From contig JAIMKR010000001.1 in the NCBI GenBank assembly GCA_020692325.1, positions 52,704 through 116,703 on the forward strand: a stretch of DNA of 64,000 nucleotides, written 5' to 3'. Source of the DNA: Desulfocurvus sp. (GTDB taxonomy: Bacteria > Desulfobacterota > Desulfovibrionia > Desulfovibrionales > Desulfovibrionaceae). The notes under the pieces were generated by a model. It made no database searches, was not told the origin of the DNA, and saw nothing but the letters and a program-made list of their open reading frames with translations. Positions 1-64,000 of this stretch are shown here, piece after piece; position 1 is the first letter of the stretch; each line of letters begins with the position of its first letter. The position numbers and the translations under genes are program-made.

Positions 1-774
1 GCACAGGGTGAGCCGCCCGCGTTCGGCCATTTCCTCCACGGGCAGACAGCCCTCGAAGTGGATGGACTTCTCGAACTCGCGCGGGGCCACCTTCTCGCCC
101 GCCAGCAGCGCGGCGAGGAAGACGTCATATTGCTCCTCGGTCATGGGGCAGTTGAGGTAGTCGTCCTCCTCCGGCCGGTACCGGCTGCCCCAGAAGGCCA
201 CATTCATGTCCACGCTCTCGCGCGCGACGATGGGCGCGATGGCGTCGTAGAAGTAGAGCCTGCCGCCGCCGAGCTTCTCTGTGGCCCCGGCCAGACTCAC
301 GGCGAGCGGATCGCTGGCCAGCGGCCCGGCGGCGATGACCACGGCGTCGAACCCGGCGAGCTCCGGCGCGTCCAGACCGGATATCTCCACGCGGACGAGT
401 TCGATGTTCGGCCGGGCCGCCACGGCCTCGGTGATGGACCGGGCGAAGCGTTGCCGATCCACCGCCAGGGCCTTGCCGGCGGGAATACGCGTTTCATCGG
501 CCACGGCCATGATCAGGCTGTCCAGCTCGCGCAGCTCCATTTTGAGGCAGCCGATGGCCGTGGTCAGCTCGTCGCTGCGCAGGGAGTTGGAACAGACCAG
601 CTCGGCCAGATCGCCACCGGTATGGGCGGGAGTGGACTTTTCGGGGCGCATCTCGAACAGGCGCACGAAGACGCCCGCGCGCGCCAGGGCCACGGCGCAC
701 TCGCACCCGGCCAGCCCGCCGCCGACGACGGCCACGCGCTTGCAGCCGGTCGTCGCATCGTTGTTATCCGTCAT
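1..774 (-). CDS. trmFO: TrmFO, folate-dependent tRNA (uracil-54-C5)-methyltransferase (3' end outside window)
   Basis: Partial CDS whose N-terminal 258 codons are visible; the frame runs open off the left edge. TrmFO methylates U54 of the tRNA T-loop using methylenetetrahydrofolate and FAD. The N-terminus has the FAD-binding Rossmann motif [10 protein letters not shown] (about residues 15-24). It is followed by the family-typical segments [14 protein letters not shown] and [12 protein letters not shown], then [19 protein letters not shown] further on, which separate it from MnmG/GidA. The start ATG (774-772) has a GAGG about 12 nt upstream. It is divergent from the ABC ATPase gene with only 72 nt between, so promoters for both must lie there. 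Identity is firm; C-terminal half not visible. Confidence 0.93.
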
Positions 775-846
775 GATTTCCGTTATCCTCGTTTCCGTTT
801 GACGGCCATATGCCGCCGCCTTCCGCAATCTTCAACCCACGCGGCC

Positions 847-1866
847 ATGCAGCACGAAAAAGACACCGGCGAGCCGATTCTGGACATCCGCGGCCTGACC
901 ACCGCCTTCGCCCGTCAGTCGGGCGGACGGGGCGCGGCCGGCGTCGCCAGGGCGGTTGATACAGTGAGCCTGCGCGTTCGGCAAGGCGAAACCCTGGCGG
1001 TGGTGGGCGAAAGCGGCTGCGGCAAGACCGTCCTCGCCCTTTCCGTGCTCGGCCTCATCCCCGATCCGCCGGGCCGCGTCATCGAGGGCCAGGCGCTGTA
1101 CCGCGGCCGCGATCTGCTGACCATGAGCGAGGCCGAGTTGCAATCCGTGCGCGGAGCGCACATCGGCATAATCTTTCAGGAACCCATGACCTCGCTGAAT
1201 CCGGTGTTCCGCGTGGGCGAGCAGATCGCCGAGGGCTACCGCCTGCACAAACGCGCGGGCAGGGCCGAGTCGGCCGAGCGCGCCGTGGAAATGCTGGCGC
1301 AGGTGGGCATCCCCAATCCTTCCGAGCGCGCGCAGAGCTACCCACACGAGCTTTCCGGCGGCATGAGACAACGCGTCATGATCGCCATGGCGCTGGTGTG
1401 CGGGCCGGACCTGCTCTTCGCCGACGAGCCCACCACTGCGCTGGACGTGACCATCCAGGCGCAGATTCTGGACCTCATGCGCGACCTGCAACGCCAGAAA
1501 GGCTCGGGCGTGGTGCTCATCACCCATGACCTGGGCGTGGTGGCGCAAAACGCCCACCGTGTGGCCGGCATGTACGCGGGACAGGTGGTGGAGCGCGCCG
1601 ACGCGGCCGAGCTCTTCGACGCGCCGCGGCACCCCTACACGCGGGGACTGCTGGCCAGCGTGCCCCGGCTGGGCGAACGCAGGACGCTGGCGCCGATTCC
1701 AGGCATGGTGCCGGGCATCTTCGATCTGCCCGATGGCTGCCGCTTCCGCCCGCGCTGCGCGCACGCCTTCGAAAAGTGCCGTATCGCGCCGCCATTGTTC
1801 ACGCTTTCCGCCACGCGCGCGGCCCGCTGCTGGCTGTGCGAAAAAGACGCGGAGGGCTTGGCGTGA
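847..1866 (+). CDS. dppD: Peptide/nickel ABC transporter ATP-binding protein (DppD/OppD family)
   Basis: 339-residue cytoplasmic ATPase of a dipeptide/oligopeptide/nickel importer. Walker A GESGCGKT at residues 54-61, ABC signature LSGGMRQRV, Walker B FADEP, and the C-terminal oligo_HPY extension with the cysteine-containing [14 protein letters not shown] segment. The reading frame is open far upstream, but that stretch is antisense to trmFO; the ATG at 847 begins the homologous sequence. Its TGA overlaps the GTG start of the next gene, indicating translational coupling to the DppF-type partner. No permease or solute-binding gene is in the window, so the substrate cannot be assigned. Confidence 0.9.
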
Positions 1867-2894
1867 GCGCGTTGCTGGAACTTTTCGACGTGGCGCGCCA
1901 CTACCACGTGGCCGGTGGCGTGCTGGGCCTGCACAAGGGGGTGGTGCGCGCCGTGGATGGCGTGAGCCTGTCCATCGCGCCGGGCGAAAGCCTGGGGCTG
2001 GTGGGCGAGAGCGGCTGCGGCAAGTCCACGCTGGCGCGCTGTGTGCTGGGCCTGGAGCCGCTGGCGCGCGGACGCATCGTCTTCGACGGCCGCGACGTGG
2101 CCGACTGGCCGGAAAAGGAACTGCGCCGGCGGATGCAGATGATCTTTCAGGACCCCTACTCGTCGCTGAACCCGCGCATGCGCATCGGGAACATCGTGGC
2201 CGAACCGCTGGCCATCCACAATGTGGGCGACCGGGCCGGTCGCGCGGCGAAGACGCTGGAGCTGCTGGCCACCGTGGGCCTGCCGGCCGAGATGGCCGCG
2301 CGCTACCCGCACCAGCTCTCCGGCGGCCAGCGGCAGCGCGTGGCCGTGGCGCGAGCGCTGGCCCTCACGCCGCGCCTCGTTGTGTGCGACGAGCCCGTCT
2401 CCGCGCTGGACGTGTCCATCCAGGCGCAGGTGCTGCTGCTGTTGCAGGACCTGCGTGAGCGCCTGGGACTGACGTACCTGTTCATCTCCCACGATCTGGC
2501 CGTGGTGGGGCAGGTGTGCGACCGCGTGGCCGTCATGTACCTGGGCCGCGTGGTGGAGTCCGCGCCGGCCATGACACTGGTGCGCGAGCCCAAACACCCC
2601 TACACGCAGGCGCTGCTCTCGGCCGTGCCGGTGCCCGTGGTGCCCGCTCCTGGCGACGAGCCCTCGCGCCACCGTCTGCCCGGCGAGCCGCCAAGTCCCC
2701 TGGCCCCGCCGCCCGGCTGCCCGTTCCATCCGCGCTGCGAAAAGGCCATGGAACGCTGCGCGCACGAATTTCCACCCCGGACGGACCTGACGGCCCCCGC
2801 TGACGGCGGTTGCGACGACGGAGGCCGGTCGGCCGGACGTTTCGTCCATTGTTGGCTATACGCCGAACAAGGAGGCAAGCATGATCTCCCGTGA
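1863..2894 (+). CDS. dppF: Peptide/nickel ABC transporter ATP-binding protein (DppF/OppF family)
   Basis: 343-residue second ATPase of the pair. Walker A GESGCGKS at residues 48-55, signature [15 protein letters not shown], Walker B VVCDEP, H-loop [12 protein letters not shown], and a C-terminal oligo_HPY domain with [15 protein letters not shown]. The GTG start overlaps the upstream stop (GTGA), so an equimolar heterodimer with the preceding ATPase is likely. Its 3' end overlaps the start of the HD-domain gene by 14 nt. Being DppF-type rests on order and sequence; substrate unknown because the membrane subunits are elsewhere. Confidence 0.9.
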
Positions 2895-3432
2895 CAAAGC
2901 CTTGTCGCTGATCAAGGAGCGCCTGGAGCCCTCCCTCGTCGCCCACAGTCTGGAGTCCGAGGCCGTGCTGCGCGCCCTGGCCGGGGCCCTGCGGCAGGAT
3001 TCCGAATTGTGGGCCATGACCGGGCTGCTCCACGATCTGGACTACGGCGCGACCAAGGACAATCCCACGCGCCACGGCCTGGACGCCGCCGAGGAGCTGG
3101 AGGGCGAGCTGCCCGTGGAGGCGCTGGACGCCATCCGCGCGCACAACTGCGAGCACACGGGGTTCACACCGAGTTCGCCGCTTGATTTCGCCCTGCGCTG
3201 CGGCGAAACCGTGACCGGCCTCATCCACGCCAACGCCCTCGTCCGCCCGGGCCGCATGGACGGCATGGACGCCAAGAGCCTCAAGAAAAAGATGAAGGAC
3301 AAGGCGTTCGCCGCCAGCGTGAACAGGCAGACCATCGGCGAATGCCAGAAGCTGGGCATGGAGCAGGCGGAATTCTTCACCATCGCCATCGGCGCGGTGG
3401 CGGGCGTGGCAGGCGAGGTCGGGCTGGCCTAA
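2881..3432 (+). CDS. HD-domain (HDIG-like) phosphohydrolase family protein
   Basis: 183 residues. A metal-binding HD pattern is visible: H22 in AHSLES, H51-D52 in LLHDLDYG, H65 and a later AHN motif around residue 97, matching small HDIG-type predicted hydrolases. Perfect Shine-Dalgarno AAGGAGG five nt before ATG. The start lies inside the 3' end of the ABC ATPase gene, so it is co-transcribed with it. No extra sensor or nucleotidyl-cyclase domain is present. The substrate is unknown; a housekeeping nucleotide phosphohydrolase is the plainest guess. Confidence 0.85.
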
Positions 3433-3589
3433 GCCTCCCGCACGGACGCGGCCGCATCGCAAGGCGAAGCCACGGATGTTCTGCCCACGGGAGTAAAACC
3501 CCGTGCGCGGACGCGTGGTGGTTGCATTCCTTCCGGCTCTGACGCAAAATATGAGCGTTTCAAAAACCCCTATCAATGGGAGCGCACGC

Positions 3590-4096
3590 ATGAAACGCAG
3601 CACGCAGCTACTCGCGGCGGCGGCCGGCACGCTTTTGCTGGCCACGCCCGCTTTGGCGCAGGATCGCCTCTACGTGGCCAGTGAGGGAGCAAAACTCAAG
3701 GCCGATAAATCCGCCTCGTCCGACACCGTGGCCGAACTGCCCGTGGGCACGCCGCTTTCGGTGCTGGGTCAGGAGGACAGCTGGTACAACGTCTCCGCGG
3801 GCGGACGGTCCGGCTGGATCTATCGCGGAAAGGTGGCCGCCACCCCGCCGGAGGCCAGCAAACAGGGCGGCGACAACCTCTTCGGCGGGCTGGGTTCCAG
3901 CTCTATCGCCGTCAGCGAGGCCGACAGCGCCCGCAGCGTGCGCGGTCTGACCGCCGACGACGGCGGCTCCGCAAAGCCCGTGGCCAGCGTGGCCGATTCC
4001 AAGAAGGCCCTGGACGGCGTGCTGGCCGAACGCGTCGGCAAGAAGGAGCTGGAAAGCTTCCTCAAGACCGGACGCATCGGCGAATACGCCAAGTAG
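3590..4096 (+). CDS. Exported SH3-domain protein
   Basis: 168 residues. The N-terminus MKRSTQLLAAAAGTLLLATPALAQ is a typical Sec signal peptide with cleavage after AQ-A type residues. A bacterial SH3 (SH3_3-like) domain follows, about residues 28-80, with LYVASEGAKLKADKS and the WYNVSAGGRSGWIYRGKV core. The remaining C-terminal half is polar with no recognised domain. ATG 3590 was chosen over upstream in-frame codons because it has GGGAG seven nt upstream and begins the signal peptide. The next gene, an M48 protease, starts 10 nt after its stop, so the two exported proteins are probably co-expressed. Role in the periplasm unknown. Confidence 0.85.
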   Translation: MKRSTQLLAAAAGTLLLATPALAQDRLYVASEGAKLKADKSASSDTVAELPVGTPLSVLGQEDSWYNVSAGGRSGWIYRGKVAATPPEASKQGGDNLFGGLGSSSIAVSEADSARSVRGLTADDGGSAKPVASVADSKKALDGVLAERVGKKELESFLKTGRIGEYAK

Positions 4097-4106
4097 GAGG
4101 ACGAAA

Positions 4107-4976
4107 ATGGATAGGCGAAAATTCATTCTTGGCCTTGCGGCCGCAGGACTGCCCTTGGCTCTGCCCGGCTCGGTCATGGCCGGCTTCCTCGACGCCATAA
4201 TGGACCCGAACTCCAAGGAGAGTCAGATCATATCCGGCGCGCGCAGCGTGCTTTCCAGCTCCCAGCAGCTGGACTACAAGAGCGAGCGCACCATCGGCGA
4301 GCGACTCGCCATCTCCGGCTTCCAGCGCTATGGCCTGCCCGTGCAAAACAAGGGCCTGCAGCACTACGTGAACCTCGTGGGCATCGCCTGCGCGGTCAAC
4401 TCGCCCCGACCGAACATCCCCTACCGCTTCGTGGTGGTGAACAGCGACATCCAAAACGCCTTCGCCTGCCCGGGCGGCATCATCTTCGTCTCCCAGGCGC
4501 TCGTCTCGATCATGCGCAGCGAGGCGCAGCTGGCCGGCATCCTCTCGCACGAGATCGGCCACGTGGCCCTGCGCCACGCCCTCAAAAGCATCCAGCGCTC
4601 GCAGTTCTTCACCGGCGTGGGACAGATCACCGCCGCCTCCATGAAGGGCGACAAGGGCAAGCAGTTCGAAAGCATGATCGGCGACATGCAGAACGTGCTC
4701 TTCGACAAGGGCCTGGACAAGAACATGGAATACGAGGCCGACGCCAGCGCGCTGGAAACCACCTACCGCACAGGCTACGCCCCGGCCGGCCTCACCGAGG
4801 TGCTCTACGCGCTGGAAAGGGTCGAGGCCACGTCCAAAAAACAGGGGTCGTGGTTTTCCACGCACCCGCCCCTGCCCTCGCGCATCGCCAGAAACGACAC
4901 CACCATGCGCAAGTTCACGGGCGCGTCCAAGCTGGCCGTTTTGACCGACAGGTTCAAGAGCCAGGCCAGCATCTGA
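4107..4976 (+). CDS. Exported M48-family zinc metalloprotease
   Basis: 289 residues. The zinc-binding HEIGH motif lies at about residues 148-152 and the third ligand in NMEYEAD (about 206-212), as in the M48/BepA-Oma1 group of periplasmic proteases. The N-terminus DRRKFILGLAAAG followed by LPLALPGSVMA resembles a twin-arginine signal, although the RR motif is short of consensus. AGGAGG sits six nt before ATG. It follows the SH3 protein gene by 10 nt and is closed by a strong hairpin terminator. Envelope protein quality control is the family role; there is no C-terminal TPR region as in BepA. Confidence 0.9.
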   Translation: MDRRKFILGLAAAGLPLALPGSVMAGFLDAIMDPNSKESQIISGARSVLSSSQQLDYKSERTIGERLAISGFQRYGLPVQNKGLQHYVNLVGIACAVNSPRPNIPYRFVVVNSDIQNAFACPGGIIFVSQALVSIMRSEAQLAGILSHEIGHVALRHALKSIQRSQFFTGVGQITAASMKGDKGKQFESMIGDMQNVLFDKGLDKNMEYEADASALETTYRTGYAPAGLTEVLYALERVEATSKKQGSWFSTHPPLPSRIARNDTTMRKFTGASKLAVLTDRFKSQASI

Positions 4977-5004
4977 CGCCACGGGACCGAGTGGCCGCGA
5001 AATG

Positions 5005-5037
5005 GGCGGGGGGACGCAAATCCCTCCGCCTTTTTTT
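5005..5037 (+). terminator. Rho-independent terminator after the M48 protease gene
   Basis: Ten-pair stem GGCGGGGGGA/TCCCTCCGCC (5005-5014 and 5021-5030, one G-U pair), six-nt loop, followed directly by seven T. Ends the SH3-M48 transcript. Confidence 0.9.
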
Positions 5038-5144
5038 GTGACCACGTCCGGCGCATATTCTCCTAAAGATGCCGAGCCCCCCGGCCGATAAGAGAGGCGT
5101 CAACGCCAGACACCAGAACGCCCGAACGCCAAACGGAGCTTCAC

Positions 5145-5579
5145 ATGTCCAATAAGTTGCTGCACGTCACCGGATTCGGCCGGGTCCACCAGCTCATCTG
5201 CGAGGGCCGGTCGGATGAGGCCAAGGAAATGCTGCGGGCACTCCAGCAGGAATACATCGCCCTGGTGGAGGAGAACGACGCCCTCAAAAAGCAGATCATC
5301 GAGGTGGCGCAGGTGCTCGACATGGCCGAGTGCATGGAGTTCGACGGCCAGAAGTACTGGCTGACGGACGAGCTGCGGCACAAGGGGCCATACTGCCAGC
5401 TGTGCTACGACCGCGACGGTCTGCTCATGCGGCTGCAGAAGCACCAGCGGCACTGGAAGTGCCAATGCTGCGGCAACGTCTTCGTGGACGCCAAGCTCAT
5501 CAAGGAAACCACGCTGCGTCGTACCTTCCCGACGGCGGCCATCACGCCCCGTCCGCCCATTCCGCTCTTCGGAAAGTAG
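5145..5579 (+). CDS. Small zinc-ribbon protein with coiled coil, function unknown
   Basis: 144 residues; not a family I can name. Residues 22-60 are predicted helical/coiled coil (EEND.LKKQI pattern). A zinc-binding pair follows: C84-x2-C87 and C106-x2-C109, separated by a basic aromatic segment LMRLQKHQRHWK. The C-terminus is proline-rich. ATG has GGAG six nt upstream. It is flanked by a terminator on each side and so is probably transcribed alone. A single zinc ribbon with a helical N-terminus would fit a nucleic-acid or protein adaptor, but this is inference. Confidence 0.75.
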   Translation: MSNKLLHVTGFGRVHQLICEGRSDEAKEMLRALQQEYIALVEENDALKKQIIEVAQVLDMAECMEFDGQKYWLTDELRHKGPYCQLCYDRDGLLMRLQKHQRHWKCQCCGNVFVDAKLIKETTLRRTFPTAAITPRPPIPLFGK

Positions 5580-5601
5580 CCGCCGCGCAAGCGACGCAAA
5601 A

Positions 5602-5629
5602 GGGCCGGGGCGCGCCAACGCCCCGGCCC
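5602..5629. terminator. Bidirectional terminator between convergent genes
   Basis: Perfect 11-pair stem GGGCCGGGGCG/CGCCCCGGCCC (5602-5612, 5619-5629) with loop CGCCAA. It is followed by TTTCATTT on the plus strand, and preceded by AAAA, which gives a short T-run on the minus strand. It closes both the zinc-ribbon gene and the long minus-strand run. Confidence 0.85.
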
Positions 5630-5655
5630 TTTCATTTCGCTTCGCGCGGATCGCG

Positions 5656-6930
5656 CTATTTGCCGCCATCCTCCAGCACCGTGTCGCGCCACCAGAATTC
5701 GGTGATGCGCCCATCGGCGCGGAACTTCACCACGGCGTAGGCCAACCCCTTCGGATCCATGCGCGAGAGCAGCACTTCCAGCTGCACCACCTCGCCCTTC
5801 TTGTGCTCGCTCTTCCATATCTCGCGGGCGATGGCGCGCAGGGCGTCCTTGGTGGGAGGGCGCGTGACCGTGAGTCGCACGCGCAGCACCGTGTCCTTGG
5901 TCTTGCGGTCGGCCTTGCGCTCCAGCACCTTGTAGCCGATGGCTTCCTCGACGGAGGCGGCCGCCTTCGAGGTGGGTTCGGCCTTCTTGACGGTTTCGCG
6001 TCCCTTGGCGTTCTTCGCCGGCTCCGCGTCCTTCTTCAACTTTGCCGGCTCGGCATCCTTCGCCGGCTTATCCTGAACGGGCTGCCCGGACTGGCGGGCC
6101 TCGTACTCGGCCTCGGTGAGCAGGAACTTGGACCCCGCGTAGCCCCAGGCCAGACTTTCGTCACGCGTCGTCACTGCGGGATCGAACACCGCCGACCAGC
6201 CGCCCTGGACGAAATCCACGCGCACCTTCTGACCGGGGCGCAGCACGCGCTTGAGCTTTGAGCCGATGTCGCGGTCCTCGCGCACGGACAGGGAACAGTC
6301 GGCCACCAGAATTTCGCCGAAGCCCTTGGGAATCTTCTCCTGGACTTCGCGACGCGTCTTACGCGACGACTTGGACGACTTGCCGGTCTTTGCGGACTTG
6401 GACGGCTTCACCACATCGTCGTCGGCGACCTCGGTTCTGGCGCGCTTGACGCCATGTTTGACGACCGGCGCGGCCTCCTCGGTCTCGTCGGCCCTGGCCT
6501 GTTTGGCGGACTTGGCCGACCTGACCGCCCGATGGCTGGGGGCGGCCGGTTTGGCCTCTTCCTCCTCCGTCCGCGGGGCGCGCTTGGCGACGGTCTTGCC
6601 CGCCGCCGCCGCGTCGCCATCCTCGATGTCCATGACGCGGCCGTTGGTGAGGTCGGAGACGCGGACGTAGCCCATGGCCTTCAGCTCCGAGCGCTGCGTC
6701 TCACGCAGGTCGAAGACGGCCGCCCAGCCGTCCTCGAAAAAATCGGCGCGCACGCGCTGCCCAGCCTTGAGCATACGCACCCGCAACGCGTCGTCGAAGG
6801 GGCTCTCGCGCACGGAGACCGTGCGGGAAACGGTGAAGATCCGGCCCCAGCTTGCGGCGAAGGCCGAGGGCGTGACGAAAAGGAACGCGCAGCACAACGC
6901 GACGGCCACGAACAATTTTCGTGAACGCAT
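5656..6930 (-). CDS. Exported protein with two SH3-like domains and a Lys/Ala-rich linker
   Basis: 424 residues. Signal peptide MRSRKLFVAVALCC...PSAFA, then an SH3-like domain (FTVSRTVSVRESPFDDALRV..., about residues 30-90). A long low-complexity linker rich in Lys, Ala and Ser follows, histone-tail-like, with KSAKTGKSSKSSRK. A second SH3-like domain starts at about residue 200 (CSLSVREDRDIGSKLKRVLRPGQKV), then another Lys-rich linker with repeated KDAEPAK. The C-terminal segment (about 325-424) is folded-looking and ends EFWWRDTVLEDGGK. The ATG at 6930 is two nt after the ompH stop with AGGGG nine nt upstream; a GTG overlapping that stop is an alternative. Last gene of the ftsH run. Confidence 0.8.
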   Translation of the reverse strand: MRSRKLFVAVALCCAFLFVTPSAFAASWGRIFTVSRTVSVRESPFDDALRVRMLKAGQRVRADFFEDGWAAVFDLRETQRSELKAMGYVRVSDLTNGRVMDIEDGDAAAAGKTVAKRAPRTEEEEAKPAAPSHRAVRSAKSAKQARADETEEAAPVVKHGVKRARTEVADDDVVKPSKSAKTGKSSKSSRKTRREVQEKIPKGFGEILVADCSLSVREDRDIGSKLKRVLRPGQKVRVDFVQGGWSAVFDPAVTTRDESLAWGYAGSKFLLTEAEYEARQSGQPVQDKPAKDAEPAKLKKDAEPAKNAKGRETVKKAEPTSKAAASVEEAIGYKVLERKADRKTKDTVLRVRLTVTRPPTKDALRAIAREIWKSEHKKGEVVQLEVLLSRMDPKGLAYAVVKFRADGRITEFWWRDTVLEDGGK

Positions 6931-6932
6931 GA

Positions 6933-7478
6933 TCACTTTCCCCTGCTGTTCAGTTCCCGGGCGACCCGCTCGGTAAGGTCGACATTGGTCTTGTCCACAT
7001 AGCCAACGGCGTTGGGATCGATGAGGATGACGGCGTAGCCGCCCTTGCGGCCGATGTCGCGCAACACGTCGTCCGCGCGGCGCATGACGTAGCGCAGGAG
7101 TTTGGCCTCCTCGCTTTTGACATCGCGCTCATTCTCGCGCAGCAGCAACTGGTGTTCCAAGGCCTTGCGGCGGTAGGCTTCCTCGCGCGTGGCGCGCTCC
7201 TGGGCGGAAAGTCCCGGAACCTCCGCCGCGCGGCGCAGCGCCGCGAGTTCCGCGGCGCCGTCGCGCGCCATGCGGTCCTTCTCGGCGATGAAACGGGCGA
7301 GATCAGCCTTGGCCTTACGGCCCAGTCGCGTCGAGTCGACCACCCGCTGCGGATCGACGAAGCCGATGCGTTGCGGCTGCGCCGCGGCAAAAGACGACGA
7401 AAACGCCGGCGCGATCAGCGCCAGAAAGATGAACGCCCCCCAAAGCGGATGATGCGACGAGGACTTGCGAACGCCCAT
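6933..7478 (-). CDS. OmpH/Skp-family periplasmic chaperone
   Basis: 181 residues. N-terminal signal peptide (about residues 1-33, LWGAFIFLALIAPAFSSSFAAA). The mature protein starts with the OmpH hallmark RIGFVDPQRVVDSTRLGRKAKADL, followed by a charged coiled coil to about residue 140. It ends in the usual beta strand AVILIDPNAVGYVDKTNVDLTERVA. Skp-type trimers hold unfolded outer-membrane proteins in the periplasm. It lies between priA and the SH3 protein gene in a long same-strand run. Confidence 0.85.
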   Translation of the reverse strand: MGVRKSSSHHPLWGAFIFLALIAPAFSSSFAAAQPQRIGFVDPQRVVDSTRLGRKAKADLARFIAEKDRMARDGAAELAALRRAAEVPGLSAQERATREEAYRRKALEHQLLLRENERDVKSEEAKLLRYVMRRADDVLRDIGRKGGYAVILIDPNAVGYVDKTNVDLTERVARELNSRGK

Positions 7479-7551
7479 GCGGCTTCAATACGCTCGCCCA
7501 TCCACGTTGTCGAGGGAACGCACACGCGCGACGATGAAAAGAGAAAGGAAA

Positions 7552-9927
7552 TCAAAGCATGCTCACGGGATCGAGATCAAGCTCCAGGCGAAAGCCCTCG
7601 GGCGCGGCTCCGGGCCGGGACATGGCGGCGAAGAGACCGCGCAGCGCCGGCCAATCGGCGCTTTTGAGCAGGCAGTTGAAACGCCGCCGGCCCTTGAGCT
7701 GCGCCAGCGGAGCCGGAGCCGGCCCCAGCACGTCCACGCCAAGGGGACGGGCGGCCTCGCGCAAAGTCTTGGCGAAGACGGACAGCCCGGCCTGCACGTG
7801 CTCGGCTTCCACCGGGCAGGACAGCCGCAGCAGGGCGAGACACGTGAACGGAGGATAGCGGAAACGTTTGCGGCTGGCGATCTCATGCTCGTAGAAGCCG
7901 GTGTAGTCGGCCTCCAGCACGTACCGCCAGAAAGGATGCGCCGGGTTGCGCGTCTGGATGAGCACGCTGCCGGGCTTCTCGCCCCGGCCGGCCCGTCCGG
8001 ATACCTGCACCAACAGCTGGAAGGTGCGCTCGGCCGCGCGATAGTCCGGCAGATTGAGCCCCATGTCCGCGTTGGCCACGACAACAAGGGTGACGCCTGG
8101 AAAGTGGTGCCCCTTGGAAAGCATCTGCGTGCCCACCAGCACCTGCGCCTCGCCAGCGGCGAAGCGACGCAGTATCTCGTCGAGCCGCTCCTGCCGGCGG
8201 GCGCTGTCGCGATCCATGCGCAAAACGGAGACATCGTGCCCCAGCACGCGGGCGAAATACTCCTCCAACCGCTCCGTGCCGTCGCCCATGGGCACAAAAC
8301 GCACGCCGCCGCACTTGGCGCAGGGCATGGGGTACGGATGGCTGAATCCGCAGTAGTGGCAGATGAGCCGCTCGCGCGCCTTGTGGTACGTGAGCCCCAC
8401 CTGACACTCGGGACACTTCGGCACCTCCTCGCAGTTCATGCAGTACATCACCGGCGCGTAGCCCCGGCGATTGAGCATGACGATGATCTGTTCGCCGGCG
8501 TCCAGCGTGGAGCGGATGGCCGCCAGCGACTCAGCGGCGAAGGGTTCGTCGGGATTTTTGAGGCCGGTGATGTCCACGAGGCGCACCGCGGGCATGGGAC
8601 GGCAGCCCACCCGGCGCGTCAGCCCGACCATGGGCAGCCGGCCGGAGCGCGCGGCGTGGAAGGTCTTCACGTCCGGCGTGGCGCTGCCGAGCACCAGCAA
8701 CCCGCCCGAGGCGCGCACGCGCGTGTAGGCCAGATCCTTGGCGCGATACGGGAGGCGTTCCTCCTGCTTGTAGGATTCGTCGTGCTCCTCGTCCAGAACG
8801 ACCAGCCCGAGGTCGCGCAGGGGCAGAAACAGCGCCGAACGCGTCCCAACCACGAGCACGGGACCATGCGCCCCGGCCACGTGTGAGAACGTCTCCTCGC
8901 GCCGGGCCGGACTTTGATAGCCGTGGGTGAAATAGGCCTCGACACCGGGAAAGGCGTTTTGCACGCGCCGCCACAGCTGGCTGGCCAGCGCCACCTCCGG
9001 CGCGAGCAGCAGCGCGGAACGGCCCAGCGCCAACGCCCGGTGCGCCAGCTCGAAATACACGTGGGTCTTGCCGCTACCGGTGACGCCATGCACCAGGCAC
9101 ATGCGCGGCTCGGGGCTCTCCAACGCGGGCAGCAGTGCATCGAGCGCCGTGCGCTGCTCGTCCGTGGCGGTGATGGCCTCGGGGACGGCGCACGTCTCGT
9201 CGGCCTCGCCGACGATGGCCTCGTCCATGTCCTCGGCCGGGGTCCGGTCCGGTTCGCCCAAACGCACGAGCCCCGCGCGCGTGAGGCGCTTGAGCGCCTG
9301 CCGGCCGGGTTCGCCGAACACGGTGCCGATGAGGCCGAGGCTCATGGGCCCCGATTCGAACAGGCGGTCCAGCAGACGGATCTGATGCACGGCATTGGGC
9401 CGCACGGCGAAGGGCGGATCGCAGCACAGGCAGGCGTAGAGTTCCTCGTCGCGCCGGCGCTGGCTCAGGCGCACGCGCATCCGCCCCGCCGTCCAGACCC
9501 CGGCGAGCAGCGCCAGCCGCTCCGGCGGCAGCGCCGCCAGCGCCTTGGCGCTCAGCGTGCGTGGAAAGTCGAGGCTGTCCACGTCGAAACGTACCTGGGC
9601 CGAACGAAGCCCGCGCGGCAGAACGAGCTCCAACACGCGGCCGGGCCGCACCATGTGCCTAGCGGAAAGGTCGCGCACCAGCTCCAGGGTGGCGGCGTCG
9701 AGAACGGGGGTTTGCTCCAGCGGCCAGAGCAGCGGCTTGAGGGTCACGCCCTCGGGCGGGGCGGCGCAGGGAGCCTGCAGAACCCCGGCGCGAAAGCCAC
9801 CACCCAGCGGGACCAGCGCCCGCAACCCGGGGACGGGTTGGGGCAGCCAGTCCGGCCAGAGATACGTAAGCGAGGCGTAGGGCGGACTGGCCAGCCAGAC
9901 CTGCCAGGCCTGCCAGGCGTCAGCCAC
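7552..9927 (-). CDS. priA: Primosomal protein N' (replication restart helicase PriA)
   Basis: 791 residues, normal for PriA. It has an N-terminal 3'-DNA-binding region and a helicase core with Walker A GVTGSGKTHVYFE and DEEHD box (VVLDEEHDESYKQEE). It also has the paired zinc cysteines CMNCEEVPKCPEC and CHYCGFSHPYPMPCAKCGG, and motif V/VI QVSGRAGRG. Starts with GTG at 9927. It restarts stalled replication forks by loading DnaB through the primosome. Sits 36 nt after galU on the same strand, so probably co-transcribed with the upstream glmM-galU block. Confidence 0.96.
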   Translation of the reverse strand: MADAWQAWQVWLASPPYASLTYLWPDWLPQPVPGLRALVPLGGGFRAGVLQAPCAAPPEGVTLKPLLWPLEQTPVLDAATLELVRDLSARHMVRPGRVLELVLPRGLRSAQVRFDVDSLDFPRTLSAKALAALPPERLALLAGVWTAGRMRVRLSQRRRDEELYACLCCDPPFAVRPNAVHQIRLLDRLFESGPMSLGLIGTVFGEPGRQALKRLTRAGLVRLGEPDRTPAEDMDEAIVGEADETCAVPEAITATDEQRTALDALLPALESPEPRMCLVHGVTGSGKTHVYFELAHRALALGRSALLLAPEVALASQLWRRVQNAFPGVEAYFTHGYQSPARREETFSHVAGAHGPVLVVGTRSALFLPLRDLGLVVLDEEHDESYKQEERLPYRAKDLAYTRVRASGGLLVLGSATPDVKTFHAARSGRLPMVGLTRRVGCRPMPAVRLVDITGLKNPDEPFAAESLAAIRSTLDAGEQIIVMLNRRGYAPVMYCMNCEEVPKCPECQVGLTYHKARERLICHYCGFSHPYPMPCAKCGGVRFVPMGDGTERLEEYFARVLGHDVSVLRMDRDSARRQERLDEILRRFAAGEAQVLVGTQMLSKGHHFPGVTLVVVANADMGLNLPDYRAAERTFQLLVQVSGRAGRGEKPGSVLIQTRNPAHPFWRYVLEADYTGFYEHEIASRKRFRYPPFTCLALLRLSCPVEAEHVQAGLSVFAKTLREAARPLGVDVLGPAPAPLAQLKGRRRFNCLLKSADWPALRGLFAAMSRPGAAPEGFRLELDLDPVSML

Positions 9928-9963
9928 GCGACATTCTCACGCCCAAGTTCCCCCCGGAGAGGG

Positions 9964-10839
9964 CTATTTGCCGCTGCTGGGCACGAGTTCCTGAATGCGC
10001 CGCACGAGGTCGTCGTGCAGGTCCTCGTCGTGCAGGGCGAAGTAGATGTTGGCGGTGAGGTACTCCACCCAGTCGCCGGCGTCGAAACGCTGGCCGTGCA
10101 GCTTCACGGCGAGCAACCGCCGACGGCTGGCCAGCCCCTGCAAGGCGTCGGTAAGCTGCAACTCGCCGCCCACGCCGGGCGTCAGCTTCTCCAGATACTC
10201 GAAGATCTCAGGAGTGAGCACGTAGCGGCCCACGATGGCCAGACGCGACGGAGCGTGACCGACCTGGGGCTTCTCCACAAGGCTACGCACACGGAACACG
10301 CCGGAGCCATATTCCTCACCGTCGATGATGCCGTAGCGGTCGACCTTGCTTTCCGGCACCTCGATGACGCCGACCACGGCCATGTTCTCGGCCTTGGCCA
10401 CGTCGAGCAGCTGCTGAATGCCCGGCTTCTGGCCGAACATGAGGTCGTCGCCCACCATGACGGCGAAGGGCTCGTCCTTGCAGACCTCGCGCGCGCAGAG
10501 CACGGCGTGCCCCAGGCCCAGCTGCACCTTCTGCCGCACGGCGATGATGTTGACCATGTTGGCAACATCTCGGATTTCCTTCAGCTTCTCCGTCTTGCCC
10601 TGGCGTTCCAGGAGGCTCTCCAGGCTCAGGTTGTGGTCGAAGTGGTCCTCGATGATGGTTTTGTTCTGGCTGGTGACGAGCACCACAGTATCGATGCCGG
10701 AAGCCTGCGCCTCCTCCACGACATACTGCACCACCGGCTTTTTGAAGATGGGCAGCATCTCCTTGGGGATGTTCTTGGTGGCTGGCAGCGAGCGGGTGCC
10801 CCAACCGGCGACGGGTATGACGACCTTGCGCACGTCCAT
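9964..10839 (-). CDS. galU: UTP-glucose-1-phosphate uridylyltransferase
   Basis: 291 residues, family-typical length. Makes UDP-glucose from UTP and glucose-1-phosphate for polysaccharide and lipid glycosylation. The nucleotidyltransferase signature is IPVAGWGTRSLPATKNIPKEMLPI (residues 7-30), and the FAVMVGDDLM metal-binding Asp pair and the C-terminal GDWVEYLTANIYFAL are also present. AAGGAG precedes ATG. It starts 19 nt after glmM, an arrangement that pairs two hexose-phosphate enzymes for envelope precursors. Confidence 0.95.
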   Translation of the reverse strand: MDVRKVVIPVAGWGTRSLPATKNIPKEMLPIFKKPVVQYVVEEAQASGIDTVVLVTSQNKTIIEDHFDHNLSLESLLERQGKTEKLKEIRDVANMVNIIAVRQKVQLGLGHAVLCAREVCKDEPFAVMVGDDLMFGQKPGIQQLLDVAKAENMAVVGVIEVPESKVDRYGIIDGEEYGSGVFRVRSLVEKPQVGHAPSRLAIVGRYVLTPEIFEYLEKLTPGVGGELQLTDALQGLASRRRLLAVKLHGQRFDAGDWVEYLTANIYFALHDEDLHDDLVRRIQELVPSSGK

Positions 10840-10858
10840 GCTTTACTCCTTGCCGGCC

Positions 10859-12211
10859 TTAGGAGCGCAGGCAGCGCCCCACCAGCTCGGCGATGTCTTG
10901 AGCGTACTGCTCCACCTGACGGCGATCCTCACCCTCAACCATGACGCGAGCCTTGTGTTCCGTGCCGGAGTAGCGCAGCAGCACGCGGCCGCGACCGCGC
11001 AGCTCCGCTTCAACCAGGGCAACGGCTCGCTCCACCTCCGGCAAATCGTCGAAGGGGATCTTGCGCTCCACACGCACGTTGACCATGACCTGCGGCAACG
11101 GCTCCAGCAAATGCGCCAAAAGCGAAAGCGGCAAATTTTTCTGGCACATGATGCGCAGCAGCTGCAAGGCGGCCAGGGTGCCGTCACCTGTGGTGGAATG
11201 TTCCATGAAGATGAGATGGCCGGACTGCTCGCCGCCGAGCACCGCGCCCTCGCGGCGCATGGCTTCCACCACGTAGCGGTCGCCCACGGGGGTGCGCAGC
11301 AGGCGGCCGCCCCTGGCCTTCATGAACATCTCCAGCGCCATGTTGCTCATGACCGTGGCCACGAGCAGGCCGCCGGTCAGCTCGCCTCGCTCAAGCATGT
11401 CCTGGGCGCACAAGGCCATGATCTGGTCGCCGTCAAGCACCCTGCCCTGCTCATCCACCACAATGAGACGGTCGGCGTCGCCATCGAGCGCGAGGCCGAT
11501 GTCGGCCCCGACCTCGCGCACCTTGGCCGAGACGACCTCGGGATGCAGCGAGCCGCAGCCGTCGTTGATGTTCACGCCGTTGGGGGCGACGCCGATGGTC
11601 ACGACCTCCGCGCCCAGCTCCTCGAAAACCTTCGGAGCGACACCGTAGGCAGCGCCGTGCGCGCAATCGAGCACGATCTTCATGCCCGTGAGATTCATGG
11701 CGCGGGGGAAGGTGTTCTTTAAATAGACGATGTAGCGACCGCGGGCATCCACGATGCGGTGGGCGCGGCCGATACGCTCGGGATCGGGGAGGTCCCAGTC
11801 CGGTTTCTCGGCCAGGGTCAGCTCGGCGATCTCATTCTCCAGCTCGTCGGGCAATTTGAAGCCGTCACGGTCGAAGAACTTGATGCCATTGTCGCTGAAG
11901 GGGTTGTGCGAGGCGGAAATGACCACGCCCAGCTCCGCGCGCATGTTGCGCGTGAGGAAGCTGATGGCCGGCGTGGGCATGGGCCCAACCAGAAAAACCT
12001 CCATGCCCTCGGCGCAAAAGCCGCTGGTCAGCGCCGATTCGAAGACGTAGCCGGAAAGGCGCGTGTCCTTGCCGATGATGACGCGGCGGCGACCGCTGCC
12101 GCGAAACTTGCGGCCCACGGCCAGCCCCAGGCGCAGGGCGACCTCGGGGACCATTGGATATTCGTTGACGCGGCCGCGCAGGCCATCGGTTCCGAACAGT
12201 TTTTCACGCAT
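10859..12211 (-). CDS. glmM: Phosphoglucosamine mutase
   Basis: 450 residues. Converts glucosamine-6-phosphate to glucosamine-1-phosphate for peptidoglycan and LPS. The catalytic phosphoserine is S101 in [16 protein letters not shown], and the metal loop [14 protein letters not shown] and the C-terminal phosphate-binding [12 protein letters not shown] are present. The ATG at 12211 is preferred over the in-frame TTG at 12232 because AAGGAG lies between them and [13 protein letters not shown] is the usual N-terminus. It directly follows cdaR, giving the cdaA-cdaR-glmM order known from Firmicutes. Confidence 0.95.
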
Positions 12212-12238
12212 GGATCGGGAATGCTCCTTCAATCGGCG

Positions 12239-13147
12239 CTAGCGGCGCACGATGACTTGTATGGTTTCCGGCGCATGGGACAGCAAGCGGAAGCCCTCGG
12301 GCAACGAAATGTTGTAATGCTCGGCATGGCGGCCGGGTTTCAAAGGCTGGGCGAGTCGAATCGTGGCGGCAAGGCTTCCCACATCGCGCCCGGCGGCGAG
12401 GTCGCGCAGGGCGTACACGGGGGCCTCCACTTCCAGGCGCAGATGTTTGGGCACGCTGCGGACCTTGAGGCCCTGGGCGCCAGCGATATGCACGGGCACG
12501 CTGATCCACTCGGACTTGACCTCGGGGCCAAAGCGCATGGTCACGCGCACCTGTCCAGGAGTGGCGTCAACACCGTCGGCCAGCTTGATGGGCACGTCGT
12601 CTGCCCAGACGGCCGGCGGCACATCGAAGTCCACCTGCGCGCTCACGCGGGCCTGGGTCATCTGCCGTACCTGCCGTTCCGCGCCATGCACATCAACCAG
12701 CTCCGGCTGGGTCTTGATCTCCAACAAGCGGTAGTCCGGGTTCAACGCTCCACGCCACTCGGCGACCACGGGCACGGTCTTCTTGCTCAGTCTGTCCACG
12801 CTCAGAATGAGACGCGAGGGTTTGATCTCCACCACCTCATAGGCCATGGAGAGCGGTATCCGCTCACGATCGATGTCCACGAGGTTCTCGCCGACCCTGA
12901 GCCGGCTCACGTCCAGCGAGTATGTCCACTTGTGGCGGTCCAGGGAGCGCACCAGCCCCTTGGGGCCGCGCACGCGCACCTCGATCTTGCTCACCAGCCC
13001 CTTGCGGATGGTGAGATCGTTGGGGACGTTGGTCATCTCCACGTTCATGTCCACCCAGGCCTCGACCTTTTCCCGGCCGGTGATGAAGTACCAGGTGAGG
13101 ATGGCCAGAGCCAACGCGATGGCGAAGTCTTTCCAGTTTTTGAGCAC
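12239..13147 (-). CDS. cdaR: CdaR-type YbbR-domain protein (regulator of the diadenylate cyclase)
   Basis: 302 residues. One N-terminal membrane helix (FAIALALAILTWYFITG, about residues 6-22) followed by tandem YbbR-like beta domains facing the outside. CdaR proteins bind CdaA and tune c-di-AMP synthesis. GTG at 13147 starts two nt after the cdaA stop with GGAG eight nt upstream; longer in-frame sequence upstream lies antisense-free inside cdaA and is not homologous. The gene is followed by glmM 27 nt later. YbbR repeats are degenerate, so repeat number (three or four) is uncertain. Confidence 0.88.
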   Translation of the reverse strand: MLKNWKDFAIALALAILTWYFITGREKVEAWVDMNVEMTNVPNDLTIRKGLVSKIEVRVRGPKGLVRSLDRHKWTYSLDVSRLRVGENLVDIDRERIPLSMAYEVVEIKPSRLILSVDRLSKKTVPVVAEWRGALNPDYRLLEIKTQPELVDVHGAERQVRQMTQARVSAQVDFDVPPAVWADDVPIKLADGVDATPGQVRVTMRFGPEVKSEWISVPVHIAGAQGLKVRSVPKHLRLEVEAPVYALRDLAAGRDVGSLAATIRLAQPLKPGRHAEHYNISLPEGFRLLSHAPETIQVIVRR

Positions 13148-13149
13148 GG

Positions 13150-13899
13150 TCAGCGCTCCAGGGCGTTCTTGATGACCCGGCGCAGGCGCAGGTCGTTGAG
13201 CGAGGTGGTGAGCCGCCCGCCCATGGCGATGGAGACGGTGCCGCGCTCCTCGGACACGACGATGGACAGGGAGTCGGACTCCTCGCTGATGCCAAGGGCC
13301 GCACGGTGGCGCGTGCCGAACAGGCTCTGCGCCTTGAGCTTGGAGGACAGGGGAAGAATGCACCCGGCCGCGGCGAGCCGGCCGCGGCGGATGACCACCG
13401 CGCCGTCGTGCAGGGGCGTGCCCACGTGGAAAATGGTGGAAAGCAGCGAGGCGGTCACAACGGCGTCGATGGGCACGCCGCGCTCGATGACTTCGCCCAG
13501 GGGTTCATAACGTTCAATGACGATCAGCGCGCCGATCTTGGCCTTGGCCATGGCCATGACGGCCTGCGCCAGCTCATCGACGATGGTCTCGGCCAGCTGT
13601 GGTTTCTTCCAGAATCGCCCTGCGCCCATCTGCGCCAGCGCCCGGCGCAGGTCGCCCTGGAACAAGATGATGATGATGAGGACGATGGAGCCCAGGAAGT
13701 TCGTCAGCAGCCAGTTGAGGGAATACAGACCGAGTTCGTTGGAAAGGTAGTAGACGAGGAGCACCAGCACCAAGCCATAGATCACCGCCACCGCGCGCGT
13801 GCCGCGCACGAGGTGGATGATGTAGGCGTAGATGGCCGTGACGAGCAGGACGTCCAGCACCTCGCGCCAGGCCAAGTTGAAACTGGTGAAGAACTCCAT
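13150..13899 (-). CDS. cdaA: Diadenylate cyclase CdaA (DisA_N domain)
   Basis: 249 residues. Three N-terminal membrane helices (about residues 15-80) and a cytoplasmic DisA_N catalytic domain. The nucleotide-binding and catalytic motifs are D165-G-A in LHDGAVVIRRG and R197-H-R in GTRHRAALGISE. It condenses two ATP to c-di-AMP. Located between folP and cdaR; stop and next start are separated by two nt, so it is surely co-expressed with cdaR. No c-di-AMP phosphodiesterase is in the window. Confidence 0.95.
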   Translation of the reverse strand: MEFFTSFNLAWREVLDVLLVTAIYAYIIHLVRGTRAVAVIYGLVLVLLVYYLSNELGLYSLNWLLTNFLGSIVLIIIILFQGDLRRALAQMGAGRFWKKPQLAETIVDELAQAVMAMAKAKIGALIVIERYEPLGEVIERGVPIDAVVTASLLSTIFHVGTPLHDGAVVIRRGRLAAAGCILPLSSKLKAQSLFGTRHRAALGISEESDSLSIVVSEERGTVSIAMGGRLTTSLNDLRLRRVIKNALER

Positions 13900-13907
13900 C
13901 GCAAGCC

Positions 13908-14762
13908 TTATGCGGTTATGGCCCGGGCCACCAGGGCCGCCTGCCTCGCCAGGGCCACCTCATGCACGCGATGCACCAGCACACCGCGCGCCACAAGCAG
14001 GGCCGTCGCCACCGCCGTGGCGTTCTGCCGCTCCTGTTGGTCAAGGCCAAGCAACATGCCCCACATGCGCTTGTTCGACAAGCCCATATACACAGGCCGT
14101 CCCAGTTGGCCGAAGCGCTCCACGCTCCGCAAAAGGTCCAGATTGTGCTCCAACAGTTTGCCAAAACCTATGCCGGGGTCAAGCACGATGTTGTCCTCGG
14201 GCACGCCGGCCGCGGTAAGCACGGCGAGGCGCTCCTCGAAAAAATGCATGACCTCGTCCACAACGTTCTCGTAATGCGGGTCCCGCTGCATTTCCCTGGG
14301 CCGCCCCTGCATGTGCATCAACACATAGCCGGGCTTGTATTGCGCGACGACATCGAGAAGCTCCGGCTCCATGCGAAAGGCGGAGATGTCGTTGATGACC
14401 AGCGCCCCGGCCTCCAGGCAGGCTGCCGCGACCTTGGCCTTGTACGTGTCCACGGCGAGGACCGGAGCAGCCCCCTCCCGGAAGCGTTGCGCCAGGGCGC
14501 GCACAACTGGCAGCACGCGGGCGGCCTCCTCGACCTCGTCAACGACGGGCGCGCCGGGGCGGGTGCTCTCCCCGCCGATGTCCAACATGTCCGCTCCCTC
14601 GCCAGCGAGCTTTAGCGCGTGCGCCACGGCGGCGTCCGTCGTGTCGTGGCTACCGCCGTCGTAGAACGAGTCGGGCGTGACGTTGATGATTCCGGCCAAA
14701 AGAAAGGGGGCCGGGCCAAGCACCCTGCCCCCCATGATGGTCCAGGTCGGCGCGCCGATCAC
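13908..14762 (-). CDS. folP: Dihydropteroate synthase
   Basis: 284 residues. Joins p-aminobenzoate to dihydropterin pyrophosphate in folate synthesis. Signatures are [15 protein letters not shown] (residues 24-38), [15 protein letters not shown] and [12 protein letters not shown]. It starts with GTG at 14762 overlapping the ftsH stop (GTGA), the widely conserved ftsH-folP pairing. The next gene, cdaA, begins nine nt after its stop. Confidence 0.96.
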
Positions 14763-16792
14763 TCGTCGTCGTCCTTTTTGGAAACGGGACGCCGCGCGGG
14801 TTCCTCCGGAACCTCCTCCAGCTTGAAGTCCGGTTCGGAGGACTGGGCCGTGGTGGCCGGACCGGCCGGGTTGGCCGCGCCGCCAGCCGCATCGCCCTGG
14901 CCGGAGGCGGGGGGCGTGTCGCCGAACTGACGACTCATGTCCTCATACAACTTGGCCGCGCGACGGGTGCCGTTCTCCTCCTGCATGGGCGGAAGCGGCT
15001 CGCCGCGCATGATACGATCGATGTCGTCGCCACTGAGGGTCTCGCGCTCCAGCAGGGCCTCGGCAATCTTGTGCAGGGTGTCCATGTTCTCGCCAAGGAG
15101 TTTGCGAGCGCGCTGATAGCCCTCTTCCACAAAACGGCGGATCTCATCGTCGATGAGCCGTGCGGTATCGTCGGAGTAGTCCTTGTGCTGCATGAAGTCG
15201 CGGCCGAGGAACACCTGCTGACCGTCGTCCCCGTAGCTCATGGGGCCGAATTTGTCGCTCATGCCCCACTGGCAGACCATGTTCCTGGCCATCTTGGTGG
15301 CGCGCTGAATGTCGTTGCTGGCGCCGGTGGTCAGCTGATCGAGCACGATCTCCTCGGCGACCCGGCCGCCGAAAAGCATGGCCAGCTGGTTCTCCAGGTA
15401 TTCGCGCGAATAGTTGTGGCGATCATCCACGGGCAGCTGCTGGGTGAGCCCCAGGGCCATGCCGCGCGGGATAATGGTCACCTTGTGCACGGGGTCCGTG
15501 CCGGGAATGAGTTTGGCCACCAGGGCGTGACCGGCCTCGTGGTAGGCGGTGGTGCGCTTCTCGTCGTCCGAGAGGATGATGCTGCGGCGCTCCTTGCCCA
15601 TGAGGACCTTGTCCTTGGCTTCCTCGAAATCGCTCATGTTCACGCGGTCCTTGCCCATCTTGGCGGCGTGGAGCGCGGCCTCGTTGACGAGGTTCTCCAG
15701 ATCCGCGCCGGAAAAGCCCGGCGTGCCGCGGGCCAGTACCTCGAGGTTGACCTCCTCGGCCAGCGGGCTCTTGCGTGTGTGCACGGCCAGTATGCGCTTG
15801 CGTCCACGCACGTCCGGCGTGGGCACCACCACCTGGCGGTCGAAACGGCCGGGCCGGAGCAGCGCGGGATCAAGCACGTCCGGCCGGTTGGTTGCGGCGA
15901 TGAGGATGACGCCGTCATTGGACTCGAAGCCGTCCATTTCCACGAGCAGCTGGTTCAACGTCTGCTCGCGCTCGTCGTGGCCGCCGCCCATGCCGGTGCC
16001 GCGTTGTCTGCCCACGGCGTCGATCTCGTCGATGAAGATGAGGCAGGGCGCGTTCTTCTTGCCCTGCACGAACAGGTCGCGCACGCGCGCGGCGCCCACG
16101 CCCACGAACATCTCCACGAAGTCCGAACCGGAAATGGAGAAAAAGGGCACGCCGGCCTCGCCGGCAACGGCGCGAGCGAGCAGCGTCTTGCCGGTGCCCG
16201 GAGGGCCAACGAGCAGCACACCCTTGGGGATGCGGCCACCCAGGCGGGTGAACTTCTTGGGCTCGCGAAGGAAATCGACGATCTCGCTGAGTTCCTCCTT
16301 GGCCTCGTCCACGCCGGCCACATCCTCGAAGGTCACCTTGTGGGTGTCCTCGCTGATGAGTCGGGCCTTGGATCGGCCGAAGCTCATGGCCCCTTTGCCA
16401 CCTGCTCCGCCGCCCTGCATCTGGCGCATGAAGAATATCCACACGCCGATGAGCAAAAGCATGGGGAACCAGGACACGAGCAGGGTCATGTACCAGGGGG
16501 AATCCTCGGGCGGCTCGGCGGTCACCTGGATCTTGCTGGAGACCAGGGAGGGCACGAGGTTCGGATCATCCGGCGCGTAGGTGACGAATTTCTTGTCGCC
16601 GTTCATGACGCCGGTGATCTTCTGACCCTGGATCTTGACCGACACAACCTCGCCGTCCTTGATGCGCGCGATGAAGTCGCTGTAGGACAACTTCTGCTGC
16701 GGCGTGGGTGACTGGCTGAAAAGATTGAACAAGACGACCATGACCAGGGAGATGGTCGCCCAGATGAGCAGGTTCTTGGTGAAGCTATTCAA
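14759..16792 (-). CDS. ftsH: ATP-dependent zinc metalloprotease FtsH
   Basis: 677 residues. Two membrane helices (about 8-25 and 102-120) flank a periplasmic domain. The AAA+ domain has Walker A GPPGTGKT (196-203), and [15 protein letters not shown] and the [22 protein letters not shown] follow. The protease active site is HEAGH (418-422). Degrades misassembled membrane and regulatory proteins. The start is a TTG at 16792, supported by GGAGG eight nt upstream and by [12 protein letters not shown] being the natural N-terminus. First gene of the long minus-strand run; the C-terminus is acidic (KKDDDE). Confidence 0.96.
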
Positions 16793-16893
16793 AAGGGAAA
16801 CCTCCGGTGGGGCGGCGTTGCGCTTTGGGATTGGAACCCGGACCATCCGTCGGAACGGACCGAAACCGGGGGAATGGCACAGTCAATTGATGC

Positions 16894-16921
16894 AAGATAA
16901 GCCATACGTGGCAAAAAGCAA
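16894..16921 (-). promoter_or_regulatory. Candidate sigma-70 promoter for the ftsH run
   Basis: On the minus strand TTGCTT (16921-16916), 16-nt spacer, TATCTT (16899-16894), about 100 nt before the ftsH start. It is the only clear -35/-10 pair I find close to the gene. No sigma-32-like element was seen. Confidence 0.4.
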
Positions 16922-17360
16922 GAGGGCCGGACCACGCCCAACCCGGACGGAATGGCGATACATATTCATGCGACGATAAATACACACGTATTCTCGATCC
17001 TTCGACCGGCGCAGGATCGGTCCACAAAAGGCCACAGCGGTTGCGAAGACGCCCGAATACCGCGACGAACCAACCATGGAGCGGAGGACATCCATATTCC
17101 AGGAGCGCGATGGCCGGGACATCCCAATGACGCTTCGTCATAAAAATGGAACGTGAATGTTCATCAAGGCCAAACCAGAGGGCGCGCCCTAGTTTTTTGG
17201 GGCGCGTGGAAGCGCAAATGCCGATCCGCGCCTTTGAGAAGCCCCACCACCGCTCCGTCGGCTTCCCGGACGCCATGCCGCATTCCTCCACGGTGGCGAG
17301 CGTCCCCCCCGTCCCGAATCTCGACGCCCTCGACGCGACGCCCCGATGGAGAAAGCCGGC

Positions 17361-17390
17361 TTGCGCGCGGGCGCCAAAGCGGGTAGGAAT
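17361..17390 (+). promoter_or_regulatory. Candidate promoter of tRNA-Sec
   Basis: TTGCGC (17361-17366), 17-nt spacer, TAGGAAT (17384-17390), about 14 nt before the tRNA 5' end. The same TTGCGC-N17 layout is found before rfbB. Confidence 0.5.
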
Positions 17391-17404
17391 TTGCTTCCTG
17401 TCGT

Positions 17405-17498
17405 GGAAGCGCATCGTCACCGGTGTGGCGCCTGGACTTCAAATCCAGTGGAACGTCGAGAGGCGTTCGGTAGGTTCGACCCCTATGCGCTTCCGCCA
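17405..17498 (+). tRNA. selC: tRNA-Sec (anticodon TCA)
   Basis: 94 nt including an encoded CCA. The acceptor stem is a perfect 8-bp helix GGAAGCGC (17405-17412) / GCGCTTCC (17487-17494), one pair longer than in ordinary tRNAs. The anticodon arm is CTGGA-CTTCAAA-TCCAG with TCA in the loop. A long variable arm (GAACGTCGAGAGGCGTTC) and the GGTTCGACCCC T-arm complete it. These are the standard marks of bacterial selenocysteine tRNA. It decodes UGA with SelB. selA, selB and selD are not in the window, and no selenoprotein gene was recognised here. Confidence 0.95.
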
Positions 17499-18146
17499 CG
17501 ATCTCCCGATCGGACATTCCCCCCTCCCCTTTTCGCGGTCCATGCAATCCCTACTCCATACGGATGATGGCAATTATCCCGACGGTGTTCAGACTCTCCG
17601 GCGACCAGCCACAAGCCTCGTCATTCGGATGCGTGAGGGCGGGGAAGCGCCCGCATTCCATGCTTGGTGCGGCTTCGAAAGGGCATTCACAACTCCCCCT
17701 TCCCTTTTCGAGAGGGACATTCTCAACCTTCATCGCATTCCCCGATTTCCACTCGTCATCAATGAGACCGCAAGGCTCCACTCCCAACGCCTTACCGCCA
17801 CACTTTTCCCCCCGTATTCCCCGGAAAATGCCGTCTGGAATCGTCATCAAATCCGGAGGAAAAACATGAAGCACTATTCCGCCCCAAGTTGAGTCGGGTA
17901 GTCCTCTTCGCCTCACGGAGTGCGCCGGACCGAGCGGCTCACCGCGCAGGCGCCCCCCCCCGTGGCATTTCCCCCCTTCCCGATTTCTCCCGCCCGATGC
18001 TTGACAAACGCGGGCGAATCCGGCTAGTTGCTTGCCGCGTTCGGAAGGCGGAAGTCCATGACGCGGCGGCCTCCCCCAAAAGTGGGAGAAAAGTGAAAAA
18101 AGACTTGCCAATCCGCCGCGGCTTGCCGTAAAGAATTCTTCCCTGC
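17499..18146. other. Intergenic region between tRNA-Sec and tRNA-Val
   Basis: About 650 nt with no gene I can support. It has pyrimidine-rich tracts on the plus strand (for example near 17520 and 17695). A very short frame MKHYSAPS at 17866-17892 is preceded by GGAGGA. The long open frames crossing this stretch on either strand also cross a tRNA or trmL and are rejected. Ends with the tRNA-Val promoter. Confidence 0.6.
18105..18134 (+). promoter_or_regulatory. Candidate promoter of tRNA-Val
   Basis: TTGCCA (18105-18110), 18-nt spacer, TAAAGA (18129-18134), ending 12 nt before the tRNA. The long spacer and imperfect -10 lower confidence. Confidence 0.4.
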
Positions 18147-18222
18147 GGGCGATTAACTCAGCGGTTAGAGTGCTACCTTCACACGGTAGAAGTCCCGTGT
18201 TCAAATCACGGATCGCCCACCA
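18147..18222 (+). tRNA. tRNA-Val (anticodon CAC)
   Basis: 76 nt with encoded CCA. Acceptor stem GGGCGAT/ATCGCCC (18147-18153, 18212-18218), D-arm with AGCGGTTAGA, anticodon arm CTACC-TTCACAC-GGTAG giving anticodon CAC, and T-arm CCGTGTTCAAATCACGG. Reads GTG valine codons. A terminator follows 11 nt later. Confidence 0.95.
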
Positions 18223-18233
18223 CCGGAAAAATC

Positions 18234-18258
18234 GGCCCCGACTCGTCGGGGCCTTTTT
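18234..18258 (+). terminator. Rho-independent terminator after tRNA-Val
   Basis: Perfect 8-bp stem GGCCCCGA/TCGGGGCC (18234-18241, 18246-18253) with loop CTCG, followed by TTTTT. Separates the tRNA from trmL. Confidence 0.9.
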
Positions 18259-18306
18259 CGTTTCAGCGCCCGCCACGAAAAGAACCGGGCCACGGGAGCG
18301 ACCCCC

Positions 18307-18765
18307 TTGCGCATTGTGCTTTTCCAACCGGAAATTCCACCCAACACCGGGAATATCGCCCGCCTGTGCGCGGCCACGAACACGCCCCTGCATCTCATCG
18401 AACCCCTTGGTTTCAAGCTGGACGACAAGCACCTCAAACGCGCGGGGCTGGATTACTGGCCCAGCGTCCGGCTCACCGTGCATCATGATTGGACCGCCTT
18501 CGCGGCCGCGTACCCCACGGCGCGCATCGTGCTCACCAGCGCGCGCGGCGGCGTGCCCCACACGCGCTTCCGCTTCACCGAGGACGACGCCATCGTCCTC
18601 GGCCCCGAGTCGCGCGGTTTGCCGGACTACCTCTTCCAGCTGCACGAGGCGCGCGTGCGCATTCCCGTGCTGCCGGCCGTGCGCAGCCTGAATCTCTCCA
18701 CCGCCGCCGGCATTCTGCTCTACGAGGCGCTGCGGCAAACCGGCGGAGTTGAACGGCTGCCATAA
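18307..18765 (+). CDS. trmL: tRNA (cytidine(34)-2'-O)-methyltransferase TrmL (SpoU family)
   Basis: 152 residues, the compact single-domain SPOUT size of TrmL/YibK. Methylates the ribose of the wobble nucleotide in tRNA-Leu isoacceptors. Motifs are PEIPPNTGNIARLC near the N-terminus, LGPESRGLPDYL in the middle and the knot-forming IPVLPAVRSLNLSTAAGILLYEAL. The start is TTG at 18307 with GGGAG eight nt upstream. Lies between the tRNA-Val terminator and the rfbB promoter. Confidence 0.93.
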   Translation: MRIVLFQPEIPPNTGNIARLCAATNTPLHLIEPLGFKLDDKHLKRAGLDYWPSVRLTVHHDWTAFAAAYPTARIVLTSARGGVPHTRFRFTEDDAIVLGPESRGLPDYLFQLHEARVRIPVLPAVRSLNLSTAAGILLYEALRQTGGVERLP

Positions 18766-18797
18766 GTGCCCCTCCATAGGAATCGACCGAACCGCCC

Positions 18798-18826
18798 TTG
18801 CGCGCGGCCCGGCCAACGGGTACTAG
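18798..18826 (+). promoter_or_regulatory. Candidate promoter of the rfbB operon
   Basis: TTGCGC (18798-18803), 17-nt spacer, TACTAG (18821-18826) followed by T. The expected start is about 30 nt before the rfbB ATG. Confidence 0.5.
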
Positions 18827-18860
18827 TCTCCCCATCAAAGATAACATGAAGGAGCCCTGC

Positions 18861-19880
18861 ATGCGCCTGCTCGTCACCGGAGGCTGCGGATTCATCGGAG
18901 CCAACTTTCTGTATGCCATGCGCCGCAACCACCCGGACTGGCGGCTCATCAATCTGGACAAACTGACCTACGCCGGCAATCCCGGCAGCCTGCGCGCCCT
19001 GGAGGCCGAGGCTGGCGACGCCTACGAGTTCGTCCACGGCGACATCTGCGACAAAGACCTCGTCACGTCCATTTTGACCGAGCGCGGCGTGGACGCCATC
19101 GTGAACTTCGCGGCGGAAAGCCACGTGGACCGCTCCATCGACGACCCCGCACCCTTTGTCACCACCAACGTTCTCGGCGCGCAAAACATCCTGGACTGCG
19201 CCCGCCGGGCCAAGGTCGGCCGCGTGGTGCACGTCTCCACCGACGAAGTCTATGGCAGCCTGGGCGCGTCCGGTCAGTTCCACGAGACCACGCCGATTTC
19301 GCCCAACAGCCCATATTCGGCCAGCAAGGCCGGGGCGGACATGATGGCCCGGGCCTACCACGAGACCTACGGCCAGGACGTTGTGGTGACACGCTGCTCC
19401 AACAACTACGGCCCCTACCAGTTCCCGGAGAAGCTCATTCCGCTCATGTTCACCAAGGCCACGGCGGGCGAGCCCCTGCCCGTCTACGGCGACGGGGAGA
19501 ACGTGCGCGACTGGATCTTCGTGGAGGACCACTGCCGCGGCGTGGAACTGGCCCTGCTCAAAGGCCACGCCGGCGCGGTGTACAATTTGGGTGGCGCGTC
19601 GGAGATGCGCAACATTGACGTGGTGCGCACCATCCTGCGTCTCACCGGGCAGGACGAGTCGCTTATCCGCTTCGTCGCCGACCGGCCTGGCCACGACAAG
19701 CGCTACGCCATGAACTTCGACTTGGCCGCGCGTGAACTCGGCTTCGCGCCGAGCGTCACCTTCGCCGAGGGCATGAAACGCACCGTCGCCTGGTATCAGG
19801 ACAACACGGCGTGGCTGGACGAGGTGCGCAGCGGGGCCTATCGCAACTTCATGGACCGCTGGTACAAGGAACGCGCATGA
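18861..19880 (+). CDS. rfbB: dTDP-glucose 4,6-dehydratase
   Basis: 339 residues. Converts dTDP-glucose to dTDP-4-keto-6-deoxyglucose, the second step to dTDP-rhamnose. Extended SDR features are the NAD motif GGCGFIG (residues 7-13), the catalytic T127-D-E in STDEVYG, and Y152-x3-K156 in YSASK. ATG 18861 was chosen because AAGGAG lies six nt upstream; an in-frame ATG 15 nt earlier would put the SD inside the coding region. Its TGA overlaps the next start (ATGA). Confidence 0.95.
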   Translation: MRLLVTGGCGFIGANFLYAMRRNHPDWRLINLDKLTYAGNPGSLRALEAEAGDAYEFVHGDICDKDLVTSILTERGVDAIVNFAAESHVDRSIDDPAPFVTTNVLGAQNILDCARRAKVGRVVHVSTDEVYGSLGASGQFHETTPISPNSPYSASKAGADMMARAYHETYGQDVVVTRCSNNYGPYQFPEKLIPLMFTKATAGEPLPVYGDGENVRDWIFVEDHCRGVELALLKGHAGAVYNLGGASEMRNIDVVRTILRLTGQDESLIRFVADRPGHDKRYAMNFDLAARELGFAPSVTFAEGMKRTVAWYQDNTAWLDEVRSGAYRNFMDRWYKERA

Positions 19881-20791
19881 GCCCGGAGAACCGCCTTCCG
19901 AAGATCGCCGTCATCCTCGGCGGCAAGAACGGAATGCTCGGCCGGGCCCTGACCACCGCCTTCGCCGCCGCCGGAGTGCGCGCGGTGCCCGCCTCGCACG
20001 CGGACGTGGACTATCTGGACGCCGACGCCCTGGACGACTTTCTGGAAGCCCAGCAGCCTGGCGACGACGAGGACACGGCGGACCTCTGCCTCGTCAACAC
20101 GGTGGCCTACACGCAGGTGGACCAGGCCGAGGATCAGCCCGAGGAGGCGTACAAGCTCAACGCTGCCCTGCCCGCCCAGCTCGGTGTGGTGGCGGCGGAG
20201 CGCGGGCACAAACTGGTGCACTTCTCCACGGACTTCGTCTTCGACGGCGCGAAGGGCGCGCCCTACGTCCCGACGGACGCCACGAACCCGCTCTCGGTCT
20301 ACGGCGCGAGCAAGCTGGCCGGCGAGGAGGCGCTACTCTCCCTCGACGTGCCGGGCCTGCTCATTCTGCGCACGGCCTGGCTCTTCGGTCCCGGCCGGAT
20401 GAACTTTCCGGCGAGGATGATCGAGCTGGCGGGCACGCGCGCCGAACTGAACGTGGTGGACGACCAGCACGGCTCGCCCACCAGCACCACCGATCTCGCG
20501 GCGCTCACCGTGGCGTTGGCCGAAAACGGCGCGTCCGGCCTGCTGCACGCGACCAACGCGGGCGAGGCCACTTGGCATGAACTCGCGGCCGAGACGATCC
20601 GCCTCGCCGAGCTGCCCTGCCGGGTGAACCCCATCCCCACCAGCGGCTTCCCAACCAAGGCCAAACGACCGCCCTGCTCTGTGCTGGACATCGCGCGGAC
20701 GGTTCAACTCGCCGGCTACACCCCCCGGCCCTGGCGCGAGGCGCTCGCGGAGTACGTGGCCGGTCTGCGGAACGAGTCGGGCGGGCGGTAG
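19877..20791 (+). CDS. rfbD: dTDP-4-dehydrorhamnose reductase
   Basis: 304 residues. RmlD family: N-terminal GGKNGMLG nucleotide-binding turn, STDFVFDG, and Y142-x3-K146 in YGASK with RTAWLFGPG following. It reduces the 4-keto sugar to dTDP-L-rhamnose. Translationally coupled to rfbB by an ATGA overlap. The partner genes rfbA and rfbC are not in the window. An insertion DDEDTAD at about residues 63-69 lengthens the loop before the NTVAYTQVDQAE motif. Confidence 0.92.
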   Translation: MSPENRLPKIAVILGGKNGMLGRALTTAFAAAGVRAVPASHADVDYLDADALDDFLEAQQPGDDEDTADLCLVNTVAYTQVDQAEDQPEEAYKLNAALPAQLGVVAAERGHKLVHFSTDFVFDGAKGAPYVPTDATNPLSVYGASKLAGEEALLSLDVPGLLILRTAWLFGPGRMNFPARMIELAGTRAELNVVDDQHGSPTSTTDLAALTVALAENGASGLLHATNAGEATWHELAAETIRLAELPCRVNPIPTSGFPTKAKRPPCSVLDIARTVQLAGYTPRPWREALAEYVAGLRNESGGR

Positions 20792-20825
20792 CGCCTTGCC
20801 AAAGCCCGGCGAGTGTGATTTGCCC

Positions 20826-21863
20826 ATGGCCATGCGGACGTTTTTCTTCCTTCCGCCAGTCCGGCGGGCCGCCGGCGGCGTCACCGTGCTGCGGCGCATG
20901 GCCGCCTTCCTGGCCCAGTCGGGGCGGAAGGCCTTCCTCGTCCCGCGCGAGGGCGACGGCGAAGGCTGGACGCCCAGCGAGGCCGAGGTGGACGCTCCCG
21001 TGGTCCCGTGGGGCAAGCTCGAACTTTCGCCCAACGATTTCTGGGTCGTGCCCGAGGGCTGGGTGAACGCCCTCACGCCCGGCCTGAACGCCCGGGCCCG
21101 CTGCCTCGTCTACGTGCAAAACTGGGCGTACCTGCTCTCCGCCCTGCCGGAGGGCGTGTCCTGGCGGGGCCTGCCCGTCGGATTCCTCGCCGTGTCCGAG
21201 CCGGTGGCGCGATACGTGGCCGCCACCACGGGGAGGACCGCTCCGGTGCTGCGGCCGGGCATCGACCTCGCGCTTTTCCGCGCGCCCAAAGCCAAACCGG
21301 ATGTCGCCGGCGGGCTGCGCATCGCCTGGATGCCGCGCAAGAACAAGGCCCTGGCGATACAGATACGGCAGACCTTCGAGCATCTCGCCCCCGATCTCGC
21401 CGCGCGAACGCACTGGCTGGAGATCGCCGTCATGACGGCGGGGCAGGTGGCGGAAACCCTGGCCTCGGCGCACGTTTTTCTGGTCACGGGCTTTCCCGAG
21501 GGCTGCCCGCTGCCACCGCTGGAGGCAATGGCCTGCGGCTGCCTGTGCGTGGGCTACATGGGCTTCGGAGGGGCGGACTACATGCGCCAGGCCCTGCCGC
21601 CACAGGCCGATCCCGCGCCCTTCGCCCCCTGGTGGGGGCTGCGGCCCGTTCCCTGGGGCGGCAACGGCCTGTGGAGCGCCGACGCGGACATCCTCGGCGC
21701 GGCGCTGCATCTGCAAACCGCCGCCCAGTGGCTCACCGCCGCCGAGCCGCCGCGAATTCTGTTCCAAACCCTGGCCCACGCCCGGATCACGGCCGCGTCC
21801 CACGGGCTCGACGCCCAGCGCGCAGCCGTGCTCGACGCCTGGACACGCCTGGAATCCGCCTGA
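20826..21863 (+). CDS. Glycosyltransferase (GT-B fold, GT4-like)
   Basis: 345 residues from ATG 20826; an ATG six nt later is equally possible. The N-terminal PPVRRAAGGVTVLRRMAAFLAQSGRKAF is the GT4 acceptor-side Gly-rich start. VLRPGIDLALFR marks the linker, and EGCPLPPLEAMACGCLCVGY is the C-terminal donor-binding E-x7-E-like signature of GT4 enzymes. Placed after rfbB-rfbD in the same operon, so a rhamnosyl or other surface-sugar transfer is plausible but not shown. Confidence 0.82.
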   Translation: MAMRTFFFLPPVRRAAGGVTVLRRMAAFLAQSGRKAFLVPREGDGEGWTPSEAEVDAPVVPWGKLELSPNDFWVVPEGWVNALTPGLNARARCLVYVQNWAYLLSALPEGVSWRGLPVGFLAVSEPVARYVAATTGRTAPVLRPGIDLALFRAPKAKPDVAGGLRIAWMPRKNKALAIQIRQTFEHLAPDLAARTHWLEIAVMTAGQVAETLASAHVFLVTGFPEGCPLPPLEAMACGCLCVGYMGFGGADYMRQALPPQADPAPFAPWWGLRPVPWGGNGLWSADADILGAALHLQTAAQWLTAAEPPRILFQTLAHARITAASHGLDAQRAAVLDAWTRLESA

Positions 21864-21881
21864 ACCATCACGAAGAGCATC

Positions 21882-22715
21882 ATGTCGAAAAAACACAAGC
21901 ACAACCGGCCGGAGCCGGAGACGTTGGGGCTGCCCGCCGGCGGCGTGGATTCCCACGCCCACGTGGATCTGGAGGACTTCGACGCCGACCGCGCGGAGAT
22001 CATTGACAAGGCCCACGCCTGCGGCGTTTCGCGCATCGGCAACGTGTTCCTGGGACCGCAGGCCTATCTGGACCACCGCGCCTACTTCACCGACCGACCC
22101 GAGTTTTTTTTCCTGCTGGGCATCCACCCCTGCAACGCCGACGAATGCACGCCCGCGGCCCTCGACGCCATGCGCCGCGCCTTCGACGACGACCCGCGCC
22201 TCAAAGCCGTGGGGGAGATCGGACTGGACTACTACTGGGAGGACCAGCCGCACGACTTGCAGGCCAGCGCTTTCCGCGCCCAGCTGGACTTGGCGCGCGA
22301 GCTGAACCTGCCGCCAGCCATCCACTGCCGCGACGCCTTCGACGACGGCCTCGCCCAGCTGCTCGACGCCGGGTTCTCCGGCCGCAAGCTGCTCTGGCAC
22401 TGCTTCGCCGGCGACGCCCGGCAGGCCGAGGCCATCCTCGAAAATGGCTGGACCGTGAGCATCCCCGGCCCTGTGTCCTATTCGGCCAACGCCGCCGCGC
22501 GCGAGGCCGTGGCGAACATTCCGCTTTCACGCATGTTGCTGGAGACGGACAGCCCCTACCTCGCGGCCGAGCCCTGGCGCGGCAAGCGCAACCACCCGGC
22601 GCTCGTGGGCTTCACCGCCCTGGCCGTGGCGGAGCTCAAAAAACTGCCCGTGGAGGAGGTCTGGACCACCACCGGGCAAAACGCCCGCGCCTTCTTCAAC
22701 CTGGAGGACATCTAG
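21882..22715 (+). CDS. TatD-family metal-dependent hydrolase
   Basis: 277 residues. TIM-barrel hydrolase with metal-binding H25-x-H27 in VDSHAHVDLEDF, the GEIGLDYYWE strand, IHCRDAF and the terminal LLETDSPYLAAEPWRGKRNHP segment typical of TatD/YcfH DNases. The N-terminus carries an extra basic stretch (MSKKHKHNRPEPE). It ends exactly where the thioesterase gene begins. Members act as 3'-5' DNases or D-aminoacyl hydrolases; the precise substrate is open. Confidence 0.92.
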   Translation: MSKKHKHNRPEPETLGLPAGGVDSHAHVDLEDFDADRAEIIDKAHACGVSRIGNVFLGPQAYLDHRAYFTDRPEFFFLLGIHPCNADECTPAALDAMRRAFDDDPRLKAVGEIGLDYYWEDQPHDLQASAFRAQLDLARELNLPPAIHCRDAFDDGLAQLLDAGFSGRKLLWHCFAGDARQAEAILENGWTVSIPGPVSYSANAAAREAVANIPLSRMLLETDSPYLAAEPWRGKRNHPALVGFTALAVAELKKLPVEEVWTTTGQNARAFFNLEDI

Positions 22716-23171
22716 ATGAACGCCCCGCATCCTTCCGACGCCGAGCTGGCCGACCGCTTCGCGCGGCTCAAAAAGTTCTTCAACAACCGCGACAGGTTCT
22801 GCAAGGGGTTAGGCATCCAGGTCACGGAGATCGGCCACGGCTGGGCCACCACCACCATGACCATCCGCGAGGAGCACCTCAACGGGGCCGACGTGGTGCA
22901 GGGCGGAGCCATCTTCTCCCTGGCCGATCTGGCCTTCGGCGCGGCCTCCAACTCCCACGGCTCGCTGGCGCTCGGCGTCAACACCACCATCGCCTACACC
23001 AAGGCCGCGCGCACGGGCACGCTCACCGCCCACGCGCGGGAGACGGCCAAGGCCGGCCCGCTGGCGACCTATGTCGTGGAGATCAAGGACGACGAGGGCG
23101 ACACCATCGCCACCTTCCAGGGCATGGCCTACCGCAAGCGCGACAAGCTCGACCTCTCGGCCTGGGGCTGA
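22716..23171 (+). CDS. PaaI-type hotdog thioesterase
   Basis: 151 residues with a single hotdog domain. The hallmark GGAIFSLADLAFGAASNS (about residues 68-85) carries the catalytic Asp/Ser region of the PaaI group. LNGADVVQGG precedes it. It hydrolyses acyl-CoA thioesters. ATG immediately follows the TatD stop, so the two are coupled. Converges with the SulP fusion gene, separated by 13 nt that contain a 6-bp inverted repeat CTGACC/GGTCAG. Confidence 0.88.
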   Translation: MNAPHPSDAELADRFARLKKFFNNRDRFCKGLGIQVTEIGHGWATTTMTIREEHLNGADVVQGGAIFSLADLAFGAASNSHGSLALGVNTTIAYTKAARTGTLTAHARETAKAGPLATYVVEIKDDEGDTIATFQGMAYRKRDKLDLSAWG

Positions 23172-23184
23172 CCCTTCCCGCCGG

Positions 23185-25836
23185 TCAGTCCTGCATGGCC
23201 CGGGTCTGGGCGTTGGCCTCGGCCACGCGCTCGGACAAAAAGGCGACCAGGAAACGGTTCACGGCCGAGGCCAGCTGCGGGGCCTTGCGCTGTATGAGCC
23301 GGAAGCGTTCGAGGGACAGTCTCCGCAGCACGCAGGGCTCCACGGCGATGACCGAGGCCGAGCGCGGCGCACTGGTGTACAGTCCCATCTCTCCGAACAC
23401 CGTGCCCGGCCCCATTTTCTTGAGCCGCAGCACCTTGCCGCCCGGCAGGGCAAGCTCCACGTGCACCTTGCCCGATTGCAGGAAGTACATGCTGTCCGAG
23501 GGATCGCCCTGGCGGATGATGACCTGCTTGGAGCGCACTTCCAGCCGCTCCAGGCATCCGAGCAGCGCCGGAACGAGCGCCGGCTCGGGGAACGTGTCGG
23601 CCAGCAGGCGTTCCAGCGTGTCGCAGCCGTCGACCCCGGGCAACAATTCGGCCAGCCCGCCGGAATCACCGGAAAGGCCACCCGCCTCGGCCAGAATGGC
23701 GTCCTCGCAGCGTTCCAGCGCATAGTCCAGATTGAGCGCCACGCGGCACACGCCGGCCTCGTCGCCCATGCGGTAGCCCAGGTCCTCCAGGTGCTCCTCC
23801 ATCTCCAGCGGCACACTGGTCAGATAGACGAGCAGCCCGCGCGAACGCGCCAGCGACTCCAGCCGCCTGAATCCGACGACCGCGTCCGATCCCAACCCCA
23901 TCACCGCACCAAAATCCAGCAGCACGTAACGCAGGGGGGCGTCCGCAGCCAGACGCTCGCGCACCCGCCGGACCACGCCGTAGAGCACGCCCAAAAACAG
24001 ATAGCCATGCAGGCGCAGAATCATGATGCCACCGCCACGCTCGCGCAGCACGCGCCGCTGTGCAGGCGAGCGCTCCACGTTGCTGCGGAGCAGGTCGCCG
24101 CTCCGCTCCTGCCGCACCCCGCCGCCATCCACCGCCCGGGAAAGGCTGAGCAGCACGCCCAGCCCAAGACCAAGGAACACGCCGAGCACCGGTCCAAGAA
24201 ACACGACGAACAGACAGGTCGCCCAGGCCGCGCGCAGGTCCTCCTTACGCGTGAGCGGATTGCGCGCGTCGCGCAGCATCCAGCCCACGGGCATGGCGAG
24301 CCCTATGGCCAGCAGCGCGCCCAGCGGCGCGAACACCGGCACATACTCCAGCGCGGGCGCGCCGAAACACAGCGCGGCGAGGCACAGAAGCCCGGCGAGG
24401 AATCCGGCCAGCGGTCCGCCGGCCCCCAGGCTCCGCAGCCCCAGACTGCCGGAGAGGGAAAGCGACGCGGGCATGGCCCCGGCGAGACCGGACAGCAGCG
24501 ACGCCGCGCCGACCAAGCGCATCCGCCCTCCGCCGTCGGCCTCGGCGTCGAGGGCTGCCTCGAGAATGGGTGTGCGCACGATGGAGGGCAGAATGGCCAC
24601 AGCCGCCACGGCGGCGAAATATTCCGCCCGGCCGGCCAGTGCCCCCCATTGCACGCGTGACAAGGTTCCGGGATCGAACAGGGCGAGCGGGATCGGTACG
24701 TCCGACAATTGCGGCAGGCGCGCGGCGGGACCGGTCAGCGCGGCCTGGAGCGGCGCGAGCGCGCCTGGCAGGTGGAACAGGCCCAGGGTGAGGCAATTCC
24801 AGCCGGCCACGGCCACAACAACAATGGCGAGCGGCCAGAAAAGGTTGCGAAAAAACATGTGCGCGACGAAGCACAACAGCCCCAGGGTCAGCGCCGGGGT
24901 CCACAGGGGCCACGTCCGCGCCAGGGCCGGACCGAGCTGATCCAGGGAGTCGAGCGGGATGGCCGCGAGTTCCGGGGAGGAAGCGAGCATGGCCGCGCCC
25001 CAGGCCTTGACGAGCAGCAGGCCGAAGCCGGCCATCATGCCGCCGAGAATCTCCACGGGCAGAAAACGCACACGCTCCGCGAGGCCGAAGCGAGAGAGCG
25101 CCATGCCGAGCAGCCCCGAAAGCAATGCGCACAGCGCCAAAGCGACCGAGAGCGTCGCCGCGACGTCCAGCTCGGTGGCGCGGCCGTCCAGGTCCAGCCC
25201 AAGGGCGGCGAGCAGCAGGAACACGCAGAGCACGGCGGAGGGTTCGGGCGCGCCCAGGGCCACGGGCGGACGCCCGCTCAGGGCGAACAGCAGGCAGCCG
25301 AGGACGGCGGGCGCAAGTAAAAGCGGCAGCGCATGCGCCGTGAGCCCCGCTGCGGGGGGCGCCGTTAGCGCGATCATGGACAGGGCGAGACAGACAAGAA
25401 GCATATGCGCGCCGGCAACCCCGCCGGCGAACAGGTTCACGACCGGGTTGCCGGCGAAGAACGCGCGCACGCGGCCTTGCTGAACAGCGTTCCCGGACGC
25501 AGCCAAGGCGATGTTTTCCGGTGCTGCTGCGGTCCGCCCGGCCGGGGACAGCGCCGAAGTCTCGGTTTCGTCGGTCACGAGATCGTCCAGGCGCACGTCG
25601 CCCACTTCGGGCTCGCGGTCTTTCGAAACAGCCGCCGGCGCGGGACCGACCAGACCGACGACGCCGCACTTGGGGCAACGGGCCCGCCGTCCGGCGAACG
25701 CCGCCCGCAAAGTCTGGACATGCCCGCACGACACGCAATGAAACGTCGCGCCGGTCGAAGCCGGTTTCTCCCCGTCCGTCACGCCCCCCCCGGGGGCGAC
25801 CGGAGCGGACGCCCCATGATTCTGCTCGTCGGACAC
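23185..25836 (-). CDS. Zinc ribbon-SulP-STAS-cyclic-nucleotide-binding fusion membrane protein
   Basis: 883 residues. Order: an N-terminal zinc ribbon with C34-x2-C37 and C54-x2-C57; a linker; and 10 to 12 hydrophobic helices of a SulP/benzoate-type transporter (about 120-570). A STAS domain (about 595-715, beginning IMILRLHGYLFLG) and a cyclic-nucleotide-binding domain (about 765-870, RQGDPSDSMYFLQSGKVHVEL...GTVFGEMGLYTSAPRSASV) follow. GTG 25836 was chosen because GGAGG is five nt upstream; an in-frame GTG at 25878 lacks an SD. Anion transport gated by a nucleotide is the simplest reading, but substrate is unknown. Transcribed alone. Confidence 0.85.
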   Translation of the reverse strand: MSDEQNHGASAPVAPGGGVTDGEKPASTGATFHCVSCGHVQTLRAAFAGRRARCPKCGVVGLVGPAPAAVSKDREPEVGDVRLDDLVTDETETSALSPAGRTAAAPENIALAASGNAVQQGRVRAFFAGNPVVNLFAGGVAGAHMLLVCLALSMIALTAPPAAGLTAHALPLLLAPAVLGCLLFALSGRPPVALGAPEPSAVLCVFLLLAALGLDLDGRATELDVAATLSVALALCALLSGLLGMALSRFGLAERVRFLPVEILGGMMAGFGLLLVKAWGAAMLASSPELAAIPLDSLDQLGPALARTWPLWTPALTLGLLCFVAHMFFRNLFWPLAIVVVAVAGWNCLTLGLFHLPGALAPLQAALTGPAARLPQLSDVPIPLALFDPGTLSRVQWGALAGRAEYFAAVAAVAILPSIVRTPILEAALDAEADGGGRMRLVGAASLLSGLAGAMPASLSLSGSLGLRSLGAGGPLAGFLAGLLCLAALCFGAPALEYVPVFAPLGALLAIGLAMPVGWMLRDARNPLTRKEDLRAAWATCLFVVFLGPVLGVFLGLGLGVLLSLSRAVDGGGVRQERSGDLLRSNVERSPAQRRVLRERGGGIMILRLHGYLFLGVLYGVVRRVRERLAADAPLRYVLLDFGAVMGLGSDAVVGFRRLESLARSRGLLVYLTSVPLEMEEHLEDLGYRMGDEAGVCRVALNLDYALERCEDAILAEAGGLSGDSGGLAELLPGVDGCDTLERLLADTFPEPALVPALLGCLERLEVRSKQVIIRQGDPSDSMYFLQSGKVHVELALPGGKVLRLKKMGPGTVFGEMGLYTSAPRSASVIAVEPCVLRRLSLERFRLIQRKAPQLASAVNRFLVAFLSERVAEANAQTRAMQD

Positions 25837-25919
25837 TTCGCCCTCCGTGCGTTTTCGCGGCTTTGGCCGCTTCTCCACTCATGACAGATTCGGCGGCGTT
25901 TCTCAAGGCCACCTGCGTG

Positions 25920-27665
25920 TTACGCGTACGTCTCGCGCATGACGCGCAGCAATTCGGCCAAGCGTCTGTCGTAGGTGTGCTCGGCCAAAATGCGCGCACG
26001 AGCCGCGTGGCTCACGCGGTGGCGCAGATCGCCGTCCGCCAGCAGGCGCGCGGTGCATTCCGCCACCTCCTCCGGCCCATCATAGGTCAGCACCTCGCGG
26101 CCGGGTTCGAAGAGCCCGAACAACTGCTCCCGCCGGTCCGTCAGCACGCAGCCGCCGCAGGCCGGCACGTCGAACACGCGCTGGTTCACCGCGCCCTTCA
26201 TCTGTCGGCTGGTGCAATTCAGACTCACGCGGCTCATGGGATAGAAACGCGGCAGATCGGCGTAGTAGTCCAGATTGGGCAGCAGACGCGCGGCCGACGC
26301 GCCGGTGAAGGCCTCACGCCAGCCGGGCACGTCCCCGGCGACGACGGGGGCGAACGGGGCGAGCGCCGTCACGCAGGCCCAGCGATACTGCCGCGTGGCC
26401 TCCCAGGTGACGAGCGACTCGCCGGCCAAACGTTGGGAAAGATCGGGCAATGCGCGCAGCCCGGCCGCGAGCTCCGGCTCGGCCCCGGCGAGATACACGT
26501 CGACCCCGCGTTCCGGCGCGGCCCCGAAACCGCAGGCGACCTCGCGGTAGCGACGCGTCAGCTCCGACAGCGCGGGCACGGCGGCGCACGCGGCCAGACT
26601 GTCCGCCACGGCGCGGATCATGGAATCACCCACAAAGGAGACCTCGGCGCGCCACGCCTCCGGTCCGGCGGTCCGGCCGGGGACAAAAAGTCCGGCGTCG
26701 GTGGCCAGCGGCAGGTAGTGCGTCTCGGGAAAGCCGATGCTCCTGAGGCTGGACACGGTGTCCGCATCCCAGGTGAACAACGTTGTTCCCTCGCGCGCGA
26801 GGCCAGGATAACGCGAGAGGATGAGATGCGGGTTGTCCACAAACCACGAGGCCAGCGGCAGGTGCAAACGCTCCAGCAGTTCCGACAGCCGCCCCTCGCG
26901 GTCCAGGCCGAAGTGGTTCACCGTGAGGATGAAGTCGGGCCGGAACTCCAGCACGCGGCGCAGCAGCTCCTCGATGAACGCCGTGCTGCCCCGGTCGGAC
27001 ACGGGCACCGGCAGCCCGGTCCAGGGCGTTTCCAACCGGGTGAGCGCGTTCTTGATCTCCCGCGTCAGGAAATACGGCCGGTCGAAAAAGAGCACGCGCG
27101 GCTTGGCCGAGGCGAATTTTGGATAGCGCGCGCGCTCCCAGAATCCGGCGGGATCGGCATCAGCCCGCCCGGCCGTGGGGGCGGCGTCCAGGGCGTCGGC
27201 GAGGGCCGCGTAATGGGACGGGTCCACCCGACGGGCGCAGGGGGAAGCGATCACGCAAAGCGGTCCGCCGCCATGCTCCGCGCGCCAGCGAGTCATGGCG
27301 GTCAGCAACTCCGCCCCGGAGAGCGCCGCGTCCGGCCAGAACACGTTCGAATCGGCGGCGAAACGTTCACGCGCGCCCGTCACGTTCCAGACGGCGGCCT
27401 CGCGATCCACCACGGCCACGGGCCCGCGCCGGGCCAGCAGCTCCAGGCAGCGGCCCAGGTTCGGGCCCACAAGCACAGGCAGCGCGCCCGCCGGGACGGA
27501 CGCGGCGAGCCGCTCCTCCCGGGCGCGGCCGTTCCGGCCCCACAGGCTCCAGGTCTTGCCGCCCACGCGCAGACGCAGATCGTCGAGCAGCCCCTCTCCG
27601 ACGACAGCCTCGGCCCAGGTCACACGTCCGGAAAACGACGTGTTCTTGGTCTGTTCACCCGACAT
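25920..27665 (-). CDS. CgeB-like glycosyltransferase family protein
   Basis: 581 residues. The C-terminal half resembles the CgeB/Glyco_trans_1_2 group: [34 protein letters not shown] with the following [12 protein letters not shown]. The middle (about 200-330) looks like the DUF3880-type domain ([32 protein letters not shown]). The N-terminal 170 residues have a nucleotide-fold look. ATG 27665 has GGAGG five nt upstream. It is divergent from another glycosyltransferase gene across 187 nt that contains a 12-bp palindrome. Acceptor unknown; flagellin or surface glycan modification is the usual context. Confidence 0.8.
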
Positions 27666-27677
27666 GTCCCCCTCCCA

Positions 27678-27689
27678 TTGACGCGTCAA
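27678..27689. promoter_or_regulatory. 12-bp perfect palindrome, candidate operator
   Basis: TTGACGCGTCAA, lying 12 nt upstream of the ATG at 27665 and just before its SD. It is in the divergent intergenic region of two glycosyltransferase genes. Could be a regulator site; no protein can be named. Confidence 0.35.
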
Positions 27690-27852
27690 CCACATGCAAA
27701 GGCTGTGCAAGCCATTTTCCAGAAAACACGCGGCAACGGCGACGCCCCCCTAAAGAAACGTCGCCGGGCGGCCGAAAAGGTCTGCGATTAGGCTGAATTC
27801 CCGGCACACGGAACGTGCCCGCCCAAGACCTCCCAAGGAAGGGGGACTCAGA

Positions 27853-28704
27853 ATGGATAAGTCATCCGACCGGATACGCGTCCTCATCCACAGTCGCAAC
27901 GCCGGCGTGGACATCCTGCGCACGCTGGCGTCGCTTTCCGGCCAAAGCGTCGGATCGCGCCGACTGAACATCGTCATCGCCACCCCCAACCCAATGGCCT
28001 TCGAAACACGCGAGGCGGAGCTGCTGCACGCCGCCCTGGATTTCGGCTCCGTGCGCACGCTGGACGCCGGAGACATGCCCCCCGCGCGCGCCTTCAACCT
28101 GGCCGCGCTGTGCGGCGACGAGCAATGGCTGCTGCCCGTGCGCGTCGGCACGCGGCTGGCTCCAAGATTCATCGCCCGCTGCCTGGAACGGGCCGAGGCC
28201 ATGGGGGCGCAGGCAGTCCACAGCGCCCACACGGCGGGCTCGCCGGGGTGCACGCCGCTCACGCGCATCCGCCCCTTCACGCCGGAACGCCTCTCCCGCT
28301 GCAATCCGGTGGGTCCGGCGGCCCTCGTCCGCCGCGAGGCCTGGGCCGACCTCGGCGGCCTGCGTCCAGGACTGCGGCTGTACGCCTGGGACTTCTGGCT
28401 GCGGCTGACCATGAGCGGACGAGTCATGGTCCGCGCGCCGGAACTGCTGGCGCACGCACGCCCACGGCCGAACCTCCCGGAACGCCAGGAGGGGCAGGCC
28501 AAGGCGCTGCTTGTGGTGGCCACGCCCGGAGCCTTCGAGCCCGACGTGTGCCGCTGGGCGCTGGCGCTTCTGCGTGGCGCGACCTGGGCCCGGCCCTTCG
28601 CCAACGGCTTCATCCCCACGGGACGTGACGTGCGCGACATGTTCGCCGGTCTGGACACCACTCTCGTCCGTGTCTGGCCCGGTCCCATCCGCACCGCCTG
28701 CTGA
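27853..28704 (+). CDS. GT2-like glycosyltransferase domain protein
   Basis: 283 residues. The N-terminus RIRVLIHSRNAGVDILRTLASLSGQ and the later PVGPAALVRREAWADLGGLRPGLRLYAWDFWLRLTMSG match the GT-A family 2 pattern (nucleotide-binding strand and the ED/WD-type acceptor loop). The usual DxD metal motif is replaced by LLPVRVGTRL, so catalytic ability is uncertain. AGGGGG precedes ATG. Divergent from the CgeB-like gene; likely part of the same glycosylation function. Confidence 0.7.
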   Translation: MDKSSDRIRVLIHSRNAGVDILRTLASLSGQSVGSRRLNIVIATPNPMAFETREAELLHAALDFGSVRTLDAGDMPPARAFNLAALCGDEQWLLPVRVGTRLAPRFIARCLERAEAMGAQAVHSAHTAGSPGCTPLTRIRPFTPERLSRCNPVGPAALVRREAWADLGGLRPGLRLYAWDFWLRLTMSGRVMVRAPELLAHARPRPNLPERQEGQAKALLVVATPGAFEPDVCRWALALLRGATWARPFANGFIPTGRDVRDMFAGLDTTLVRVWPGPIRTAC

Positions 28705-28722
28705 TCCGCCCAGGGCCGGGGG

Positions 28723-29304
28723 CTAGCTCTTCTCAAGCCCGCGTTTGAGCTCCCGGCCGGCGTTCCAGCATTTGGCCACCGGCGCGCCCAGCGACCAGTA
28801 ACGCAGACTGGCCATGTCGAAAAGCAGCGGCCGCACGCGGGCGATGTCGATCCTGCCGTCCCCGTCCAACACGGATTCATCGGCATGGGTGGCCACGATC
28901 TCGCCGATGAACACATCGTGCGTCGTGAAATCGACAACGCTGTGCAACCGGCATTCCATGCACACCGGACAGCCCTCGATCATGGGCGCATGCTTGAGTT
29001 CGCCGTAAAAAACCGAAAAAAGCGCGGCCTTGTCGCAGTTTCTTCCGCTCACCAGCCCGACGAAATCCGTCTCCGCCACCATGTCCTGACTGGGGACGCA
29101 CACGCTGAACTCCCGGTTCGCGTGGATGCCCGCCGGACTGTGGTGCTTCTTGTTGATGCCGACGGACACGTACTGCGGCTGTCCGTGGTTCATGATGCCC
29201 ACGTGGGCGATGGCGGAAAAATTCGGTTTGCCGTCCACCGTGACGCCGACGATGGTAGTGAGCGACGGATACATGGCATTGACCGGGCCAAGATTGCGCA
29301 TCAT
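28723..29304 (-). CDS. Flavin reductase-like (FMN-binding) protein
   Basis: 193 residues. FMN-binding split-barrel of the flavoredoxin type: NAMYPSLTTIVGVTVDGKPNFSAIAHVGIMN at the N-terminus and FSVCVPSQDMVAETDFVGLVSGRNCDK in the middle. The C-terminus has HDVFIGEIVATHADESV. The ATG pair at 29304/29301 has AAGGAG six nt upstream. Lies 47 nt behind marR on the same strand and is therefore the likely MarR target. Members transfer electrons from NAD(P)H or ferredoxin to flavin or sulfur species; partner unknown. Confidence 0.85.
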   Translation of the reverse strand: MMRNLGPVNAMYPSLTTIVGVTVDGKPNFSAIAHVGIMNHGQPQYVSVGINKKHHSPAGIHANREFSVCVPSQDMVAETDFVGLVSGRNCDKAALFSVFYGELKHAPMIEGCPVCMECRLHSVVDFTTHDVFIGEIVATHADESVLDGDGRIDIARVRPLLFDMASLRYWSLGAPVAKCWNAGRELKRGLEKS

Positions 29305-29351
29305 GGCGTGCTCCTTGTTTTCGTGTGCGGCGAAAATGTGATGGGGGGGCT

Positions 29352-29792
29352 CTATCCGCCGGTGACCGCGCGGGTCAGCTCGGCGCAGGCCGCGTCCATG
29401 GAGGCGGCGAGCCGATCGGCCTCCGGGCCGAGGATGCCAGCGTAGGCCTTGTGCAGACTTTTCCAGGCCTGTTCCACCCCCTTCAGCCGCGCCAGCCCGG
29501 CCGGCGTGGCGGAAAGACGGGTCGTGCGGCCCTCCGCCTTGCGCACTATGAGTCCCTTGGTCACCAGCAGGTCCAGCAAACGCGACACAGTGGATGGAGC
29601 AAGCGCCAAGCGCTCGGCCAGGGCGCAGGGGCCTATGCCGGGCTCCTCCGCCGCGAGCAGCAGGGTGAAGGCGTGGGACGGCGAAAGTCCCGTGGGACGA
29701 AAGGCCTCCTCGGCCAGCCGGTTGACGGCGCGGGAAAGGGCGCCAGCGGTGAAATACAGGCAACCATGCGCCAGCTCACTGGACTTGGCCAT
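29352..29792 (-). CDS. MarR-family transcriptional regulator
   Basis: 146 residues. Winged-helix layout: GIGPCALAERLALAPSTVSRLLDLLVTKGLI (recognition helix, about residues 52-82) followed by the wing RKAEGRTTRLSATPAGLARL. Helical ends allow dimerisation. GGAGGAG precedes ATG by four nt. A 15-nt inverted repeat and a -10 element lie just upstream, fitting autorepression. Presumably controls itself and the flavin reductase; ligand unknown. Confidence 0.9.
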   Translation of the reverse strand: MAKSSELAHGCLYFTAGALSRAVNRLAEEAFRPTGLSPSHAFTLLLAAEEPGIGPCALAERLALAPSTVSRLLDLLVTKGLIVRKAEGRTTRLSATPAGLARLKGVEQAWKSLHKAYAGILGPEADRLAASMDAACAELTRAVTGG

Positions 29793-29806
29793 GATTCTCC
29801 TCCGCT

Positions 29807-29828
29807 TTTATATTTGTGTGTGCAACAA
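29807..29828 (-). promoter_or_regulatory. marR promoter with candidate operator
   Basis: A -10 hexamer TATAAA on the minus strand (29812-29807) is immediately preceded by TTGTGTGTGCAACAA (29814-29828 on plus), an imperfect inverted repeat with TTGT/ACAA arms. Binding there would cover the spacer and block polymerase. Confidence 0.45.
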
Positions 29829-29861
29829 ACCATACAATCCGACGCCGGTCAAGGTCGCGAC

Positions 29862-29896
29862 AAAAAAGGCCGCCTCCGACGAACGCGGAGGCGGCC
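29862..29896 (-). terminator. Rho-independent terminator after glnS
   Basis: 11-pair stem GGCCGCCTCCG/CGGAGGCGGCC (29868-29878, 29886-29896), seven-nt loop, followed on the minus strand by TTTTTTG. Confidence 0.92.
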
Positions 29897-29930
29897 GATA
29901 AAGGCAAAAGGGATAGCGTCGCGAGGGCTG

Positions 29931-31637
<1,707 letters not shown>

Positions 31638-31761
31638 GCGCGGCATCCTTCGTGTTTGTGCAGATTCGCGGGCGCGGCGGGTGCGCCCCGCAAGCGGATG
31701 AACATAGAGAAATCCGCGCGCGCGGTCAAACACGCCCGGCGACGCGAAGGCGTGGAAGGAA

Positions 31762-32199
31762 TCACCCGGCCGGCAGCAGATGCGCACGCAGCAGCGCCCG
31801 GGAGCACTCGGACTTGATGCGGGCGAGGCACCCGGTCTCGACGGAGTTCGGCCGCTCGGGGGTGGAGAGGTCGTGCACGGAGGCGGTCAGCGTGGTCGCC
31901 AGACCCAAACGCCAGATCTGGGAGGGGTGGTAGTAGCTCACCCCCTGCGAGCTGCGTTTTTTGGGGTTGTTCACCCAGTTGGGGTGGCCGCGCTTCTCTT
32001 CGCGGAAAATGGGCAGCCGCCCCGGGCTGTCGCCGGAGTTGATGGGCAGCCAGCAATACACGCCCTCCCCGGCCTCGATGCAGACGCAGTAGTGCGAGCG
32101 CGTGGAGGGGCTGCCCGTGGAGCAGGCGTCGACGTCGAAAAGATTCGCGTCGAGCATGACCACGCGTCCGGGATAGATTTCCTCGGCGCTCGTCAGCAC
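31762..32199 (-). CDS. Hypothetical protein, possibly small SH3-barrel type
   Basis: 145 residues, not recognised. The N-terminus [24 protein letters not shown] followed by [22 protein letters not shown] has a strand-rich pattern. It is distantly like PemK/MazF-type or other SH3-like barrels (a basic start, then HYCV..., then a strand ending in INS). The second half has [12 protein letters not shown] and a cysteine pair. GTG start with GGAG five nt upstream. Neighbours are glnS downstream and the sigma factor operon upstream; no antitoxin-like gene is adjacent, so a toxin role is not supported. Confidence 0.6.
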
Positions 32200-32292
32200 G
32201 GGAACTCCTCCGGCGCAGACAGAAGACGCCCGGATCGATTATCGGACTTGGAGCCGTTCATGGGGGTGACGCTCTCGTTTCCTGGCCGCCGG

Positions 32293-32730
32293 CTAAGGGC
32301 GCGCTCCCGGCGGGGGGCCGGGAGGAAATCCCGGAGGAGGAGGGAAGCCCGGGGGCGGAGGAAAACCCGGAGGAGGAGGCGATCCCTCGCGCCGCAGACG
32401 CTCCATGCGCGCGCGGAACTCCTTGAACTTCACCTGCTGCTGCGGGTCAAGCAGCAACAGCACCCGGGCGTCCGCATCGTCCATGATCTTGGCGAACTGG
32501 GCGTGGACGGACCGATGCACGATCTCGCCCTTCGCCACGGCGTCACGCAATATGGGGAGAATGGCCTTGCGCTGCTCGTCCGTGAGTCCGACCTCACGAT
32601 CGATATTGTCCAGGAAAAACTCCTCGAGCCGCTGGCGGGTATGATGCAGCATCTCCGGAAGATGACGCGCCATGTACAGACGCATTCCGAAGGCGCCGAT
32701 CGCCGCGCCGGCGACGAAAATGACAGCCAC
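32293..32730 (-). CDS. Spy/CpxP-like membrane-anchored protein with Pro-rich tail; 5' end interrupted by amber codon
   Basis: 145 residues from the GTG at 32730. The N-terminal hydrophobic stretch AVIFVAGAAIGAFGMRLYMA, a helical LTDEQRKAILPIL segment with LDPQQQVKFKEF (Spy/CpxP/ZraP-like periplasmic sensor features), and a C-terminus of three PPPPGF repeats are visible. The frame continues upstream to an ATG at 32757, twelve nt after the anti-sigma stop. That longer form (MKSWKA-stop-LLVAVIF) carries TAG at 32739-32737. Either the gene is damaged, restarts at GTG, or the base is a sequencing error. No SD precedes the GTG. Third gene of the sigma factor operon. Confidence 0.65.
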   Translation of the reverse strand: MAVIFVAGAAIGAFGMRLYMARHLPEMLHHTRQRLEEFFLDNIDREVGLTDEQRKAILPILRDAVAKGEIVHRSVHAQFAKIMDDADARVLLLLDPQQQVKFKEFRARMERLRREGSPPPPGFPPPPGFPPPPGFPPGPPPGARP

Positions 32731-32769
32731 AAGCAGCTAGGCTTTCCACGACTTCATCGGTTCGCCATC

Positions 32770-33078
32770 CTACGGCAACATGACCACGAGGCTCGCCGCA
32801 CCGGCGCCATGGGCGGCCAGCGCGAGCAGGGCCTGGCCAAGCACGCGGTCCATGAACTGCGCATAGCCGCACACCACAGTGGCGGCGACGGCGGAGACCG
32901 GGGCGAAACGCCGCGCGGCGACGCCGAACATATCCCAGAAGTCCGCGCCGCGCTCGGCCTTTTGGCGCACGTCGCGCATCACCCGCGCGGTGAAGTCGGG
33001 CGGCATTGCGGCGGTGGACCGCATGCGGCCATGGGCGAACAGCGCCCGTTCGATGTTGTCGAGTTTGCGATCATCCAT
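32770..33078 (-). CDS. Probable anti-sigma factor, single membrane helix
   Basis: 102 residues. The N-terminal half is polar and helical (DDRKLDNIERALFAHGRMRSTAAMPPDFTARVMRDVRQ), resembling the sigma-binding region of short anti-sigma proteins. The C-terminal half is hydrophobic (APVSAVAATVVCGYA, GQALLALAAHGAGAASLVVML) and would anchor it in the membrane. Starts 18 nt after the sigma factor with GGAGG. No zinc motif (HxxxCxxC) is present. Assignment rests mainly on position. Confidence 0.65.
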   Translation of the reverse strand: MDDRKLDNIERALFAHGRMRSTAAMPPDFTARVMRDVRQKAERGADFWDMFGVAARRFAPVSAVAATVVCGYAQFMDRVLGQALLALAAHGAGAASLVVMLP

Positions 33079-33096
33079 GATTGCTCCTCCTCGGGA

Positions 33097-33663
33097 CTAG
33101 TCGAGCACCCTGGCCAGAACGTCGCGCAATTTGCGCCGCGCGCGATGCGCGCGGACCTTCACCTTGGAGACGCTCCAGCCGAGAAATTCAGCCACGTCGC
33201 ACACGGACCGTCCCTCCATGTGCGTCATGGTGAGGACCATACGGTCGTCCGATGAAAGCCGGTCCAACGCCCAGTCCAGGATGCGGCCGGCCTCGCTGCG
33301 CTCGGCCTGCGCCTCCAGCCCGGCGTCGGCTGTGGTGTCGGGAATGCTCTCGACCCACTCGCGCGCGGATTCGCCCAGGGAGCTGAATTCCGTCTCGCGG
33401 CTGCGCGCGCGGCCACGCCAGAAGTCGGCGCAACGCCGCAGCGCGATGCGCGCGAGCCAGTGCTCGAACGGGCTTTCGCCCTTGAACGTTCCCAGCCGCT
33501 CGAATGCGCGCACGAACGTTTCGTGGGCGACCTCGGCGGCCCGGTCCTGCGGCACGTGCCGGGAGGTGATGGCGAGAATCCGCGCGCCGTGTTCCTCCAC
33601 GAGCCGCGCGAAAGCGTTCACATCACCGCCGAGCACTCGGCGCACAATCTCGGCGTCGTTCAT
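33097..33663 (-). CDS. ECF-type RNA polymerase sigma factor
   Basis: 188 residues. Region 2: DVNAFARLVEEHGARILAITSRHVPQDRAAEVAHETFVRAFERLGTF. Region 4: LSSDDRMVLTMTHMEGRSVCDVAEFLGWSVSKVKVRAHRARRKLRDVL. They are separated by a Ser/Glu-rich linker, the sigma-70 region 2/4 layout without regions 1 and 3. First gene of a three-gene set with an anti-sigma and a Spy-like protein, the usual envelope or metal-stress sensing arrangement. Confidence 0.93.
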   Translation of the reverse strand: MNDAEIVRRVLGGDVNAFARLVEEHGARILAITSRHVPQDRAAEVAHETFVRAFERLGTFKGESPFEHWLARIALRRCADFWRGRARSRETEFSSLGESAREWVESIPDTTADAGLEAQAERSEAGRILDWALDRLSSDDRMVLTMTHMEGRSVCDVAEFLGWSVSKVKVRAHRARRKLRDVLARVLD

Positions 33664-33746
33664 TCCTGCTTCTCTGCGCTTTCACGCGCCACATCGCACA
33701 CTGCCCGGACTGCGTCGTCATGTAGCCGCCATCGGGCGCGCCTGTC

Positions 33747-33781
33747 AAAAAAGGGGGGCCGGTTGACCAGGCCGACCCCCC
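33747..33781 (-). terminator. Rho-independent terminator after the EF-hand gene
   Basis: On the minus strand GGGGGGTCGG (33781-33772) pairs with CCGGCCCCCC (33762-33753, one G-U), followed by TTTTTT. Ends the gene at 33807. Confidence 0.85.
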
Positions 33782-33806
33782 GGGAGGGTCCACAGTCGGT
33801 TGAACG

Positions 33807-34880
33807 TCAGGCGCTCAAGGAAACCGACTGTGACGCCTCATCGCCGTCAAAAAGCCCGGCGATGAGATTGTCGACGCTCTGGTACGCGCTGCTCGCCCGC
33901 TGCCGGAGCAGGAAGTCGGACAGCGCGCTCGCAGTCAGGGTCGAGGAGCTCGACCCCGTGTCATCGCTAACTCCAAGCCCCGTGGAGGACGAGGAACCGA
34001 ACATGCCCTCCATGAGCGCATCCATGCTCCGCGAATCCGAGGCCGGGCTCGCGGAGGAGACAGACGAGGTTCCGGAGGCCGAATCGCTCGTCGAACTCGT
34101 TCCGCTCGTCCCCCCTTCACCGGAAACCGACGAAGGGGGCGGAGGAGGCATGACGCCCCCGTTCTCCGCCATCATGCTCTCGCGCTCGCTCTTGAGGCCG
34201 GCGGAGAGTTCGCTTTCGCTCAACGCGCCGTCGCCGTCGGAGTCGAGGTCAGAGAGCTGCGAGGACGAGACGCCGAGTTCCGAGGCGGAAAGCACGCCGT
34301 CACCATCCGTGTCCTTCATCTTCATGATGGTCTCGGCCATTTCCTCGTCCATCTTGGAGAACATGGCCGAAACGTTGCTCAGCAGCGCGCTGGACGCATT
34401 GCTCAACAGCGAGCTCACGTTGCTGGTCACCGTGGTCGCGCTGGAACTCGACGCGCTCACCGCCGAGGCGTCCGAACCGCTGGAATCGCTGAACAGCCCC
34501 TGAATCAGGCCATCCACATCGCCGGAGCCACCATCACTACTTCCAGAGCCAGCGGCGCTCGCCGCCTGCGAGGACGAGGACGTATCGCCCAGCGTCGTTT
34601 GCAACATGCCGAGCTGTCCGTTCTGCGACATCTCGTTCTGCATCTGCGCCTGCATCTTCTCGCGCTTGGCCGCCAGCGCGGTGGCCAGCTCGGTTTCGCT
34701 CAGGCTGCCATCGCCGTCGGCATCGTATTGGGAGATGTCCGACGCCGAAACGGAAAGCTCGTTCGCATCCACGGACCCGCTCGAATCCGTGTCCTTGGCG
34801 GACAGGATGCTCTGCGCGAGCTGCGTGTCCATATTGTTGTATATCGAACTCGTTGAGCTCGATGATGAACTGATCTGCAT
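33807..34880 (-). CDS. Ser-rich EF-hand calcium-binding protein with internal duplication
   Basis: 357 residues. Four EF-hand loops are visible: DTDSSGSVDANE, DADGDGSLSETE, DTDGDGVLSASE and DSDGDGALSESE. They are arranged as two pairs, each followed by a Ser-rich stretch and a short GLF-SSSS-like segment. The N-terminus MQISSSSSSTSS has no signal peptide. Related EF-hand proteins occur as secreted or cell-surface factors in proteobacteria. ATG 34880 has AAGGAG six nt upstream. Monocistronic, with its own terminator. Calcium-dependent folding outside the cell is an inference. Confidence 0.82.
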   Translation of the reverse strand: MQISSSSSSTSSIYNNMDTQLAQSILSAKDTDSSGSVDANELSVSASDISQYDADGDGSLSETELATALAAKREKMQAQMQNEMSQNGQLGMLQTTLGDTSSSSQAASAAGSGSSDGGSGDVDGLIQGLFSDSSGSDASAVSASSSSATTVTSNVSSLLSNASSALLSNVSAMFSKMDEEMAETIMKMKDTDGDGVLSASELGVSSSQLSDLDSDGDGALSESELSAGLKSERESMMAENGGVMPPPPPSSVSGEGGTSGTSSTSDSASGTSSVSSASPASDSRSMDALMEGMFGSSSSTGLGVSDDTGSSSSTLTASALSDFLLRQRASSAYQSVDNLIAGLFDGDEASQSVSLSA

Positions 34881-35211
34881 GAGAAACTCCTTGCCCGCTT
34901 CCTCCACGCCAATAGAGGGAGCGCAAAACACCAGAACGCATTGCCAATCAAACGGTTGCGCTTCGTGGTACGGCACCTGGCCGTCTGCGGATTCAGTTCA
35001 TCGCGTCCCCCCTCGTCTCCCCTCCCGAGGGATACGAAGGAGTACCTTCGCTTATTCAGACGCCACCGCGCGCGAATGGGTTACGATGCGGCGGGGATAT
35101 ATTTCCATCCGGGCCTTCCCCTTGCGGGATGCCCCGCGCCGGTGCTAATGGGAAACGATCCCGTGGCGCGTCCTGCGCGCGGGAGCTGAACATTCAAGAT
35201 GAGGATCACGT
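34881..35211. other. Divergent intergenic region, weak promoter signals only
   Basis: 331 nt between the EF-hand gene and the FAD protein gene. No gene is supported. A possible plus-strand promoter is TTGCGG (35122-35127) with TAATGG at 35146-35151, about 60 nt before the FAD gene; the spacer is 18 nt and the match poor. I see no strong promoter for the EF-hand gene. Confidence 0.4.
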
Positions 35212-36615
35212 ATGACCGCAACCAAGGATACCCGGACGGATTTCGACGTCGTCATCGTGGGCGGCGGCCCAGCCGGGCTGTTCGCCTCCGCCTGGCTCAG
35301 CGAGAACACCAACCTCTCCGTGCTGGTGATCGAGAAGGGCAAGCCGGCCCTCAAGCGCGAGTGCCCGTTGGACAAGCTCGGCTGCATCCACTGCAAGCCG
35401 TGTAACATTCTGTCCGGCGTCGGCGGGGCCGGGCTGTTCTCCGACGGCAAGCTCAACTTCATCCATAAGCTGGGCAAGACGGACCTGACCCAGTTCATGC
35501 CCGAGAGCGAGGCCATCGCCCTCATCGCCGAGACCGAGGCCATGTTCAACCGCTTCGGCATGGACGGCGCGGTGTACCCCACCGACATGGAGGCCGCGCG
35601 TAAAATCCGCGCCCAGGCCCGCAAAACCGGCATCGATCTGCTCATCATCCGCCAAAAACACCTGGGCAGCGACAATCTGCCCCGGCACATCGGCGCGATG
35701 ACCGAGCACATCAAATCACGCGGGGTCGTTTTCCACACCTCGGAGGAGGCCAAGGCCGTCCTCGCCGAAAACGGGCAGGTGCGCGGCGTGGTCACCAACA
35801 AGGGCGAATATTTGGCGCGCGCGGTGATACTGGCCCCGGGCCGCGTGGGCGCGGAATGGGTGGGCAAGCTCGCCCAGGAAATGAATCTCGGTCTTTCGCA
35901 ACGCGGCATCGAGGTGGGCGTGCGCGTGGAGATTCCGCGCGAGGTCATGCAGGACATCTGCGAGATCATCTACGACCCCACGTTCTTCATCCGCACCAGC
36001 AAGTACGACGACCAGACGCGCACGTTTTGCACCAACGACGGCGGATTCGTGGCCCTGGAGAACTACCAGGACTTCGTGTGTGTGAACGGCCACGCCTACA
36101 TGGATAAAAAGAGCGGCAACACCAACTTCGCATTCCTCTCCAAGGTGGTGCTCAACGATCCCGTGACCGACAACCAGGCCTACGGCGAGCACATCGGCCG
36201 GCTGGCCTCGCTCATCGGCGATGGCAAACCCATCCTGCAGCGCTTCGGCGACCTCAAACGCGGCCGGCGCAGCACCTGGCAGCGCATCCAGAACAGCTCC
36301 ATCGAGCCCACGCTCAAAAACGTGGTCTGCGGCGACATCGCCATGGCCCTGCCCGAGCGCATCCTGACCAACATCTTGGAGGGCCTGGAGAAACTGGGGC
36401 AGGTGGTGCCCGGCGTGGCCAACGACGAGACCCTGCTCTATGCGCCGGAGATCAAGTTTTTCGCCACGCAGATTGAGACGACCGCCAACCTGGAGACGGC
36501 GGTCACCGGCCTATTCGTGGCGGGCGACGGCCCCGGCGTGGCCGGTAACATCGTCTCCGCGGCGGCCACGGGCATCATCCCCAGCAAGGAGATCGCCCGG
36601 CGGCTGACGGACTAG
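35212..36615 (+). CDS. FAD-dependent oxidoreductase (COG2509-type)
   Basis: 467 residues. N-terminal FAD Rossmann motif VVIVGGGPAGLFASAWL, a cysteine cluster CPLDKLGCIHCKPCNILSGVGGAG, and a C-terminal GLFVAGDGPGVAGNIVSAAATG that closes the FAD site. This matches the uncharacterised FAD-dependent dehydrogenase family found widely in anaerobes. The conserved Cys cluster hints at redox-active or metal-bound thiols. GAGG precedes ATG. Monocistronic with a hairpin terminator behind. Substrate unknown. Confidence 0.85.
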   Translation: MTATKDTRTDFDVVIVGGGPAGLFASAWLSENTNLSVLVIEKGKPALKRECPLDKLGCIHCKPCNILSGVGGAGLFSDGKLNFIHKLGKTDLTQFMPESEAIALIAETEAMFNRFGMDGAVYPTDMEAARKIRAQARKTGIDLLIIRQKHLGSDNLPRHIGAMTEHIKSRGVVFHTSEEAKAVLAENGQVRGVVTNKGEYLARAVILAPGRVGAEWVGKLAQEMNLGLSQRGIEVGVRVEIPREVMQDICEIIYDPTFFIRTSKYDDQTRTFCTNDGGFVALENYQDFVCVNGHAYMDKKSGNTNFAFLSKVVLNDPVTDNQAYGEHIGRLASLIGDGKPILQRFGDLKRGRRSTWQRIQNSSIEPTLKNVVCGDIAMALPERILTNILEGLEKLGQVVPGVANDETLLYAPEIKFFATQIETTANLETAVTGLFVAGDGPGVAGNIVSAAATGIIPSKEIARRLTD

Positions 36616-36636
36616 CGCGATTCGGCAAATCCTCGG

Positions 36637-36672
36637 CCCCGGCGGAAGATCAAACGCCGCCGGGGTCTTTTT
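36637..36672 (+). terminator. Rho-independent terminator after the FAD protein gene
   Basis: Stem CCCCGGCGG/CCGCCGGGG (36637-36645, 36657-36665), 11-nt loop, followed by TCTTTTT. Confidence 0.85.
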
Positions 36673-36713
36673 CCCCTTGCGCGTGGTTCGGGGATACGCG
36701 TAGTTCAGTCGGC

Positions 36714-38429
36714 ATGATACGCGACTCCCTTAAATATGATGCGAACCAGACCCCGCCGACGCATCTGGCCTTCTGCCTCGCCCTCATGCACGTGCTGATC
36801 ATCTTCGACGCGGTCATCTTCATTCCCAACGTACTGAGCAAAACCGTCGGCGTGGAGCCGCACGCCCTGGCCTTCATCACCTTCGGGTCCATCATCACCT
36901 CCGCCGTGTTCACCTTCCTGCAAAGCCGCACGCGCTTCGGCATTGGCGCTGGTTTTCTGCTCTTCACCGGCTCATACAGCGCCTTCATGCTCTGCTCCAT
37001 CGACGCGGTGCAAATGGGGGGGCTTCCACTTTTGGCCACAGTGTCGCTGCTCACGGTGCCGGTGGTGTTCCTCTACACCTTCTTCATCCGGTTCTTCCGC
37101 CACATCATCACCCCCGCCGTGGGCGGCGTGGTTGTGCTACTCATCGCCACGGCCATGGTGCCCATCGGTCTCTCGCTGTGGGCGGGGTCGCTCAGACCCG
37201 GCGCCTCGCCTTCCCTGGCCCGACTGGTCACAGGCGGAGTCACGACGCTCAGCCTCACGCTGCTCATGCTCTTCGGCAAGCCGAAGCTCAGGCTGTGGAG
37301 TCCGCTCATCGGCATGGCGTGCGGCTACATCACGGCTGCGCTCACCGGGCTGCTCGACTTCGAAAACACGACGAGCAGCGTCTGGTTCGGCCTGCCCGAT
37401 CTGAACGCCTGGCCAGGACTGGAGACGCATCTTCACTGGGACCACCTGCCGCTGCTGCTGGCCTTCGGCATGGGCATGGTGGCCAGCATGATCGAAAGCA
37501 CCGGCAACATCATGCTCGTGCAGCAGATCTCCACGCGGGACTTCCGCCGCGTCTCCTACGATCAGGTGCAAAGCGGACTGTACTGCGATGGGCTGAGCAA
37601 GGTGGCGGCCGCGCTGCTGGGCACGGCAGTGCCATCCCTCTATTGCGACAACCTCCCCCTCATCGAGATGACGGGCGTGGCCTCGCGTCGCGTCGGCGCC
37701 ATCGGGGCGGGCATTCTGTTCGCGCTTGCCTTCATGCCCAAGGTCAGCGGCGTCATACTCGACATGCCCGGCCCGGTCATCGGCGGCTTCCTCGTGGTCA
37801 TCGCCGCGCTGTTGTTCCACGCGGGGTTCGGGCTGGTGGCCATGACCCGGCTGAACAATCAGCATGGACTCATCCTGGGGCTCTCGCTGGTGGTGGGGCT
37901 GGTGGCGGGCGGCCGGTCGTTCTTTCCCGGCGTGGTCCCCTCAAGCCTGAGCCCCCTGCTGCAAAATAGCGTGGCCATGGGCGGCTTCACGGCCTTCTTG
38001 CTCAGCACGCTGGCCTTTCTCGCTCCCAAGCGCGGCATCGGCGGGGTGTTCCGAGCCGACGTCTCGGACCTCGCGAAACTGCAGAAAACGCTCAACGCCG
38101 GACGGGCGAGGCTCAAACTCTCGCCGGAGCGCTTCAACATCCTCTCGCTGTGCTGCGAGGAGGTTTTTGTGCGCATGATCGCGGCGCCCGACGTGAACCC
38201 CGACCACAACCTGACCATGCGCGCCGCCCTCACCGAGGATGGCTGTTTCACGGAGATGATTTGCGGGCACAAGATGGACGACATCAACAATTTCGCCGTG
38301 CCGGAATCCCTGCTGAAAGCAACGCCGGAGGATCTCGACCAACTGGGGTTGATGCTTTTCTCGGAATACGCGTACGATGTGAAACACCTGGAAATCTCGG
38401 GATATTCGTACATTTCCTTCATGATTTGA
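36714..38429 (+). CDS. NCS2 xanthine/uracil-type permease fused to a degenerate HATPase-like domain
   Basis: 571 residues. Residues 1-435 are a nucleobase:cation symporter-2 transporter with about 12-14 hydrophobic segments (FGMGMVASMIESTGNIMLVQQIS in the central QxxSxG-like region). Residues 440-571 are soluble and resemble an RsbW/HATPase_c_2 fold: LSPERFNILSLCCEEVFVRMI in place of the usual EEAxxNxI helix. They end in LGLMLFSEYAYDVKHLEISGYSYISFMI. The Asn that binds Mg-ATP and a DxGxG box are missing, so ATP binding is doubtful. The SD is weak. Nucleobase transport is inferred from family. Confidence 0.82.
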   Translation: MIRDSLKYDANQTPPTHLAFCLALMHVLIIFDAVIFIPNVLSKTVGVEPHALAFITFGSIITSAVFTFLQSRTRFGIGAGFLLFTGSYSAFMLCSIDAVQMGGLPLLATVSLLTVPVVFLYTFFIRFFRHIITPAVGGVVVLLIATAMVPIGLSLWAGSLRPGASPSLARLVTGGVTTLSLTLLMLFGKPKLRLWSPLIGMACGYITAALTGLLDFENTTSSVWFGLPDLNAWPGLETHLHWDHLPLLLAFGMGMVASMIESTGNIMLVQQISTRDFRRVSYDQVQSGLYCDGLSKVAAALLGTAVPSLYCDNLPLIEMTGVASRRVGAIGAGILFALAFMPKVSGVILDMPGPVIGGFLVVIAALLFHAGFGLVAMTRLNNQHGLILGLSLVVGLVAGGRSFFPGVVPSSLSPLLQNSVAMGGFTAFLLSTLAFLAPKRGIGGVFRADVSDLAKLQKTLNAGRARLKLSPERFNILSLCCEEVFVRMIAAPDVNPDHNLTMRAALTEDGCFTEMICGHKMDDINNFAVPESLLKATPEDLDQLGLMLFSEYAYDVKHLEISGYSYISFMI

Positions 38430-38506
38430 CCACTCGAGGGCGGCGCGCGGCGAAAAGGCCCGCGCACGTCCATGTATCCATACCTAAATATTTTCTAGAA
38501 AACGAT

Positions 38507-38531
38507 TGACACTCTGTCATTTCCTTGACAG
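38507..38531. promoter_or_regulatory. Three TGACA/TGTCA half-sites upstream of the sigma-54 activator
   Basis: TGACA (38507-38511), TGTCA (38515-38519), TGACA (38526-38530); the last two form the inverted repeat CTGTCA-N6-TGACAG. They lie 70-95 nt before the ATG at 38601. Two of the half-sites also form TTGACA, so a -35 role is an alternative. Confidence 0.4.
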
Positions 38532-38600
38532 TGAGAGAGACACGCCCCCAAGGCGTCTTTCGTCGCGTCCGTCATCCGGGGACTTGATCATGGAGGATCA

Positions 38601-39620
<1,020 letters not shown>

Positions 39621-39643
39621 GGTTGCAGGGGATCGGCCCGCCC

Positions 39644-42600
39644 GTGTCCTTGAAGCGTTTCACCGCGACAATCGGCATCTGCGCCGCGCTTGCGGCGGCG
39701 GATCCCGCATCGCCCAAACAGGCCCGCGCCATGCAGGCCGGTTTTTCCGCCGGATCGGAGGCGGACACATTCACCGTCACTCCCGACGGCGACGCGCTGC
39801 CGAAATATTCCGTGAGCCGCACCGGCGCGCGTGAACTCACCGTGACGTTCCCCGGCGGCCGGCCCCCGACCGCGCCGGGCATCGCCGGCTCCAAACTGGT
39901 GGCCGGCGTGCGGCCAACGGCCAACGGCTTCAAAATTCTGCTCAAAACCGACGCCTTCGGCTATGTGGCCGCCCCGGCGAAAGGCGGCCGCCAGCTGCGC
40001 GTGCAGGTCTTCGCCGACGCCATCGGCGCCACCTGGGCCGACGCGCACAAGGCCAAGGCCACGCCCGCCGAACGTCGGCAAAAGGCCGACGACGCCAAGG
40101 CCAAGCGCGATCAGGCCAGGCAAAAGCGAGAGGAACAGGCCAAGCAGCAACGCGAGGCCAAGTCACGCACCGCCGAGGAAGCCGCCAAGCGCGCGGCCGA
40201 AACCAAGCGGGGCGAAACGGTCAAGCGACAGCCCACCCCCGCGCAGCCCGCCCCCGCGCCGATCCAACAGGCCCGTGGGGGGGCAACCCGGCCCTCGCCG
40301 CCCGCGCAGAACAGCCGGAGCGGCAAACCGTTCTACTCCGTGCCTTACTCCTTGCGCGCCCCGGTGAACAAATCCGTCATCGGCCCGGGATCGTCCACAA
40401 CCACCCTGCCCCCGGTGGAAGGACACGCCGCAGCTCCAGTCCCCACGGCGCACGCCGCCGCTCCGGCAGCAACGGCCGTGGCGGCTCCGGTCAAGACGCC
40501 CCCTCCGGCCGCCGCGCCAACCGGCAGACCCGTCGGCGTCAAGCTGCCCCCCGGCGTCACCGAACGGCCCATCCTGCAGGAACACACGGCGAACATCGCG
40601 CCGCAGGGTCCTACTTCGGCGCCGGAGCCGTCCGCCAAGTCCATCGCCCGCACGGCCAGCAAGCCGCCCACCGACGTGAATTTGCCCAAGGGCCGGACAC
40701 AGGTCCTCTTCCGCGCCGAGCATCACGGCCCGGAGGATCTGCGCCCCGCGCAGGTGCTTTCCGGCGCGCCGGCCGCCCCACGCCCGGCGGCGGCCCCCTC
40801 CCAGGCGCAACCCCTGCGCCCGGGGCAACCAGCCACAGCGCAGCCGCTGCCGAACAAGCCCTGGAGCGTGCGCCAGACCGTGCAGAAGGTCTACGCGCCC
40901 ACGGGATCCAACGGCAACGCCACACTGCCGCAGGTGGGCGGCGCGGCCACGGCGGCGGCCAAGGCCGCGGCGAAGGAAAGCCAGCAGGGCCCGCAGCCCG
41001 GCGGCGAGCACGGGGCAGGCAACACCTCGGAACACGCTCCCGCCGAACCTCACCCCGCCGCGAACGCCACGCACGCGCAGGCGGCCCCCCCCGCGCAGGA
41101 GCCCGCGCCCGCCGCGCACGACGCCGCTCCGGCCGGAGGCGCGCACGGAAGTGGCGACAAGAAGGAAAAGCAAGGTCCCCTCAGCCTCAAGGAAATTCTG
41201 GCTCAGGTCACCGCCGCCCAAACCGACATGGTGGCAGGCAAGTGGAATGATGCCGTGACCAAGCTGGAGGCCCTGCTCCACGAGCCCGCCCTCAAGGGCC
41301 CCCCGCGCGAGGACGTCCTCTACGCCCTGGGCGACGCCTACATGCAGGCCTATCGCGACAAACTCGCAGCCAATTTCGACAAGATCGCCGGTGCGCAGCT
41401 GGCGGCCATGAACGCCAACCCGAAGTCGCGCCACGTGCCACACGCCATGGTCAACCTCGGGTTGCTCAACCTCCGGGTGGGCAACCTGCCCGAGGCCAGG
41501 GCCTACTTCAACATCGTCCGCAAGAAGTATCCCCAGGATGACAGCGCCCCGATCATCCCCTACTCGCTGGGCGAGTACTACCGGGGCAAGGGCGACCTCA
41601 AGACCGCCGCCGCGCAGTACCAGGACCTCATCCAGAACTACCCAGACAGCCGCATGGCCAAGGAGACAGCGTTCAACCTCGTGCAGGTGCTGCGCGAGCT
41701 GGGAGCCTACGACAAGGCCTATCAGATCGCCGATTATCTGGATAAACGCTGGCCGCTGTTCTACATGGACAACCCAGATTTTTTGCGCATCCACGCCGAG
41801 GTGGAGGAGAAGAACGGCAAGCTCGATCAGGCCAAGGACCACTACTGGACCTACTATAACCTGCTTCCCAAGAGCCAGTATGCCGACGTCACCCTCGTGC
41901 GTATCGGCGACATCTACCTGCGCCAGAACAAACGCACCGCGGCCCTGGAGATCTACCAGAAGGCCCTGCAGGACTTTCCCAACCGCGAGGGCGGGCAGGT
42001 GGCGCAGATGCGCATCGCCGAGGAGGGCATCTACGACGACCCGACCATGAAGGAGATGGAACCCATCTTCGACAGGCCCAGCGCCATCAAGCCCAACGAG
42101 GCCTACACCTACATCTACACCAAATTTCCGCAGAGTCCGCTGGCCCCACTGGCCCTCATCAAGCTCGGCATGTGGCAGTTCCACAACAAGAGCTACATGG
42201 ACGCCATGAACACGGTCAACACGTTCCTGCAGAAGTATCCGCAGAGCAAACTGATCGACAAGGCCAACGAACTCGGCTTCCAGGCGTTCCTCATGGCCCT
42301 GCCTAATCTCGTACAAGACGGCAACTACGCCCGCGTGATGCAGATTTACGACGGCGCGCCCTACGTCAAGTCCAACTGGAACAACTTCAACGACGGCGCG
42401 CAGATGGCCATCGCCGTAAGCGCCTGGAAGCTTGGCCAGCCCGACCGCGCGCTCAAGCTCGCCGGCCGCTTCCTCGGCAAGCGGCAGGTTCCCAAGTATT
42501 CGGAAATGGCGCTCGACCTCGCCATGAACATCTTCATGGAAGGCAAGCAGTGGAAGCGCATCGCGGATCTGGCCACGCGGGCCAACCGGGCCTGGAAGCT

Positions 42601-43174
42601 CTCGCCCCGGCAGAAGACCGCCTTCGAGAATGCCAAGGCCATGGCGCTGGAGAATTCAGGCGATAGTAAGAACAGCCTGCCCCTATGGACGCGCATTGCC
42701 GCCAACGCCAAGTCCGACCCCGGTCTGCGGGCCCACGCCACCTACATGCTGGCCAAGGACGCAGCCCGACGCAACGACATGTTCCGGCTCTTCGCCCTTT
42801 CACAGGAGGCGCTCACCCAGCTTCTCGCCACCCACGGCGACAAGGCCAAGATCAAGGACTGCATGCTCATGGCCATCACCGCCACCGAGCGTTCCGGCCA
42901 GTTCGCCCAGGCACTCAGATGGGGCAACGCCTTCGACGCCATCATTCCGCCCAGCGATCCCGACTGGGCCCCCGTGCGCCTGCGCCTGGCCGAAATCTAC
43001 CGCCGTGGCAACCAGCTCGACGAATGGAAGAAGGTGCTCGCCGAGGTGGTGAAAAAGCAGCCCAAAACCATTTACGCGCGCATGGCCCAGCAGTCGCTGG
43101 ACAGCAACGCCCTGGACCAGCGCCTGCAGAACTACCTGGTGCAGCCCCCGAAGCCCGGGCAGCAACTGCAATAA
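39644..43174 (+). CDS. Large exported TPR protein with Pro/Ala-rich linker
   Basis: 1,176 residues from GTG 39644 (TTG 39623 is an alternative). A signal-like N-terminus ends at about KQARA. A beta-rich AMIN-like segment follows (residues 45-125, FTVTPDGDALPKYSVSRTGARELTVTF). Then comes a roughly 400-residue linker rich in Pro, Ala, Gln and Lys. From about 525 onward there are many TPR-like repeats (KWNDAVTKLEALLHEP, LGEYYRGKGDLKTAAAQYQDLIQNYPDSRMA, GDIYLRQNKRTAALEIYQKALQDFPN). Probably a periplasmic scaffold. It directly follows the sigma-54 activator. Confidence 0.82.
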   Translation: MSLKRFTATIGICAALAAADPASPKQARAMQAGFSAGSEADTFTVTPDGDALPKYSVSRTGARELTVTFPGGRPPTAPGIAGSKLVAGVRPTANGFKILLKTDAFGYVAAPAKGGRQLRVQVFADAIGATWADAHKAKATPAERRQKADDAKAKRDQARQKREEQAKQQREAKSRTAEEAAKRAAETKRGETVKRQPTPAQPAPAPIQQARGGATRPSPPAQNSRSGKPFYSVPYSLRAPVNKSVIGPGSSTTTLPPVEGHAAAPVPTAHAAAPAATAVAAPVKTPPPAAAPTGRPVGVKLPPGVTERPILQEHTANIAPQGPTSAPEPSAKSIARTASKPPTDVNLPKGRTQVLFRAEHHGPEDLRPAQVLSGAPAAPRPAAAPSQAQPLRPGQPATAQPLPNKPWSVRQTVQKVYAPTGSNGNATLPQVGGAATAAAKAAAKESQQGPQPGGEHGAGNTSEHAPAEPHPAANATHAQAAPPAQEPAPAAHDAAPAGGAHGSGDKKEKQGPLSLKEILAQVTAAQTDMVAGKWNDAVTKLEALLHEPALKGPPREDVLYALGDAYMQAYRDKLAANFDKIAGAQLAAMNANPKSRHVPHAMVNLGLLNLRVGNLPEARAYFNIVRKKYPQDDSAPIIPYSLGEYYRGKGDLKTAAAQYQDLIQNYPDSRMAKETAFNLVQVLRELGAYDKAYQIADYLDKRWPLFYMDNPDFLRIHAEVEEKNGKLDQAKDHYWTYYNLLPKSQYADVTLVRIGDIYLRQNKRTAALEIYQKALQDFPNREGGQVAQMRIAEEGIYDDPTMKEMEPIFDRPSAIKPNEAYTYIYTKFPQSPLAPLALIKLGMWQFHNKSYMDAMNTVNTFLQKYPQSKLIDKANELGFQAFLMALPNLVQDGNYARVMQIYDGAPYVKSNWNNFNDGAQMAIAVSAWKLGQPDRALKLAGRFLGKRQVPKYSEMALDLAMNIFMEGKQWKRIADLATRANRAWKLSPRQKTAFENAKAMALENSGDSKNSLPLWTRIAANAKSDPGLRAHATYMLAKDAARRNDMFRLFALSQEALTQLLATHGDKAKIKDCMLMAITATERSGQFAQALRWGNAFDAIIPPSDPDWAPVRLRLAEIYRRGNQLDEWKKVLAEVVKKQPKTIYARMAQQSLDSNALDQRLQNYLVQPPKPGQQLQ

Positions 43175-43200
43175 CCCGCCAGAAGCGGGGGAGGCCGCCT

Positions 43201-44034
43201 ATGCCCATGCCGCACATGCAATCCCACGATCGCCGGCCCGCCGTGGCCGGACAGTTCTACCCAGGTGATCCCGCGCAGCTCGATGAGGCCGTCCGGGCCT
43301 ATCTGGCCGCCGCGGACGCATCCTCCCGCCGGCCGGCCATCCTGGCCATGGCGCCGCACGCGGGCTACGTCTATTCCGGCCCCGTCGCCGGACTCACCCT
43401 GGGACTGGCCGATCTGGGCGACACCATCCTCATGCTCGGTCCCAACCATACGGGCCTGGGCAAACCGCTGGCGGTATGGCCCGACGGCCGCTGGCAGTTC
43501 CCCGGCGGCGCGCTTTCCGTGGACGCCGAGCTGGCGACCCTGCTCATGGAACGGGAGCCCAGACTCACGACCGACACCCTGGCCCACGTGCGCGAACACT
43601 CCCTGGAGGTGATGCTGCCGTTTCTGGCCGCGCTCGACCCGGCGACGCGCATCGTGCCGGTCTGTGTGGCCCAGCCTGGACGCGACACGCTTTTGGACAT
43701 CGGCCGCACCATCGGCCGGGCGCTGCGCGAACAGTCGAAGCGCGTGGGCATCCTCGTCAGCTCGGACATGAACCACTTCCGAGCGCAAGGCGTGACGCAG
43801 AAGCTGGACGCCGCCGCGCTGGCCCCAGCGCTGGACCTCGACCCCGCGCGCTTCTACGACACCGTGCGCGACGAGGACATCTCCATGTGCGGCGTGCTGC
43901 CCATGACCATCGGGCTGGCCGCAGCCATCGAGATGGGTGCGACCAAGGCCGAACTCACGGCCCACGCCACCTCCGGCGACGCCAGCGGCGATTACGACCG
44001 CGTGGTGGGCTACGCGGGGGTCATCGTGCGCTGA
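43201..44034 (+). CDS. amrB: MEMO1-family protein (AmmeMemoRadiSam system protein B)
   Basis: 277 residues. MEMO/class III dioxygenase-like fold signatures: RRPAVAGQFYPGDPAQLD at the N-terminus, APHAGYVYSGPVAG, MLGPNHTGLG, HVREHSLEVMLPFLAAL and SSDMNHFRAQ, with the metal-ligand-like His residues kept. GGAGG is six nt before ATG 43201. The AmmeMemoRadiSam partners (AMMECR1 domain and radical SAM) are not in the window. Biochemical role of this family is unsettled. Confidence 0.9.
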   Translation: MPMPHMQSHDRRPAVAGQFYPGDPAQLDEAVRAYLAAADASSRRPAILAMAPHAGYVYSGPVAGLTLGLADLGDTILMLGPNHTGLGKPLAVWPDGRWQFPGGALSVDAELATLLMEREPRLTTDTLAHVREHSLEVMLPFLAALDPATRIVPVCVAQPGRDTLLDIGRTIGRALREQSKRVGILVSSDMNHFRAQGVTQKLDAAALAPALDLDPARFYDTVRDEDISMCGVLPMTIGLAAAIEMGATKAELTAHATSGDASGDYDRVVGYAGVIVR

Positions 44035-44174
44035 GGCCGCCGCGTTCCGGCCGCCGGCCGGGCCTTTACAGCGCGGGACGGACCCGCGTAGACCGGAGCA
44101 TCGCCCGGCCCCGGCACACCGCTGAGGTTCAGGGACGGGCGTCCCCACCCACCGCAACGCAGCGGAGCCAGCGC

Positions 44175-45452
44175 GTGTTCGGCAAAAAGCTCAAAAAATG
44201 GTTCGGCCGGCATCACAAGCCGAAATTCTCCGGCCTGGAGATTCTCAAGTACATCGGCCCGGGGCTGCTCGTCACCGTCGGCTTCATCGACCCCGGCAAC
44301 TGGGCGGCCAACGTGGCTGCGGGAGCCGGCTTCGGCTACACGCTGCTGTGGATGGTCACCCTGTCCACATTGATGCTCATCGTGTTGCAGCACAACGCCG
44401 CACACCTGGGCATCGCCACGGGCCTCTGCCTTTCCGAGGCGGCGGTGGCGCACCTGCGCAAAACGCCGGCGCGGCTGTTGCTCGGCTCGGCCATGCTGGC
44501 GGCCGTGGCCACGGCGCTGGCCGAGCTGCTGGGCGGAGCCATTGCGCTGAACATGCTCTTCCGCGTGCCCATCTGGGCGGGCACGCTGCTCGTCACGGCC
44601 TTCGTGGCCTGGATGCTCTATTCCAACTCCTACCGTCGCCTCGAGAAATTCATCATCGCCTTCGTGTCGCTCATCGGACTGTCGTTCATCTACGAAATCT
44701 GTCTGGTGGACGTGCCCTGGAGCCACGCGGCGGTCAGCTGGTTCATGCCAACCATTCCGGCCGGCTCCATCCCCATCATCATGAGCGTGCTCGGCGCGGT
44801 GGTCATGCCGCACAACCTCTTCCTGCATTCGGAAATCATCCAGAGCCGGCAATGGAATCTGGAGGACAAGGCGGTCATCTGCCATCAACTGCGCTTCGAA
44901 TTCGTGGACACGCTGCTGTCCATGCTCATCGGCTGGGGTATCAACAGCGCCATGATCGTGGTGGCGGCTGCGACGTTCTTCGTCCAGGGGACCCCGGTGG
45001 ATCAGTTGGAGCAGGCGCAGGCCATGCTGCGGCCCATATTGGGCGATTCCGCCGCCGTGGTGTTCGCCCTGGCGCTGCTCATGGCCGGGCTGTCCTCCAG
45101 TGTCACCGCGGCCATGGCCGGGGGCAGCATCTTCGCTGGCATCTTCTCCGAGCCCTTCGACATCAAGGACGCGCACAGCAGGCTCGGCGTGGCGCTCACC
45201 CTCGTTCCGGCCGCCCTGTGCATTCTGTTCATCAACCACCCCTTCGACGGACTGGTGGTCTCGCAGATTCTGCTGAGCGTGCAGCTGCCCTTCACCATCT
45301 ACCTGCAATTTCGGCTCACGGCCTCGCGCAAGGTCATGGGCGAATTCGTGAACACCGCCTGGCACAACTTCGTGCTGGCGGGCATCAGCGTGGTGGTGGT
45401 CGGGCTGAACGTGCTGCTGCTGTGGGATATGCTCTTCAACGCCGGGGCGTGA
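44175..45452 (+). CDS. Nramp-family divalent metal transporter
   Basis: 425 residues, 11 membrane helices. TM1 has the metal-binding D39-P-G-N42 (GFIDPGNWAANVAAGAGFGY) and TM6 the M211-P-H motif (AVVMPHNLFLHS), both hallmarks of Nramp/MntH proteins. GTG 44175 is preceded by GGAG at seven nt; the longer open frame upstream is antisense-like and overlaps the MEMO gene in another frame. Imports Mn2+ or Fe2+ with protons by family. Preceded by a leader that can fold over the SD. Confidence 0.92.
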   Translation: MFGKKLKKWFGRHHKPKFSGLEILKYIGPGLLVTVGFIDPGNWAANVAAGAGFGYTLLWMVTLSTLMLIVLQHNAAHLGIATGLCLSEAAVAHLRKTPARLLLGSAMLAAVATALAELLGGAIALNMLFRVPIWAGTLLVTAFVAWMLYSNSYRRLEKFIIAFVSLIGLSFIYEICLVDVPWSHAAVSWFMPTIPAGSIPIIMSVLGAVVMPHNLFLHSEIIQSRQWNLEDKAVICHQLRFEFVDTLLSMLIGWGINSAMIVVAAATFFVQGTPVDQLEQAQAMLRPILGDSAAVVFALALLMAGLSSSVTAAMAGGSIFAGIFSEPFDIKDAHSRLGVALTLVPAALCILFINHPFDGLVVSQILLSVQLPFTIYLQFRLTASRKVMGEFVNTAWHNFVLAGISVVVVGLNVLLLWDMLFNAGA

Positions 45453-45461
45453 GGAGGCGGA

Positions 45462-46265
45462 TCACTTCGGAAGGTCGACCATGAGCCCGCGCAGCCACAA
45501 GACCACACGGCGGGTGGCGTTGCGCGGCACGGCCATATGGTCGCCCGGCACCTGCTCATAGGCGCTGGCAGGATGCTTCGGGGCCTTGCTGAAGGCATAA
45601 GACTCGCCGAGAAAACGCAAGGAATCCTGGGTTCCAACGATCCACAGGAACGGAACGGGCGTTTTGAACGCCGCGCAGGATTTGGGCATCACGGCCTCGC
45701 CGTCGGGGTCATTGTAGCTCAGGTAGACCTCGACCGTGGTGGAAAGGTCGTAGTCCTTTTCGCCCTTGTAATCGAGGAACAGCGAGCGCCCGTTGCCCTC
45801 GCCGCCGGACAGCATGGAGCGGGCCTTGCGCACGTCGGGCATGAAGACCTCGCGATGCAGCACGGGATCATGCGCCGGGGCCAGGGCGACCAGGGCGAAG
45901 ACGCCCCCGCGCTTGGCGGCGAAGGCCATGGCCGCGTTGGCCCCCAGCCCATGCCCCACCAACGCGATGCGCGTGCAGCCGTCCAGGCGCAACTGCTGCG
46001 CCTCCATGCCGATTTCGACCAGGGCCTGCTGAAACGTGGCGTCGAACCCGCGTCTGGACGACCAGGGCAAATCTGGAACGTCCACCTCGAAGCCAACGTT
46101 GCGCAGCGTGCGTTCGAGATCGCCGAAGCACTTTTCGGGGGCGACGCCTTTATCGTGCAGCAGCAGCACCCCCAGGCGCTCCTGCGCCCATGCGGGCGAG
46201 GCGCAAAACAGAGCCGCCGCGCAGATGGCGGCCACCACGAAAACGCGCGGAAGGGATCGTGACAT
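45462..46265 (-). CDS. Exported alpha/beta-hydrolase-like protein lacking the nucleophilic serine
   Basis: 267 residues with signal peptide (VFVVAAICAAALFCASPAWA, cut near residue 27). The alpha/beta-hydrolase order is visible: LGVLLLHDKG, the nucleophile elbow VGHGLGANAAMAFAA (G104-H-G-L-G108), acid D in IVGTQDSLRF and a late GDHMAV His. The elbow has Gly106 where Ser is expected, as in some DUF3530-like members. GGAG precedes ATG. Convergent with the Nramp gene. Enzymatic activity is doubtful; a binding role is possible. Confidence 0.8.
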   Translation of the reverse strand: MSRSLPRVFVVAAICAAALFCASPAWAQERLGVLLLHDKGVAPEKCFGDLERTLRNVGFEVDVPDLPWSSRRGFDATFQQALVEIGMEAQQLRLDGCTRIALVGHGLGANAAMAFAAKRGGVFALVALAPAHDPVLHREVFMPDVRKARSMLSGGEGNGRSLFLDYKGEKDYDLSTTVEVYLSYNDPDGEAVMPKSCAAFKTPVPFLWIVGTQDSLRFLGESYAFSKAPKHPASAYEQVPGDHMAVPRNATRRVVLWLRGLMVDLPK

Positions 46266-46302
46266 GCCCGCTCCGGGATTGCGTTGACGTCAGACGAACC
46301 AA

Positions 46303-46348
46303 TACTGGATACGCCAGTACTATAGAACGCAACCGCCCAGAATGGCAA
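46303..46348 (-). promoter_or_regulatory. Promoter of the hydrolase gene with overlapping inverted repeat
   Basis: On the minus strand TTGCCA (46348-46343), 18-nt spacer, TATAGT (46324-46319). The inverted repeat TACTGG-N5-CCAGTA (46303-46319) touches the -10 and spans the start point, the position of a repressor operator. Confidence 0.5.
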
Positions 46349-46373
46349 CAGGTCGAGGACGGGGAACCGACGA

Positions 46374-47027
46374 CTATGCGCCGCAACGCTCGTTGAATTG
46401 GCGCAGGCGTTCGGCGTAGGGAGGATGGCCGAAGAAGGCCGAGCCGGACACAAGCACGTCGGCCCCGGCGGCAACGAGTTCCGCGCAGTTGTCCAGCGTC
46501 ACGCCGCCGTCCACCTGGATGAGCGCGGAGGAGCCGCACTCGCGGATCATGGTCTTGAGCTCGCGCACCTTGTCCATGCAGAAGCCGATGAACTTCTGTC
46601 CGCCGAAGCCCGGGTTCACGCTCATGACGAGCACCATGGACAGCTGCGGCAGAAGGTAGCGCACGGCCGAAAGCGGCGTGGCGGGATTGAGGGCCACGGC
46701 GGGCTTGCAGCCGGCCTGCCCGATGGCCGCGCACACGCGCTCCAGGTGGTTGGTGGCCTCGGCGTGGACGCAGATGAGGTCGGCCCCGGCCTTGGCGAAG
46801 TCATCGACGTACCGCCCCGGCTCGTCGATCATCAGGTGGCAGTCGAAGAAGAGCTTGCTCGCCTTGCGCATGGCCTTGATGACAGGCGCGCCGAAGGTGA
46901 TGTTCGGCACGAAGGAGCCGTCCATGACGTCAAGGTGCGCCCACTGGACGCCGGCAGCCTCCAGGGCGGCGAGTTCCTCGGCCAGGCGGGCGAAGTCACA
47001 GGAGAGCAGCGAGGGCGAAAGAATCAT
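46374..47027 (-). CDS. rpe: Ribulose-phosphate 3-epimerase
   Basis: 217 residues. TIM barrel with catalytic/metal motifs WAHLDVMDGSFVPNITFG, FFDCHLMIDEPGRY, MSVNPGFGGQKFI and IQVDGGVTLDNC. Interconverts ribulose-5-phosphate and xylulose-5-phosphate. ATG 47027 has GGAG seven nt upstream and lies 14 nt after the decarboxylase stop, placing it at the end of the heme gene run; the metabolic link to heme is not obvious. Confidence 0.95.
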   Translation of the reverse strand: MILSPSLLSCDFARLAEELAALEAAGVQWAHLDVMDGSFVPNITFGAPVIKAMRKASKLFFDCHLMIDEPGRYVDDFAKAGADLICVHAEATNHLERVCAAIGQAGCKPAVALNPATPLSAVRYLLPQLSMVLVMSVNPGFGGQKFIGFCMDKVRELKTMIRECGSSALIQVDGGVTLDNCAELVAAGADVLVSGSAFFGHPPYAERLRQFNERCGA

Positions 47028-47041
47028 GGTGCGACTCCGTT

Positions 47042-47500
47042 CTACTCGGCGGCATCGCCCATGGCGAAGTCCACCTTGATCTTGAACAGCTTGCTGGCTG
47101 GCAGGTTCATGACGGGCACGCCCGTCTTGGCGGTCACGTCGGCGAGAATGGTCTCGATGTCCTCGTCGGTGGGCGCGATGAGCGCGAACCAGACGTTGAA
47201 CTTGTGGGCGCGCAGGTAGTTGTGCGTCACGCCCGGGTGGCTGTTCACCTCGGCCACGAAGGCGTCCAGCTTGTCCTGCGGCACCTCGGCCCCGCACAGG
47301 GTGGACTTCCAGCCCAGTTCGCGCGAACCGAAGTTGGCCCCCATGCGGCGAATGACGCCCTGCCCCTTGAGCTTGCGCACGCGGGCCAGCACCTCAGCCT
47401 CGGTGAGGCCCACCTGCTCGCCCACCACGGCGTAAGGCCGCGGCTCGATGGGGAAGTTCGACTGAATGATGTCCAGAATCAGCTTGTCGTAATCGTCCAT
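47042..47500 (-). CDS. ahbA: Siroheme decarboxylase subunit (AhbA/AhbB, Lrp/AsnC-like)
   Basis: 152 residues. N-terminal winged helix (DKLILDIIQSNFPIEPRPYAVVGEQVGLTEAEVLARVRKLKGQGVIRRMGANF) and a C-terminal AsnC-type ligand domain (HPGVTHNYLRAHKFNVWFALIAP, TGVPVMNLPASKLFKIKVDF). In sulfate reducers AhbA and AhbB together decarboxylate siroheme to didecarboxysiroheme. The sequence looks more like the AhbA half to me, but this is from memory of the family; the other subunit is not in the window. Co-transcribed with the MOSC gene (gap three nt) and rpe. Confidence 0.82.
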   Translation of the reverse strand: MDDYDKLILDIIQSNFPIEPRPYAVVGEQVGLTEAEVLARVRKLKGQGVIRRMGANFGSRELGWKSTLCGAEVPQDKLDAFVAEVNSHPGVTHNYLRAHKFNVWFALIAPTDEDIETILADVTAKTGVPVMNLPASKLFKIKVDFAMGDAAE

Positions 47501-47503
47501 GCG

Positions 47504-47950
47504 TCACTCATCCATGGTTGGAGAAAGGGTTACGGCGTCGCCGGGCAGGACCACCCCGCCGCGCAGCACCTTGGCGAAGACGCCTTCCTTGGGCATGACG
47601 CAGGTGCCGACGGCGCGCATGATGGCGCAACCGGCGTCGTGGCACTTCTTGCCCAGCTGCGTCACCTCCAGCAGCGCCGATTCACCCACGCGGATGCGGC
47701 TGCCCACCACGAGCCCCAGTTCATTCAGCCCCCGCACGTTCAGATTCTCAGCGAAATCGCCGGGCATGATCGTGTCCAGCTTCTCACGCATGCGCAGCAG
47801 GCCTTCGTACGCCAGCAGACTAACCTGCCGGCCGCTGCCCGCGTGGGCGTCGCCCTTGACGCCGAAGTCCTCCACCAGCTCGATGGACGGCACGGCCTTC
47901 TTCCTCTCGCCCTTGCGCTCGCTGATGCACACCGAATGCACGACAGCCAT
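47504..47950 (-). CDS. MOSC-domain protein
   Basis: 148 residues, a stand-alone MOSC domain. Visible features are VKGDAHAGSGRQVSLLAYEG, GDFAENLNVRGL, GSRIRVGESALLEVTQLGKKCHDAGCAIM (conserved Cys) and GVVLPGDAV. MOSC domains bind sulfur on cysteine and serve molybdenum cofactor sulfuration; the stand-alone bacterial type is uncharacterised. GGAGG six nt before ATG. It lies inside the heme gene run between ahbD and the siroheme decarboxylase subunit, so a heme or sulfur link is possible. Confidence 0.88.
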   Translation of the reverse strand: MAVVHSVCISERKGERKKAVPSIELVEDFGVKGDAHAGSGRQVSLLAYEGLLRMREKLDTIMPGDFAENLNVRGLNELGLVVGSRIRVGESALLEVTQLGKKCHDAGCAIMRAVGTCVMPKEGVFAKVLRGGVVLPGDAVTLSPTMDE

Positions 47951-47985
47951 GGTTCACCTCCAGATGTGAAGAGTGGACGTAGGGG

Positions 47986-49143
47986 TTATTTTTCCCCGCG
48001 CAGCTTCACCGGCGTGTGGGAGCACAACGGCTCCTCGCCGAGATAATTGCCGCGCATGGTGGCGGCGCGGGCGCGGCAGCCGCCGCAGACCTTCTCGTAC
48101 TCGCACACGCCGCACTTGCCGTCGTAAGCCTTGGGGTTGCGCAGGTTGAGGAACTGCGGGCTGCTCTTCCATATTTCCGGGAAGGGCGTCTTGCGCACGT
48201 CGCCGCAGACGAGCTCCAGGTAGCCGCAGGGCTGCACGATGCCCGAGTGCGAGATGAAGCAAAAGCCCACCCCGCCCAGACACCCGCGCGAAACCGCGTC
48301 CAGTCCGAAGTTCTCGAAGGTGACGGGCACGCCCTCGGCCTTGGCCCGCTGCCGCAGAATGCGGTGGTAGTGCGGGGCGCAGGTGGCCTTCAACTGCATG
48401 TCCGTTGTCTTGCGGAAGTCGTAGAACCAGTTGAGGACTTCCTCGTACTCCTCGGCGCTGATGACCTGCGCGCCGAGCTCGGCCGCGCGGCCCGTGGGCA
48501 CGAGCAGGAAGATGTGCCAAGCGCTGGCGCCCAGCTTCTCCACCAAATGGAAGATTTCCTTGAATTGGTGCAGGTTGTCCTTGGTCACAGTGGTGTTGAT
48601 CTGGAACTCCATGCCGACGTCCTTGAGGTACTGGATGCCACGCATGGAGGCTTCGAAGGCGCCCTTGACCCCGCGGAACTCGTCGTGGGCCGCGGCGTTT
48701 GGCGCGTCGATGGAGATGGAGCAGCGCTCGATGCCGAGTTGTTTGATCCTCGCCGCGTTCTCGGCCGTGAGCAGAGTGCCGTTGGGCGCCATGACACACC
48801 GGAGCCCCTTGCTCTTGGCGTAGGGAATGAGCTCGAAGATGTCATGGCGCATGAGGGGCTCGCCGCCGGTGAAAATGATGATGGGGCTGCCCGTGGCCGG
48901 GAAGGTGTCGATGAGGGCCTTGGCCTCCTCGGTGGAGAGCTCGCCCTCGTAGGGCTCGGGGTGCGCCTCGGCCCGGCAGTGCTTGCAGGCGAGGTTGCAG
49001 CTTCGCGTCACTTCCCAGGCGATAAGCCGGAGCGGCGGCATGCCGTCGATGCCAGCGCCGATGGGCTGTTCGCCAGGATGCCGGCCCACGGAGCCGGGAT
49101 GGCCGCCGGGATGGCCGGGATGTCCAGTGGTGTGCTCGTGCAT
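47986..49143 (-). CDS. ahbD: AhbD, radical SAM heme b synthase
   Basis: 385 residues. The radical SAM cluster is C49-x3-C53-x2-C56 (SCNLACKHC), followed by FTGGEPL. A C-terminal SPASM-type cysteine set follows (CGVCEYEKVCGGCRARAATMRG). It matches AhbD, which converts Fe-coproporphyrin III to heme b by oxidative decarboxylation of two propionates. The first 24 residues form a His/Gly/Pro-rich tail with six His (H2, H4, H8, H11, H15, H22) ahead of the catalytic domain. It starts eight nt after hemB. Confidence 0.92.
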   Translation of the reverse strand: MHEHTTGHPGHPGGHPGSVGRHPGEQPIGAGIDGMPPLRLIAWEVTRSCNLACKHCRAEAHPEPYEGELSTEEAKALIDTFPATGSPIIIFTGGEPLMRHDIFELIPYAKSKGLRCVMAPNGTLLTAENAARIKQLGIERCSISIDAPNAAAHDEFRGVKGAFEASMRGIQYLKDVGMEFQINTTVTKDNLHQFKEIFHLVEKLGASAWHIFLLVPTGRAAELGAQVISAEEYEEVLNWFYDFRKTTDMQLKATCAPHYHRILRQRAKAEGVPVTFENFGLDAVSRGCLGGVGFCFISHSGIVQPCGYLELVCGDVRKTPFPEIWKSSPQFLNLRNPKAYDGKCGVCEYEKVCGGCRARAATMRGNYLGEEPLCSHTPVKLRGEK

Positions 49144-49151
49144 GGGCCCGC

Positions 49152-50138
49152 CTATTTGTTCAGCCAGCCGAGGACGTCCTCGGCGAAATAGGTGATGACG
49201 ATGTCCGCGCCGGCGCGCTTGAAGCAGGTCATCATCTCCATGACCGTGCGCTGTTCATCGATCCAACCGTTCTGCGCGGCGGCCTTGACCATGCTGTACT
49301 CGCCGGAGACATTGTAGGTGGCGATGGGCGTGTCGAAGCGGTCGCGCAGCTGACGCAGCACGTCCAGGTACGGCAGGCCGGGCTTGACCATGAGGATGTC
49401 CGCGCCCTCGTCCAGATCGGCCTCGGCCTCGCGCAGGGCCTCGCGCCAGTTGGCCGGGTCCATCTGATGCGAGTGGCGGTCGCCGAACTTGGGCGTGCTG
49501 TCGGCCGCGTCGCGGAAGGGCCCATAGAAGGCGGAGGCGTATTTGACCGCGTAGCTCATGATGGGCGTGGAGGTGAAGCCGGCGTCGTCCAGCGTCTCGC
49601 GGATGGCCAGGATGCGGCCGTCCATCATGTCGCTGGGGGCCACCATGTCCGCGCCGGCGCGCACGTGGGAAAGCGCGGTCTTGGCCAGCAGGTCGAGGGT
49701 GGGGTCGTTTTGGATCTCGCCGCATTTGCCGACCATGCCGCAGTGACCGTTCGCGGTGTACTCGCACAGGCACACGTCGGTGATGACGACCAGCTCGGGG
49801 AAGCGATCCTTCAGGTGGCGCACGGCCTCCTGCACGATGCCCTCGTCCGAGTAGGCCTGGGAGGCCTTCTCGTCCTTCACCTTGGGCAAGCCGAAGAGCA
49901 GCACGCTGCCCAGCCCATTGGCCACGGCGGCGGCCACCTGCTTTTCCAATTCCTTGAGGGAAAACTGAAACTGACCGGGCATGGAGGCGATGGGCTTGCG
50001 GAAGCCCTCGTCGTCGGTCTCGGCCACGAAATAGGGCATGACGAGGTCGGCGGGGCGGATCTCGCTCTCGCGCACAAGCGCGCGGATGCCGGGGGTCATG
50101 CGCAGACGGCGGCCACGATAGAAATCGGTATCGAGCAT
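49152..50138 (-). CDS. hemB: Porphobilinogen synthase (delta-aminolevulinate dehydratase)
   Basis: 328 residues. Condenses two 5-aminolevulinate to porphobilinogen. The catalytic zinc site is C123, C125 and C133 in DVCLCEYTANGHCG. The Schiff-base lysines are in SYAVKYASAFYGPF and ILMVKPGLPYLD, and YNVSGEYSM closes the active site. AAGGAG precedes ATG 50138. Flanked by ahbC and ahbD, the gene order of Desulfovibrio heme loci. Confidence 0.97.
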   Translation of the reverse strand: MLDTDFYRGRRLRMTPGIRALVRESEIRPADLVMPYFVAETDDEGFRKPIASMPGQFQFSLKELEKQVAAAVANGLGSVLLFGLPKVKDEKASQAYSDEGIVQEAVRHLKDRFPELVVITDVCLCEYTANGHCGMVGKCGEIQNDPTLDLLAKTALSHVRAGADMVAPSDMMDGRILAIRETLDDAGFTSTPIMSYAVKYASAFYGPFRDAADSTPKFGDRHSHQMDPANWREALREAEADLDEGADILMVKPGLPYLDVLRQLRDRFDTPIATYNVSGEYSMVKAAAQNGWIDEQRTVMEMMTCFKRAGADIVITYFAEDVLGWLNK

Positions 50139-50192
50139 GGGGCGGCTCCTTGATGGCGCGGCGGGGCGGGAGGTTGCCGCGATCCGCCGGAT

Positions 50193-50225
50193 GAAAACGC
50201 GGGTCCCCCGTGGTGGAGGACCCGC
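50193..50225 (-). terminator. Weak terminator between ahbC and hemB
   Basis: Stem GCGGGTCC/GGACCCGC (50199-50206, 50218-50225), 11-nt loop, then GTTTTC on the minus strand. The T-run is short, so partial read-through into hemB is likely. Confidence 0.55.
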
Positions 50226-50237
50226 CGAATGGTATCG

Positions 50238-51425
50238 CTAGACCTTCTTGATCTCTTCGTCGGTGAGATAGCAGGCGGGGTCCTGCGCCCAGATGTCGCC
50301 GTAGTAGGCCTCGGCGCGGGCGCGGAAGTTGCCGCCGCAGATGTTCAGGAAGCGGCACTCGGCGCAGCGGCCCTTCACGTAGGGCTTCTTGTCCTTGAGC
50401 TTGTGCAGCAGCTCGATGTTCGGGTCATCCCAGATCTGCGAGAAGGGACGCTCCAACACGTTGCCGAACACGTGCTGCCGCCAGAACTGATCGGCGTGGA
50501 CCTTGCCGTCCCAGGAGATGCAGCCGATGCCCCGGCCGGTGCTGTTGCCCTCGTTCATCTGCAACAGCTCCATGACCTCGGCGGCGCGCTTCTTGTCCTC
50601 CTTGAGCAGGCGGTAGTAGACGAGCGGACCGTCGGCATGGTTGTCCACCGTCAGCACTTCCTTGGGAATGCCCTGGTCGAACAGCTTGCGCGTCTCGTCC
50701 ATGATGAGATTCACCACGGCGCGCGTCTCGGCGTGGTCCAGGTCCTCCTTGATGAGCGCGGACCCGCGGCCGGAGTACACCAAGTGGTAGAAGCAGATGC
50801 GCGGGACCTCGAGATCGCGGAGGATCTCGAAGAGCTTGGGCACTTCCTGCTGGTTGCGCTTGTTGATGGTGAAGCGCAGGCCCACCTTGAGGCCCTCGGC
50901 CTGGCAGTTGGCCAAGCCTTCCAGCGCCTTCTTGTACGCGCCGGGCACCTTGCGGAAGTGGTCGTGGACCTCCTCGCCGCCATCGAGGGAGATGCCGACG
51001 TAGGAAAGGCCGATCTGCTTCAGCTCGTGGGCCTTTTCCTTGGTGATGAGGGTGCCGTTGGTGGAGATGACCGCGCGCATGCCCTTCTGGGTGGCGTAAC
51101 TGGCCAGCTCGACCAGGTCCTTGCGCACCAGCGGCTCGCCGCCGGAGAACAACAGGACCGGCGCGCCGTAGGCGGCCAGATCGTCGATCATGACCTTGGC
51201 CTGCTCGGTGGAGATGTCGTCCACGCCCTGATTGGGGTCGACGGCCTGGGCGTAGCAGTGCACGCACTTGAGGTTGCAGCGCTTGGTCATGTTCCAGACC
51301 ACGACGGGCTTCTTGTCCGCCGAGAACTGGAGCAGGTGCGAGGGAAGCTTGCTGGACTGGCGGTTGTAGCGCAGCGCGTCGGAGGGTTCGACGGCGCCGC
51401 AGTAAAGTTTGGATATGCCGATCAT
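50238..51425 (-). CDS. ahbC: AhbC, radical SAM 12,18-didecarboxysiroheme deacetylase
   Basis: 395 residues. N-terminus MIGISKLYCGAVEPSDALRY, then the SAM cluster C50-x3-C54-x2-C57 (RCNLKCVHCYAQ), FSGGEPLVRKDL, and a C-terminal auxiliary-cluster cysteine set (CAECRFLNICGGNFRARAEAYYG). This matches AhbC, which removes two acetate chains from didecarboxysiroheme to give Fe-coproporphyrin III. GAGG precedes ATG. First gene of the heme run; a promoter with a Fur-like box lies upstream. Confidence 0.93.
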   Translation of the reverse strand: MIGISKLYCGAVEPSDALRYNRQSSKLPSHLLQFSADKKPVVVWNMTKRCNLKCVHCYAQAVDPNQGVDDISTEQAKVMIDDLAAYGAPVLLFSGGEPLVRKDLVELASYATQKGMRAVISTNGTLITKEKAHELKQIGLSYVGISLDGGEEVHDHFRKVPGAYKKALEGLANCQAEGLKVGLRFTINKRNQQEVPKLFEILRDLEVPRICFYHLVYSGRGSALIKEDLDHAETRAVVNLIMDETRKLFDQGIPKEVLTVDNHADGPLVYYRLLKEDKKRAAEVMELLQMNEGNSTGRGIGCISWDGKVHADQFWRQHVFGNVLERPFSQIWDDPNIELLHKLKDKKPYVKGRCAECRFLNICGGNFRARAEAYYGDIWAQDPACYLTDEEIKKV

Positions 51426-51522
51426 GAAAACCTCGTTTCTTCAGAACGTTGGTGGCGCGCCTGCGCGCGCGGGTGGCGTCAGGCCCCCTCCCCTATCACA
51501 TTCGGGCCACGGAGCAAACCCG

Positions 51523-51549
51523 AAAAAAAAGGGGCGGTCCAGCCGCCCC
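51523..51549 (-). terminator. Rho-independent terminator between the OmpA-like gene and ahbC
   Basis: Stem GGGGCGG/CCGCCCC (51531-51537, 51543-51549) with loop TCCAG, and eight T on the minus strand (51530-51523). Ends the OmpA-like gene; it also lies downstream of the candidate heme promoter. Confidence 0.85.
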
Positions 51550-51553
51550 ATCT

Positions 51554-51581
51554 TTATTAGGAATAATTCTCATTTTGTCCA
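51554..51581 (-). promoter_or_regulatory. Candidate promoter with Fur-like box upstream of ahbC
   Basis: Minus strand TGGACA (51581-51576), 16-nt spacer, TAATAA (51559-51554). Within the spacer and -10 is a 7-1-7 element, TAGGAATAATTCTCA on the plus strand (51558-51572). It resembles the TGAGAATnATTCTCA Fur consensus with two mismatches in one arm. Confidence 0.4.
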
Positions 51582-51584
51582 GCA

Positions 51585-52667
51585 TTAATCCAAGCGCACC
51601 TCCACGCGGCGGTTGCGCTGCATGTTGGCCTTGGTGGTGTTGGGCACCAGCGGACGTGTCTTGCCATAGCCGATGGTGCGCAGGAGCCGGGGGTCGATCC
51701 GCCCCCGCTCGACCAGGTATTCCTTCACGCTGCGCGCGCGGTTCTCGGAAAGGGTCTGGTTGTAAGCCATGGTGAAGGTGGAGTCCGTGTGGCCGGCGAT
51801 GAGCACGCGCTTGCCGTGCAGTTCCTGGCTTTGCAGCGAGGCGGCGAGCTGATCGAGCAGCGGATAGGACGATGGGCGGATGCGCGCGGAATCCACATCG
51901 AACTCGACCTTGAGGTTCACGCTGTGGCCGGGCGTGGGGAACACGCCGAATTTCCCGCCGGAGGCCGGCTGGCCGCTGGCCACCAACCCACGGGTCATGT
52001 CGGCCGCGTTGTCGGCGAAGCCGAGCACCTCATCGCTGGGCGGCAGCCAGGAACGCATGGCGATGGCCATATCGTGGGCGATGCCGGCCGCGGCCTCGGT
52101 GAGGGTCGAATCGGAAAGCCGCGTCTCCACGCTGACGACGATCCAGTCCTGCGTGGCTTTGGCGTTCACGCGGGCGCTCTGGTCCATGGAGATGAGCAGG
52201 TTGCCGGTGTGGGTGTTGTAAATGCGTATTTGCACCGAGATGGCCGAACTGTCGATGGTGCCGCCGGCGATGATGTAGGGGATGATGCCGACGATGACGA
52301 GGTCGGCCCCGGCGCGGCGCGCCACGCTGATGGCCTGCTCCGGCCCGCGGTAGACCAGCTCGGGATCGAAGGCCAGGGTCTGGAAGAGAGCCTCGCCGGT
52401 CCAGGTCTGGTGGAACACGCGGGCGATCTCCCGGCCGACGAGCAGGGAACGGTCCATCTTCTGCGACACCCAGAAGGGATACAGGAGCGCCTTGGGGGAC
52501 TCGTCGAGAGGGCCCTTGGGACGCACGTTCACGGCGAGTTGGGACTTGTCCACCTTGGCGTCCACGTAGTAGCGGCTCTGCTGGGTCACCTCGGGATCGA
52601 AATGGGCGCAGGCGCACAGGACGGCCGTGACCAGGAACAACAACGGAAGGCGCAGGATTTGTTTCAT
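51585..52667 (-). CDS. OmpA-family outer-membrane lipoprotein with CsgG/FlgO-like N-terminal domain
   Basis: 360 residues. The lipoprotein signal MKQILRLPLLFLVTAVLCAC gives lipobox L-C-A-C20. Residues about 60-230 resemble CsgG/FlgO-type domains (SQKMDRSLLVGREIARVFHQ, RAGADLVIVGIIPYIIAGG, RIYNTHTGNLLISMDQSARV). The C-terminal OmpA-like peptidoglycan-binding domain has VEFDVDSARIRPSS, IAGHTDSTFTMAYNQTLSENRARSVKEYL and the terminal NRRVEVRL. ATG 52667 begins the signal; longer in-frame sequence upstream is not signal-like. Closed by the terminator at 51523-51549. Confidence 0.88.
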   Translation of the reverse strand: MKQILRLPLLFLVTAVLCACAHFDPEVTQQSRYYVDAKVDKSQLAVNVRPKGPLDESPKALLYPFWVSQKMDRSLLVGREIARVFHQTWTGEALFQTLAFDPELVYRGPEQAISVARRAGADLVIVGIIPYIIAGGTIDSSAISVQIRIYNTHTGNLLISMDQSARVNAKATQDWIVVSVETRLSDSTLTEAAAGIAHDMAIAMRSWLPPSDEVLGFADNAADMTRGLVASGQPASGGKFGVFPTPGHSVNLKVEFDVDSARIRPSSYPLLDQLAASLQSQELHGKRVLIAGHTDSTFTMAYNQTLSENRARSVKEYLVERGRIDPRLLRTIGYGKTRPLVPNTTKANMQRNRRVEVRLD

Positions 52668-52774
52668 GGGCGTCGCTCGCTTGTTTGAAGAACGCCTCAC
52701 GCGCCGGTTTCCCGTCGCGGACGCGGCATGTCTGGGGAGAGTAAGCAAGATACGTACCGCGGCCGAAGGCGGGG

Positions 52775-53146
52775 CTACTGCAACCGGCGCGTGGGCGCGG
52801 GGGTCTGCCCCATGGCGCGCAGCAACTGCTCGCGCGAGTACGTCAGATCACGGCGCAGCATCCGCCTGCGCTCAGGGTCCATATCCCGGAATTCCGGCGA
52901 ATCGACCAATTCGGCCAGACGACGCATCTCGACGTTCACGGCGGCGATGCGCGCCTGCAACCGGCGCTCTGGCGGGCACACGCGACGGGCCGCGTCGGCC
53001 AGCATCCGCACCTCTTCAAGCAGACGCAGAAGCCCACCATGGGAATTCCGCTCGCCCGTGGCGCGGCGGGCGGCGTGACGCGCGGCGCACAGCGAACGCC
53101 ATTTACGCGTCAGCCAGCCGAGAACGGGCCTGCCCTCGCCGGCCAT
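52775..53146 (-). CDS. Small basic helical protein, unknown function
   Basis: 123 residues, Arg-rich, predicted almost entirely helical. Features: GRPVLGWLTRKWRSLCAARHAARRATGERN, then LLEEVRMLADAARRV, RLQARIAAVNVEMRRLAELVDSPEFRDMDPERRRMLRRDLTYSREQLLRAMGQ. No signal or membrane segment. ATG 53146 lies four nt after the YIP1 protein stop, so it is co-translated with that membrane protein and may be its cytoplasmic partner. No family recognised. Confidence 0.7.
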   Translation of the reverse strand: MAGEGRPVLGWLTRKWRSLCAARHAARRATGERNSHGGLLRLLEEVRMLADAARRVCPPERRLQARIAAVNVEMRRLAELVDSPEFRDMDPERRRMLRRDLTYSREQLLRAMGQTPAPTRRLQ

Positions 53147-53150
53147 GGCG

Positions 53151-54191
53151 TCAGACCTTGGACATGCCCTGCAGCAGGCCCAGCAGGGCGGCCAGAAGCA
53201 TGAGGATGGGCACCAGCACGGCGAACAGGGATGCCGAGTAGCGGGTACGGTGCGCCTCCTTGAGACCGACGACGGTGAGCCAGATGCTCCACACACCACC
53301 GGCCAGGGAGCCAATGCCGGGAATGACGCCCAGCACGAGCGGCGCGGCGGAATAGCACAGCACGCGGAAGGTGGCCTCCGCGCCGGAGTCGGCGCAGCGG
53401 ACCATGCGCAGCAGCAGATGGATGACGCCCGTCATGACCATGATGCGCACCACGAGCAACAGGGGATAGACGATGAACAGCATGATGGGCGCGGCCTGAG
53501 CCAGCCCGAGCCCCATGTCCATGATCTGCCGGCTGCCGAAATACTCGGCGGTGGCGCCGATGCCGGCCAGCCCCCAGAGATACTGGCACACGACCATGAA
53601 CTCGGCCAACAGCAGATGGAAGGCCAGCGGTTTGCCCATGCCGGCGCGCATCGGCATGGTGCGGAAGAAGACGGCCGGTTTGGTGAGGACGACGCGGATG
53701 GTTTCCCACATGCCGGGGAAGAAGCCGATGCGCCGCAGGTTCTCGAACGGCACTGGCGAAAGGGGCGCCTCGCGCGCCTCCGCGCCGGCGGAATTCCCCA
53801 CTTCGGAGGACGCGGGGGCGTCCAGGGCGGCAGGCGGGGGAACGGGGGCGGAGGTTCCCAATTGGCCGGGCTGGCCGGACGGATCGGCCCCGGCGGACGG
53901 ATCAGCATCGTCGGGCTGGTCGGGCCGGCTCTTGGGCTGTCCCTGCAAACGCCGCCACGCCTGTCCGGCGGCCGCGCGCTGGGCGGCCAGGGGGTCGGAC
54001 GGCGCGACGGAGAGATCCTGCCCGGTGGGGAAGGTCCCCGTCACCGAGGGAGGGGCTGGGGTGAGGTCGTCGACCACGCGAAAACGGAACTTGTGCGAGC
54101 ACTTGGGGCAGGTGGCCATCTGCGCGCGCGGGGGAATTCTGGTCTCGTCGACCTCGCGGACGTAGCCGCACATGGGACAGATAATCCGCAT
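53151..54191 (-). CDS. YIP1-family membrane protein with N-terminal zinc ribbon
   Basis: 346 residues. An MJ0042-like zinc ribbon at the start (C5-x2-C8, C28-x2-C31), then a Pro/Ala-rich linker (about 50-145), then five hydrophobic helices of a YIP1 domain (about 180-346; RTMPMRAGMGKPLAFHLLLAEFMVV, SAAPLVLGVIPGIGSLAGGVWSIWLTVVGLKEAH). AAGGA precedes ATG 54191. The ribbon-linker-membrane plan recurs in the SulP fusion at 23185. Function unknown. Confidence 0.85.
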   Translation of the reverse strand: MRIICPMCGYVREVDETRIPPRAQMATCPKCSHKFRFRVVDDLTPAPPSVTGTFPTGQDLSVAPSDPLAAQRAAAGQAWRRLQGQPKSRPDQPDDADPSAGADPSGQPGQLGTSAPVPPPAALDAPASSEVGNSAGAEAREAPLSPVPFENLRRIGFFPGMWETIRVVLTKPAVFFRTMPMRAGMGKPLAFHLLLAEFMVVCQYLWGLAGIGATAEYFGSRQIMDMGLGLAQAAPIMLFIVYPLLLVVRIMVMTGVIHLLLRMVRCADSGAEATFRVLCYSAAPLVLGVIPGIGSLAGGVWSIWLTVVGLKEAHRTRYSASLFAVLVPILMLLAALLGLLQGMSKV

Positions 54192-54300
54192 TCTGGTCCT
54201 TCCGGCAAGAGGTTGGTCCAATCAAGAAAGTCTAGACGCTTCCGCCCAGGGAATCAAGGGCCGCCGCGCGAATCGGACCGGAAGGCGGACTTTCGCCGTT

Positions 54301-55539
54301 TCAGCCGAGTTCAGGGGGCAACAACAGGCAGCGCTGCGCCGCAGGTTCCTCCTGGCCCCGCCGACGCAGCAGCCCACGCGGCACGCTGGGATACTCCGGG
54401 CTGAGCGCGTGGCGCACGGCCCCGGTGCCCGCCTCGTCGAACCCGCGCAGCTTGCGGCGCAGCTCCGCGTCGCTTTTGCGCAGGCGGCTCATGTGCAGCA
54501 GCTCCATGTCCAAGGCCAGGGCCTGCCGGCCGCACAACCCGGTAAGCCGCTCGTGCACGGCGTTGAAGAAGCGCAGGTCCTCCGTGCGCCGGAACAGCCG
54601 CAGCTGCAAATCCGGCCACAACCCGAACCCGGTGAGCGCGCGGTCGATATTCGGATAGGGCGTGACGCGCGGGAACAGCCAACCGCACACATCCGGCGCG
54701 GCGCACAGCCCCGGCAGCGCGGCCCAGTCCTCCAGGCAGAAGCCCTCGTCGGCGTCCAGATAAAGCACGAAGTCGCCCCGGCAGGCCGCGAGCATCAGAT
54801 TGCGCTGCGCCGCGAAATCCCGCTCCAGCGGCCGCGCCGTCTGCCACACGGGAAAGTGGCGCGGCACCTGGACATCGGGGATGACCTCGGCGTCCCAGAC
54901 GATGGCCAGCTCCAAAAGCCATGGCGGCAGCTGGGCGAGAAACTCCGGCAAGCCCGGCTCGTCGGGCGAGAGGATGGCCGCGGCGGAGATTTTCGGCATG
55001 GGCGAGTCCGGTGCGCCGCCGAGAAGCGGGCCGGGAGGGGCGACGAAGGGTTCGCAGCGCGTGAGCAAAAGTTCGAGCAGACGCATGCGGGCCTTCTCCG
55101 CCGGCGGAAGCTCGGGATTGGGCAGCACCATGACTTCGCCGGGAACGACGCCGCAGCGGTCCAGCAACATGAGCAGCGCCCAGGGCGAGGAGTCCACGGC
55201 AAGCCGCGCGGCGGGAGGTTCGCCCTCCTGCCCGGGCCGGGACCACAGCAACCGGCCGGCTGTGAGCAGGGAGCGCGCCAGCCCAAGGTTCTGCTCACAG
55301 ACGAGCAGCGATCCAACCGGAAGCCGGCCGGCCAGGGTCTCGGCCACCGCACCGGAGCCGAGTCCCAGCAGAACGACCCGTTCCCGGCCCGACCGCGAAA
55401 ACGCCCCGGCGCAGCGCTCGACCATGCGCTGGACCGCCGCGGGGGGCGGCACGGCCGGCGGCTCCACGGGCCGCGCGTCCTTGAAATCGAAACCGAGCAC
55501 CTCCGACACGTATTCGAAAAGCGGATCCGATTCGCTCAT
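54301..55539 (-). CDS. Glycosyltransferase (GT2-type) with N-terminal Rossmann-like domain
   Basis: 412 residues. The N-terminal region has RERVVLLGLGSGAVAETLAGRLPVGSLLVCEQNLGLARSLL (about 50-90), a Rossmann-like Gly-rich turn seen in motility-associated glycosyltransferase-type proteins. The C-terminal part is GT-A: RPLERDFAAQRNLMLAACRGDFVLYLDADEGF with a D-A-D metal motif, and LRLFRRTEDLRFFNAVHERL. Coupled to the GT4 gene by an ATGA overlap at 55536-55539. Likely modifies surface or flagellar components. Confidence 0.8.
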   Translation of the reverse strand: MSESDPLFEYVSEVLGFDFKDARPVEPPAVPPPAAVQRMVERCAGAFSRSGRERVVLLGLGSGAVAETLAGRLPVGSLLVCEQNLGLARSLLTAGRLLWSRPGQEGEPPAARLAVDSSPWALLMLLDRCGVVPGEVMVLPNPELPPAEKARMRLLELLLTRCEPFVAPPGPLLGGAPDSPMPKISAAAILSPDEPGLPEFLAQLPPWLLELAIVWDAEVIPDVQVPRHFPVWQTARPLERDFAAQRNLMLAACRGDFVLYLDADEGFCLEDWAALPGLCAAPDVCGWLFPRVTPYPNIDRALTGFGLWPDLQLRLFRRTEDLRFFNAVHERLTGLCGRQALALDMELLHMSRLRKSDAELRRKLRGFDEAGTGAVRHALSPEYPSVPRGLLRRRGQEEPAAQRCLLLPPELG

Positions 55540-56627
55540 ACGCCATTCCCCCCGAATTTGCGCGCCAGCACATCCAAATACATCGCGCCCAGCCGCGCGG
55601 CGACTTCCTGGGCGCGGAACCATTCGGTGGCCCGTTTTTTGCCAGCCAGCCCCATGCGCCGGGCCTCGTCCGGCCGCTCGAAAAGCCAACGCGCCGCGTC
55701 CGCGTATTCCCGCGCCGTCGTGGCCACGAAGCCCGTCACGCCGTGCTCCACCAGTTCCAGCTGGGCGTTGTCGCGCTCGCCGGCGCTGGGGTGCGTCACC
55801 ACAGGCAGACCGCAGGCCATGGCCTCGGCGATGACCAGCCCGAAGCTCTCGCCGGCGTCGTTGGCGTGGGCCAACGCGAAAAGCCCCCCATAGAACGCGG
55901 CCAGCTCCGCGTCCGTCGCCACCGGCGGCAGAAACTCAACGCTGTTTTCGAGCCCCTGCCCGTGCACGAACGCCTCGGCCTCGGGCACACCGCCGATGAC
56001 GCGATAGCGGAATCCCGGGACCTCCCGCGCGAGGAGGGGCAGAATGTCCAACGCCAGACGCGACCACTTGCCGGGGTCGGCCCGGGACACGCGCCCCAGC
56101 ACCGGCGCGGAGAAGTTCGGTCCGTGCGGCAGGGCGGCGGCGAAAAAATCCGTGTCCACGGGATTGTGCAACACGCCGCAGGCCGGCCACAAGGGCCGGA
56201 CGCCCGTGTGCCGGACGAAGCGCTCGGCGCAGAAGCGGGAGACGAACAGATGCGTGTCGATGACGCGGCCCATGGGCGTGGGATCGTACCGGCCGAAGAC
56301 GTTGGTCTCGAACACGGCCACGGGATTGCGCGCGGCGTAGTCGCGCACGGGCCGGAGGAAATCCGGCTCCGGCCAGCCGGCGCGGTGCAGATGGATGATT
56401 TGCGGCCGGAACGCGGCGAGCGCACGGGCCAGCGGCATGCCGACATACGTGGCGCTGCCCCCGGCGCGAATCTGAGCGGCCCGCGGACCGTCCTCCGGGC
56501 TGTGCGCGGCGGTTTCGAAACGCCCGTGGTCCAGATGCGTCAAAAAAAGCTGGGCCACCTTCTCCGTGCCGCCCAGCCCCAGGGACTTGAGCACATGCAG
56601 CACGCGCAGACGCGGACCGTCGCTCAC
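55536..56627 (-). CDS. Family 4 glycosyltransferase
   Basis: 363 residues. GT-B features: N-terminal LRVLHVLKSLGLGGTEKVAQLFLTHLD acceptor loop, LGRVSRADPGKWSRLALDILPLL, and the C-terminal ANDAGESFGLVIAEAMACGLPVVTH donor-binding signature. Both ends overlap neighbours by ATGA, so it is co-translated with the dikinase-like protein upstream and the GT2 protein downstream. Confidence 0.88.
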   Translation of the reverse strand: MSDGPRLRVLHVLKSLGLGGTEKVAQLFLTHLDHGRFETAAHSPEDGPRAAQIRAGGSATYVGMPLARALAAFRPQIIHLHRAGWPEPDFLRPVRDYAARNPVAVFETNVFGRYDPTPMGRVIDTHLFVSRFCAERFVRHTGVRPLWPACGVLHNPVDTDFFAAALPHGPNFSAPVLGRVSRADPGKWSRLALDILPLLAREVPGFRYRVIGGVPEAEAFVHGQGLENSVEFLPPVATDAELAAFYGGLFALAHANDAGESFGLVIAEAMACGLPVVTHPSAGERDNAQLELVEHGVTGFVATTAREYADAARWLFERPDEARRMGLAGKKRATEWFRAQEVAARLGAMYLDVLARKFGGNGV

Positions 56628-59287
56628 GTCTCACCTCCTCCCGTCGCCAAACCGAAGGGGCGCGCCAGCATGGCCTCGATGTCGTCCAAAATTTTTTCCC
56701 GCAGGGAAGCGGCCCAGGGGCCGCCGTCCATGGCCATGTCCAGCTGGCGCGTGTGCACGAGCAGATAGCCCAGAATGCGCAGGCGCGAAAGGATGAAGTC
56801 GTGGCGGCGGCTCTCGGCCTTGGCGAAAAGATTGTCGCCGCGCAGCTTGGTCTGGAAGCCGTGGCGCTCCAGCACCTCGGCGATGAGGGCGGCGCGCAGG
56901 TTGCGGCGGTGCTCGTCCGCCGCGCCGCCGCTGAACTTGAACCCGGCGTAGCTGTCGAACCCGCCGCCGGTGAGCATGGTCTCGATGGTGGTAAAATGGA
57001 AACCGAAGCGCGAGTTCAGGCAGGCGTAGCGCTTCGAGATCATGAACACGTTGCGCTCGGAGAATCCGTCCGCCACGCCCTCGGCAAGCTCCGGGTTCAT
57101 GGTGGCCTGAAGAAACACGTTCATGAGCCCCGCCCCGCCGGCCGTCGGCGGCCCGGCCCAGGGCACGGCGGTTATGCCGTCCCAAATGGCCAGCATGGGC
57201 TGGCTCGCGATGTCCTCCAGCCGGACGAAACGCTCCGGCACCTCGCGGCTGAAGCCGTCGTCCAGGTTGACCACCCACCACTGCATGGGCACCTTGCACA
57301 CCAGCTGTTTGCTGGCCTGGCTGGACAGCCCGCTTTTCGCGCCGAAGTCGAACATGCAACGCACGCTCATCTCGTGGGCGAAGCGCGTGATGTCGTGATA
57401 CGTGGCGCAGTGCTCGGGCGTGAACTCCAGGGCGTCGGGATCCGTGAGGTTGAGCGGCAGAATGAGCGCGGCAACCTCGCGCAGCGTCTCGAACACAGGA
57501 CTGCCGGCCATGAGCGGCGCACGATGGGGAGCGGCGTCGAGGAGCTCCTCGACGCGCCCGGCGTACACGCGCCGCGCGGAGGCGTCCACCGTGACATTCT
57601 CGCCCTCAGTCAGACGCGCGCATGCACCTTCCGCGTCGAACAGCGCCGGCACGCCGAACTCGCGAGCGACGTTGGCCAGATGTCCGGTGACACCGCCCTG
57701 CTCCGCCACCAGCGCGGCCGCGCGCGGCAAAAGCGCCGCCCAGCGCGGCAGGGCCATGGGAGTGACCAGCACCGCGCCCTCGGGAAAACGCAGGGCGTCG
57801 ATGTCCCGCCGGGCGATGAAGACAGGCCCGGCCCCGGCCCCGGTGGAGGCTGTGGCCCCGCCGGTGAGCAGCTGGCGCGCGCCCTCGACGGTCCTGCCGG
57901 CCGACGAGCCGGCCGACGCCGCCCGCGACAGCGGCCGACATTGCAGCAGCAGCACCCGGCCACGACGGTCCACCACCCATTCGATGTCCTGCGGGCCGCC
58001 ATAGGCGTCCTCCAACAAAACGGCCAGCCGCGCCAGCTCGAAGACCTGGGCGTCCGTCAGCGCCGGGGCGTCCACGAGTTCCGGCTCCACGTCCTCGCGG
58101 CGCAGGCCCTCGCCCTCGTCGGGCACGACGCGGCCGGTCTTGGCGCGGACCGCGCGCTCGCGCAAAACGAACGGGACCGCGCTTCCCGCCGGCGCGCGCG
58201 CCGCCACGTAGAAATCCGTGGGCGTGCTGCCGTCCACCACCGCCGTGGGCAGGCCCCACACGGCGTTGACGCACACGGCGTCGTCGCGGGAATCGAGGGG
58301 ATTGCGCGAGTACATGACCCCGCCGGCGCGGGCGTCGGCAAGGCGCATGCAGCCCACGCACATGGCCACGTCCTCGTCGCGAATGCCCCGGCTGAGCCGG
58401 TAGGCGATGGCGTGGGCCGAATGCTTGCTGGCCACGATTTCCTTGTAGGCGTCGAGCAGACGCGAGGGCGCGACGTTGAGCAGGCTGCGGAACTGCCCGG
58501 CGAAGGTCGAGCCGGCGGCGTCCTCGCCAAGGGCGCTGCTGCGCATGGAGACGCGGAAGGGTCCGCCGTCGGCCCCGGCCGACAAGCGCCCGTAGGCCTC
58601 GCGGATGGCGTGGGCCAGGGCCTCCGGCACGGGCGCGGCCATGATGCGCGCCTGAATGTCCGCGCTGACGCGGAAGCGCTCGGCCGCCGCCTCGGGTCCG
58701 CCGCCGTCCTCGGGCAGGGCCTGCAGCCGGGCGTTGACCTCGGCCTGCAGATCGCCCCCGGCCATGAAGGCCTCGAAGCCCGAGGCCGTGACGACGAAGC
58801 CGTCCGGCACGGGCAGGCCCAGGCGCGTGCGCATGTCGGCCAGGTTGGCCATCTTGCCGCCGGCGAAGTCCGCCGAATGGCGGTCCATCTCATCGAAGCG
58901 CAGAACAAGGGGGCAGTCCCGGCGCGGGGCGCGGCGGGTGAGGATGTCGTCCACCCGGGTCTGGATGTCGGTCAGGCGGGCGTAAAGGGCGTCGAAGCGG
59001 CCGGGCTCCAGCTCCGTGAGGGCGCGCACCAGCTTGAACACGTTCACGCCCACGGCCGTGGCCCCCGCGCGCACGAAGCTCATGCCGAAGATGCCCGGGC
59101 TTTTGAGAGTCTGTTCCAGGTCGCTCATGATTTCGAGCGCCTTGTTGTTGGCCTCCAGCAGCCGGGTGAATGCCTGGGATCGCGCCGCGAACAGCGCCCG
59201 CAGCTCCTCCTGGCTGGGAGGGGCAGTGGCGGGGCCGCCGGAGAGGGCCCGCATGATCCGGCCGAGAAAGCCTGGTCTGTCGCCCAT
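56624..59287 (-). CDS. PEP-synthase/PPDK-like ATP-binding and swivel protein without the PEP barrel
   Basis: 887 residues. Residues 1-115 are a helical extension. About 125-450 form a PPDK/PpsA ATP-grasp domain (GGKMANLADMRTRLGLPVPDGFVVT, RVSMRSSALGEDAAGSTFAGQF, DIEWVVDRRGRVLLLQCRP). About 480-590 form the swivelling phosphohistidine domain with H536 in GGVTGHLANVAREFGVPALFD. The last 300 residues show no PEP/pyruvate TIM-barrel motifs and look unique. First gene of a three-gene operon with two glycosyltransferases; divergent from a histidine kinase. ATP-dependent His phosphorylation is plausible; the acceptor is unknown. Confidence 0.85.
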   Translation of the reverse strand: MGDRPGFLGRIMRALSGGPATAPPSQEELRALFAARSQAFTRLLEANNKALEIMSDLEQTLKSPGIFGMSFVRAGATAVGVNVFKLVRALTELEPGRFDALYARLTDIQTRVDDILTRRAPRRDCPLVLRFDEMDRHSADFAGGKMANLADMRTRLGLPVPDGFVVTASGFEAFMAGGDLQAEVNARLQALPEDGGGPEAAAERFRVSADIQARIMAAPVPEALAHAIREAYGRLSAGADGGPFRVSMRSSALGEDAAGSTFAGQFRSLLNVAPSRLLDAYKEIVASKHSAHAIAYRLSRGIRDEDVAMCVGCMRLADARAGGVMYSRNPLDSRDDAVCVNAVWGLPTAVVDGSTPTDFYVAARAPAGSAVPFVLRERAVRAKTGRVVPDEGEGLRREDVEPELVDAPALTDAQVFELARLAVLLEDAYGGPQDIEWVVDRRGRVLLLQCRPLSRAASAGSSAGRTVEGARQLLTGGATASTGAGAGPVFIARRDIDALRFPEGAVLVTPMALPRWAALLPRAAALVAEQGGVTGHLANVAREFGVPALFDAEGACARLTEGENVTVDASARRVYAGRVEELLDAAPHRAPLMAGSPVFETLREVAALILPLNLTDPDALEFTPEHCATYHDITRFAHEMSVRCMFDFGAKSGLSSQASKQLVCKVPMQWWVVNLDDGFSREVPERFVRLEDIASQPMLAIWDGITAVPWAGPPTAGGAGLMNVFLQATMNPELAEGVADGFSERNVFMISKRYACLNSRFGFHFTTIETMLTGGGFDSYAGFKFSGGAADEHRRNLRAALIAEVLERHGFQTKLRGDNLFAKAESRRHDFILSRLRILGYLLVHTRQLDMAMDGGPWAASLREKILDDIEAMLARPFGLATGGGET

Positions 59288-59526
59288 GTCACATCAATCG
59301 CAGAAATTTTCGCGTAAGACAAGTCACCTCTCGGCCATCGGCCGCGCCAGGTCGGTTCCAGGAGGACAAAAGCGGGATGCGCCGACGGACCGGTTCCCCC
59401 CGGAAAGACCTTGCGCAACGGCCCCGCAGAGGATAACTTCAAAGGCTGGGCGCGGGTTCCGCCGCGCCGGGGTCGGACGTTTTCGTCGCCCACCCCGCCT
59501 CCTTTGACCTCATCAGGGTTCGCGAC

Positions 59527-61185
59527 ATGATCGAAAGCACCGGCTACACCAGGCTGCGCGTCAAGCTGATCCTGACCACCCTCGCCTTCTCGTTCATCCC
59601 GCTGCTCATCCTCGGGCTGGTCATCTCCCGCCAATACGAAAGCGCCCACAAGGCCAAAATCGTCCAGAATCTGAGCCACATCACCGAGAACAAGCGCCGA
59701 ACCATCGACCTGTTCCTCAACGAGCGCCTCTCGCAGCTCATGACCATCGCCTACACGCATCAGATGGACTACTTCCTGCGCGAGGGCACGCTGGAGCGCG
59801 TGTTCACGCTCATGCAAGCGCGCAGCAAATACTACATCGACCTCGGCGTCATCGACGAGGACGGCAACCACGTGGTGTACACCGGCCCGTACAAGACCAT
59901 CCGCAGGGCGAACTACAAGGGCCAGGAGTGGTTCGACCAGGTGCTGGCCAAGGGCGTGTACATCAGCGACGTGTTCCTGGGCCGCCGCAACTACCCGCAC
60001 TTCATCATCGCCGTCTGCCGCCGCGAGGGCGACAAGAACTGGATTCTGCGCGCCACCATCGATTCGGACATCTTCGACTCGCTGGTGCAGAGCGATCAGC
60101 TCGGCGTGGGCGGCGACGCTTTTCTGCTCAACAGCGACGACGTGCTGCAATCCAAACCGCGCTTCGGACCACGCCTGCTGGGCAAGACGAACATCGGCTC
60201 GTATGCGCGCTTTCCCAGCGTCCGCGTGGAGACGATCAACGTGAACGGCAAGCCGTATCTGTTCGGGCTGGCCTGGCTGGAGAACAAGAACTGGCTGCTG
60301 GCCATCCGCGACGATCCGGCCGAGGAGCTGCTGCCGCTGGAGCACACGCAGTTCATGGTCTGGCTGATACTGGCCGGCGGCATGTTGCTCATCGGCGGCG
60401 GAGCCGTGCTCACCAGCAACACCATTCTCTCCCAGCTGGTGGCGGCGGAGCGCGAGAAGGCCTCGCTGAACCTCTCCCTCGCGCAGTCGAACAAGATGGC
60501 CACGCTGGGCAAGATGGCGGCCGGCGTGGCCCACGAGATCAACAATCCGCTGGCCATCATCAAGGAACAGGCCGGCTGGATGCGCGATTTGCTCTCCGAG
60601 GAGGACGTGCGATCCAGCCCGAACTTCAAGGAATTCGAGGACTCGCTGGGCAAGATAGAGTTCCATGTGAACCGCGCGCGCGACGTGACCCAGCGGATGC
60701 TCGGCTTCGCCCGCCGCGTGGACCCCGTGCAGGATGACGTGAACGTGAACGAGGTGGTGCGGCAGACCATCACCTTCCTGCAGAACGAGGCGCGCCACCG
60801 CGGCATCGAGATCACCACCAACCTGCAACCGGACCTGCCGCTCATCGCCAGCGACGCGGGCCAGTTGCAACAGGTGTTTCTGAACATCATCGACAACGCC
60901 ATCGACGCCATCGGCAAGGACGGGAGCATCCACGTGGCCACCATGGCGGTGCACGACCCCGAGGAGGTCATCGTCACCATCAAGGACTCCGGTCCGGGCA
61001 TTCCCAAGGAAAAGCTGGAGAAGATCTTCGACCCGTTTTTCACCACCAAGAAGGTCGGCGAGGGCACGGGCCTCGGGCTGACCATCAGCTTCACCATCAT
61101 TCAGAAGCTCGGCGGGCGCATCAAGGTGGAGAGCGAGGAGGGCCACGGCGCGGCCTTCATCATCAGCCTGCCCATGAAGGACTAG
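59527..61185 (+). CDS. Sensor histidine kinase with periplasmic Cache-type domain
   Basis: 552 residues. TM1 about 12-32, an extracytoplasmic dCache-like region about 35-275 (YYIDLGVIDEDGNHVVYTGPY, FIIAVCRREGDKNWILRATIDSDIF), TM2 about 278-300, and no HAMP. The NtrB-like HisKA carries H336 in GVAHEINNPLAII. The HATPase has DNAIDAIGKDG, DSGPGIP and EGTGLGLTISFTII. AGGG precedes ATG. Senses a small extracellular or periplasmic ligand by family analogy. Followed by a response regulator 12 nt later. Confidence 0.93.
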   Translation: MIESTGYTRLRVKLILTTLAFSFIPLLILGLVISRQYESAHKAKIVQNLSHITENKRRTIDLFLNERLSQLMTIAYTHQMDYFLREGTLERVFTLMQARSKYYIDLGVIDEDGNHVVYTGPYKTIRRANYKGQEWFDQVLAKGVYISDVFLGRRNYPHFIIAVCRREGDKNWILRATIDSDIFDSLVQSDQLGVGGDAFLLNSDDVLQSKPRFGPRLLGKTNIGSYARFPSVRVETINVNGKPYLFGLAWLENKNWLLAIRDDPAEELLPLEHTQFMVWLILAGGMLLIGGGAVLTSNTILSQLVAAEREKASLNLSLAQSNKMATLGKMAAGVAHEINNPLAIIKEQAGWMRDLLSEEDVRSSPNFKEFEDSLGKIEFHVNRARDVTQRMLGFARRVDPVQDDVNVNEVVRQTITFLQNEARHRGIEITTNLQPDLPLIASDAGQLQQVFLNIIDNAIDAIGKDGSIHVATMAVHDPEEVIVTIKDSGPGIPKEKLEKIFDPFFTTKKVGEGTGLGLTISFTIIQKLGGRIKVESEEGHGAAFIISLPMKD

Positions 61186-61197
61186 CGCGGAGGACAG

Positions 61198-61599
61198 ATG
61201 AGCGACATCAGCATTCTGCTCGTGGACGACGAGACCGATTTCGTGGAGACCATGACCAAGCGTTTCCGCATCCGCAAAATCGACGTGGCCTCCGCCTCCA
61301 ACGGCCCGGACGCGCTGAACCTGCTGGAAGGGCGCGAGTTCGACGTGGCCATCCTGGACGTGCGGATGCCCGGCATGGACGGCCTGGAGCTTTTACGGCG
61401 CATCCGCGCCAAACACCCGCTCACGGAGGTCATCATGCTCACCGGGCACGCCTCGCTGGAGACCGGGATGCAGGGCATGAGCCTTGGCGCCTTCGACTAC
61501 GTCCTCAAGCCGGCGGACTTCGACGATCTGCTCGACAAGGTGCGCCGGGCCGCCGAGCGCAGGGCCCTCAATGTCCGCACGCGTCACGCCGGCGGCTGA
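61198..61599 (+). CDS. Single-domain response regulator
   Basis: 133 residues, a CheY-like receiver alone. Acidic pair D10-D11, phosphoacceptor D54 in VAILDVRMPGMDG, T82 in MLTGHAS, K104 in YVLKPADF. There is no DNA-binding or enzymatic output, so it acts by protein interaction or as a phosphate shuttle. GAGG precedes ATG. Its 3' end overlaps the second kinase gene by 29 nt. Confidence 0.93.
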   Translation: MSDISILLVDDETDFVETMTKRFRIRKIDVASASNGPDALNLLEGREFDVAILDVRMPGMDGLELLRRIRAKHPLTEVIMLTGHASLETGMQGMSLGAFDYVLKPADFDDLLDKVRRAAERRALNVRTRHAGG

Positions 61600-62575
61600 T
61601 CCCGGCCGCGCCGCGCGGGAGCTGTTCTCCCGGGCGACCGGCGCGCGCGTGTGGCGCGAGAACCGGCTGGCGCTGTGGCTGCATTTCCTCGCGCCGCCAA
61701 CGCTGGCCGCGCTGGCCGCAGCGGCCGCCTTCGCCAATCCGCCGCTGGCTGCCCTGCTCGCCGTGCTCGTGCTGGCGCTCTCGGCCGCCTCCGCCCGCTG
61801 GCTGATGACGCGCCTCTCCCGGGCGGAGGAGGCCAAGGACTCGCTCACCGACCAGCTCATCCAGTCGCAGAAGATGGCAGCCGTGGGCGAACTCTCCGCC
61901 GGCATCGCCCACGAGATCAACAACCCCATCGCCATCATCGCGCAGGAGGCCGAGTGGGCCGGGCACCTGCTGGCGAAGGCGGAGAAATCCGACACGCCGG
62001 ACTTCACCGAGCTGCGCGATTCCCTGCGGGAAATACGCGCCCAGGTGGACCGCTGCGGGGGCATCACGCACAAGCTGCTCGACTTCGCCCGCCGGCGCGA
62101 ACCCGTGTTGCAGGACGTGGACGTGACCCGGCTCATCGACGACATGGCGCGACTAGTGGACAAGGAGGCTTCCTATAAGGACGTGGCGCTCGTCCGCGAC
62201 CTGCCACAGGACCTGCCTCTTTTGCGCACCGACGCGCCGCTGCTGCGGCAGGTGGTGCTGAACCTCATGACCAACGCCCTCCACGCCGTGGACAAGGGCG
62301 GCCACATCACCGTCACGACCAAGGTCGACGACGCGCACATGGACATCCGCGTGGCCGACGACGGCTGCGGCATTCCCGAGGAAAACATGGCCAAGCTCTT
62401 CACCCCGTTCTTCACCACCAAGGCTCCCGGCCAGGGCACCGGCCTCGGGCTGGCCCTGTGCCACAACCTCGTGCTCGGCATGGGCGGCGTCATTCTCGTG
62501 AGCAGCAGGCCGGGACAGGGCTCCGTCTTCACCGTGCGCCTGCCGCGCGTTCCCGGAACCGGAGCGGTGCGATGA
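61571..62575 (+). CDS. Membrane histidine kinase without sensor domain
   Basis: 334 residues. Two adjacent hydrophobic helices (about 33-75) with almost no loop, then the HisKA domain with H114 in GIAHEINNPIAII and a HATPase (NALHAVDKGGH, DDGCGIPEENMAKLF, GQGTGLGLALCHNLV). The kinase core is close to that of the upstream kinase, suggesting duplication. ATG 61571 lies within the receiver gene and has AGGG upstream. TGA overlaps the next start (ATGA). Confidence 0.9.
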   Translation: MSARVTPAADPGRAARELFSRATGARVWRENRLALWLHFLAPPTLAALAAAAAFANPPLAALLAVLVLALSAASARWLMTRLSRAEEAKDSLTDQLIQSQKMAAVGELSAGIAHEINNPIAIIAQEAEWAGHLLAKAEKSDTPDFTELRDSLREIRAQVDRCGGITHKLLDFARRREPVLQDVDVTRLIDDMARLVDKEASYKDVALVRDLPQDLPLLRTDAPLLRQVVLNLMTNALHAVDKGGHITVTTKVDDAHMDIRVADDGCGIPEENMAKLFTPFFTTKAPGQGTGLGLALCHNLVLGMGGVILVSSRPGQGSVFTVRLPRVPGTGAVR

Positions 62576-64000
62576 TTCACGTCCACGGCGGCGGCGCACT
62601 CCGGGAGCTCGCCCCGGACGCCGGCCTCACTCTGGCCCAGTGTCTTTTCCTCGCCGGATGTTTCGCCGGCGTCCCTCTGTGCGCGGGGCTGGGGAAATGC
62701 GGTCTGTGCGGCGTGCGCTTCGTCTCGCCCCCGCCGCCCCCCCTTCCCGAGGATCTGCGCCGGTTGGGAAGCGAGGCCGTGGCGGCCGGCTGGCGTCTGT
62801 CCTGCCTGCGCCCGGCGGAATCGTGCGCCATCGAGCTGCCCCCGCCACGCAACGCAGGCACGAGGGGCGAGCACGCGGCCGCGGCGCACGGTCCGGCGCG
62901 ACTCGCCGTGGATCTGGGCACCACCAGCGTGCATTGGGCCGCGCACGTCCGGGGCGACACCGTGGCCGGCGGGCAGGACATCAACCCGCAGATGGGCCTG
63001 GGCAGCGAGGTCATGTCGCGCCTGTCCTTCGCCATGCACGGGCAGGCCTCGGGCGCGAACGGGGGAGCGATCCTGCGCGCGCTCGTTCTGGACCGGCTGC
63101 GCGCCATCGTCGGCGAGGCTGGCGACGTCGCGCGGCTATGCGTGGCCGGCAACAGCGCCATGACGTACCTGCTGCTCGGCCTGCCCCTCGAAGGGCTCGC
63201 GCGCGCGCCGTACCATCTGGACTACGCCGGCGGCGACGACCGCGAACTCGCCCCGGACCTGCCGCCCGCGCGCATTCCGCCCCTGCTCGCCCCCTTCGTC
63301 GGCGGGGACATCAGCGCCGGCGTGGCCGCCCTGACCTTCGGCCCCACGCCGCCCGTCCCTCCGTACCTGCTGGCCGACCTCGGCACGAATGGGGAATTCG
63401 CGTTGGCCCTCTCGCCGGACGAATTTCTGCTGGCCAGCGTGCCCATGGGGCCGGCGCTGGAAGGCGTGGGCCTGCGCCACGGCCGCACGGCGGGCCCCGG
63501 CGCGGTGCGCGCCTTCGCCCTCACCCCGGCCGGGCTGGCCCCGCAATACGTGGAGCGTCCGCCGCTGCCCGGCGAGGATGCGGGCATGACCGGCGTGGGC
63601 TACCTTTCCCTCGCCGCCGCGCTGCTGCGCGCGGGCGCGCTGGACGAGACCGGCCGCTTCGTGGTACCCGCCACGCTCCTGGGACGGCGCATCGCCGCCG
63701 GCCCGGCGGGCAGGCCGGGCCCGAAGGCTGGGGGCGACGGTGAAGCCGCGCTGCCGCTGCCGGGCGGCATGTCCCTGCCGGCCTCGGATGTGGAGGAGCT
63801 GGTGAAGGTCAAGGCGGCCTTCAACCTCGCCCTCTCGCGCCTGCTGGCCGAATCAGGTCTGCCGGCCTCGGCGCTGACCGCCGTGCATCTCGCCGGCGCC
63901 ATGGGCGAACACGTGGACGCCCGCGACCTGGCGACCCTGGGCTTTTTGCCCACCGATCTGGCCGGCCGTGTGGTCCGCTCGGGCAACACTTCGCTGGCCG
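62572..64000 (+). CDS. RACo-like 2Fe-2S/ASKHA-domain protein (3' end outside window)
   Basis: First 476 codons visible. The N-terminal 2Fe-2S ferredoxin-like domain has cysteines in PLCAGLGKCGLCGVRF and a later LSCLRP. The ASKHA ATPase domain (DUF4445-type) follows: RLAVDLGTTSVHWAAHV, LLADLGTNGEFALAL, MGPALEGVGLRHG and HLAGAMGEHVDARDL. Such proteins reductively activate corrinoid proteins using ATP. Coupled by ATGA to the second kinase. A corrinoid partner is not in view. Confidence 0.87.
   Translation, partial: MIHVHGGGALRELAPDAGLTLAQCLFLAGCFAGVPLCAGLGKCGLCGVRFVSPPPPPLPEDLRRLGSEAVAAGWRLSCLRPAESCAIELPPPRNAGTRGEHAAAAHGPARLAVDLGTTSVHWAAHVRGDTVAGGQDINPQMGLGSEVMSRLSFAMHGQASGANGGAILRALVLDRLRAIVGEAGDVARLCVAGNSAMTYLLLGLPLEGLARAPYHLDYAGGDDRELAPDLPPARIPPLLAPFVGGDISAGVAALTFGPTPPVPPYLLADLGTNGEFALALSPDEFLLASVPMGPALEGVGLRHGRTAGPGAVRAFALTPAGLAPQYVERPPLPGEDAGMTGVGYLSLAAALLRAGALDETGRFVVPATLLGRRIAAGPAGRPGPKAGGDGEAALPLPGGMSLPASDVEELVKVKAAFNLALSRLLAESGLPASALTAVHLAGAMGEHVDARDLATLGFLPTDLAGRVVRSGNTSLA

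Follow-up and report, generated by a model that had tools for sequence, protein, structure and literature searches.

To our knowledge, the regulation of the SLC23 (NCS2) branch of transporters is much less clear than that of the SLC26 branch, where control is exerted by a STAS tail. The two branches have a 7+7 architecture in common, to which SLC26 adds a regulatory STAS domain, as stated in the abstract of PMC6497670. The NCS2/NAT permeases carry the NAT motif, which passages of PMC4346270 and PMC3405029 give as [Q/E/P]-N-x-G; for XanQ of E. coli, the titles cited in these two papers name Gln-324 and Asn-325 as essential, Asp-304 and Glu-272 as irreplaceable, and the carboxyl group as essential at Asp-276.

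In partner switching, STAS proteins stand on the antagonist side, whereas the kinase/anti-sigma side is held by RsbW, SpoIIAB and UsfX, anti-sigma kinases of the GHKL type (HATPase_c_2). The general base of the RsbW-type kinases is the Glu of the N-box. In HATPase domains, the N-box Asn chelates Mg and the G1 Asp contacts adenine; both are described as absolutely conserved in a passage of PMC9137472, according to which either mutation, of the Asn or of the Asp, abolished the function of one HATPase protein.

Here we consider a gene the product of which appears to join an NCS2-type permease to a domain of the latter kind. It lies in a stretch of 64,000 nucleotides from Desulfocurvus sp., referred to as the window, on contig C17 of a genome of 3.05 Mb; Humidesulfovibrio and other Desulfovibrionaceae MAGs are among the closest named relatives. 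The window protein resembles the SulP/SLC26 proteins with a C-terminal STAS domain both in the 7+7 architecture, as ascribed to the two branches in PMC6497670, and in the possession of a soluble C-terminal partner-switch domain. However, SulP carries the antagonist side of the switch (STAS), whereas the window protein carries the kinase/anti-sigma side (RsbW); neither PF00916 (Sulfate_transp) nor STAS gave a match in it at E <= 10.

According to the ORF list and translation, the gene is an open reading frame of 571 codons that starts with ATG; Met 1 is invariant in an alignment of 11 sequences, window protein included, the rows of which were trimmed to the window's residue 1. Its parts, in window coordinates, are the following:

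36714..38429, + strand: whole gene, 571 aa, an NCS2-type membrane domain with a pseudo-RsbW tail (ORF and translation)
36771..38009, + strand: NCS2-type permease domain, residues 20-432 (PF00860 over residues 20-397, TIGR03173 pbuX over residues 22-432)
37494..37508, + strand: TM8 substrate-site segment E261-S-T-G-N265 (alignment with XanQ, where E261 = E272 and N265 = D276)
37647..37658, + strand: altered NAT motif D312-N-L-P315, XanQ Q324-N-N-G327 (alignment with XanQ)
38022..38426, + strand: predicted pseudo-RsbW (GHKL-fold) tail, residues 437-571, 135 residues (sub-threshold HATPase_c_2, AlphaFold2 model, PDB matches)
38124..38180, + strand: ex-N-box helix, residues 471-489, with E483 kept and the Asn replaced by R487 (secondary structure of the model, residue mapping, census)
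38262..38282, + strand: ex-G1 box, residues 517-523, C-G-H-K-M-D-D, with the adenine-binding Asp replaced by C517 (residue mapping, census)
38343..38351, + strand: putative G2 remnant L544-G545-L546, without the preceding Gly-Gly of RsbW (alignment, census)

The TM8/TM9 numbering is the one that we take to apply to this permease, and residues 544-546 are, presumably, what remains of the RsbW G2 box. We also assume a permease topology with both termini inside; the P-K-R-G sequence that closes the last hydrophobic segment fits a cytosolic location of the tail.

The membrane domain and its substrate site

The original prediction had described the membrane part as a normal NCS2 transporter and a nucleobase permease. 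That it is of the NCS2 type stands: PF00860 (Xan_ur_permease) matches residues 20-397 with 130.7 bits (cut-off 27; E 7.2e-38), and the protein shares this domain with the NCS2/NAT (SLC23) permeases XanQ, UacT and UraA. The words "normal" and "nucleobase" need correction, given that the protein matches five permease models of NCBIfam and stays below the curated cut-off in all five (for instance, 199.5 bits with TIGR03173 pbuX, cut-off 414.15, and 164.6 bits with ncs2, cut-off 291.8) and that its substrate-site residues differ from those of XanQ and of the tail-less relatives. Specifically, the His, the TM8 Glu, the TM9 Asp and the NAT Asn of E. coli XanQ are all kept, as H26 (H31), E261 (E272), D292 (D304) and N313 (N325), respectively, whereas four XanQ residues are replaced: Y88 stands for N93, N265 for D276, D312 for Q324, and P315 for G327. 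The resulting D-N-L-P departs from the [Q/E/P]-N-x-G pattern.

The same positions set the tailed proteins of the wider clade (46 sequences, see below) apart from 21 tail-less relatives. Gln at XanQ position 324 is found in none of the 46 tailed proteins versus 17 of the 21 tail-less ones. Position 327 is Pro in 32/46 of the former and Gly in 21/21 of the latter. At position 272, where all 21 tail-less proteins have Glu, the tailed proteins have Glu (26), Lys (15), Gln (4) or Asn (1); the TM8 alignment runs without gaps among the rows listed. From these alignments we infer that the substrate of the tailed clade has changed, and the members with Lys at position 272 may, possibly, transport an anion. 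At one locus (L112:4444-5985), the gene of a tailed permease shares its first 4 bases with an ORF whose C-terminal domain is a carbonic anhydrase, and this permease has Lys at the position of XanQ E272; the arrangement hints at bicarbonate or another anion as the substrate of the Lys subclade.

The tail: predicted fold and ATP site

The tail of 135 residues (437-571) agrees with the claim that about 130 soluble residues follow the transporter, and both motifs that had been quoted from it are present, at residues 479-489 and 544-563. It had been held to be HATPase_c_2-like. In the whole window protein, the HATPase_c_2 profile matches residues 446-556 with 13.6 bits (cut-off 27.4); the isolated tail scores 17.9 bits (E 0.0033, profile positions 1-112 of 127), with the same curated cut-off not reached. 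The claim is nevertheless borne out by the relatives and by structure databases. In L017, a relative of the same architecture, HATPase_c_2 scores 39.0 bits (E 9.6e-10), over the cut-off; at E <= 1, the profile matches 6 of the 9 full-length relatives scanned, L017 among them, and 14 of 22 tails (window included), with a best value of 5.2e-11. A sequence search of the PDB with a profile of 22 tails gave three matches at E <= 10, all of them named RsbW (E 0.012-0.018). When a tail profile of 38 rows was compared by HHalign with 10 RsbW-like domains that stand alone, the result was 98.3 %, a value that depends on the tail profile because the same profile had collected these 10 domains; with the columns shuffled, the value was 0.2 %. 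The HATPase_c_2 likeness of the tail, sub-threshold when taken alone, exceeds chance.

Structure prediction points in the same direction. The best AlphaFold2 model of the tail, made from an alignment of 11 sequences of close relatives, has a pLDDT of 79.5 and a pTM of 0.77 (the other four models: pLDDT 77.7, 63.7, 63.6 and 55.3), and its elements are ordered as beta-alpha-alpha-beta-beta, a weak lid (blocks of pLDDT 52-71), alpha, beta, beta. Foldseek against the PDB returned 16 chains at E <= 0.001, every one of them RsbW/SpoIIAB. The ten entries with the highest Z in VIA-align (8ih8, 8jzt, 3ke6, 1tid, 6m37, 6m36, 1thn, 1th8, 1l0o and 1til) are, likewise, all of the RsbW/SpoIIAB type, with Z from 14.4 down to 12.2, the best match being 8ih8_C (Z 14.4, rmsd 2.4, 114 aligned); beyond the top ten come SiaB (6kko) at 10.8, LvrC (9qih) at 9.6 and the ATPase domains of histidine kinases at 7.2 or below. 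In the full-length model (pLDDT 42.7, pTM 0.36), a low-confidence helix occupies the place where the last strands of the tail belong. The comparison with RsbW/SpoIIAB thus puts the modelled tail inside the GHKL family, and not on an unrelated fold: its predicted fold is RsbW/SpoIIAB-like.

The tail is like RsbW, SpoIIAB and UsfX in fold, in length, in the N-box Glu and in the last Gly-Leu of G2; it differs from them in being joined to a membrane transporter and in lacking the N-box Asn, the G1 Asp and the Gly-Gly of G2. The alignment-based census extends the loss of the Asn to the whole clade and that of the Asp to most of it. The N-box Asn is present in 0/46 tailed proteins, in 10/10 standalone RsbW-like controls and in 0/14 domains of a second family (see below); the G1 Asp in 3/46, 10/10 and 0/14, respectively; and the N-box Glu in 46/46, 10/10 and 14/14. 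The controls and the 14 second-family proteins are 24 of 38 loci (L035-L049, L056-L078), namely, those with a best domain of at least 12 bits with the tail profile, and the two sets were told apart by ORF length (145-214 versus 440-492 aa) rather than by residues. In the window tail, the N-box Glu corresponds to E483, the N-box Asn to R487, and the G1 Asp to C517. Among the 46 tails, the position of the N-box Asn is taken by His (29), Tyr (8), Ala (4), Ser (3), Arg (1) or Leu (1), and the three tails with a G1 Asp read I-D-S-S, without the DxG motif. L544 and G545 are kept in more than 80 % of the tailed proteins. Together with the published roles of the two ligands, this census makes the claimed loss of the ATP/Mg ligands right, and right for the clade as a whole.

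It could be argued that the tail still works as a kinase or ATPase and uses ligands of an unusual kind, considering that the N-box Glu is retained throughout and that three of the tails have an Asp in the G1 column. This appears most improbable because the Mg-chelating Asn is missing in 46/46 proteins and the G1 Asp in 43/46, and because the window protein has lost the Gly-Gly of G2 as well. The tail would be incapable of the phosphorylation that ATP drives in partner switching.

Spread of the fusion and selection on the tail

The fusion is widespread among the relatives. In the family (59 genomes), the window protein is matched in 18 genomes at E <= 1e-20; there are 19 such matches, 14 of which extend to the C-terminus, and three of the five that fall short of it (L018, L020 and L022) have tails of comparable length, too, one of the comparisons behind this having omitted L002 and L034. 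In the class (278 genomes), at least 52 genomes have a match to the full-length profile, with at least 43 matches, in at least 36 genomes, reaching position 567 or beyond of 572 and at least 17 matches stopping at 430-467; all these counts are lower bounds, obtained at E <= 1e-40 with up to 4 candidates scored per genome. A search of the phylum (395 genomes) with the tail profile gave matches at E <= 6e-28 in 6 genomes. Four of these genomes do not belong to the family, and their loci (L052-L055) are full fusions. A contig scan that used patterns of close relatives only gave 12 loci. In a plasmid collection, 328 records had a match to the permease, and none of the matches covered 80 % of the query. 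At one locus (L123), two tailed permease genes stand in tandem with 100 bases between them, in a genome with four tailed copies.

A tree was computed with iqtree from 67 distinct permease domains, 46 of tailed and 21 of tail-less proteins, the latter including XanQ, UacT and UraA, with identical sequences collapsed. In it, the 46 tailed proteins form one clade with support 100 and without a single tail-less member; excluded from this tree were L026/L087, L032, which reaches the contig end, and L005/L034/L051, which have an in-frame stop. The lengths of what follows the permease are bimodal, 137-152 residues in the tailed proteins versus 7-66 in the tail-less ones. Judging by the sequences, the combination of NCS2 with a pseudo-RsbW is a trait of the clade and not a peculiarity of this genome; no description of an NCS2-RsbW fusion was found in the open-licence PMC literature, although it may still be published elsewhere, and the same literature yielded no paper treating SLC26, SLC23, the STAS domain and SpoIIAA jointly.

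A tree of the tails alone, based on 140 columns, splits the 46 into groups of 38 (support 79) and 8 (support 100); the second Asn-less family joins the 38 and the canonical RsbWs join the 8, the support for the split being 71. Taken at face value, this topology would conflict with a single fusion, unless it reflects a long-branch effect on 140 columns. Either the short alignment misplaces far-diverged tails or one exchange of a tail may have occurred.

Selection on the tail was estimated as dN/dS (NG86) for 13 pairs, some of which share a sequence; a value for the tail could be computed in 10 of these. The tail values range from 0.08 to 0.49, against 0.06-0.30 for the permease parts of the same pairs, and are higher than the latter in 8 of the 10 pairs, being equal or lower in L006/L088 and L027/L028. 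The tail thus seems to be constrained, yet more loosely than the membrane part, and dN/dS values in this range indicate that it is retained and is not debris. In one Deltaproteobacteria MAG (L034:3947-5602, the same place as L005), the frame is interrupted by a TAG after residue 534 and the tail is thereby shortened by its last 37 residues, which implies that the end of the tail may be dispensable there, unless the stop is an error of the MAG. The truncated relative, the faster evolution of the tail and the failure to find a partner might be taken to mean that the tail is vestigial, a frozen fusion without present function. We regard this as very improbable: in 10/10 measurable pairs, dN/dS of the tail is well under 1, its length is steady at 137-152 residues throughout the clade, and residues such as E483 are invariant.

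Gene context and possible roles of the tail

The surroundings of the gene and of its relatives were compared in 45 stretches. The commonest clusters of neighbours occur in 7, 6 and 5 of these, mostly those of the window's close relatives, and the cluster seen in 7 is made up of ORFs that lie antisense over the permease; this table of neighbours is crude, with ORFs chosen greedily and an antisense ORF displacing the permease in 8 of the 45 stretches. STAS, SpoIIE and HATPase domains were found at E <= 1e-5 in 0 of 20 adjacent proteins (18 beside tailed permeases and the 2 of the window), 6 of which had no Pfam match at this threshold. The window gene is flanked by a sigma-54 activator downstream and a FAD-dependent oxidoreductase upstream. 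A search of the window for riboswitches gave, at the Rfam gathering threshold, only matches to tRNA-Sec and a tRNA; the selenocysteine tRNA gene lies at 17405-17494 (+).

Parts of partner switches do occur elsewhere in this genome, in which 8 matches to STAS were counted. On contig C2, a standalone RsbW adjoins a STAS protein, and an ORF of 644 residues on contig C26 (L036:250-2181) contains a receiver, a SpoIIE phosphatase, an RsbW-type HATPase and a STAS domain, i.e., the whole partner-switch chain. There are also four SulP-STAS proteins, one of which exceeds the PF00860 cut-off as well (28.8 versus 27 bits). The STAS domain encoded at 23773-24036 (-) of the window belongs to a SulP-STAS protein that has a cyclic-nucleotide-binding domain, too.

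The original prediction had suggested that a transporter coupled to an anti-sigma-like fold would be a direct link between uptake and regulation. From this interpretation, the RsbW/SpoIIAB-like fold, the degenerate site and the fusion to NCS2 are retained, whereas an anti-sigma module and a direct link are much less likely. No partner-switch gene is conserved next to the tailed permeases, and the window gene, unlike those of RsbW, SpoIIAB and UsfX, has no gene of a sigma factor or antagonist beside it. A tail that sequesters a sigma factor or an RsbV-like protein, so that uptake reprogrammes transcription, would have the predicted fold of an anti-sigma factor and could find counterparts in the proteins on C2 and C26. 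We consider it rather unlikely all the same: with no such gene conserved nearby, it is the fold that has to carry this explanation, and the RsbW fold serves outside sigma control, too, e.g. in GHKL-STAS pairs of immune/toxin loci (a passage of PMC13373217), while the sigma-54 activator downstream in the window stands for another kind of control.

Searched with the tail profile, the phylum further yielded a family of proteins of about 450 residues (L165-L178; first seen in L057-L077) with an N-terminal RsbW domain that, like the permease tails, lacks the N-box Asn (14/14) and DxG; HHalign relates the two at 98.8 %, and the support for their common origin is 71. Unlike the C-terminal tail on a permease, this domain is N-terminal, soluble and part of a conserved gene cluster, a dehydrogenase operon in other genomes of the Desulfobacterota type. 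Three clusters of neighbours accompany it (HisC-like transaminase, molybdopterin subunit, FeS/FAD), all three in 11 of 14 stretches. In the operon of L166, the best NCBIfam model is xanthine dehydrogenase for the Mo and FAD subunits, and a glyceraldehyde-dehydrogenase model narrowly above XdhC for the FeS subunit. All these scores are below the equivalog cut-offs, and, therefore, xanthine is not established as the substrate. The label of acetyltransferase-like, given by eye to the remaining 300 or so residues of the Asn-less proteins, was dropped after four of them showed no Pfam match and one more no NCBIfam match. Beside the dehydrogenase cluster of L169 (6817-10509), there are a STAS protein, a standalone RsbW and a Cache-HAMP-SpoIIE phosphatase, and L178:8841-11130 contains a second Cache-HAMP-SpoIIE phosphatase with an ORF of 109 aa that clusters with the STAS protein.

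The two purine-flavoured contexts of a nucleotide-blind RsbW domain are suggestive, and no more than that. They bring to mind a re-use of the former ATP pocket as a sensor of a small molecule, perhaps a purine, which would gate the transporter from inside in a feedback by product or substrate. The conservation of the ex-pocket (E483 in 46/46; L544 and G545 in more than 80 %) speaks for such a sensor, as does the association of the Asn-less RsbW family with xanthine-dehydrogenase-like subunits. However, those subunits stay below the equivalog cut-offs, BLAST with the L166 and L170 stretches found no such dehydrogenase operon next to any of the tailed permeases examined, it is doubtful whether the window permease is specific for purines at all, and a support of just 71 links the two degenerate domains, so that we deem this explanation unlikely.

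Taken together, the data make it reasonably probable, in our opinion, that the window gene encodes a protein of the NCS2/Xan_ur_permease family with a cytosolic RsbW/SpoIIAB pseudo-kinase tail that is a regulatory or docking module and acts by binding. This role is modelled on SLC26, in which the architecture known from SLC23 is combined with a STAS domain of regulatory function. The tail would sit beneath the transporter core, as STAS does under the related SulP/SLC26 transporters, would serve in regulation as well as in oligomerisation or docking, and might alter transport by binding either its own twin in a dimer or a STAS-type partner. The coupling might also work outwards, such that the state of transport shifts the availability of a partner-switch protein, which is the weakest element of the scheme. 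What counts against a binding module is that no partner gene is conserved nearby, that the tail changes more rapidly than the permease and is truncated in L034, that the tails-only tree is split, and that the full-length model (pLDDT 42.7) and three of the five tail models (55-64) are of low confidence.

A bolder version, which we find rather improbable, would see in the tailed proteins a clade of "transceptors": the rewired NCS2 core, in which XanQ Glu-272 is Lys, Gln or Asn in 20/46 proteins, would signal the state of the ligand or of transport, and the RsbW, freed from phosphorylation, would capture and release a STAS protein by binding. If this were true, NCS2-RsbW would be the mirror image of SulP-STAS, with the two halves of the partner switch each attached to the same transporter fold, and the two kinds of transporters could even regulate each other.

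The clade cautions against a plain annotation of such proteins as xanthine/uracil permeases. It offers a well-defined case, open to testing, in which a pseudo-kinase would act on a transporter, with a tail of the type that is the partner of STAS, here without a kinase site; if the tail does bind a STAS protein, a single polypeptide would unite uptake with partner-switch signalling.
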